From Gammaproteobacteria bacterium (lineage in GTDB: Bacteria; Pseudomonadota; Gammaproteobacteria; DRLM01): 36,005 nucleotides of DNA. The stretch's first letter is position 1. Each line of letters starts with the position of its first letter. The notes below the pieces were generated by a model that did not search any database, was not told where the DNA came from, and saw only the letters and a program-made list of their open reading frames with translations. The position numbers and the translations under genes are program-made. The stretch covers positions 1 to 36,005 of the forward strand of contig JAHFRV010000033.1 in the NCBI GenBank assembly GCA_023266095.1, read 5' to 3'. This document shows positions 1 through 36,005 of this stretch, piece after piece.

Positions 1-1
1 T

Positions 2-17
2 GGGGGGGGGGGGGGGG
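2..17. repeat. Run of 16 G at the window edge
   Basis: Bases 2-17 are an uninterrupted G homopolymer followed by a GC-rich palindromic stretch (CCGGCCGG). A run this long is rare in finished bacterial DNA. Its place at the extreme edge suggests a contig end or a low-quality poly-G tail rather than a biological element, but the sequence alone cannot settle this. Confidence 0.6.
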
Positions 18-462
18 CCGGCCGGCATAATCCCCATTCACTCCCCGATGAAAACGCGCGTCCCGGTGAAAGGCGCGGCACCGAACGAATACTCGACCAT
101 CTTCAGCGCGGCCTCCCCCCTCCTGGGCGGGAGAGGGGCCGGGGGAGGGAGACCGATCACCGCCTTCACCCCTTTCCCGCACCCCAATCAAAAAGGGAAC
201 TGCGCCCGCCTCCCACGCTGACGAGGCCGCGCCGAACGCCGGCGCCGGTCTCGTCGCTCTATCGTTGCCCTCCCATCCCTGCGAATGGGAAGACGCAATA
301 ATCCAATCATTTAGAGCGACCGCGCCATATCGCCGATTGCGTCACGGCCCGCGCCGGTCAAAAAATTCCTCCGTGGGCTCGCCACCGGGGCCAAGACCGA
401 TTAACATACTGCCCGCGACTTGAGCGGACAGGCGCGCATAATTTTGGTATCTGGAGATTCCG
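18..462. other. Non-coding leader before fdxA
   Basis: No convincing gene is seen. Bases 110-165 are a C- and G-run-rich stretch of the kind found in dispersed intergenic repeats of high-GC proteobacteria (family not identified). On the minus strand a short open frame ends at about base 35 and would encode a tail ending RVFIGE. It has no recognisable start or domain, so it could be the end of a decayed gene or chance. The fdxA ribosome binding site GGAG lies at 453-456, six bases before the start codon. Confidence 0.5.
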
Positions 463-786
463 ATGACTTTTGTTGTTGTCGACAACTGCGTTAAATGTAA
501 ATACACCGATTGCGTGGAAGTGTGCCCGGTGGACTGCTTCCATGAAGGCCCCAATTTTCTGGTGATCGATCCCGACGAGTGCATCGACTGCACCCTCTGC
601 GAGCCGGAATGTCCGGCCGAGGCGATCTTCGCCGAAGACGACGTGCCGGAGGATCAGCTCGATTACATCGCCCTCAATGCCGAACTCGCCAAAGAGTGGC
701 CGGTGATCACCGAGAAAAAAGACGCCCCGGACGACGCCGATGAATGGAAAGGCGTGAAGGGCAAAATCGACTATCTTGAGCGCTGA
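463..786 (+). CDS. fdxA: 7Fe ferredoxin (FdxA, ferredoxin I type)
   Basis: A 107-residue soluble cytoplasmic electron carrier. All nine cysteines of the Azotobacter ferredoxin I pattern are visible: C9, C12, C17, C21, C25, C40, C43, C46 and C50. By family analogy C9, C17 and C50 hold a [3Fe-4S] cluster, and C21 with C40, C43 and C46 hold a [4Fe-4S] cluster; C12 and C25 would be non-ligands. The acidic C-terminal half is typical of this group. Length matches the family (about 106-112). GGAG six bases upstream supports the start. The stop overlaps the next gene by 11 bases, which suggests co-transcription. The physiological partner cannot be read from the sequence. Confidence 0.95.
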
Positions 787-3739
787 GGCACCCGCCCGAC
801 CCTCCCCCGACGGGACCCTGCCGATTTTGGTTCCCTACTATCGGGATCCCCTCGCGCAACTCGCCGACCTCATTATCACCCGCCATCGCCGCGCGCTGCC
901 TGACCTCAGCCAGTGTGTGGTGTTGCTGCCCGATCCGCACGGCGTGCCGCGGTTGCGCCGTCACCTGCTCGCCGCCGCCGCGCGCCAAGGCGTGCAGGCC
1001 TTACTGGGTCCGCAGATACTCAACCTGCGGCAATGGGCCGCCCGCCACGGCGGCGACGCCGCTCCCCCGCTCTCACCGCAGGCGCGGGAACTGTTGCTGG
1101 TGGAAAGCCTGCAACAACATCGCGCCCTGTTCGGCGACGGCGATCCCTGGCGGCTGGCCGCCGACCTCGCCCGTTTATTCGCCGAACTCACTCTGTACCG
1201 GATCGAATTGCCCGGCGAGATAGACACCTTCCTCGCCCGCTTGCGCACGGCCTACGGTTTGACCAGCTCGCCTGCCGCCCTCGGTGAGGAGGCGCGTCTG
1301 GTCCACACCCTGTGGCGGGCCTGGCATCGCCAGTTGCGCGAAGAAAACCGCGGCGATCCGGAAACCGCTTACCTCGCCCAATTGAACCGCTCGCTTGCAC
1401 AACCCGTACCCGGTGCGCTCTACCTCGCGGGCTACACCCCGCTCAGCGCCGCGGAATACCAGTGGGCCCGCGCCTTGATGCAACGCGGCGAACTCACCGT
1501 CATCCTCCACGGCGAACACCCGCCCGCCGCGAACCACGCTGATGACCTGCCCCACCCCGCGCAAGCCATCGGTAACCTCTTCGCCAAGGCGGCCGTCGAT
1601 GAGGCGTCCGCCGCGCCGCCGTTCAGCCGCTTGCTCGATACGGCATTCGCACCGCGCGAACTCGCCCCCGCCGCCGGCACTGAACGGCTCCTGGCCGCGC
1701 GCGCGCAAGACTGGGCCCGCGAGTTTCCCGTCAGCCCCGCCGCGGACCGCTTAAAAATATTCCGCGCGATCAGCGCCGAAGATGAAGCGTGCGCCATCGA
1801 CATCCAAGTGCGGCGCTGGTTGTTGACCGGCTGCAAGCGCATCGGCATCGTCAGCGAAGACCGCCGCCTGGCGCGGCGGCTGCGCGCCTTGCTCGAGCGC
1901 GCCGACGTCAATCTGCATGACGCCGCGGGCTGGGCCCTGTCCACCACCGCGGCGGCGGCGGCGCTCGAACGTTGGCTGGAAACCCTCGAAGAGGATTTCG
2001 CCTATCAACCCTTCACCGATTTACTCAAATCGTCCTTCGTGTTTCCCGGGCAAGACCGCGCGGCGCGGCTGGCGGCGGTGCATCGTTTCGAACAGGATAT
2101 CGTGATTCACGAAAACGTCGGACGTAGCCTGCAACGTTATCGCGAACACCTCGCCTTCCGCCGCGCGCGGCTGTCCAAAGCCATGGGCTACGCGGTCGAA
2201 AATCTTTTAAACGAAACGGAAGCCGCGGCCAAACCGTTGCTGCCTTTCATACGCGATCCCTATCGCCACACCCCGGTCCGTCTGCTCGACGCCTTGGACG
2301 TCAGCCTGCAAGCATTGGGCATGCGGGAGGCCTTCTCGCGCGACGCCGCCGGCGAGCGCGTGCTGCAGGAACTGGCGGCGATGCGCGCCGCGCTGCACGG
2401 ACGCAGCTTGCTCATGACTTGGCGCGACTTCCGCACCTGGCTGGGCCGCACCTTGGAACGCTACAACTTTCAGCCGCCCGCCGCGCCGTCCGCGGTGTTT
2501 CTGTTCAACTTGGAACAAAGCGCGCTGGCGTCCTGCGACGCGCTGATCATCGCCGGCGCCAACGCCGAACACCTGCCCGGCAACGGCGAACCTTCGCCGT
2601 TTTTCAACGACGCGGTGCGCCGCGAGTTGGGACTCCCCTCCTCGCGGGAACGGTATACCCAGCGCTTTTATCACTTCCGCCGCCTGCTCGAATGCGCGCC
2701 GCAGGTGTTGCTCACCTTGCAGCGCGAAGACAACGGCGAAGAACGACTGCCCAGCCCGTGGCTGGAAATCATCAGCGGTTTTCATCAACTGGCTTACGGC
2801 GACGACCTCGCCGATACGGAACTCGCCACATTGATCAACGAACCGATGGCCCAAGTCTTCCGCGCCGACACGCGCGATTTACCCGCGCCGCAAAGCCGAC
2901 CCGCGCCGGCGCTGACGGCGGATCTGCTGCCGCAAAAAATTTCGGCCAGCGCTTATCAACAGTTGGTGGATTGTCCTTATCAATTCTTCGCCGCGCGCGG
3001 CCTGCGACTCAGTGCGCCGGAGATAGTGCGCGAGGCGCTGGAAAAATCCGATTACGGTGAACGCGTACATTTAGCATTGCAGGCCTTTCACGGCGGTGCG
3101 GCGGGTTATCCCGGCCCTTACGCCGCGCCGCTCACCGTCGCCAATCGCAGCGAGGCCATCGCCGCGCTCGAAGAAATTTCTCGCGCCGTATTCGCGCAAG
3201 ACCTCGAAGACAACTTCGTGCATCGCGGCTGGCTGCAACGCTGGCTGCAACGCATCCCCGAGTACATCGATTGGCAAATCGAACGGCAATGGGAATGGCG
3301 GATCGGCGCGGTGGAAGTGAAGACCGAACAACGCTACCAAGATCGCTGGACACTCACCGGGCGTCTCGATCGCGTCGATCACAATGCGGACGGCGTCGCG
3401 CTGATCGATTACAAAACCGGCGGCATGGCCGGCAGCGCCGACGTGGAAAATGGCGAAGCCGTGCAATTACCGTTTTACGCGCTGCTGATGCCCGACCCCG
3501 TGCAACGCGTCGAATACCTCGGCCTCGACCAACGGGTCAAAAGCCACAGCGTATTCGAAGGCGATGCCCTCGCCGTCCTCGCCGCGGCCAACGGCGAACG
3601 GCTGGCGACGTTATTGGACCACATCAGCGCCGGCGCCCCGCTGCCGGCCTGGGGCGACGATCACACTTGCGGTTATTGCGCGATACGCTATGTTTGTCGC
3701 AAAGATACTTGGACGGCCCCGCGCAACGAAGTGGTGTAA
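776..3739 (+). CDS. AddB-like PD-(D/E)XK exonuclease with iron-sulfur staple
   Basis: A 987-residue protein resembling the proteobacterial 'probable DNA repair protein' group related to AddB/RexB. The N-terminal two thirds look like an inactivated helicase fold with no obvious Walker A motif. The C-terminal 270 residues form a RecB-type nuclease: the LIDYKTGG motif places active-site D878 and K880. Cysteines C733 (DCPYQFF) and C965, C968 and C974 ([10 protein letters not shown]) fit the AddB [4Fe-4S] staple, with one early cysteine and three late ones. The likely role is DNA end processing in recombination repair, probably with a helicase partner that is not in this window. The start is TTG at 776, inside the end of fdxA; a slightly later start is possible. 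A decayed copy of its 3' part lies at 7811-8004. Confidence 0.85.
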
Positions 3740-3871
3740 TTTCATAGGGCCGCATAAAAACTGGCCATTCCTATAGACCCTTGCTCCATATTGACGATGC
3801 TGGAATTACACACCACACTGGCGTAAAGAAAGACACCATTAGGGTATCGAATCCATGTTAGCCAAAAAAGA

Positions 3872-4309
3872 ATGAAAAAGAGCGACAAAATATTACTTGG
3901 AATATATCAGCATTGGCCAAGATTGGATGACGACATCTCTTTCGAAGCGGCGGAGCTGGCTTGGATTATTTACCACGGTGTTGATGGCTGGCGGATAGAG
4001 AATAGATGGAAAAAAATTGAGTATTCAGCAGTGATGAGTCCAGAAGAAACCACTTACTTAGATAAAGTGCTTAGGGATAGAGGCCTAGTTGCTAAAGAGT
4101 TAACAATATTACAAGCCAACGATTGCCTTGAATTCACGCGTCCTTCTGGATTTGATATGCGTTTTAAAATAAAACTACAACCAAATGGGTTGTTACGAGC
4201 AGAAAGCCTGTCGTCAATACCAGGAAGAGTTGAGCTATGGTACAGCGAACATAAAAACGGAATTCTTGGTTTAGTTGTAACCATTGCCGTGGCTGCAATA
4301 ACTGCGTGA
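3872..4309 (+). CDS. Hypothetical protein, cassette-borne, C-terminal hydrophobic tail
   Basis: 145 residues, not recognised. The first 125 residues are mixed and hydrophilic (WIIYHGVDGW, a central RDRGLVAKEL stretch). The last 17 are hydrophobic (GILGLVVTIAVAAITA), so the product may be tail-anchored in the inner membrane. The ORGLVAKEL-like and PSGFDMRF segments hint at a small winged-helix-like fold, but this is a guess. Base composition is much more AT-rich than the flanking genes, which signals transfer. It starts nine bases after the GTTAGCC box, the compact spacing usual for integron cassettes. No convincing Shine-Dalgarno sequence is seen apart from an A-rich leader. Confidence 0.6.
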   Translation: MKKSDKILLGIYQHWPRLDDDISFEAAELAWIIYHGVDGWRIENRWKKIEYSAVMSPEETTYLDKVLRDRGLVAKELTILQANDCLEFTRPSGFDMRFKIKLQPNGLLRAESLSSIPGRVELWYSEHKNGILGLVVTIAVAAITA

Positions 4310-4336
4310 ATCACCTCCATCTTCACAAGCAACCAT

Positions 4337-4604
4337 GGCTAACAACAGCATCAAGATCACTCACTGTCGTTCGCTGGGACGCCGCTACCGCAGCGCGGTA
4401 GGGCGGAAGCCCAAAGGGCGTTCCGCCGCATGGCTTTGGCAAGATAGGCTAGGAGTGCAGCCACGCGGCACTCACATTCGGCAGATCGCGTTGCACGCAT
4501 CCGCCCTACCGAGCTTATATTTAAGAATCGTGCCTGCGCGGCTTAGTCCAACAGACATTTACACGCCATGCGCGGCACAGCGTATAAATGCTTAGACGTT
4601 AGGC
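4337..4604 (+). other. attC-like recombination site interrupted by an inverted-repeat element
   Basis: The site is bounded by GGCTAAC (4337-4343) and GTTAGGC (4598-4604). Removing the inverted-repeat element at 4396-4511 leaves about 152 bases, within the normal attC size range. The two arms show only partial complementarity (for example AGCAT near the left end against ATGCT near the right), which is usual for attC. The right box matches GTTRRRY exactly. Confidence 0.45.
4396..4511. repeat. MITE-like element with 12-bp terminal inverted repeats
   Basis: CGGTAGGGCGGA (4396-4407) is exactly matched by its reverse complement TCCGCCCTACCG (4500-4511). An inner hairpin pairs GGCGGAA (4402-4408) with TTCCGCC (4421-4427). 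Intergenic repeats carrying GTAGGGCGGA are, from memory, common in beta- and gammaproteobacteria. It contains no gene. It sits inside the attC-like site and so probably inserted after the cassette formed. Confidence 0.65.
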
Positions 4605-5148
4605 TTCTTAGGAATCAATTGAATGTTTCCGTTTTGGCTGAAATTGCTACGAGCGCATAACAAAAATGGAGGTTATGGGCTTACTTTACCTTTCTTAATC
4701 GGAGCCACACAGATACCTGTTGGCTCCGTTGTGGCCGGTAACGATAAAAATATTGCCGGAGTGAAGCAGCTACTGGCATCTATCCGCGATGAAACGCCTG
4801 ACACCTCCTATATCTCGCTTACTATCTGCGATCGGCTTCATCAACCGGTATTTGCCGAAGGCTCAAGCTATTACAAACCATCAGATCTGTACGCGCGAAT
4901 ATCGAAATTGGAAAGTAAAGAATGTTTTCTTTATGTCGCGCCTAATATTTTGCCCCAAGACAAAAAAAACATAGAGAACCTCGCGGAAGAGTTATGGAGA
5001 TTAAATGGTGAGGCCATATCAAAAGGCGCGTTCTCTTTTAGCAACGGAGTCTTTACAAAATATTCAGACAAAGACTTTTCGTTAATTACGAGCGCAAGCC
5101 AGATAAACGACAATGACGAAGAAGCCTAACAACCGGTTCGGGCCGACT
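4599..5148 (+). mobile_element. Putative integron-type gene cassette 2, end site truncated
   Basis: It starts at the GTTAGGC box (4598-4604), carries one gene (4623-5129), and reaches a GCCTAAC box (5124-5130) that overlaps the stop codon, as is common in cassettes. GCCTAAC is the exact reverse complement of GTTAGGC and matches RYYYAAC. The rest of the end site is cut off by the IS-type sequence that begins near 5149; no matching GTTRRRY box is seen downstream before the gcr gene. Confidence 0.5.
4623..5129 (+). CDS. Hypothetical protein, cassette-borne
   Basis: 168 residues, no recognised family. The N-terminus has a short hydrophobic patch (FPFWLKLL) and a second at LTLPFLIGATQIPVG, but neither is a clear signal peptide. 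The rest is soluble-looking, with a central segment KECFLYVAPNILPQDKKNIE and an acidic end NDNDEEA. The gene is AT-rich relative to the chromosome. It starts about 19 bases after the GTTAGGC box and its TAA stop lies within the GCCTAAC box, which is the layout of an integron cassette gene. Function unknown. Confidence 0.6.
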   Translation: MFPFWLKLLRAHNKNGGYGLTLPFLIGATQIPVGSVVAGNDKNIAGVKQLLASIRDETPDTSYISLTICDRLHQPVFAEGSSYYKPSDLYARISKLESKECFLYVAPNILPQDKKNIENLAEELWRLNGEAISKGAFSFSNGVFTKYSDKDFSLITSASQINDNDEEA

Positions 5149-5150
5149 GT

Positions 5151-5166
5151 GAACATCCCCCGTTTT
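5151..5166 (+). repeat. Direct repeat, copy 1, at IS left end
   Basis: GAACATCCCCCGTTTT, identical over 16 bases to 5377-5392. The flanking bases also nearly agree (AG here, TAG in copy 2). Confidence 0.85.
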
Positions 5167-5203
5167 AGTAGACACGAAAGTCTAACTGAAACGGAGAAGG
5201 CAA

Positions 5204-5395
5204 ATGCCAAGGTACACCCAGCCAAAGAAGACCCATCGATACACGACTGAATTTAAGACGAAGGCGGTAAGGCTAAGCCACATGGAAGGCGTACAAATAC
5301 AGGAAGTCGCCAAGACATTAGATATCCACCCCTTTATGCTGTCACGCTGGCGCAAAGAATATCAGGAGGTAGAGCGGAACATCCCCCGTTTTTAG
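5204..5395 (+). pseudogene. IS3-type transposase OrfA, N-terminal fragment
   Basis: 63 codons. The reading THRYTTEFKTKAVRL, then QEVAKTLDIHPFMLSRWRKE, is the helix-turn-helix DNA-binding N-terminus of IS3-family OrfA proteins. A full OrfA is about 90-110 residues and is followed by a DDE integrase-core OrfB, which is absent. The last six codons (RNIPRF) come from the second copy of the terminal direct repeat and are not transposase sequence, so the frame ends by fusion to junk. It has an apparent GGAG ribosome site ten bases upstream but cannot be functional. Confidence 0.8.
5377..5392 (+). repeat. Direct repeat, copy 2, at the break in the transposase
   Basis: Exact 16-base copy of 5151-5166. 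It marks the point where transposase similarity ends, so the truncation joined a second copy of the IS left end to the middle of orfA. Confidence 0.85.
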
Positions 5396-5720
5396 CTCGC
5401 GTAAGATGCCATGAGGACACGAACCACATCACTCGCGATTGCTGCGGTTCACTACATTCACCGCGTCCCACAGTAATGTAGAGTGGATTAGCCATGCAAC
5501 GGCGAACCCACTAAGCCGCCACGCAGCGACCCCTCTATTGAAGTATTGAAGAACAACTTCGATACCTCGGCGTGGCATGATGATCTGATAGACTATTGGG
5601 TCAAACATGAGGCCCTGCGGCCCGCTATGCAAAGGTGTGTGAGCGGAATCGCGCCCTGCACAGATCGCGCCTTGCGCGCATTAACCGGATAGATCGTATC
5701 AAAACCAACGCGTATACCCT
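5396..5720. other. Remnant region without an intact gene
   Basis: No complete gene. It contains a 65-base repeat (5412-5476) shared with 8021-8086. Further on, a plus-strand frame reads NNFDTSAWHDDLIDYWVKHE and resembles coding sequence, but it has no start and soon merges with the gcr leader. The fragment is not recognised. The region looks like a scar between the IS remnant and gcr. Confidence 0.5.
5412..5476 (+). repeat. 65-bp dispersed repeat, copy A
   Basis: Begins TGAGGACACGAACC and ends CAGTAA. The first 36 bases match 8021-8056 at 32 positions; after a more divergent middle, the tail from TTCA to CAGTAA also aligns. It flanks the gcr gene on its left, with copy B on the right. Confidence 0.7.
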
Positions 5721-7769
5721 ATGGATCGACGATCGGACATTCCACACGATGACACGCTCATGAACGCATCGAGCGAGCAAGCGCTGCTGGCGAGGCTGGA
5801 GGGCGACGACACGCTCGATCTCGCCGATATCCTGCGGCTGATCGTTGACTGGCTGCGGCCGGCGCAGGCGGGGCGCAGCGTGGCGGTGGTGGTGAGCAAC
5901 ATCGAGAAGCTGGTCATGGCGCTGGACGAGCGGCTGGCGAAACGGCTGGAGACGGAGCTGGAGTCGGCCCGGCATCTGACGCTCTACACCGAGATCGGCC
6001 TGTTCTCGCGCCGGGGTTTCATGCGCGAGTTCCGCGAGCGGCTCTACGACCGCCTCAATCCGCGGCCGCTGGACCGTGCCAGTCTCAAAGACCTGCTGGC
6101 CTACGTGTTTCATCACCGCCACGACGGGCGCTGGGTGGTGGCGTTGCCCAGCGATGCCTGGTGGCGCCTGCTGGAAGGGCTCGGTTTTCTGTCCGCATCG
6201 CCGAAGGTGACCATGCGGGCCCGCGGAGAGGTGCTCTACGCCCTGGAGATGTTGGCCGTGTGGGTGGCCGCCGAGGAACTCGAGCCGGAATTCCTGCGGC
6301 TCGATCCCGACCTTGCCAAACACCACTCCGCCTTCGTGGCCTTGCAACGCGAGGTGGCGCGCTATGTGGAAATCTATCGGACCTGGCTCGCGGACGACAC
6401 CGCGGAGTTCCACGACGACAAGCATATCCGCGTGCTGCTCGAGCAGTGCCTCGAGCAGATCGAGCGCCTGCGCAAGCGCGCGGTGATGCGCGGCAGCAGC
6501 ATCTCGCTCACCCATCTGTTGGAACGCCTGGACCAGACCCTCGCGCGCATCACCGACCTGCTGGACATGCTGGATCCCGCGGACATCACCGCCCAGCGCG
6601 CGGCCATCATGCAGTTGTTCCGCGAGCTGGTGATCGCCAACGCCGAGCGCAACGGTCTGTGGTCGCTGTGGCAGAACAACGTCAAACTGCTCTCGCGCAG
6701 CGTCACCGAGCAGGCCAGCGAGACCGGCGAACACTACATCACCGCTAACCGCAGCGAGTACCTGCATATGCTGCGCAGCGGCGCCGGCGCCGGCTTCATC
6801 ATCGCCTTCATGGCGCTGATCAAGATCTACATCGAGACCCTGGGGCTCACTCCGGGATGGAACACCCTGTGGGTGAGCCTCAACTACGGCCTCGGCTTCG
6901 TGCTGATCCACATCCTGCATTTCACGGTGGCCACCAAACAGCCGGCCATGACCGCCGCGCGGCTCGCCGCCGCCATCGAGGAAACCGAGAAGGGCACGGC
7001 GAGTCCGGCTAAGCTCGCCGAGCTGATGATACTGGTGGGCCGCTCGCAGTTCGTGGCCGTGCTCGGCAACGTCGGCGTGGCCCTGCCGGTGGCGATCCTG
7101 GTGGGCTGGCTGTATGGCCAGCTGCTGGGCGCGCCGGTATTGGATGCGGAACGGGTCGACTACCAACTCGACAAGCTCAGCCCCTTCGCCGGGCTCGCGC
7201 TGTTTCACGCGGCCATCGCCGGCGTGTGGCTGTTCGTCGCGGGACTGATCTCCGGCTTCTTCGACAACCGCTGCGCGTATCTCGATCTGCCGGCGCGGCT
7301 GCGCGCCCATCCGCTGTTGATGCACATCCTGCCGGACGGGGCCCGCGATCGCTTCGCCGAGTTCATCGGCCACAACTACGGAGCGCTGGCCGGCAACTTC
7401 TTTTTCGGCATCCTGCTGGGCAGCACGGCCTATCTCGGCTATCTGCTGCACCTGCCGCTCGACATCCAGCATGTGGCCTTCGGCTCCGCCAACCTCGGTT
7501 ACGTGGCCGCCACGCAGCTCGACCAAATGTTCACGATGCTGCCCTATTTCGTGTTCGTGCTGCTGATCGGCACGGTGAACCTGTGGGTGAGCTTCGGGCT
7601 CGCGCTCTACGTCGCACTGCGGGCGCGGGGCGCGCGCATCGGCGCCCTCGATCGCGTGCTCAAGGCCTATCTGGAGCGCCTCCGCGAGCGGCCCCGCGAG
7701 TTTCTGCTGCCGCCCGCGCAGGCGGCGGAAAATGCCGGCGACTCGGGCGGGAAACAGGGCCCTGCGTAG
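5721..7769 (+). CDS. gcr: Gcr-type membrane protein (annotated 'site-specific recombinase')
   Basis: 682 residues, full length for the Gcr family (about 640-690). The N-terminal 340 residues are soluble and helical, with charged stretches such as LEQCLEQIERLRKRAVMRG. About six transmembrane segments follow between residues 350 and 640, including GAGFIIAFMALIKIYI, FVAVLGNVGVALPVAILVGW and FFFGILLGSTAYLGYLL. The C-terminus is cytoplasmic-looking and proline/alanine rich. The family name comes from an early neisserial assignment; no tyrosine or serine recombinase catalytic motif is visible, so a membrane role is more likely. The start is ATG 5721, with ATG 5760 as an alternative; neither has a good ribosome site. 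Composition matches the core genome. Repeated scar sequences lie on both sides. Confidence 0.8.
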   Translation: MDRRSDIPHDDTLMNASSEQALLARLEGDDTLDLADILRLIVDWLRPAQAGRSVAVVVSNIEKLVMALDERLAKRLETELESARHLTLYTEIGLFSRRGFMREFRERLYDRLNPRPLDRASLKDLLAYVFHHRHDGRWVVALPSDAWWRLLEGLGFLSASPKVTMRARGEVLYALEMLAVWVAAEELEPEFLRLDPDLAKHHSAFVALQREVARYVEIYRTWLADDTAEFHDDKHIRVLLEQCLEQIERLRKRAVMRGSSISLTHLLERLDQTLARITDLLDMLDPADITAQRAAIMQLFRELVIANAERNGLWSLWQNNVKLLSRSVTEQASETGEHYITANRSEYLHMLRSGAGAGFIIAFMALIKIYIETLGLTPGWNTLWVSLNYGLGFVLIHILHFTVATKQPAMTAARLAAAIEETEKGTASPAKLAELMILVGRSQFVAVLGNVGVALPVAILVGWLYGQLLGAPVLDAERVDYQLDKLSPFAGLALFHAAIAGVWLFVAGLISGFFDNRCAYLDLPARLRAHPLLMHILPDGARDRFAEFIGHNYGALAGNFFFGILLGSTAYLGYLLHLPLDIQHVAFGSANLGYVAATQLDQMFTMLPYFVFVLLIGTVNLWVSFGLALYVALRARGARIGALDRVLKAYLERLRERPREFLLPPAQAAENAGDSGGKQGPA

Positions 7770-7810
7770 CCCTATTCGTTGGATGTCCGAATTTCAATAA
7801 CGGGCGCGTG

Positions 7811-8004
7811 CGGGGCATGGCCGGCGCGCGGACGTGGACAGCGGCGACGTCGTGTAATTGCCGTTTTACACGCCGCTCATGCCGGACCGGTGCACCGCGT
7901 CGAATACCTCGGCCTCGACCGACGCGTCAAAAACCACGGCCTGCTCGAAGACGATGCCCTCGCGGCTGCGAACGGCGAACGACTGGCGGCGTTATGGGAC
8001 CATA
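7811..8004 (+). pseudogene. Decayed duplicate of the exonuclease gene 3' region
   Basis: This stretch aligns with about 3419-3623 of the exonuclease gene, including near-identical blocks such as CGCGTCGAATACCTCGGCCT. In the corresponding frame the copy has a CAA to TAA nonsense change (GTG TAA TTG CCG). About 30 bases later a one-base loss follows ATGCCGGACC, and about nine bases are missing near CTCGCG. It ends before the cysteine staple region, so it is a non-functional relic of a duplication or of a recombination event that moved the DNA between the two copies. Confidence 0.85.
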
Positions 8005-8020
8005 CCGGTTCAGCCCGCGG

Positions 8021-8086
8021 TGAGGACGCGAACCGCATCGCTCGCGATTGATGCGGGGCGCGACGTTCATCCGCATCGTCCAGTAA
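8021..8086 (+). repeat. 65-bp dispersed repeat, copy B
   Basis: Begins TGAGGACGCGAACC and ends CAGTAA. It is homologous to 5412-5476 and lies directly after the exonuclease-gene relic. No function is evident. Confidence 0.7.
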
Positions 8087-8180
8087 GGGCAATATAGTAA
8101 TACGCCCCGCCTCCCGCTTATCAAGCCTCCCATAACCAATCGCAATTATCGGGTGGCGCTGATCCCCCGCGCCGGCGAGA

Positions 8181-9098
8181 ATGTCCCGATTAGCCTTGGA
8201 ACCCGAGATGGACATCACCAGCCTCAGCAGACTTTTCACCCTCGCCGCCATTTGGGGCGGGTCGTTTTTGTTGATGCGGATCGGGGCGCCGGTGTTCGGC
8301 ACGGGGTTGCTCGCCGAGCTGCGGGTGGGGATCGCCGCGCTGTTTCTGTGGGGAGTGTGCGGCTGGCTGGGCCGCCGCTTGCATCTGCGCCGGCATTGGC
8401 GGTTTTATCTGGTGATCGGCCTGCTCAACTCGGCCCTCCCGTTTCTGCTGTTCGCCTACGCGGCGCAGACCTTGAGCGCCTCGCTGATGGCCATCCTCAA
8501 TTCGTCCTCGCCCATCTTCGGCGCCATCGTCGCGGCGGTTTGGCTGCGGCGGCCGGTGAGCCGCCCGGCGGCGCTGGGTTTAGCCCTGGGTTTCGTGGGC
8601 GTCGCGACGCTGGCATGGGATGGCGTCGCGATGAGCGGTGACGGCGGCTGGCTGGCGCTGGCGGCCAGTCTCGGCGCCGCGCTCAGTTATAGCATCGCCA
8701 GTTCTTACACCAAGCACGTGCAGGCCAGTGTCGGTCCGACCGACGTGGCGCACGGCAGCATGTGGGCCGCCGCCTTGCTGGTGTTACCCTTCGCGCTATT
8801 GATCCCGGCGCCGCAAGTGCCGGCGCCTGCCGACTGGATGGCGGCGGCCGCGTTGGGCGTGCTGTGCACCGGAGTAGCTTATCTGCTGTATTTCAGGTTG
8901 ATAAAAGATGTCGGACCGGTGCGGGCCTTGTCGGTGACTTTTTTGATTCCGGTGTTTGGTGTGGTATTGGGCGTGGTGTTTCTCGGCGAGACGGTGGGCT
9001 GGAAAACGCTGGCCGGCGGGGTGCTGGTGTTGTTGGGTACGGCGCTGGTGAATGGCGTGCTGGGCGGCGGGCACGCGCTGAAAGCGGAGAAGCGTTGA
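8181..9098 (+). CDS. EamA/DMT-family inner-membrane transporter
   Basis: 305 residues with ten hydrophobic segments in two EamA repeats of five. The first starts at LFTLAAIWGGSFLLMRI and the second near WLALAASLGAALSYSIAS. The family exports or exchanges small metabolites (amino acids, nucleosides, drugs); the substrate cannot be predicted here. The last repeat ends in VFLGETVGWKTLAGGVLVLLG, the usual family ending. The start is uncertain: ATG 8181 is the longest, but ATG 8208, which gives the N-terminus MDITSLSRLF, has a GGA at a suitable distance and fits the usual family start better. It stands alone, after the scar region and before a convergent tRNA gene. Confidence 0.88.
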   Translation: MSRLALEPEMDITSLSRLFTLAAIWGGSFLLMRIGAPVFGTGLLAELRVGIAALFLWGVCGWLGRRLHLRRHWRFYLVIGLLNSALPFLLFAYAAQTLSASLMAILNSSSPIFGAIVAAVWLRRPVSRPAALGLALGFVGVATLAWDGVAMSGDGGWLALAASLGAALSYSIASSYTKHVQASVGPTDVAHGSMWAAALLVLPFALLIPAPQVPAPADWMAAAALGVLCTGVAYLLYFRLIKDVGPVRALSVTFLIPVFGVVLGVVFLGETVGWKTLAGGVLVLLGTALVNGVLGGGHALKAEKR

Positions 9099-9370
9099 AA
9101 GCGTGGCAAACGTAACCAATCGGGCGAAGACTTACGAGACGGTGGCCACGGCCATTCGTTTCGTGCGGGCGTGTTCGCGCCATCCATCCCCCGAAATGGT
9201 CGAGGAGCAAACCGGATGAGTTGAAACAAGCGGTCGGCCCGCCTATAGAAGTACAAGAATATTAAGGACAAACGTCCGCGTTACGACCGTCAACCAGGGT
9301 GTAATCCCTGGCTCAATCGGATTCGCTCCCGATGATTACCACTTGCGAGGGCTGGACCATCGAAAATACA

Positions 9371-9400
9371 AAAGGCCCAGGCACGATCACCTAAGCCTTT
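9371..9400 (-). terminator. Rho-independent terminator of tRNA-Arg(ACG)
   Basis: On the minus strand AAAGGCTTAGG pairs with CCTGGGCCTTT around an eight-base loop (11 pairs, two of them G-U), directly after the tRNA. The 3' arm ends in CCTTTTG, a short U tract. Confidence 0.75.
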
Positions 9401-9407
9401 TTTTAGA

Positions 9408-9484
9408 TGGCGCGCCCGGAGAGATTCGAACTCCCGACCACCAAGTTCGTAGCCTGGTACTCTATCCAACTGAGCTACGGGCGC
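9408..9484 (-). tRNA. tRNA-Arg (anticodon ACG)
   Basis: A 77-base cloverleaf read on the minus strand. The acceptor GCGCCCG pairs with CGGGCGC, discriminator G, CCA encoded. The D arm is TAGCTCAGTTGGATAGAG. The anticodon loop CTACGAA gives ACG, and the T loop is GTTCGAATC. It reads CGN arginine codons after A-to-I editing of position 34 (family knowledge). Confidence 0.97.
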
Positions 9485-9771
9485 ATACTGCTTTAGAAGG
9501 TTGCGGATTATCCAGTTGCAACGGGGTAGTGTCAAGAATTCATGGCGGAAAAGCTCCGCCTAGCGGTATTTTACCCAGACCACGATGCCGAATCGTTTTG
9601 AAATCACTGCCCCATTTATCCCGGCATGGGCAATGATTGTTCAGCAATTTAATTCGATGAGGCGAGTGGACCGACTGCATTGGCAGCAAACTATCTTCAT
9701 CTTCACCTTCATCTGCGGTAGGCTGGCGCCGGGATGGGTTAAACCCGATCACTGACGCGGCTGAAAGTTTC

Positions 9772-9993
9772 ATGAATTTATTGATGGCATTTATGTTCTT
9801 GCTGGCGGGCGTGACCTGTATCCATCGGCCGGCGCGCATTGTAGCCTGGTTGGCGAGTGCCCTGAAAAAACCGGGGAATCCCGATGGACCGGCGTGGCTG
9901 CAAGGCCGCGGAATTATCTACTTCATCCGGGTGATGGGGTTGCTGTCTCTCATCAATGCGGTGATGTATTTATATCTGTCTCAACAGGTGTGA
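9772..9993 (+). CDS. Small membrane protein, hypothetical
   Basis: 73 residues with two hydrophobic segments (LLMAFMFLLAGVTC near the N-terminus, MGLLSLINAVMYLYL near the C-terminus). They are separated by a positively charged, glycine/proline-containing loop (ALKKPGNPDGP). It is probably an inner-membrane hairpin. No family is recognised, but residue use looks like real coding sequence. A GAAAG sequence lies about six bases before the ATG. It converges with the FTR1 gene. Function unknown. Confidence 0.6.
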   Translation: MNLLMAFMFLLAGVTCIHRPARIVAWLASALKKPGNPDGPAWLQGRGIIYFIRVMGLLSLINAVMYLYLSQQV

Positions 9994-10013
9994 TTTCCAA
10001 AACGGTGGCGGGT

Positions 10014-10049
10014 CGAGAAATTTCCATGTAATTCAGGAATAATTTCTCG
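10014..10049. terminator. Inverted repeat between convergent genes, possible terminator
   Basis: CGAGAAATT (10014-10022) and AATTTCTCG (10041-10049) form a nine-base inverted repeat with an 18-base spacer. It overlaps the end of the FTR1 gene and lies 20 bases past the small membrane protein gene. There is no strong U tract, so the terminator role is uncertain. Confidence 0.35.
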
Positions 10050-10896
10050 CGCCTTTCTCCCCGCTGGTCTGGCGATGTGCGCCACCACTCCGCGTAGAAC
10101 TGGGATCGACCCAGCGCATCAATATATAAATCACGGTCAGCGTGACCACGTAACTTACCACTTCGATTCCCAGCGGCCGGTCATGGTAGCCGATCAGAAT
10201 ATGCAGCAACGTGCCAAACCAGCTTTGTTGACTGAGGATCTGCGAGGTATCCCAAACCTGCATGGACAGCGCAGGCAACAACCCGGCCTGGTTCAGAAAA
10301 CCGGCCGCGTTGGCGGCCAGACCCGCCGCCAGGAACAACACCAACCAACCGGTCACCGAAAAAAACCGGCCAATGGGAATGGAAAGCAGTCCTCGGTATA
10401 AAAACCAGCCTATTGCCGCACCGGCGGCCAGGCCGAGCATACCGCCGCCTACCAAGGCCAGGCCGCCGGTCCCGCTGGCGGTCAGGCCATAGAGGAACAG
10501 CACGGTCTCCGATCCCTCGCGCAGTACGGCGAATAATGTCACAAGGGCCAGTGCCGACAACGGTTTCATGCCGGCGCTGACGTCGTGGCCCACTTTTTTC
10601 ATCTGCGACGCAAGGGCGCGGCCGTGGGCGCTCATCCACACGTTATGCCAAGCCAGCATGACCACCGCAGCCAACAAGATACCCGCGTTGAACAGTTCCT
10701 GGCCACGGCCGTCCATGGCCTCGAGGATAGTCCCCGCTAACGCCGCCACCACCACGGAGCCTACGATGCCGACGCCTACCCCACCCAGCACCCAGTTGCC
10801 GCGTCCAGCCACCCCGCGTGACGCGCCCATGACGATGGCGATAATAAGCGCCGCCTCGAGGATTTCACGAAATACGATAACCGCTGCGCCCAACAT
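10033..10896 (-). CDS. FTR1-family high-affinity iron permease
   Basis: 287 residues, about seven transmembrane segments. The two REXXE motifs of the Ftr1/EfeU family are intact: R10-E-I-L-E14 in the first helix and R126-E-G-S-E130 in the fourth. These bind and pass iron across the inner membrane. Unlike EfeU of the EfeUOB system there is no EfeO or EfeB nearby; instead a periplasmic cupredoxin-like protein is encoded seven bases upstream on the same strand. Co-transcription with it is likely, and the promoter region carries a Fur-box-like site. The C-terminus is short and basic. Confidence 0.93.
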   Translation of the reverse strand: MLGAAVIVFREILEAALIIAIVMGASRGVAGRGNWVLGGVGVGIVGSVVVAALAGTILEAMDGRGQELFNAGILLAAVVMLAWHNVWMSAHGRALASQMKKVGHDVSAGMKPLSALALVTLFAVLREGSETVLFLYGLTASGTGGLALVGGGMLGLAAGAAIGWFLYRGLLSIPIGRFFSVTGWLVLFLAAGLAANAAGFLNQAGLLPALSMQVWDTSQILSQQSWFGTLLHILIGYHDRPLGIEVVSYVVTLTVIYILMRWVDPSSTRSGGAHRQTSGEKGARNYS

Positions 10897-10903
10897 GAAA
10901 ACC

Positions 10904-11236
10904 TCACTTTACAATCAATTTACCCTGCGCGGTCTCTTCGTGAAACTCGCCGAAGAAACGGTACTCGCCGCTGGTAAGCGGGCCCACCCAGATAGTCGCC
11001 TTGCTATGGCCCGGAATGACCTTCTCCCGGCGCAGCTCCTTGCTCTCGAATTCCTCGGGCGACGCATCGCGGTTATCGACCACCAGTTTCACCTTCTGAC
11101 CGGCCGGCACCGTGAGTTCCGCAGGCTCGAAACGATGATTGAGGATGACGATCTCGTAGCCCTCACTGGCCGCGTAAGTCTGCGGGATCAAACCCAGTGC
11201 GAGTAAGCCGGCAACAATGACATGGGTTGAACGCAT
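10904..11236 (-). CDS. Periplasmic cupredoxin-like protein, FTR1 partner
   Basis: 110 residues: a signal peptide of about 22 (ending QTYA-AS), then a single cupredoxin fold. Family marks are FEPAELTVPAG, PEEFESKELRREKVIPG and the closing GEYRFFGEFHEETAQGKLIV. The protein contains no cysteine, so the type-1 copper cysteine is missing and it is unlikely to be a blue-copper protein. Small cupredoxins of this type commonly sit beside FTR1 genes, where the conserved glutamates (EEFE, GEFHEE) could bind iron or copper for delivery; this role is inferred. First gene of a two-gene unit with the permease, preceded by a GAAGGAT-type ribosome site. Confidence 0.88.
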   Translation of the reverse strand: MRSTHVIVAGLLALGLIPQTYAASEGYEIVILNHRFEPAELTVPAGQKVKLVVDNRDASPEEFESKELRREKVIPGHSKATIWVGPLTSGEYRFFGEFHEETAQGKLIVK

Positions 11237-11300
11237 AATCTGATCCTTCTTTAATAAAGTATGCCCAATTTGAAACGCAACGTGAACTTGTGATGTTAAT

Positions 11301-11319
11301 AATAACCATTCTCATTATT
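11301..11319 (-). promoter_or_regulatory. Fur-box-like operator
   Basis: Read on the minus strand AATAATGAGAATGGTTATT matches 14 of 19 positions of the consensus GATAATGATAATCATTATC. It lies 65 bases upstream of the cupredoxin start, a normal promoter position. This predicts iron-repressed expression of the cupredoxin-FTR1 pair. Confidence 0.65.
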
Positions 11320-11656
11320 GATTGTCAAGGGCATCGACCTTCACGTTGCAGCCGGGAGAAATACGGACTACGGCCATGCTTTTTAAGACCACCGATATCA
11401 AGACCAAAGGCCATTCACGATTAGGCTTATCGACAAGCCGCGAGTCGGCGCGCCGCCAAACCACCACGGTATTTGCAAATATACGCGAGAAGCCTGGAGT
11501 AACCGCGCAGCAACATTTTGTTTATACTACCGGGGCAATGGGCAAGTCGGGCGTGACTCATCAACCGGTAAGCGCCCGGCGTCGCGACTTGCACGGAATC
11601 GGCGGATCATCTGACGGACTGCGTCGCTTTTCTCAACAGATTGCAAGCGAACCCGA
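11320..11656. other. Intergenic region before tRNA-Arg(CCT)
   Basis: No convincing gene. A 114-codon plus-strand frame covers it but has low-complexity, non-family composition and is probably chance. A TATACT at 11523-11528 resembles a -10 element, but no matching -35 is seen. Confidence 0.5.
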
Positions 11657-11733
11657 GCCCCGGTAGCTCAGCTGGATAGAGCATCCCCCTCCTAAGGGGA
11701 AGGTCGTGCGTTCAAATCGCGCCCGGGGCACCA
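11657..11733 (+). tRNA. tRNA-Arg (anticodon CCT)
   Basis: A 77-base cloverleaf. The acceptor GCCCCGG pairs with CCGGGGC, discriminator A, CCA encoded. The anticodon stem TCCCC/GGGGA holds the loop CTCCTAA, giving CCT, which reads the AGG codon. The T loop is GTTCAAATC. A degraded integrase fragment begins within its 3' end on the other strand, marking this tRNA as a likely integration site of a lost element. Confidence 0.97.
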
Positions 11734-12056
11734 CTCCTTACATGCACTTGAATGACACTCCGGTGACTCATTACGTTGCTAACGTGACCCAATCGTGACC
11801 AAGCACCCGCGAGTGGTTGTACCGCGGCGCGAATATTCTCTGGGGCAAGGTGCGCATAACGTTCCGTCATCGTGATGGTGCTGTGTCCCAACAAGTCGCG
11901 CTACCGGCAGCGGTACACCGGCCGACACCGGCCGCGCGGCGCAGGCGTGACACCGATCGTGAGTATGCAGTCAGCCAGGCATGCCGTCATGCACACCGCT
12001 GCGAACGCGCGTTTGAGGTCCTGGATACGCTGACCACCTTTGCTCGCTAATATCCA
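11712..12056 (-). pseudogene. Tyrosine recombinase (phage-type integrase) remnant
   Basis: Two pieces of an integrase C-terminus can be read on the minus strand. Near 12056-11967 the frame gives SKGGQRIQDLKRAFAAVC, which precedes the catalytic HxLRH region in this family. Near 11900-11820 another frame gives DLLGHSTITMTERYAHLAPE, which contains the final histidine/tyrosine block. The HDLRHT region between them is lost and a TAG stop lies just before the second piece. A further upstream frame (LPTARRLIAAGELPQIRV) may be a helix-turn-helix remnant. The frame ends inside tRNA-Arg(CCT), the typical place of an integrase gene in a tRNA-targeted island. Not functional. Confidence 0.8.
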
Positions 12057-12261
12057 AGGACTGGCCGGACAATGCATCGTACTTCGCATGCACGACGGCG
12101 GAAATCTTGGGAGCATGGTGCACGCGTATCTGGGGTAGTTCGCCGGCGGCGATGAGGCGGCGCGCGGTGGGTAGAGACATTGCCGAGTTGATACGGAGTC
12201 TGGCCCAGCGATCAGAGCAGCGCATTACTCACGAACTCGACTCCGGGCCAAGCAAACCGGC

Positions 12262-13170
12262 TCATGGATTGGGATACGCCTTCTCGTCGCGGGCGTAGGC
12301 ACGCGGCTTGATATTGCGGCAACGTGCGTCGAGCTGATGGGCGATACGTTGTTGCAATGGCTCGCTCAACGAAGCGCGGCCGATGGCACGCAGTGTTGCG
12401 CCGGGATTTTTGCCGTTGAAAACCGCCACGCCTCCCGGCGCGGTGCGTTTGATGTACCAGCCCGGCAACGCCACCACGGGTTGCGCGCTCACCGGCTCGC
12501 CGACCGCCGAACTCAACCACTCGCTCAACCAGCGGGCTTGCCGTTGCGCTTGTTCCAACGGCGCCGTTTCTCGCCAGCCGGGAAAGTTGAGCGTGTTCGC
12601 GTCGTAATCGACTTGCCATTCCTTCTTGTTATCGTGTTTCAGCGGCTTGGCGCGACCCTTAGTCTCGACCGCGAATACCCCGCCCTCCCCGATTACCACA
12701 TGGTCGATGTTGAAGCCCTGCGCCGGCAGGTCGTGATAGACACGGTAGCCGTCGCGCAGAAGTTGATTGAGATCCTGACCGACTGCCAGTTCGGCATCGA
12801 GGCCGAGTCGATACGATTGAACGCGCGATAGCTGCCTAATGATTTTGACCAAGATAAAAACACTGAAACCCACGCCCAGCAGTACAGAGATACCGTTCAC
12901 CACGACGCCGGCTTGAATACCCGCCACGCGTTGTTCCAGATGTATCGTATAAACCAGCAGTGGTATGCCGGGCAGCACCATCAGCCAACCGAATGCATCC
13001 GATTGCATATCGTAAATGGTGTCGCGAAGGGATTCTCCCGGACTGCGTAACAGGTCTTGGGTCAACGGCGTGCGTTTGCGCGGCTGCGTCAGCCGTTTCC
13101 GCCACAGCATGACCACGGCTATAGCGGAAAAAAAACTGCCAAAATAGATCGCCATCGGCACCAAGAACAT
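12262..13170 (-). CDS. NERD-domain membrane protein
   Basis: 302 residues. A transmembrane segment lies near residues 5-24, followed by a hydrophobic pair near 75-130 (FGWLMVLPGIPLLVYTI and VLLGVGFSVFILVKII). The NERD (nuclease-related) domain then spans about 145-265: GLDAELAVGQDLNQLLRDGY, DHVVIGEGGVFAVETKGR and QAQRQARWLSEWL. The D, E and K of the DHVVIG...ETKG block correspond to the PD-(D/E)XK-like site proposed for this domain. Its substrate is unknown; DNA processing at the membrane is the usual guess. Transcribed alone, between the integrase relic and citrate synthase. The tail after residue 280 is basic. Confidence 0.85.
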   Translation of the reverse strand: MFLVPMAIYFGSFFSAIAVVMLWRKRLTQPRKRTPLTQDLLRSPGESLRDTIYDMQSDAFGWLMVLPGIPLLVYTIHLEQRVAGIQAGVVVNGISVLLGVGFSVFILVKIIRQLSRVQSYRLGLDAELAVGQDLNQLLRDGYRVYHDLPAQGFNIDHVVIGEGGVFAVETKGRAKPLKHDNKKEWQVDYDANTLNFPGWRETAPLEQAQRQARWLSEWLSSAVGEPVSAQPVVALPGWYIKRTAPGGVAVFNGKNPGATLRAIGRASLSEPLQQRIAHQLDARCRNIKPRAYARDEKAYPNP

Positions 13171-13445
13171 ACGCGCCTGCCTCCTCCATAATCCACTTTA
13201 CGGCGTGAGCGTAGCAGAGCGCCGGTTTATCGGGCAGCCAAATAGGATGCTTTCATGCACCTTCAACCCAAGTCAACACACCCGCCGCCCGCGGTCGTAA
13301 CGACTACGCCTGGCGATTCATTCCATCATGGCGACAAACATCAAGACAGCATCATGATGAAATCACCCTACTTGGCTTGAATTACTGCAAGTCAGGTGAT
13401 AAACCGTTTGGGGCAAGGTAATCCAAGCTCATCGCTTCATCGTCG

Positions 13446-14606
13446 TTATGATCGCTCCGTGATCGGCTGATAATGCCGCAGACCCTCGCCGGTATACATC
13501 TGGGTCGGCCGGAAGATGCGGTTGTAGCGTAACTGCTCGCGCCAATGGGCCAGCCAACCGGCGGAACGCGCCACTGCGAAGATCGAGGTGAATTGATCGG
13601 TGGGAAAACCCATCTCCGCATACAAGATACCGGAGTAGTAATCGACGTTGGGGTATACCCCTTTCTCCGCCAGCCGCGCCGAGGCCGCCTCTTCCAAGGC
13701 CAGCGCGGTATCGAACAAACGACTCATCTTGCCGCCGCGGTGCTCCGCCAGTTTCTCTACCAGGCGCTGCAAGATCACCGCGCGCGGGTCTTTCACTTTG
13801 TACTCGCGATGGCCCATGCCCCATATCTTTTCCTTGGCGGCCAGTTTGGCGTTCAACCAATCCCTTGCTTTATCGGGGGTACCGATCTCCTCCAGCATGT
13901 CCACCACCCGCTCGTTGGCTCCACCGTGCAAGGGTCCGAACAAGGTGCCGACGGCGGAGGCCACCACCGCGCTGGGCGTGGCCAGCGTCGAACCCGCCAC
14001 CAGCGCGGCGAAGGTCGAGGCATTGATGGTGTGCTCGGCGTGCAACACCAGACAGGTGTCGAACATCTTGGCGATCAGCGGGTCCGGTTCGCGGCCGTTC
14101 ATCATGTACAAAAAGTTTTGCGCGTAGGTGAGGTCGGTGCGCGGCGCGATGGGGTCGTAGCCGTTGCGAATGTGCTCCCACATCGCCACGAGGGTCGCCA
14201 TGCGGGCGATGATCTTCACCGACATGCCGTGGATGTAGTCGAGGTCCTGCCAGGCATTGGGGCCGGTCAAACGCTCGGAACCGGGATAAAACATGCCCAA
14301 ACTCGCCACCGCGGTCTGTAGCATCTCCATGGGATGGCCGGTGGCCGGCAGGCTTTTCATGATCGCGGCGATGTTGTATTTCACCCGGCGGTTAGTGCGC
14401 AACTCGGCGTAGAAGGCCGTCAGTTCCGCCTCGACCGGCAGTTGTCCGTCCAGCAAGAGCAGGGCCGTTTCTTCGAAGGTGCTGTGTTCCGCCAACTGTT
14501 CGATGGGATAACCGCGATAAGCGAGCACGCCCTTTTCGCCGTCGATGAAGGAAATATTGGATTTGGTGGCTGGCACGCCTTCCAGCCCGGGCACGTACTC
14601 GTTCAT
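13446..14606 (-). CDS. gltA: Citrate synthase
   Basis: 386 residues. It condenses oxaloacetate and acetyl-CoA to citrate, the entry step of the TCA cycle, in the cytoplasm. Catalytic residues are in place: H227 in GPLHGGAN, H266 in GMGHREYK and D322 in NVDYYSG. A further conserved HAEH block lies at 189-192. Length and the start pattern PGLEGVPATKSNISFIDG fit the shorter dimeric-type citrate synthases rather than the 427-residue NADH-regulated hexameric enzyme of enterobacteria. A 2-methylcitrate synthase role cannot be excluded from sequence, but no propionate genes are near. It is followed downstream by about 275 bases without a gene. Confidence 0.92.
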   Translation of the reverse strand: MNEYVPGLEGVPATKSNISFIDGEKGVLAYRGYPIEQLAEHSTFEETALLLLDGQLPVEAELTAFYAELRTNRRVKYNIAAIMKSLPATGHPMEMLQTAVASLGMFYPGSERLTGPNAWQDLDYIHGMSVKIIARMATLVAMWEHIRNGYDPIAPRTDLTYAQNFLYMMNGREPDPLIAKMFDTCLVLHAEHTINASTFAALVAGSTLATPSAVVASAVGTLFGPLHGGANERVVDMLEEIGTPDKARDWLNAKLAAKEKIWGMGHREYKVKDPRAVILQRLVEKLAEHRGGKMSRLFDTALALEEAASARLAEKGVYPNVDYYSGILYAEMGFPTDQFTSIFAVARSAGWLAHWREQLRYNRIFRPTQMYTGEGLRHYQPITERS

Positions 14607-14647
14607 TACTCTACCAATCGAAAATGGAAACGCCGGTTTTTAGAATA

Positions 14648-14694
14648 ACAAAAAACAGCAAGGGACGGACCTCTTACCGAAGCCCGCCCCTCGC
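14648..14694 (-). terminator. Rho-independent terminator after erpA
   Basis: Minus strand: GCGAGGGGCGGGC pairs with GTCCGTCCCTTGC (13 pairs, three G-U) around an 11-base loop, then TGTTTTTTG. It lies about 35 bases after the erpA stop. Confidence 0.88.
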
Positions 14695-14728
14695 TTGTCG
14701 ACCGACCGGTTAAATCAGGCTGGAAACT

Positions 14729-15082
14729 TCACACCGAAAAGGACGAACCGCAACCGCAGGTGGTCTGCGCGTTGGGATTGCGAATCACAAATTGTTCACC
14801 CTGCAAACCCTCGGTGTAATCGATCTCGGCACCCACCAGGTATTGAAAGCTCATGGGGTCGATCAACAGGGTGACGCCGCACTGCTCCACGGCGGTATCG
14901 CCGTCATTGACGACCTCGTCGAAAGTGAATCCGTACTGGAAGCCGGAGCAACCGCCGCCGGAAATGAATACCCGCAGCTTCAGCGCGCTATTGCCCTCTT
15001 CGGCAATCAAAGCCTGCACCTTACGGGCGGCGGCCTCGGTAAAGACTAAGGGGGACTGTACTTCGAGAGCCTGTACGCTCAT
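14729..15082 (-). CDS. erpA: Iron-sulfur cluster insertion protein ErpA
   Basis: 117 residues, an A-type carrier that delivers [2Fe-2S]/[4Fe-4S] clusters to apoproteins in the cytoplasm. The three conserved cysteines are visible: one in [13 protein letters not shown] and the pair in TTCGCGSSF near the C-terminus. The family block [16 protein letters not shown] is intact. The start is set at ATG 15082 because GGAG lies seven bases before it; a longer frame from 15097 would place that ribosome site inside the gene. Transcribed after the coiled-coil protein and argC, with a strong terminator downstream. In an organism this rich in Fe-S and heme proteins it is probably essential (inference). Confidence 0.95.
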
Positions 15083-15258
15083 ATCATTTCTCCACATTTA
15101 AAACCGGAATGGCTGGCATTATCGCTTTTCCTACCCGCCCTATCAACTTTATCGGTTCACCGCGCGGTTTTTTTCAATGCGCCTTGCCGGCGGGCGGGCG
15201 GTAAACGCCAACAGCAGTGAGACTTGTGTATACCCGCTTAGTCAACATGGTACTTGTC

Positions 15259-15987
15259 TTAGCCCGTCAGCTCCCGCCAGGAATAAACGGTCTCACTCCG
15301 ATCCGGGGCCGGCGACTCGGTCAGCACTTCCACCACTACCCGGGTCGGCACGAAGGCCTCGGGCAGCACCAAGTCTCCCTCCGATTCATCGAAATACTTA
15401 AATTGAAAAAGATAGCCGTTGCTGTTCCGTCCGGCCAGTTTGTCCAATGAAAACTCCGATGGTGTCCGGCCCAACATGCCCTGAATCATGATTTTGGCCC
15501 GGCCTTTGGCTGGTTTGGCATCCGCGCCCATTTGCGCCAGCACCAGTTTGTAACTGTAACCGCGGTTTCCGCCATTGGCCTTGAGCTGCAAGCTCTGCAC
15601 GCGCACGCCGGAGGTGGCGTTGGCGGGGGCGACGATGGTTCGATAAAAAGCCACTTCCTCCTTGAGTTCGAGAACCTGCTTCTGCAACGCCAACAGATGA
15701 GCATCGACCTCGGCGTAAGCCTGACGGTCGATGTCCCTGGCCTGCCCCATGGTGACCGTTTGCTGGCGCAATAACTCGTTGGCCTCTCGCAGGGATTGGA
15801 TGGTACCGAGCAATTCGGTACGCATGCGTCCTGCCTCGCCGCTGTCGAAGCCGGCGCGATAACGGCCATAATCGAACACGCCCCACAACACCAGCGGCAG
15901 ACCCAACACCAGCGCGGCTACGATCAGCCGTTTGCGCCACGGCCGATGCACCTTCACTACCCATTGCCGAGCGTTACGAAACATCAC
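15259..15987 (-). CDS. Membrane-anchored coiled-coil protein (DUF6776-like)
   Basis: 242 residues. A cytoplasmic basic N-terminus is followed by one transmembrane segment at about 22-42 (LIVAALVLGLPLVLWGVF). A coiled coil spans about 50-115 (ELLGTIQSLREANELLRQQ, then ALQKQVLELKEEVAFYR), and a beta-rich periplasmic domain of about 120 residues ends in VYSWRELTG. The arrangement between argC and erpA recalls a gammaproteobacterial family that I remember as DUF6776. The function is unknown; a cell-envelope role is plausible from topology only. Confidence 0.75.
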   Translation of the reverse strand: MMFRNARQWVVKVHRPWRKRLIVAALVLGLPLVLWGVFDYGRYRAGFDSGEAGRMRTELLGTIQSLREANELLRQQTVTMGQARDIDRQAYAEVDAHLLALQKQVLELKEEVAFYRTIVAPANATSGVRVQSLQLKANGGNRGYSYKLVLAQMGADAKPAKGRAKIMIQGMLGRTPSEFSLDKLAGRNSNGYLFQFKYFDESEGDLVLPEAFVPTRVVVEVLTESPAPDRSETVYSWRELTG

Positions 15988-16055
15988 GTAGGATTGAGTG
16001 GCGGGGAGCCCTCACCGCCAGGGCGGCAAGGACCTGCACGGGGACCCGCGCCGTT

Positions 16056-17084
16056 TCACGGCAACAGGGCGATCCCCGTCAACCCCGCGGTCTCCTCCAG
16101 ACCAAACAGGATATTCATATTTTGTACCGCCTGACCGGCGGCGCCTTTAACCAGGTTATCGATCACCGACAACACCACCACCATATCACCGCCCTGCGGC
16201 CGGTGCACGGAGATACGGCACAGATTGGCGCCGCGCACACTGCGGGTTTCCGGATGGGTGCCGGCGGGCATGACATCGACGAAAGGCTCATCGACATAAC
16301 GCTCCGCAAACAGGGCCTGTAAATCGACTTCGCGGGTCAAACGGCCGTAAAGCGTGGCGTGGATGCCACGAATCATGGGGGCGAGATGAGGCACAAAGGT
16401 CAAGCCCACCTCGCCGCCGCCGACCTGGCCGAGGTTTTGCCGGATCTCCGGCCAGTGACGGTGTCCCGGCACCCCATAGGCCTTGAAGCTGTCACCGGCC
16501 TCGCACAGCAAGCTACCGACGCTGGCCTTGCGCCCGGCGCCGCTCACCCCGGATTTGGCGTCGGAGATGAGGTGTGCAGTGTCGACCACCCCCGCCTCGA
16601 CCAAGGGCAAAAAGCCCAAGGTCACCGCCGTGGGATAACAACCCGGATTGGCCACCAGCCGCGCAACGCGCAACGCGGCCCGGTTCAGCTCCGGCAGGCC
16701 GTACACCGCCTCGCTGAGCAAATCAGGGCAGGCGTGGGGACTGCCGTACCATTGTTCCCACAGCGCCGGATCGGTGAGACGAAAATCCGCAGCGAGGTCG
16801 ATGACCCGCACCCCCGCCTCCAGCAGCCCGCGGGCCATGGTCATGGCCGTGCCGTTGGGCGTGGCGAAAAACACCACGTCGCAATCACGCAACACCGCCG
16901 GGTCGGGTTCGGAAAATGCCAGCGTCACGTGGCCACGCAGATTGGGAAACATCTCGCTGACCGCCATGCCCGCCTCGGAGCGCGAGGTGATGACCGTCAA
17001 CGCCACCTGCGGATGGCCGGCCAGCAAACGCAGCAACTCGACGCCCGTGTAACCGGTGCCCCCCACGATGCCTGCTTTGATCAT
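16056..17084 (-). CDS. argC: N-acetyl-gamma-glutamyl-phosphate reductase
   Basis: 342 residues. It reduces N-acetylglutamyl phosphate to the semialdehyde with NADPH, step three of arginine synthesis. The nucleotide-binding loop [10 protein letters not shown] occupies residues 5-14. The catalytic cysteine is C149 in [11 protein letters not shown], and the supporting histidine lies in [10 protein letters not shown] near residue 213. Length is standard for the long-form ArgC. ATG 17084 is preferred over an upstream TTG at 17090 because GAGG lies nine bases before it. The other arg genes are not in this window. Confidence 0.96.
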
Positions 17085-17159
17085 TCTCAACTGCCTCGCT
17101 GGTCATTGAATCTCACAGAAGATGATAAGGACCGCGGTCGCAAAGCGAAAGCGCGAATA

Positions 17160-18119
17160 TCAGGGCCGCGTGCCACCGGGTTGACCCGCGGTCACGGACA
17201 GCGGATGAAACACCCTGACGATATAGGCGACGATGGCGTCGATGTCCTGATCCGGCAACACCTGCTTCCACGCTGACATGGGCGTACCCGGTACACCCTC
17301 GCGTATCGCCTCTTTGATTTGCGCTCGCCTCATACCCTTCATGGCCGCGGCATCAGTGAGGTCGCGGGGATGAGGTTCGAGAAAGCGTCCTATCCAATTG
17401 CGCCCCGTGCCGTCCGCCGCGTGACAAAAGGCGCAATTGGCCTGAAACAGTTGCGCGCCGCGCCGCTCCTGCGCCGTGGCCTTTTCCAGCCTGGGCGGCC
17501 GGTCGTGTCTGGCATAGGGAGTCGCCCCGCTCATTGCGTCGAGTTTTTTATCCGGCGCGGCGTCCGGGCGGTAACCGCCGCGCGGAAACGACACCGAACG
17601 CGGATCCCACACCACGCCTTCGTCGTTGACGCGCGCGCGGTCGTGACAACTGATGCAGCTCGACATGAATAAACGTTTGCCCGCCTGCTGGGCTGGGGTC
17701 AATTTTTCCCACGGTGTGTCCAAGGCGATCTCGCCCAAGGCGAAGGGAAAGGCCGCCGCGTAACGCCGATGATTAGGCCAGCCGTTTTCCACGGTGTGAT
17801 AGGCGGTGTTGATACCGCGCCGCAAAATGAACGTGGCGCGGACAAACTCCACTACGGCCACAATGTCTTCCTCGCTCAACAGCGTCGAGAAACTTTTCAT
17901 GGCCGTGCCGGAACGGCCGTCGCGCACGGCGGCGATCATTTTTTCCCGGCTCAGTTTGACGGGATCGCTCTTGGTGAAATCACGCGGCGGGGGCGACAGA
18001 TAGCTGGCGGCCAAAGTCTTGGCGTCGCCGTTGTAACCGTGACAGAAATAACAGCGCTCGTTATAAACCTGCTTGCCGCGGGCGATCCGCGCGGTGCCGG
18101 CGCCTAGGGCACGTTCAGT
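17160..18119 (-). CDS. Multiheme cytochrome c, C-terminal half, no start codon of its own
   Basis: 319 codons carrying three heme motifs: CYFCH, CISCH and CAFCH. The frame is open back to the A9 run at 18119-18127, but it has no ATG, GTG or TTG before the first heme motif; the first possible start (TTG 18014) would remove CYFCH. There is no signal peptide. It continues the domain pattern of the preceding cytochrome: heme motif, PPRDFT, LSRE, a GTAM-type Met ligand, then an amphipathic helix (VVEFVRATFI). It is therefore the out-of-frame second half of one larger tandem cytochrome of about 660 residues and six hemes. It is produced by -1 slippage, split by a mutation, or separated by a sequencing error. 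Confidence 0.8.
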   Translation of the reverse strand, partial: TERALGAGTARIARGKQVYNERCYFCHGYNGDAKTLAASYLSPPPRDFTKSDPVKLSREKMIAAVRDGRSGTAMKSFSTLLSEEDIVAVVEFVRATFILRRGINTAYHTVENGWPNHRRYAAAFPFALGEIALDTPWEKLTPAQQAGKRLFMSSCISCHDRARVNDEGVVWDPRSVSFPRGGYRPDAAPDKKLDAMSGATPYARHDRPPRLEKATAQERRGAQLFQANCAFCHAADGTGRNWIGRFLEPHPRDLTDAAAMKGMRRAQIKEAIREGVPGTPMSAWKQVLPDQDIDAIVAYIVRVFHPLSVTAGQPGGTRP

Positions 18120-19144
18120 TTTTTTTTATCCGCCTGGGGCGCGGCGGCGGGGTACACGAAGGCGGTGAACACGTATTCCGCCACATTGGCGATTTCCTGC
18201 TCGCTGAGCACCTTACCCCAGGCCGGCATCACCGTGCCGCGCAGACCGTCGCGCACCGCACTAAACAGGGCGGGCCGGTTCAGCCGCGCCCGCGCATCGG
18301 TTTCGAGAAAATTACGCGGCTTGGGATTGATGAATTTAGAGCGCGGCCCTTTGCCGTCACCTTGCTTGCCGTGGCAGGTGAAGCAATTGTGCTCATAAAA
18401 TTCCTGGCCCCAACCGGTGTTGCCGCGCAAACCGTTGGGAAACGGCTGCGCCATATCGGCTTTGACCTGCTGCGCATGCTCGGGCGGGAGGGCGGATTCT
18501 TTCAAAAAGAAAGTGGCGCGCACATAGTCCACCACCGTCTCTATTTCACCGGCAGAGAGCCGTTTGCTGAACGACATCATCGCCGTGCCGGGCCGGCCAA
18601 AGGTCACCGAGGTGATCATGCGCTCGCGGCTCAATTCCTCCCGGGTCGCCGGCGAGGTGAAATCCCGCGGCGCCGGATTGAGACTGGACTGGGTCCACAT
18701 CGCGCCGCTGCCTTTGTCACCGTGGCACACCGCGCAATTGCGCACGTACAGCTGCTCCCCCAACACCAGTTTGGCGGGACGCGCCTCAGCCTTGCCGGCG
18801 CGGTCACTCATGAAGCTGGCGCGAATGTGATCGGCCACCGCGGTGATCTCCTCCTCCGACAGCCGCTGGCTGAAGCCCACCATAGCGGTGCCGGGCCGGC
18901 CGTGGGTGATCGAATTGATCATGCGTTCGCGGCTCAACTCCTGACGGGCTCGCGCGGTAGTAAAGTCGCGCGGCGGCGTGGTCAAACCCCGCCGCACACG
19001 GGTGTTGCCGTCGCCTTGATCACCGTGGCAGACCTGACAATGTTCGACATACAACGCCGCGCCGTCCACCGCCGCGAAGGCGGGGATGGCGATCAGCGCA
19101 GTCAAGGCTGTCAGGACGGCGAGGGCCGCGGCGTGCATATTCAT
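18104..19144 (-). CDS. Periplasmic multiheme cytochrome c, N-terminal half
   Basis: 346 residues. A signal peptide of about 24 (ending PAFA-AV) precedes three tandem cytochrome c domains with heme motifs at residues 36-40 (CQVCH), 137-141 (CAVCH) and 254-258 (CFTCH). Each unit repeats PxPRDFT or a variant, LSRERMI, a GTAM/GTVM segment with the likely axial Met, and a helix such as ADHIRASFM. The first two units are most alike, indicating internal duplication. Electron transfer in the periplasm is the expected role; the partner is unknown. The frame ends KKKLNVP just after a run of nine A. Read one base back, the message continues into the next cytochrome half, which lacks a start. Confidence 0.9.
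   Translation of the reverse strand: MNMHAAALAVLTALTALIAIPAFAAVDGAALYVEHCQVCHGDQGDGNTRVRRGLTTPPRDFTTARARQELSRERMINSITHGRPGTAMVGFSQRLSEEEITAVADHIRASFMSDRAGKAEARPAKLVLGEQLYVRNCAVCHGDKGSGAMWTQSSLNPAPRDFTSPATREELSRERMITSVTFGRPGTAMMSFSKRLSAGEIETVVDYVRATFFLKESALPPEHAQQVKADMAQPFPNGLRGNTGWGQEFYEHNCFTCHGKQGDGKGPRSKFINPKPRNFLETDARARLNRPALFSAVRDGLRGTVMPAWGKVLSEQEIANVAEYVFTAFVYPAAAPQADKKKLNVP
18119..18127 (-). other. A9 slippery run at the junction of two cytochrome frames
   Basis: On the minus strand the codons GAT AAA AAA AAA CTG contain the heptamer A AAA AAA in the phase needed for -1 frameshifting. The zero frame stops five codons after the run. The -1 frame continues for about 320 codons through three more heme motifs. 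One extra A would also fuse the two frames. Confidence 0.75.
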
Positions 19145-19344
19145 CGTGAGATTGTCGGACGTTCCGCTGAAGTTAATACATTTGTATATGAGCCGGACCG
19201 CGCGCCGCGGTTCCGCGCCGGGACCGCGTCCACACGGTGGGCGGCATCATTGTGGCGCAATTAAATGAATTGCGCTACTCTTGGGCCAGTCATAACTAGA
19301 CTGCCGTTACCGGCCAAAATTAAAGCGGAAAGGTTCTGCACGCA

Positions 19345-20136
19345 GTGACATACCCAGCACAGCACAGCGCGCCGGCGCGTTCAGAGCACCACATCCCGTC
19401 ACCCAGGCGTTTCGTGGTCGCCGCAGGCCTCATCGCCGTCCTATTACTCGGCGACTACGCCTTGGCCGGCACCTTGCTAGGCACTAAGCACGACTTCACC
19501 GGACTCAACCAGCGCGCTGGCGTAGTAGCCATGCCCGGGGTAGCCTTCTCTGATTACGGCAATTCCTGCGTCTATTGCCATCTGCCTCCGGAACGGCCCG
19601 AACAGGACAGCGCCGGGCAAGGCGGCAATCCGGGCTGGAACCGCTTCGTGCCCGCCACCGGCGCTTACGACACTTATGATACCCGCACCCTCGACAACAA
19701 AGTGCGCACTCCCAGCCCCATCAGTTTGCTATGCCTGTCCTGTCACGACGGCACCATGGGCGTGGACATGACAGTGTTCAAACCCGACGGCTGGCAGAGC
19801 AGCAAAGACGCGGCCCTGCATCTGCGCCTCAACGGCGCCGACGACTTGATGAGCTGCGGCAAATGCCACAACGGCCGGGTGGCGCACAGCATCGCCATCA
19901 AACACATCGGCACCGATCTCACCAACGATCACGCGATTTCTATGACTTATGCCGGGCTCAACAACAACGATCAAGACTTCCGCACACCCGACAGTCCCTA
20001 CGGCTTCGACAACGGCATCAAGCTCTATGACGGCAAAGTGGAATGCGCCACCTGCCACAACGTCCACGATCCCGACGTGAAGTTACTACTGCGCACCCGC
20101 GCCGATCGCCTGTGTGAAACATGCCATATCAAATAA
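19345..20136 (+). CDS. Pentaheme cytochrome c
   Basis: 263 residues from GTG 19345, with GGAAAGG about ten bases upstream. An N-terminal hydrophobic segment at 23-42 (FVVAAGLIAVLLLGDYALAG) acts as a signal peptide or anchor. Five CXXCH motifs follow at residues 75-79, 130-134, 171-175, 234-238 and 257-261. The last two (ECATCHNVHD, LCETCHIK) form the doubled-CXXCH arrangement common in cytochrome c3/c7-like and NrfB-like electron carriers. Several isolated histidines (H181, H187, H196, H241) could be distal ligands. It overlaps the NHL lipoprotein gene by 16 bases, so the two are translationally coupled, and it is divergent from the six-heme cytochrome. The likely role is periplasmic or outer-surface electron transfer. 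Confidence 0.9.
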   Translation: MTYPAQHSAPARSEHHIPSPRRFVVAAGLIAVLLLGDYALAGTLLGTKHDFTGLNQRAGVVAMPGVAFSDYGNSCVYCHLPPERPEQDSAGQGGNPGWNRFVPATGAYDTYDTRTLDNKVRTPSPISLLCLSCHDGTMGVDMTVFKPDGWQSSKDAALHLRLNGADDLMSCGKCHNGRVAHSIAIKHIGTDLTNDHAISMTYAGLNNNDQDFRTPDSPYGFDNGIKLYDGKVECATCHNVHDPDVKLLLRTRADRLCETCHIK

Positions 20137-21212
20137 AGCCGGCCCTGCTCGCGTTATGCGTGCTGGGCCTATTGGCCGGCTGCGCCAGCACCCCACCCGC
20201 CCCCCGGCTTGAGCCGCCGGTTTATCCGCCGGCGCCCGACGTGGCGCGTTTCATCTACGAACGCACTCTGCGCATCAATGAAGATGTCGAGCAACTCAGC
20301 GGCTTCGCCCGCTGGCGCGAACTGGCCACCGGCCGCGGCGAGGATGTCAAAGGCCTGGTCAAACCCTATGGCGTCGCCGCCCGCGGCGGACGGGTCTATG
20401 TCACCGACACCGCCCAGCGGGCGGTGTTGTTGTTCGACATCGCTGGCAAACGTTTCCTCCAGTTCGGTCAAACCGAGCCGGGGCGGTTGCAAAAACCCAT
20501 CGGCATCGCCTTGTCGCCCGATAACGAAGTCTACGTCGCCGACGTCAGCGCGCGGCGGGTGCAGGTCTACGGCACGGACGGCAAACACCACCGCACCCTC
20601 GGCAGTGACGCCGAATTGCGCCGGCCCTCGGGGGTCGCCCTCAGTCCGGACGGCCAACGTCTTTATGTGGTGGATGTGGGCGGGGTGGATAGCGAGCAAC
20701 ATCACGTACAGGTGTTCGATCCGCGCAGCGGGGCCTTGCTGCAAACCATCGGCGCGCGCGGCACCGGCGACGGCCAATTCAATTTGCCGGTGCAGGCCGC
20801 CACCGCCCCGGACGGCAGTCTCTACGTGGTGGACGGCGGCAATTTCCGGGTACAAGCTTTCGCGCCGGACGGCAGCTTCCGTCTCGCCTTCGGCGAGGTG
20901 GGGCGTTTTCCCGGCCAATTCGCCCGACCCAAGGGCATCGCCACCGATGGTGAGGGCACCGTTTACGTGGCCGACGCCGCGTTCGGCAACGTTCAGCTCT
21001 TCAACCCGCAAGGCCAAGTTCTGATGTACATCGGCAACCGGGACGACAGCAGCAAGCCGGGCAAGTTTTATCTGCCGGCCGGGGTCGCGGTGGATGAAAC
21101 GGGGCGGGTGTATTTAGCCGATCAATATTTTCGCAAAATCGACATCTTCCGGCCGGTGGGTCGCGCGCCGGACGATTGGACAAGTTCGGCACAGGCCGCG
21201 CCGGCGCCGTAA
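20121..21212 (+). CDS. NHL-repeat beta-propeller lipoprotein
   Basis: 363 residues. The signal peptide ends in the lipobox LLAGC (C21 lipidated), followed by a proline-rich linker. About six NHL repeats then run from residue 75 to 345. Each has the form KPYGVA...GRVYVTDTAQRAVLLFD or PIGIALSPDNEVYVADVSARR, closing with GVAVDETGRVYLADQYFRKI. NHL propellers bind protein or peptide partners, and in exported form they often accompany multiheme cytochromes. The start overlaps the end of the pentaheme cytochrome gene, which argues that the two work together, perhaps with the propeller docking the cytochrome at a membrane. No enzymatic motif is seen. Confidence 0.88.
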   Translation: MPYQIKPALLALCVLGLLAGCASTPPAPRLEPPVYPPAPDVARFIYERTLRINEDVEQLSGFARWRELATGRGEDVKGLVKPYGVAARGGRVYVTDTAQRAVLLFDIAGKRFLQFGQTEPGRLQKPIGIALSPDNEVYVADVSARRVQVYGTDGKHHRTLGSDAELRRPSGVALSPDGQRLYVVDVGGVDSEQHHVQVFDPRSGALLQTIGARGTGDGQFNLPVQAATAPDGSLYVVDGGNFRVQAFAPDGSFRLAFGEVGRFPGQFARPKGIATDGEGTVYVADAAFGNVQLFNPQGQVLMYIGNRDDSSKPGKFYLPAGVAVDETGRVYLADQYFRKIDIFRPVGRAPDDWTSSAQAAPAP

Positions 21213-21303
21213 GGTATTCCGGCTGAGCACGGGGAAGATACCCACTGCCCTGCATACTTATCCATCGCATCAACCCTGCGGCTAGCCACGGCGCATCTCG
21301 AAA

Positions 21304-23781
21304 CTAAACCTGCAAACCCCAGGGCGGGTTCTGCAACCAGCGCAATAATTCCTCGGGCGTCACCGGCCGGCTGATGAAATAACCCTGTACCACATCACAG
21401 CCCAGCGCGGCCAGCATGTCGTAGGTCTTTTTATCCTCCACCCCTTCCGCCACCACCCGCATGCCGATGTTGTGGGCTAGATCGATGGTGGAACGCACGA
21501 TCACCGCGTCATTGTCGTCGCTGCCCATCCCCATCACGAAAGACTTGTCGATCTTCAACTCCGCCACCGGCAATTGCTTGAGATAGGCCAGTGACGAATA
21601 GCCGGTGCCAAAATCGTCGATCGAGAAACGGATGCCCATCGCGCCGAGGGTGTGCAATATCTCCGCGGCCCGACCCGGGTCCACCATCATGGCGGTCTCG
21701 GTAATTTCAAAACGCAACCTCGACAATTGCGTGATGTGATAACTGCGCAACAGCGCGCCGACCTCGTCGGGGAAGACATTGTCTTGCAGATTGCGCGCCG
21801 ACAGATTCACCGCCATGCTCAAATCGATCCCCATCTGCAACCAATCCGTGTGTTGAGTCAGTGCTTTTTCCAACACCCACAAGGTCACCTGCCGGATCAA
21901 ACCCGCCTGCTCGGCAAGTGGAATAAAGTCATCGGGGTACATCAAGCCATGTTGCGGATGCTGCCAGCGCACCAAGGCTTCCACACCGCTGACCCGTCCG
22001 GTCTGCATGTTGACCTTGGGTTGATAGTAGAGAATCAACTGGTTCTGATCGATGGCGGAGCGTAAATCACCCATCAAAGACAGATTGCGCAGGCTGTGCT
22101 GATCCTTCGATGGGTCATACAGAGCAAAACCGGTCTTGCCGCGCTTGGCCTCGTACATCGCCACGTCGGCACGCTTCATCAGGGCCGTGCCGTCGCGGCC
22201 GTGCTCGGGCAACAGCGCAATGCCTAAACTGCCACCGACGTGGAAAGACTGGCCTTCCAGATCGAAAGGCTGATCGAGCGCGCTCAATATTTTCTTGGCG
22301 ATGCGGGTGGTATCCATTAAGTCCGCGGTAGGTAGCAACACCGCGAATTCATCACCGCCGAGGCGCGCCACGGTGTCGGATTCACGCAGCACGCCTCGCA
22401 CCCGCGCCGCCACCTGCTTTAAAATCAAATCGCCGTTATGGTGGCCGAGGGTGTCGTTGATCTCCTTGAAGTGGTCGAGATCCATAATAATCAAGGCCAG
22501 GGGTGTTTTATCGCGGATCGCGTTCAGGATCGCCTGATGCAGGCGATCGGAGAGCAGGGAACGGTTGGGCAAATCGGTCAAGGCGTCGTGCAGCGCCTGA
22601 TATTCGATGGCGGCCATCTGCTCTTTGCGTTCGGTAATGTCGCGGATGATGCCGATGAAATAACGCCGGCCGCGCACCCACATTTCACTCACCGCCATGT
22701 CCATGGGAAAGATGCCGCCGCCTTTGCGCTGGCCCATCACTTCGCGGCCCACGCCGAGGATACGCGGCTCACCGTTTTCGATGTATTGGAGCAGAAAGCG
22801 CTCGTACTCGCCGCGATATGGTTCCGGCATCAACATCTTGATGTTATGGCCAAGCAATTCCTCGGGGCTGCAGGCGAACACATTGCGCACCGCCTGATTG
22901 GCGGATTCAATCGTGCCTTCTTCATCGAAGGTGATGATGGCGTCCAGCACATTGTCCATGACGGCGCGGATTCGCACCTCGCTGGCCACCAACTGGTCCT
23001 GCATGCGGTTGAAGACCTCGGATACCTCGCCCAATTCATCACGGCGCCCGACCGGCAGCTTGGCGTTACGGTCGCCCTCGCCCACCCGCTTGATCGCATC
23101 ACGCAAGTGGGCGATCGGTCCCAGCACGCTGACCCGTAAAGCCACCCACATCGCCAGACCCAGCAGGAACACCAGACCGGCCGACATCACCCACACCCGA
23201 TAACGCATGGCGTCGATGCGGTTTTCCGCCCCGACGGTGGACAAGGCCAGCTTCAAAACGCCGCGCAGGGGTTCATCCTCATAACCATGGCAGGCGACAC
23301 ATTCCCCGCGCCGTTCAATGGGCATATACAAGGACATCTGGCCCGGCGTCGTCCAATCCACGGACAACACCCCTCCCAAGGCCTGCTTGAAGGCCGGTCT
23401 CTGCACGTCCGCGCGATGGCGGGATAACGAAGGCTCCCGCTGAAAGCGCGGCTGGCCCAGATATTCATTCACGGCATTGACCGTGGACAGATCGGTGAAG
23501 GCTTCCGCGCCGTCGCGGCGCAACACTTCGATATCGACGATGCCGGCCTCACCATGCATGCGGTCCAGCCAGGAACGGGCCAGCGTACCCTGACCATTCA
23601 GCATCAAGGTCTGCAAACTACCCAGTAAGGTGCCGGCGTGCAATTTGGCCTGGCGCACCTCTTCGGCGCGCATGGTATCGGTGACTTGGCGCTCCAGCCA
23701 CATGCCCGCCAACAAGACCAGCAGGGACAATACCGCCGAGATCACCAAGGCCAAACGAATGCTAAGACTCCTCACGGCCAC
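21304..23781 (-). CDS. Membrane GGDEF-EAL protein with periplasmic CXXCH heme motif
   Basis: 825 residues from GTG 23781, with GAGG about six bases upstream. A transmembrane segment at 9-29 is followed by a periplasmic domain 30-195 carrying a single heme-attachment motif CVACH (161-165), then a second transmembrane segment at 196-218. A HAMP linker follows to about 270, a PAS domain at about 272-385, GGDEF at about 400-560 and EAL at about 570-815. The GGDEF signature is intact (ARLGGDEFAVLLP), preceded five residues earlier by RESD, the inhibitory c-di-GMP site. EAL marks are intact: VEALVRWQHP, KIDKSFV and VVAEGVED. It can therefore in principle both make and break c-di-GMP in response to a heme or redox signal in the periplasm. 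Confidence 0.9.
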   Translation of the reverse strand: MAVRSLSIRLALVISAVLSLLVLLAGMWLERQVTDTMRAEEVRQAKLHAGTLLGSLQTLMLNGQGTLARSWLDRMHGEAGIVDIEVLRRDGAEAFTDLSTVNAVNEYLGQPRFQREPSLSRHRADVQRPAFKQALGGVLSVDWTTPGQMSLYMPIERRGECVACHGYEDEPLRGVLKLALSTVGAENRIDAMRYRVWVMSAGLVFLLGLAMWVALRVSVLGPIAHLRDAIKRVGEGDRNAKLPVGRRDELGEVSEVFNRMQDQLVASEVRIRAVMDNVLDAIITFDEEGTIESANQAVRNVFACSPEELLGHNIKMLMPEPYRGEYERFLLQYIENGEPRILGVGREVMGQRKGGGIFPMDMAVSEMWVRGRRYFIGIIRDITERKEQMAAIEYQALHDALTDLPNRSLLSDRLHQAILNAIRDKTPLALIIMDLDHFKEINDTLGHHNGDLILKQVAARVRGVLRESDTVARLGGDEFAVLLPTADLMDTTRIAKKILSALDQPFDLEGQSFHVGGSLGIALLPEHGRDGTALMKRADVAMYEAKRGKTGFALYDPSKDQHSLRNLSLMGDLRSAIDQNQLILYYQPKVNMQTGRVSGVEALVRWQHPQHGLMYPDDFIPLAEQAGLIRQVTLWVLEKALTQHTDWLQMGIDLSMAVNLSARNLQDNVFPDEVGALLRSYHITQLSRLRFEITETAMMVDPGRAAEILHTLGAMGIRFSIDDFGTGYSSLAYLKQLPVAELKIDKSFVMGMGSDDNDAVIVRSTIDLAHNIGMRVVAEGVEDKKTYDMLAALGCDVVQGYFISRPVTPEELLRWLQNPPWGLQV

Positions 23782-24023
23782 GCCACCCTCATTGTCATGG
23801 GGGCAAGTGCCGACCGGCCTCGCCTAGAGCAAGGAACAGGAACCGCTTTCAGAGCGGGAAAATGATGATGTACATCCAATGTATCTGGCATACGTCTTTC
23901 TGCGGAACCGGCATTAGCCCCACAGGGTTATCGGCAGCAATGTACGGAACTGGACTAAAAACCCAGAAAAAACCCCAGGCTAGCGTCGGTTAGAGGTCGG
24001 TGAGATAGAGAGATGATGAGGCT

Positions 24024-25250
24024 CTATAAACCGTTAAGCCTGGCCACGCCACCAAAACTACCTACCCACACACTGCCGTCCTGGGCATGGGCCATGGAAA
24101 AGACATTATCCGCGAACAAGCCGTCACGGGTCGTCAGCACGGTAAAAGCCTTACCATCGTCATTGAGACGGGCCAACCCCCGGCTGGTGCCGGCCCACAG
24201 CCGGCCGTCCGGTCCCTTGTACAACATGAAGATGTGATTGGCGGGCAGGCCGTCCTGAGTGGTGAAGTTACGCCAGCTTTTTCCGTCGAAACGCGCCAGA
24301 CCGCCGCCCCAGGTACCGCACCACACCACCCCGTCGTCGGTCACCGCCAGGGAAATGATGTAATTGGGATTGTAGGCCACGTTGACGTCCTGCAATCCCT
24401 GTTCGACTTTTTGCTGGGCATGGTGCGACGAGGCCTGGCCGGGGTCACTGGTGAATTGGATGGCATCCTTGACCTGCTCGTAGGGCGCGCCTAAACCGTC
24501 GGCGTGTTGCCAATGTTGCCACTTGCCGTTCTGGTAGCGGGCCAAGCCATATTCGGTGGCGAACCACATCTCGCCGTTCTTGCCTTCATCCAGGGCATAG
24601 ACCCAAGGGTTGGGCAGGCCGCCTCCGGTGTTCTCGACGGTAAAGGTTTCCCATTGAGCGGGGTCTTCGAAGACCCCGCCGCGCACCCGGTTGGCGCCGG
24701 ACCAGGTGGCGATCCACACGTCGCCGTTACGCACTTGCTGGACGTCGTAGACAAACTGGTCGGCCAAACCGTCGGGAATATTGTAGTTGCGCCAAGTATC
24801 TTTGGCCGGATCGTATAGCGACAGGCCGCCACCGTAGGTGCCTACCACCATGCGCTGGCCGACCCGGCTGACGTGGAAGATTCCGTTGGATAGCAGGCCG
24901 TCCAGCTGATTGTCGAATAGCTTGTATTTATCCGCCGCGACATCGTAGCGGATCACCCCGCCCGAGGTGCCGATCCACACCACGCCGCCGTCGGCGTAAA
25001 TACTCTTCACATTGCGGTTGCCGACCCGAAAGTGGGCGAATTTACTATCACCGGCGGACCCGGCGGCGCCCGCCACCGCGGGGTGATTGGCCGGCAGGGC
25101 GCCAGCGGGCGCGGCAGGATTCTGCGACGCGGCCGCCGCATTGGCATTCAAACCGTCTGCATTGCGCTGGGTGCCGAATTGGTAGGCCGCCACCAGCGCA
25201 CCGCTCGCGGCAATCAAACCGATAGCGATACCTTGAAAACCGATCTTCAC
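24024..25250 (-). CDS. Membrane-anchored seven-bladed propeller protein (Reg_prop type)
   Basis: 408 residues. An N-terminal hydrophobic segment (IAIGLIAASGALVAAYQFG) is probably an uncleaved anchor, followed by an alanine-rich linker. Seven repeats with the core W-x-G-T-x-G-G-V follow: WIGTSGGV, VVGTYGGG, WIATWSGA, WFATEYGL, WCGTWGGG, WAGTSRGL and WVGSFGGV. This gives one complete seven-bladed propeller of the kind found in the sensor part of hybrid two-component regulators, but no kinase or DNA-binding domain is attached. Between blades four and five lies an extra loop with SSHHAQQKVEQG and then YNPNY. It overlaps the upstream paralogue by ATGA. Probably periplasmic; ligand unknown. Confidence 0.85.
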   Translation of the reverse strand: MKIGFQGIAIGLIAASGALVAAYQFGTQRNADGLNANAAAASQNPAAPAGALPANHPAVAGAAGSAGDSKFAHFRVGNRNVKSIYADGGVVWIGTSGGVIRYDVAADKYKLFDNQLDGLLSNGIFHVSRVGQRMVVGTYGGGLSLYDPAKDTWRNYNIPDGLADQFVYDVQQVRNGDVWIATWSGANRVRGGVFEDPAQWETFTVENTGGGLPNPWVYALDEGKNGEMWFATEYGLARYQNGKWQHWQHADGLGAPYEQVKDAIQFTSDPGQASSHHAQQKVEQGLQDVNVAYNPNYIISLAVTDDGVVWCGTWGGGLARFDGKSWRNFTTQDGLPANHIFMLYKGPDGRLWAGTSRGLARLNDDGKAFTVLTTRDGLFADNVFSMAHAQDGSVWVGSFGGVARLNGL

Positions 25251-26377
25251 TTTTTGCTCACCTCGTTAGCGCTGGCGGGACCGATGCGCGACACCCCTCG
25301 GCGGGTACCGACCCAGGCCTCACCATTCGGCGCCACCGCCACCGCGTAAACGCTGTCGGCGAACAAGCCGTCGCCGCGCCGCAAGGTCTGCCAGTTTTTA
25401 CCGTCGAAACGGGACACGCCCTGATTGGTACCGAACCACATCGCACCGTCCGGCGCCTGGGCGACACTGAAGACGATATTACCCGCCAAGCCGTCTTGCG
25501 TGGTGTAATTTTTCCAGACCTTGCCGTCGTAGCGACTAACCCCGCCGCCCCAGGTGCCGGCCCACACGGCATTGTCCGCCGCCACCTTTATCGAAAAGAC
25601 GTAATTGGGGTTATAACTGGGCTCGCCGTCCGCCAGCACACTCAAGTCATGCCGGGAGCGGGTGCCGAGGCCGGTATTCAGGCTGATAGGCAGATTGTCG
25701 GTGTTGGCCGCGCCCAAGCCGTCGGCATGGGTCCAGCTCCGCCATTGCTGACCGTCGAACATCGACACGCCGCCCTCGGTGCCGAACCATACCCGCTGTT
25801 GGGCGTCCACCGCAGCGCCGTAGACCCACTCATTGACCAGCTCTTTGACATAGGTGGTGAACTTGCCGCCCGCCACGTCCAGCCGGTTGACCCCGGCCCA
25901 GGTACCGATCCACACCGTGCCACCCGGCTGCTCGGCGAAAGAATACACCCAGTAATCGGCCAAGCCGTGCATGGGAAAATAGGTCTGCCACTGGCCGTCG
26001 CGGTAACGGGTCACCCCGCCGCCGTTGGTGCCGAACCATTTATTTCCCTGGCTATCCACCAGGATCGCGAACACATATTCATTGGCGAGACCTTCCTTGC
26101 GGGTGAAAGTCTGGCGCGGATCGCGGCTGGCCAAATCGACTTCATGCACCCCTACCGAAGTGCCGACCCACATACTCTTGGCGGCGGCATCGACAGCAAG
26201 AGAGCGGACGTAGACCTCGTCGCCCACCCCGAAGGATTCCAACACCTCGAACGGAGCGGCTTGGGCGAGGGCGGGTTTCGCCGCCAACTCGCCGTTTTTT
26301 TCCGAGGAACTGCAGCCGCCACTGAGCAATACGCTCAATAGGGCCAGTATCCACCGCCTGCCGAAACTGTTTTTCAC
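25247..26377 (-). CDS. Seven-bladed propeller lipoprotein (Reg_prop type)
   Basis: 376 residues. The signal peptide ends in a lipobox-like LSGGC (C22). Seven repeats follow: WVGTSVGV, WFGTNGGG, WIGTWAGV, WFGTEGGV, WAGTWGGG, WFGTNQGV and WVGTRRGV. It is paralogous to the next gene: both carry an insertion between blades four and five ending YNPNY, and blades five to seven align almost residue for residue (RYDGKVWKNYTTQDGLAGN against RFDGKSWRNFTTQDGLPAN). The pair arose by tandem duplication and then took on different membrane anchors. It overlaps the cytochrome gene upstream by four bases (ATGA). A redox-linked sensing or docking role is inferred from context only. Confidence 0.87.
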   Translation of the reverse strand: MKNSFGRRWILALLSVLLSGGCSSSEKNGELAAKPALAQAAPFEVLESFGVGDEVYVRSLAVDAAAKSMWVGTSVGVHEVDLASRDPRQTFTRKEGLANEYVFAILVDSQGNKWFGTNGGGVTRYRDGQWQTYFPMHGLADYWVYSFAEQPGGTVWIGTWAGVNRLDVAGGKFTTYVKELVNEWVYGAAVDAQQRVWFGTEGGVSMFDGQQWRSWTHADGLGAANTDNLPISLNTGLGTRSRHDLSVLADGEPSYNPNYVFSIKVAADNAVWAGTWGGGVSRYDGKVWKNYTTQDGLAGNIVFSVAQAPDGAMWFGTNQGVSRFDGKNWQTLRRGDGLFADSVYAVAVAPNGEAWVGTRRGVSRIGPASANEVSKK

Positions 26378-26706
26378 CGCAGCGTTCTTAAATGAGAAAT
26401 GACATCCAGGATGTCGTTTTCACTGAGCAAACCTTGATAAGCCGGCATCATGCCTTTGCCGCGGGAAATGGCCTTGATCAAATCCAGGTCCGATTGCATC
26501 AGCCGCTCGCGGCGAGAGAAATCGGGCACGCCGGGCATGACCGGCGCGCCGTGCTGACCGTGACAATTCGCGCAATGCTGGTTATACAAGGCCGCGCCGT
26601 TCTTGGGATCCGCCGCCTGCGCGGCAGCGGCCCACCCACCGGCACACAAGGCCATCGCCACGGCCGTAATTGCCCTGCTGCGCGCATTGCGAAATAAGGT
26701 GTTCAT
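26374..26706 (-). CDS. Monoheme periplasmic cytochrome c
   Basis: 110 residues. A signal peptide ends at about residue 31 (AAAAQA-AD), followed by a class I cytochrome c fold. The heme motif is CANCH at 45-49, and the probable axial Met lies in GKGMMPAYQG near 88. The C-terminal helix ILDVISHLRTL is typical. ATG 26706 is chosen because GAGG lies nine bases upstream and the signal peptide starts correctly; a longer frame from 26814 has an implausible N-terminus. First of three tightly overlapping genes with the two propeller proteins, so it is probably their electron-transfer partner. Confidence 0.9.
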   Translation of the reverse strand: MNTLFRNARSRAITAVAMALCAGGWAAAAQAADPKNGAALYNQHCANCHGQHGAPVMPGVPDFSRRERLMQSDLDLIKAISRGKGMMPAYQGLLSENDILDVISHLRTLR

Positions 26707-26834
26707 TATTGTCATCCTCATGGTTATCGCCCTAGTGACGCCGCGGCGGTGCGGAATAGTAACAAGCGGCGCCAGAACTGAGAAGTTGCAATCACGCAAA
26801 GACGGCCACGGCACATCACTGCTTACCGCTTAAA

Positions 26835-27398
26835 TCACGAATGCGGGGACAAGGTAGCCAAACCCGAGGTATCGCCGCGATACGCCGCTTCCAACGCGCG
26901 TATCACCTTGGGATCATCCCATTCCGCCAGGCCGACCACCCGCCCCAACAACCGCCCCTCGGGGCTGATGAAAAACGTGTAGGGATAGGCTGTGATGCCC
27001 AGCACGTCATCCGCCGCCTTCAAGGCCGGGTCCAACCAATTGGGATAGCTCACGCCCTTGTCGATGAGGTATTCGCGCACCACATGCGCGTCTTCATCCA
27101 AGGCCACGCCTAGCACTTCGAAACGCCGGGCATCCAAAGTCTGGCTCAAGCGCTGCAAACTCGGCAGTTCTTTGCGACAGGGGCCGCACCAAGTCGCCCA
27201 GATATTCAGCACCACCAGCTTGCCGCGCGCCGCCGCCAAGGGCAACACTTCACCGTCCAGACTCGTTACCTTGAGGGACGGAAAAGGCTCGCCGAGCACC
27301 ACCTTATCGGTGGGCGCCACCGTCTTGCCACAGCCCGCCAGCATCAGCAGGACCACAACCCAGGCCACGCTCGGCGTGTGGATATCCATCCTGATCAT
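26835..27398 (-). CDS. TlpA/ResA-like thioredoxin-fold lipoprotein
   Basis: 187 residues. The signal peptide has lipobox LAGC (C23). An AhpC/TSA-TlpA fold follows with the active site W-C71-G-P-C74, and a cis-proline segment ITAYPYTFFISPEG. Proteins of this type reduce apocytochrome cysteines before heme attachment or act as membrane-bound thiol reductants. It lies between ccmI and the monoheme cytochrome gene on the same strand, so a second reductant beside CcmG is plausible. GGAG nine bases before the ATG supports the start. Confidence 0.9.
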   Translation of the reverse strand: MIRMDIHTPSVAWVVVLLMLAGCGKTVAPTDKVVLGEPFPSLKVTSLDGEVLPLAAARGKLVVLNIWATWCGPCRKELPSLQRLSQTLDARRFEVLGVALDEDAHVVREYLIDKGVSYPNWLDPALKAADDVLGITAYPYTFFISPEGRLLGRVVGLAEWDDPKVIRALEAAYRGDTSGLATLSPHS

Positions 27399-27442
27399 AG
27401 GTCATCGCTCCGCGGGGTGGAGGCCACCGGCCGCGCTGCCAT

Positions 27443-28693
27443 TCAAGGTACAACCGAATCGATCACCACATTAATACCGCTGCTACCCACCTGCACGGCA
27501 TTGACCACGCCCTCCAGGTCGCCGGACTGCGGCATGGCGTTACCGCTCTTGGAGATACGGGCGCCCACCACGACTTCGGTGTAGCCGGACAACCGCGCCA
27601 TCGGCGTCACGGCCTGCGAATCGTTCAAGTTGAATTGCAGCGGCAAGTCCTTTACCTGCACCCGCACGATGGCCAGCGGCATACGCGGTCCTTGCACGGC
27701 GCGGGCGAACACGAACACGGTATCGGTGGGCGCGGCGCGTCCCGCCAATTCCGGTTTGAGGCGCACGGTACCTTGAATCTCGGCCTGCGCCGCCGGTGTG
27801 GCGGCCGCCGCGGTCCCGCCTTGTCCACCCTTGGCACGGGCCTCGGCGATATTATTGGTCATGGCCTGGGCCTCTTGCGAACCGGGCGGCAACTGCCCCA
27901 ACAAGTGTTCCCAATGACCGATGGCGGTATTGAAATCCCCACGATCGAAGGCCGAGGTACCTGCTAGCCACAAACCTTTTTGATTATTGGGATCGATGCT
28001 CAAGGCACGGGCGATCAACTCGGCGGGTTTGCCTTCCAGGGTTTCGCCGCTGGACATGGCCAGCACGTCGGCGTAATCCACCAGCAGATCCGGGTTATCG
28101 GGCTGCAAGGCCACCGCCTTCTCCAGCGCGGCCACCGCATCGCCGTAGCGCCCCAGGGCGCCGTAGGAACGACCCAACATCAGCCAGCCTTCGGTATCGT
28201 TGGGATTGGTTTCCATGCGTTCGGCCAGCTTCGCGACCATACCCTGAATCTGATCCATGGTGATCTCATGGCTGGGCTGCTCGCCGCCATTGCCGTTCAC
28301 CGCCACCGGTGCGATCTTTTCCGGCGAAATCGCATTCGGCGTGCCTTGAATAAGATAAATCAGCACTGCGAGCAAAGGCACGAACAAGGCCACGGCTATC
28401 GCCGCGCCGCGTCCCGCGCCTTTATCATCGATTACCGCTTGCGGCGCGGGCTGCTGCGCGACATCGTCCAATAAACGCCGCTCCAACTCTACACGGCCGT
28501 GCTCGAATTGTTCCTGGCTTACGGTGCCGGCATTGAGATCGGCTTCCAGTTCGGCGAGCTGATCTTTGTAAATTTCCAGATTGGAACGGTCGCGCTGCAC
28601 GCCTTTACGGCTGTGCTGGCGCCACAACGAAGGGACGATGAACAACAACGCCGCGGCAAGCAACAGCGCCGCGACCACGGAAAAAATCATCAT
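27443..28693 (-). CDS. ccmI: Cytochrome c maturation protein CcmI
   Basis: 416 residues. An N-terminal transmembrane segment (VVAALLLAAALLFIVPSLW) and a cytoplasmic leucine-zipper-like loop (IYKDQLAELEADLNAGTVS) precede a second transmembrane segment near residues 100-117 (VALFVPLLAVLIYLIQ). A periplasmic TPR region follows (WLMLGRSYGALGRYGDAVAA, ALSIDPNNQKGLWLAGTSAF). The C-terminal 110 residues form a beta-rich domain. CcmI holds apocytochrome c for the CcmFH ligase. The overlap with ccmH is ATGA. It closes the ccm run; a gap of 44 bases separates it from the TlpA-like gene. Confidence 0.93.
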   Translation of the reverse strand: MMIFSVVAALLLAAALLFIVPSLWRQHSRKGVQRDRSNLEIYKDQLAELEADLNAGTVSQEQFEHGRVELERRLLDDVAQQPAPQAVIDDKGAGRGAAIAVALFVPLLAVLIYLIQGTPNAISPEKIAPVAVNGNGGEQPSHEITMDQIQGMVAKLAERMETNPNDTEGWLMLGRSYGALGRYGDAVAALEKAVALQPDNPDLLVDYADVLAMSSGETLEGKPAELIARALSIDPNNQKGLWLAGTSAFDRGDFNTAIGHWEHLLGQLPPGSQEAQAMTNNIAEARAKGGQGGTAAAATPAAQAEIQGTVRLKPELAGRAAPTDTVFVFARAVQGPRMPLAIVRVQVKDLPLQFNLNDSQAVTPMARLSGYTEVVVGARISKSGNAMPQSGDLEGVVNAVQVGSSGINVVIDSVVP

Positions 28694-29166
28694 GCGTGTT
28701 TATCCCCTGACTCTTTATTCAACAGGCTGTGCACCCGTGTCAATTCTTCCGGCGACAAGCTGGCCTCGGTCACGGTCTTGCGGCGCCGCTTGAGGTTGAA
28801 GAACAACACCCCCGCGCCCAGCACGAACAATACCAGCGGACCTAACCACACCAGGGTCGTGACGCCGGAGAAGGGAGGCTTATACAAAATGAACTCGCCA
28901 TAACGGTCGACCAGAAATTCCTTCACTTCCTGATCGCTCATCCCTTGATTCATGAGCGCCATGATCTTATTGCGCATATCGATGGCAAAATCGGAGTGGG
29001 AGTCGGCCAAGGACTGACCTTGACAGACCAGACAGCGCAATTCCCCGGAGAGCTTCATCACCCGCTCTTGCATGACCGCATCGCCCATTACCGGTGCGGC
29101 TTCTTTCGCCACGCAGGCCAGGGTGCCGCTGACCAGCAGCAGCCAAACCAATATCAGCCGCTTCAT
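28690..29166 (-). CDS. ccmH: Cytochrome c maturation protein CcmH
   Basis: 158 residues. A signal peptide is followed by the periplasmic LRCLVCQ motif (C45 and C48), the thiol pair that resolves disulfides on apocytochrome c. A C-terminal transmembrane segment (TTLVWLGPLVLFVLGAGVLFF) anchors the short basic tail. It is the short form of CcmH; the TPR part is in the separate CcmI, as in most non-enteric proteobacteria. Overlaps both neighbours by four bases. Confidence 0.95.
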   Translation of the reverse strand: MKRLILVWLLLVSGTLACVAKEAAPVMGDAVMQERVMKLSGELRCLVCQGQSLADSHSDFAIDMRNKIMALMNQGMSDQEVKEFLVDRYGEFILYKPPFSGVTTLVWLGPLVLFVLGAGVLFFNLKRRRKTVTEASLSPEELTRVHSLLNKESGDKHA

Positions 29167-29687
29167 CCTTTGAGCTTCCTTACAATGGGGAGAATTTCAT
29201 CGGTCAAGACTTCCGGAGTAATGGGACCGATGTGTTTGTGGCGGATCACGCCTTCGCGATCGATCACATAAGTCTCCGGTACGCCGTAGACACCGTAATC
29301 GATACCCACTTGCCCGGCGTGATCATAGGCGCTCGCCACATAGGGATTGCCGAACTGCTGCAACCAGCGCACGCCGTCTTCCCGCGCGTCTTTGTAATTG
29401 AGACCGTAAATGGGCACTTCGCCGGTTCGGGCCAACTGCATTAATACCGGATGTTCCTGGCGACAGGACACGCACCACGAGGCCCACACATTGAACAACC
29501 ACACGTGGCCGCGCAACTCGGCGGGCGCGAAGGTTTTGTCCGGCTCATGCAATTGAGGCAGCGAAAACACCGGCGCCGGTTTGTCGAGTAACGGCGAGGG
29601 AATCTCGCTGGGTTTGAGTTTGAGCCCGATGTACAAAAACACCGCCAACAAAACAAATACTCCGAGCGGGACTAAAAAACGACCCAT
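29163..29687 (-). CDS. ccmG: Thiol:disulfide interchange protein CcmG (DsbE)
   Basis: 174 residues. One N-terminal transmembrane segment (PLGVFVLLAVFLYIGL) is followed by a periplasmic thioredoxin fold. The active site is W71-C72-V-S-C75, a variant of the usual WCxxC, and the acidic motif VGIDYGVYGVPETYVID contains the conserved cis-proline. CcmG keeps the heme-binding cysteines of apocytochromes reduced. Its last residues overlap the ccmH start. Confidence 0.95.
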   Translation of the reverse strand: MGRFLVPLGVFVLLAVFLYIGLKLKPSEIPSPLLDKPAPVFSLPQLHEPDKTFAPAELRGHVWLFNVWASWCVSCRQEHPVLMQLARTGEVPIYGLNYKDAREDGVRWLQQFGNPYVASAYDHAGQVGIDYGVYGVPETYVIDREGVIRHKHIGPITPEVLTDEILPIVRKLKG

Positions 29688-31747
29688 CAGGATTTCACCT
29701 CCGAACCGTGCAACATCCCGCCGGCCGGGGCCGGCACGTCGGAGACATTAGCTTCACCCTCACCCGCCTCGGCCATCTGGCGTTGCTTGCGTGCCAGGAC
29801 GCGGTAACGGCGATCGCTGATGGCCAGCAAACCACCCAAGGCCATCAAGCCGCAGCCGGTCCAAATCCAGCTGATCAACGGCTTGTAATAAACCCGGACA
29901 CTCCAAGCGCCGTTGCCCACCGGCTCGCCCAAGGCCACGAACAAGTGGCGGAAAAAGCCGCTGTCGATGGCCGCTTCCGTCATCGGGTTTTGTTGCACGC
30001 GATAAACGCGCTTCTCGGGATGGAGCTGCATGAGCGGCTTCTCACCTTTGAACACCGTGACCAGGCCGCGCTGAGCATCGTAGTTGGCGCCTTTGGCGTT
30101 GATCACGCCGTCGAAACGGAAGGTGTAACCTGACACCTCGATGGTGTCGCCGATCTCCATGCGCACGTCCTTCCCTTCCTCGTAACCGCTCACCCCCATC
30201 ACGCCGAGAATGAACACCGCCACGCCGAAATGCGCCAGCTGCATGCCGAGATAACTGGTGGGCAGATTCACCAGACGCACCGGCCACGGCTTATCGCCGG
30301 GGGTCCGACTCAAGCGGTCACGCAAACTCATCACGACGGTGGCGACGATCCAGAACGCCATCAACGCGCCGAGACTGACCAGCCACGACCAGTGTCCCAT
30401 CACGAAAGGCGTGATGATGGCCATGATGACCGCGACCGCGGCGGCCCAACGTATCCGCCGTCCTAATTCAGGCACGGTGGCCCGCTTCCATTTGGCGACA
30501 GGTCCCACGCCCATCAAAAACACCACGGCGGTCATGATGGGAATAAATACGGCGTTGAAATACGGCGCGCCCACCGAGATCTTATTGGTCGGCGCGATGA
30601 TGCCGAGGGCCGCCATGGCGTCCACCACCAGCGGCGCCAAGGTGCCGATCAACACCGTGCCGGCGGCGACGACGAACAGCACGTTATTGGCCAGCAGCAT
30701 AGTCTCGCGCGACAGCACATCGAACCGCCCGCCCAAACCGACCTTGGGCGCGCGCCACGCGAACAGCGCCAGCGAACCCCCGACCACCGTCACCAGAAAC
30801 ACCAAAATGAATAGGCCGCGTTCGGGATCGCTGGCGAAGGAGTGCACCGAGGTCAGCACGCCGGAACGGACGAGGAAGGTGCCGAGCAGGCTCAGCGAAA
30901 ACGCCGTGATGGCGAGCAACACGGTCCAGCTTTTGAAGCTGCCGCGTTTTTCAGTGACGGCGAGCGAATGGATCAGCGCCGTGCCCACCAGCCAAGGCAT
31001 GAACGAGGCGTTCTCCACAGGATCCCAAAACCACCAGCCACCCCAGCCCAGTTCGTAATAAGCCCACCAGCTGCCGAGGGCGATGCCGCAGGTCAGGAAC
31101 ATCCAGGCCACCGTGGTCCACGGCCGCGACCAGCGCGCCCAAGTGGCGTCGAGCTTGCCACCCAACAGCGCGGCGATGGCAAAGGCGAAGGCCACCGAGA
31201 AACCGACATAACCCATGTACAACATGGGCGGATGGATGATCAAACCGAAGTCTTGCAATAGTGGATTCAAATCCCGGCCGTCGAGTGCGGCGGGCAACAA
31301 ACGAGTGAAGGGATTGGAGGTAAACAAAGTGAAGGAAATGAAACCCACCGCCACCAGCCCCATCACGCCCAATACCCGGGCCGCCATTTCATCGGGCAAA
31401 TGACGGCTGAACACGCTGACCGCCAACATCCAGCCCGTGAGCATGAATATCCACAGCAGCAAGGACCCCTCATGACCACCCCACACCCCGGCGATGCGGT
31501 ATTGCAGCGGCAGCGCCGAATTGGACTGCGTCGCCACATACAGTACGGAGAAATCATTTTGAATAAAGGAATAGGTGAGACAGGCAAAAGCGATGGCGAT
31601 AAAGACGAACATGCCTTGTGCCAGCGGCCGAGCGAGAGCCATCCAGCGCGGTATTCCCCGTGCGGCGCCGATGATCGGCAAGCTGCCCTGCACCAAAGCC
31701 ATGCACAAAGCGATAATCAGCGCGATATGTCCAATCTCTGGCACCAT
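29687..31747 (-). CDS. ccmF: Heme lyase CcmF
   Basis: 686 residues with about 15 transmembrane segments. The tryptophan-rich WWD domain is at 234-253 (GWGGWWFWDPVENASFMPW), the heme-handling face of the synthetase. Conserved periplasmic histidines include H92 (GGHEGSLLLW), H172 and one in the C-terminal FFRHLFVALGEP. CcmF with CcmH joins heme from CcmE to CXXCH motifs. Length is typical (640-690). It shares one base with ccmG and one with ccmE, consistent with a single polycistronic message. Confidence 0.97.
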   Translation of the reverse strand: MVPEIGHIALIIALCMALVQGSLPIIGAARGIPRWMALARPLAQGMFVFIAIAFACLTYSFIQNDFSVLYVATQSNSALPLQYRIAGVWGGHEGSLLLWIFMLTGWMLAVSVFSRHLPDEMAARVLGVMGLVAVGFISFTLFTSNPFTRLLPAALDGRDLNPLLQDFGLIIHPPMLYMGYVGFSVAFAFAIAALLGGKLDATWARWSRPWTTVAWMFLTCGIALGSWWAYYELGWGGWWFWDPVENASFMPWLVGTALIHSLAVTEKRGSFKSWTVLLAITAFSLSLLGTFLVRSGVLTSVHSFASDPERGLFILVFLVTVVGGSLALFAWRAPKVGLGGRFDVLSRETMLLANNVLFVVAAGTVLIGTLAPLVVDAMAALGIIAPTNKISVGAPYFNAVFIPIMTAVVFLMGVGPVAKWKRATVPELGRRIRWAAAVAVIMAIITPFVMGHWSWLVSLGALMAFWIVATVVMSLRDRLSRTPGDKPWPVRLVNLPTSYLGMQLAHFGVAVFILGVMGVSGYEEGKDVRMEIGDTIEVSGYTFRFDGVINAKGANYDAQRGLVTVFKGEKPLMQLHPEKRVYRVQQNPMTEAAIDSGFFRHLFVALGEPVGNGAWSVRVYYKPLISWIWTGCGLMALGGLLAISDRRYRVLARKQRQMAEAGEGEANVSDVPAPAGGMLHGSEVKS

Positions 31748-32223
31748 CAGATGTCCCTCCCCCCGTTCGTATTGATAGGCGCCGTGGCGGCCGGCTGATC
31801 TTTTTTCGCCTGTTCCAAAGCCTTGGCCACTTCCGGCGGCATATAGGTCTCGTCGTGCTTGGCCAGCACTTCGTCCGCCATGAACACCCCATCATTGCTG
31901 ATCTTGCCCAAGGCGACCGCGCCTTGGCCTTCTTTGAACAGATCAGGCAATATCCCCTTGAAAATCACATTGACGTTTTCGGCACGGTCGGTCAGCACGA
32001 AGCTCACGGTGAGACCGTCATTGCCGCGCTTGACGCTGCCCTCTTCCACCAAACCGCCCAGCCGAAAAGTACGCTCTTTAGGCGCGGCGCCCGCTACTAA
32101 CTCGCTGGGGCTGTAAAACAATTGCAGATTGCTCTTCAAGGCATTGAGCACCAAGGCCGCCGCCACGCCCAGTCCCGCCAACCCCACCAGAATAAATGCC
32201 AGCCGCTTATGTCTGGGCTTCAT
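31747..32223 (-). CDS. ccmE: Heme chaperone CcmE
   Basis: 158 residues. One N-terminal transmembrane segment (LAFILVGLAGLGVAAALVL) is followed by a periplasmic OB-fold beta barrel (RLGGLVEEGSVKRG, VSFVLTDRAENVNVIFKGIL). H123 in LAKHDETYM is the residue that binds heme covalently, and Y127 completes the HxxxY motif. CcmE carries heme from CcmC to CcmF. The C-terminal tail is flexible and proline/alanine rich. Confidence 0.96.
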   Translation of the reverse strand: MKPRHKRLAFILVGLAGLGVAAALVLNALKSNLQLFYSPSELVAGAAPKERTFRLGGLVEEGSVKRGNDGLTVSFVLTDRAENVNVIFKGILPDLFKEGQGAVALGKISNDGVFMADEVLAKHDETYMPPEVAKALEQAKKDQPAATAPINTNGGRDI

Positions 32224-32405
32224 TATTGCTTCACCTCCGCTTGCATCCGCATTCTACGACCCAAGCGTTGAACGATAGTTCGCTTACGGTGCACGACCAT
32301 GACCACCTCCACCAGCAAAAACAAGGCGGTGACCCCAAAGGAACCCCATACGTAAAAGGCGTAGCCGCCCATGGCGAAGAACTCGCCCGCACTGCCCCAG
32401 TTCAT
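32223..32405 (-). CDS. ccmD: Heme exporter protein CcmD
   Basis: 60 residues: a small single-pass membrane protein starting MNWGSAGEFFAMGGYAFYVW, with a hydrophobic helix (GVTALFLLVEVVMVV) and a strongly basic cytoplasmic tail (HRKRTIVQRLGRRMRMQ). This is the standard CcmD layout. The start at ATG 32405 overlaps the ccmC stop by four bases; a longer frame upstream only covers ccmC. CcmD assists release of holo-CcmE from CcmABC. Confidence 0.93.
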   Translation of the reverse strand: MNWGSAGEFFAMGGYAFYVWGSFGVTALFLLVEVVMVVHRKRTIVQRLGRRMRMQAEVKQ

Positions 32406-33172
32406 GGTGATTTGCTCAACTCCGTCGCCACCCACTCGGTATCGCGCTCCGCTTCCAAAATCTCGCAACGCACCCGCGCCAGCACCACCGCGATGGTGTA
32501 CATCCACATCGCCAAGCTCATCATCAGCATGGCGGTCAACATGGTGGTCTCCATCGATGTGCCGCTGCTCTTGATGGTGGCGCCTTGATGCAAAGTGTTC
32601 CACCATTCCACCGATTTATAAATGATGGGAACATTGATCACACCGATGATGGCCAGCAAACCGCTGGCGCGCGCGGCGCGGCGGGGATCGTCGATGGCCG
32701 CCTTCAGCGACATGAAGCCGATGTATAAAAATAGCAGGATCAATTCCGAAGTGAGCCGCGCGTCCCACACCCACCAGGCACCCCACATCGGCTTGCCCCA
32801 CAGCGCGCCGGTCCACAAGGCGAGGAAGGTGAACAGGGCACCGGTGGGCGCCAGCGCCGTAGCCATCAGGGATGACAACCGGGTATTGAATACCAGCCCC
32901 ATCCCGGCATAGGCCGCCATCACCACATAAATGAACATGGACATCCACGCAGCGGGGACGTGGATAAAGATGATCCGATAACCCTCGCCCTGCTTGTAAT
33001 CGGTGGGGGCGACGAAAAACCCCAGATATAAACCGATGACCGTCAACACCACGGCCAGTACCGCGAAATAGGGGATGAGCTTGCCGGCCAGCGGATAAAA
33101 TGTTGCCGGCGAAGAAAACTTAAACCAATTGATCTGCCGCACTGCCACCAAACCACCCTGCCCTTTATTCAA
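32402..33172 (-). CDS. ccmC: Heme exporter protein CcmC
   Basis: 256 residues with six transmembrane segments. The WWD motif is at 130-144 (WGAWWVWDARLTSEL). The axial histidines are H71 in FIHVPAAW and one in WWNTLHQGATI. CcmC loads heme onto CcmE in the periplasm. It overlaps ccmB by eight bases and ccmD by four. Confidence 0.97.
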   Translation of the reverse strand: MNKGQGGLVAVRQINWFKFSSPATFYPLAGKLIPYFAVLAVVLTVIGLYLGFFVAPTDYKQGEGYRIIFIHVPAAWMSMFIYVVMAAYAGMGLVFNTRLSSLMATALAPTGALFTFLALWTGALWGKPMWGAWWVWDARLTSELILLFLYIGFMSLKAAIDDPRRAARASGLLAIIGVINVPIIYKSVEWWNTLHQGATIKSSGTSMETTMLTAMLMMSLAMWMYTIAVVLARVRCEILEAERDTEWVATELSKSP

Positions 33173-33833
33173 GTGATATCCGCAAGGCCCAACCGGCGGC
33201 CCACGGTGCGAACACCAGCGCCGGCACCAAGAACGCGCCCAACAATGACAAATGCGCCTGCGGTCCCAATCCCGTCACCTGCGCGTCCACCGCCCCCGCG
33301 CCGAAGATCAGCACCGGGATGTAGAGCGGCAACACCAGCAATGAGACCAGCACCCCGCCCCCGCGCAGACCCAGGGTAAGCGCCGCGCCCACCGCGCCGA
33401 TCAGGCTCAGCACCGGGGTGCCCAAAATCAGCGACAGCACCAGCACCCATAACGCATCCGCCGACAGACCGTACTGTATCCCCAGCAACGGCGCGATCAG
33501 CACCAAGGGCAAGCCGCTCACCAGCCAGTGGGTCACGATCTTGCCCAACACCAGCACCGTCAGCGGCTGCGGCGCCAACACCAAGTGCTCCAAGGTGCCG
33601 TCGATGTAATCACCGGAAAACAAGCGCCCCAGCGATAACATGGATGCCAGCAGTGCCGCCACCCACACCACCCCCGGGCCCATCAGACGCAAGGTATCCA
33701 TCTCCGGGCCCACCCCGAGGGGGAACAGGCTCACCACGATCACGAAAAAAAACAAGGTGGTCAGCACATCGGCGCGCCGGCGCATGGCCAAGGTCAGGTC
33801 GCGCATCACCACGCATCGCAGGGCTGCCCACAT
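33165..33833 (-). CDS. ccmB: Heme exporter membrane subunit CcmB
   Basis: 222 residues, six transmembrane segments. The family signature PEMDTLRLMGPGVVWVAALL and the following GDYIDGTLEHLVLAP are clear. It pairs with CcmA as an ABC-type transporter that powers the release of heme-loaded CcmE. The gene begins 12 bases after the ccmA stop and overlaps ccmC by eight bases. Confidence 0.96.
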   Translation of the reverse strand: MWAALRCVVMRDLTLAMRRRADVLTTLFFFVIVVSLFPLGVGPEMDTLRLMGPGVVWVAALLASMLSLGRLFSGDYIDGTLEHLVLAPQPLTVLVLGKIVTHWLVSGLPLVLIAPLLGIQYGLSADALWVLVLSLILGTPVLSLIGAVGAALTLGLRGGGVLVSLLVLPLYIPVLIFGAGAVDAQVTGLGPQAHLSLLGAFLVPALVFAPWAAGWALRISLE

Positions 33834-33844
33834 AAGGTCTTACC

Positions 33845-34462
33845 TCAGGCCCCCAAGTGGATATGCCGCGCGCGACGGGATGTAATCTCCACCTCCTGGT
33901 GAGTGGTCAACACCACCATACCGCCATTATCGAGATGTTCGCTTAACACAGTCTGAACACCCTCGACGGATTTGACATCCAGCGCACTAAAGGGCTCATC
34001 CAAAATCCATAATTTGCTATCGCCCAATAACAAGCGCGCCAAGGCCAGCCGCCGCCGCTGCCCCTGGGACAAGACCTTGCCCGGCAACTCGGCGCAGGCG
34101 GTCAGCTCCATGCGCCGCAAAGCGGCGAGGGCCCGTTCCTCGCTATCGGCATAACCCGCCAGTTGCCCCGTCACCCGCAGATTCTCAAAGGCGGTGAAAT
34201 CATCCTTCACCCCATTGAGATGCCCTATATAAAGCATCTTGCGGTGGTAGTCGTCGCCCAGGCGGCGGATCTCGGCGCCGTCCCAGCGCACCTCTCCCGC
34301 GGCCGGCCAGGCCAAGCCGCACAAAGTACGCAATAACGTGGTCTTGCCGCTGCCGTTCTGCCCATGCACGTACAGCAGCTCGCCCACCTTCAGCGAAAAA
34401 TTAAGTCCCTGAAACAGACGGCGTTCACCACGCTCACATGCGAGATCGACGACCTCCAACAT
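33845..34462 (-). CDS. ccmA: Heme exporter ATP-binding subunit CcmA
   Basis: 205 residues. Walker A is GQNGSGKTT (34-42), the ABC signature is LSQGQRRRLALARL, Walker B is LWILDEP, and the D loop is SALD. A conserved histidine in LTTHQE closes the catalytic set. The start is ATG 34462 (MLEVVDLACERGERRLFQGL), the usual family start; an upstream extension of the open frame has no homology. ATP hydrolysis drives release of CcmE from CcmCD. First gene of the ccm run. Confidence 0.96.
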   Translation of the reverse strand: MLEVVDLACERGERRLFQGLNFSLKVGELLYVHGQNGSGKTTLLRTLCGLAWPAAGEVRWDGAEIRRLGDDYHRKMLYIGHLNGVKDDFTAFENLRVTGQLAGYADSEERALAALRRMELTACAELPGKVLSQGQRRRLALARLLLGDSKLWILDEPFSALDVKSVEGVQTVLSEHLDNGGMVVLTTHQEVEITSRRARHIHLGA

Positions 34463-34536
34463 TCCCGGCCGAGCCCCTGACTCAAAATAGCCGCTGAGTA
34501 TAGCAAGCCGTCCGGTAACTGTCCTACCCTCGCACG

Positions 34537-35367
34537 CTAGCGGGAACGCGCCAGGCGAAAGCCGTTGGCGGCATCGTTCAACTGCGGCGCATAACTGCCG
34601 CGCACCGCCGAGCGGGCGAAGTCGGCGGGACTGTTCCAGCCCCCGCCGCGCAACATGCGCAGCCCGCAATCACCGCCCGACCACACCCCGCCGGTCGGCG
34701 GCGCGGCGACGTAATTCTCGTGCCAGCAATCTTGTACCCATTCCCACACATTGCCGTACATATCGTACAAACCCCAAGGATTAGGGGCGCCGCGACCCAC
34801 CGGCCGAGTGCCCACATCCCCGCTCCGGCCGAACCAGGCGTAACGATCCAATCGACCGCTGTCATTTCCGAAAAACCACGGCGCGGCGCTGCCGGCGCGG
34901 GCCGCGTATTCCCACTCCGCTTCGGAAGGCAGGCGGTAACGCGGGGTGTTCTCGGCGCGGTTCAGCGCCTCGATGAAGGACTGCACCTCCAGCCAGGTCA
35001 CTTGATCCACCGGCCGCTGCGGATTGGGGAAGGCGCTGGGGTTATAACCCATCACCGCCTGGAACTGGGCCTGGGTTACTTCATATTTACTGAGATAAAA
35101 CGGCGCCACCTGCACCGTCCGCGCCGGCATCTCCTCGGCGGCGCCCTGGCCGGGCGCGCTGCCCATGGTGAAACTGCCGCCGGGAATCGCCACCAGTTCG
35201 ATGCCGACACTATTAGTCACGCTCTGCGGCCGGCCGGCCTGCGCCTGCTCCTCGCGTTCACCACTCGCATCGCGTGCCGCGCCCGCCCACCACGCCGCCG
35301 CCCCCGCCAGCGCCACAACCGCCAGCACCGGCACGACCAGCAGCCAGCCTTGATTACGCTCCGTCAT
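34537..35367 (-). CDS. Membrane-anchored FGE/SUMF1-like protein, catalytic cysteines absent
   Basis: 276 residues from ATG 35367, with GGGG six bases upstream. One transmembrane segment lies at 7-30 (GWLLVVPVLAVVALAGAAAW), followed by a periplasmic FGE-sulfatase domain at about 50-275. Family motifs are IPGGSFTMGS, PFYLSKYEVTQAQFQAVMG, RLPSEAEWEYAARAG, NPWGLYDMYGNVWEWVQDCW and the ending RMLRGGGWN...GFRLARSR. The two cysteines that form the active site of true formylglycine-generating enzymes, normally between RGGSW and GFR, are missing; cysteines occur only in DCWHENY and GGDCGLR. It is therefore not expected to convert cysteine to formylglycine. Other members of this fold bind or oxidise other partners (PvdO, EgtB), so function is open. 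74 bases upstream of ccmA on the same strand. Confidence 0.85.
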   Translation of the reverse strand: MTERNQGWLLVVPVLAVVALAGAAAWWAGAARDASGEREEQAQAGRPQSVTNSVGIELVAIPGGSFTMGSAPGQGAAEEMPARTVQVAPFYLSKYEVTQAQFQAVMGYNPSAFPNPQRPVDQVTWLEVQSFIEALNRAENTPRYRLPSEAEWEYAARAGSAAPWFFGNDSGRLDRYAWFGRSGDVGTRPVGRGAPNPWGLYDMYGNVWEWVQDCWHENYVAAPPTGGVWSGGDCGLRMLRGGGWNSPADFARSAVRGSYAPQLNDAANGFRLARSR

Positions 35368-35520
35368 TCGCATCCCCGTTAGTTGATCGCCCGCGCCGCA
35401 ACCGCGGCGCCTCCGCGCACCGCGCGATCGTCGCGCTTCAAAGGTGCGCCCGCCGGAACCGGCGGACAAAAGAATGGGGTATCATAACTCGCCATAATTT
35501 TTATAAGCCAGCGATCAAAC

Positions 35521-36005
35521 ATGACCATCAACCAGACCCCAGCGGATTTCGCGCAACTCAAGCAGCATCTCCAAGCCACCATCGTCGGCCAGAGCAAACT
35601 GGTGGAGCGCTTACTGATCGGCGTGCTGACCGAAGGCCATCTGCTGGTGGAGGGCGTGCCCGGCCTCGCCAAGACCACCGCGGTGCGCACCCTGGCCGGC
35701 GGCATGGCGCTGGGTTTTCAACGCATCCAATTCACGCCGGACATGATTCCCGGCGACATCACCGGCAGCGACATCTTCGTCCCCGCCGACGGCCATTTCC
35801 GCTTCGTGGCCGGCCCGCTGTTTCATGAAATCATCCTCGCCGACGAGATCAACCGCGCGCCGCCCAAGGTGCAAAGCGCGCTGCTGGAGGCCATGCAGGA
35901 ACACCAAATCACCGTGGGCGGCACCACCCGCGCCCTGCCGTCGGTTTTCATGGTGATGGCCACCCAAAACCCCATCGAACAGGAAGGCACATATCCCTTG
36001 CCCGA
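35521..36005 (+). CDS. MoxR-family AAA+ ATPase, 3' end beyond window
   Basis: The first 161 codons are present and the gene runs off the window. Motifs of the MoxR group are clear: Walker [10 protein letters not shown] (residues about 44-52), Walker [13 protein letters not shown], and sensor 1 VMATQNP, with the family-specific PSDITGSD-like stretch read here as [10 protein letters not shown]. MoxR ATPases act as chaperones for metal-cofactor insertion or for VWA-domain proteins, usually with DUF58 and VWA genes downstream, which would lie outside this window. It is divergent from the FGE-like gene across 153 bases. Confidence 0.93.

Follow-up and report, generated by a model that had tools for sequence, protein, structure and literature searches.

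A multiheme cytochrome gene of this gammaproteobacterium is split by a run of nine A and, judging from its comparison with relatives, very probably undergoes a programmed and conserved frameshift that yields a three-heme protein and a six-heme fusion. The explanation of the whole that we favor, and regard as likely, is that of one gene on whose A9 run RNA polymerase would slip to give three-heme and six-heme exported products. The mechanism is of a known kind. What is unusual is that three solutions interchange within one family.

The gene lies in the window, by which we mean the whole stretch of 36,005 nucleotides that was analyzed, and has the following parts.

18104 to 19144, minus strand: N half, with a signal peptide and three class I cytochrome c domains (open reading frames, Pfam).
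18119 to 18127, minus strand: A9 slip site, AAA AAA AAA, phase 0 (direct reading of the sequence).
17160 to 18125, minus strand: C half, in the -1 frame, with three heme motifs (open reading frames, Pfam, dN/dS).

The N-half reading frame (19144-18104) encodes 346 residues from an ATG start, begins with the signal peptide MNMHAAALAVLTALTALIAIPAFA and contains three CxxCH motifs, at 19039, 18736 and 18385. As an earlier note on this DNA had described, the frame ends in KKKLNVP (ADKKKLNVP with the two residues before it) shortly after the A run, which comprises exactly nine bases (18127-18119, phase 0) and is followed 12 nt further on by the TAG stop (18106-18104). The run includes the heptamer A_AAA_AAA, in the phase that the note had given for a -1 shift. 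The -1 frame runs without a stop from 18125 to 17160 (321 residues) and has CxxCH motifs at 18053, 17657 and 17435. The note was also right that this second frame has no start before its first heme: no ATG, GTG or TTG lies ahead of it, the first mechanical start being TTG 18014, downstream of that heme, and the C half has no signal peptide in this genome. Both halves are built of class I cytochrome c repeats and match Pfam Cytochrome_CBB3, with E-values of 1e-40 over three stretches for the N half and 5e-33 for the C half. Read in silico with one extra A at the junction, the gene gives a six-heme protein of 661 residues, in agreement with the note's estimate of about 660, and ADKKKTERALG is the predicted sequence across the junction; with one A fewer, or two more, translation meets an immediate stop after KKN. 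For the C half, a structure was predicted (mean pLDDT 82.8) whose PDB matches are essentially single cytochrome domains, which gave no further hint of function.

The A9 at 18119-18127 is the sole A/T run of at least nine in the window and one of five A9 runs in the 3.33-Mb genome, and the split-frame pattern is seen at none of the other four. The 318 kb surrounding the orthologous A-run loci contain no further A/T run of at least nine.

We compared orthologues from 95 relatives, a collection of 84,980 species and 369 genomes of the class; once identical junctions had been removed, 97 loci having both halves were retained. A slip site is present in the overlap of 55 loci, whose C half has neither a start nor a signal peptide and lies in the -1 frame in all 55. 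The C half of the other 42 has its own start and a predicted signal peptide, called by a hydropathy rule rather than a dedicated predictor, and these loci have no slip site and mixed frames. No locus among the 97 has both a slip site and a C-half signal peptide, or neither of them, and the two are mutually exclusive (Fisher p 2e-28, kinship ignored). The slip-class genomes are mostly metagenome assemblies. An A8-A10 run is found in 50 of the 55 slip-site loci and an in-phase GGGAAAG in 7, with both in 2; by length, the runs are A9 in 41 loci, A10 in 7 and A8 in 2. When the three states are placed on the tree of the C half, 5 changes are needed, compared with 30.7 with shuffled labels. The pattern is thus inherited, yet it has switched several times.

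In none of the 97 non-identical loci are the halves fused in one frame. The earlier note had proposed slippage at the A9 run into three-heme and six-heme products, to be checked by the fused or split state of orthologues and their A runs, and the comparison gave the opposite of a uniform single frame with no run. It also bears on the note's caveat that a single-base assembly error or the real loss of one A would look the same. Taken by itself, this genome would indeed look no different if one base had been missed in sequencing or assembly, or recently deleted from an intact six-heme gene. Yet the split recurs, in the -1 frame and with a slip site, in genomes from many assemblies, one of them near-complete in two contigs (G245, L139), and a closely related congener, 88% identical, likewise has A9. 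The 97-locus comparison therefore rejects an error, and we treat its probability as negligible. Phase variation, in which mutation of the run length would toggle the six-heme form, had also been suggested, and a nine-base homopolymer is mutable in principle. However, runs of 8, 9 and 10 all occur and the C frame is -1 at every A-run length and phase, with an in-frame state never seen among the orthologous loci, and close relatives retain the same run. Phase variation was rejected on these grounds and is very improbable.

Selection was assessed against the nearest congener (L039), with dN/dS of 0.16 for the N half and 0.10 for the C half. On these ratios the C half is under purifying selection. 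The heme motifs are conserved in A1. Since the A run and the -1 direction are kept and dN/dS is low, the run, its direction and both proteins are maintained.

The halves are separate genes in 42 relatives, where N and C often overlap; Aromatoleum, Dechloromonas and Leptothrix are examples of relatives with the halves apart. One could imagine two independent genes at the slip-site loci as well, the second being read from an unusual start codon or by re-initiation. The slip-site loci, however, have no usable start or signal peptide before the first C heme, and from what is established for cytochrome c maturation an unexported C half cannot get c-type heme. A separate second gene was thus rejected for the slip class, and we consider it highly improbable. 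Taken together, the fused slip product and the separate genes suggest that the C half can work either fused or free. In one relative (L083, 4851-6901) N and C are two convergent separate genes, and C has an apparent lipoprotein-like signal.

Under the slippage reading, -1 was the direction named in the earlier note, and it stood in 55 of 55 loci; as for the machine, the ribosome is possible and RNA polymerase is the better guess, being the more probable of the two. Recoding in general is indicated by the conserved -1 transition at a slip-prone sequence and by selection on both frames. For transcriptional slippage in particular, the loci have a homopolymer of at least 8-9 A and nearby stops in both unproductive frames. 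The zero-frame stop follows the A run at a median of 8 nt, compared with 82 nt in controls, and the third-frame stop at 18 nt compared with 32 nt (p 0.0015; the loci are related, which makes the p values optimistic). In many bacteria it is from a run length of nine that selection against slippage can be seen (PMC1088944), and the shifting efficiency in published A9 cases is about 40-50% (PMC3711429, PMC5009743).

The same two products could arise by programmed -1 ribosomal frameshifting, with tandem tRNA-Lys slippage on A_AAA_AAA. This heptamer is in phase at nearly every A run, and a pattern search found only one tRNA-Lys, with a UUU anticodon. The phase of the A runs is mostly 0, whereas transcriptional slippage needs no phase; common descent could explain this. 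A ribosomal shift at the junction is also made plausible by a nested clade with GGGAAAG and an upstream SD-like sequence, described below. On the other hand, the ribosome could make do with seven A or A6G, whereas every run has at least 8 A and 48 of the 50 reach nine or more. The best ribosomal slippery heptamer in E. coli, A_AAA_AAG, is in phase at none of the A runs. At the A9 site the in-phase slippery heptamer is thus present, whereas the stimulators that are common, if not strictly required, for ribosomal -1 shifts are absent from the A runs: SD-like sequences do not exceed the control, and downstream stem-loops (mean z -0.54 compared with -0.15 in controls, p 0.07) are not common to the family. 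We regard ribosomal slippage on the A run as unlikely, though a serious alternative, and retain RNA polymerase as the preferred agent. Two loci, L046 and L019, have unusually stable predicted stem-loops just past the A run, with z of about -5 and -4.

The first junction scan, which covered 60 nt and A runs only, left five loci unexplained and led to the recognition of a second kind of site. These five loci have CCGGGAAAG in common, which holds an in-phase G_GGA_AAG heptamer, and a sixth locus, L070, which is cut off upstream, has the GGGAAAG sequence as well. This type of slip site is known from lambda gpG-T. In-phase GGGAAAG occurs at this junction in L016, L055, L070, L071, L075 and L085, and it accompanies an A run in L044 and L049. 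An SD-like sequence lies about 14 nt upstream of GGGAAAG in all six (GGAG, but GGGG in L085), and the anti-SD energy at these sites is -6.7 kcal/mol compared with -2.3 kcal/mol in controls (p 3e-4). A well-supported subclade holds the GGGAAAG loci, both loci with the two sites, and L061, which has an A run only. The sharing of one subclade by all three arrangements indicates that the -1 shift is kept while the device changes. This nested clade has probably exchanged the A run for GGGAAAG with an SD-like sequence, that is, for ribosomal frameshifting.

We propose that RNA polymerase slips on the nine-A run, so that some transcripts carry an extra A. Translation of unslipped mRNA would end at the stop just past the run and yield an exported periplasmic three-heme cytochrome. 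From mRNA with one extra A, translation would continue in the -1 frame to give the 661-residue six-heme cytochrome, exported by means of the same signal peptide. With neither a start nor a signal peptide of its own, the C half in slip-class genomes would depend on the slip as its sole route to synthesis and to the periplasm, and the slip would decide its export because c-type heme is attached in the periplasm. If the C half is made by the slip only, the N half should always be in excess of it.

Two divergent neighbors of the split gene touch on its possible role.

19345 to 20136, plus strand: OmcE-like multiheme cytochrome with five CxxCH, divergent (phmmer to PDB 7tfs, E 1.2e-13).
20121 to 21212, plus strand: NHL-repeat beta-propeller with a lipoprotein-like N terminus (Pfam NHL, 6e-31).

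The first of these matches the OmcE filament protein over nearly its full length, with conserved heme motifs and one extra CxxCH. Among 75 loci examined, the OmcE-like neighbor is conserved in 57 and the NHL beta-propeller in 49. These neighbors suggest a link to extracellular electron transfer, an exchange of electrons with the outside whose periplasmic part would be the triheme/hexaheme pair; the pair may move electrons to or from the OmcE-like outer-surface cytochrome. In its fullest form, our proposal is that electron-transfer bacteria use a deliberate slip in a periplasmic cytochrome to set how much three-heme shuttle is made relative to a six-heme wire for the OmcE-like surface cytochrome, and that one family holds three interchangeable solutions, namely slippage of RNA polymerase on A9, slippage of the ribosome on GGGAAAG and a second signal peptide, with intermediates that have both slip sites. 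We think this proposal as a whole is about equally likely to hold or to fail.

The Uet electron-uptake cluster of Tenderiales and Gallionella offers a comparison; as described in the accessible part of PMC10734462, it comprises the tetraheme UetA, the trihemes UetDEG, the NHL proteins UetHI and the undecaheme UetJ. In both, triheme cytochromes have NHL-repeat proteins and an extracellular multiheme cytochrome nearby. By contrast, UetDEG are described there as cytochrome c7-type, whereas the domains here are class I (Cytochrome_CBB3), and that part of the paper reports no frameshift in the cluster. Neither the undecaheme UetJ nor the porin UetC was seen in a general survey of the 5-kb flanks.

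Programmed slippage has its textbook cases in dnaX and prfB, and to our knowledge its conservation is rare in ordinary (non-mobile, non-viral) bacterial genes. In Thermus thermophilus dnaX (tau/gamma), transcriptional slippage takes place at nine A/T, with nearby stops in both unproductive frames (PMC5009743). The present gene resembles it in the A9 homopolymer, in giving a short and a long product of one gene and in the close stops. It differs in that only the slip can give the long form, which in Thermus is read in frame, and in that the product is an exported multiheme cytochrome and the slip also decides the export of the C half. With ribosomal frameshifting in E. coli dnaX and lambda gpG-T, the family shares the -1 direction and, in the GGGAAAG clade, a heptamer with an SD-like sequence. 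Unlike those systems, the A9 site has neither stimulators nor an in-phase A_AAA_AAG. The GeneTack clusters are conserved prokaryotic frameshifts, and in that work an A9 cassette gave about 40% shifting (PMC3711429); a conserved frame transition at poly-A is a trait they share with our loci. No cytochrome or heme family appears among these clusters in the main text (PMC3711429), and we found no report of programmed slippage in a bacterial cytochrome in the literature that could be searched.

The conserved slip proposed here is shared by dozens of members of one family, and the neighbors of this cytochrome point to extracellular electron transfer. Within the family one need is met by a separate signal peptide, by an A9 run, by GGGAAAG or by two slip sites together, a natural series that lets one trace in a single gene how recoding switches between polymerase and ribosome. 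As the C half has no start codon, standard annotation would truncate or miss it, and its first heme would be lost. It is likely that many genomes list their six-heme cytochromes as a three-heme protein plus a fragment.

Several further features were observed. A cluster for cytochrome c maturation (ccm), including CcmB, CcmE, CcmF, DsbE and CcmI, lies at 27443-33833 of the window, some 8 kb upstream of the split gene. Two adjacent reading frames with two-component-regulator propeller repeats (window 24024-26377) stand beside a small class I cytochrome (26374-26814). A 16-G run at the start of the contig (window 2-17) may have arisen as an artefact of sequencing or assembly at the contig end. 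Elsewhere in the genome, the gene of a YihA/EngB-like GTPase has an in-frame A9 close to the end that encodes the C terminus (L121, contig C43, around 30240), where slippage would change the tail only. More Paired_CXXCH matches on contig C47 of the same genome (7156-7257 and 17170-17265) suggest another multiheme cytochrome cluster.
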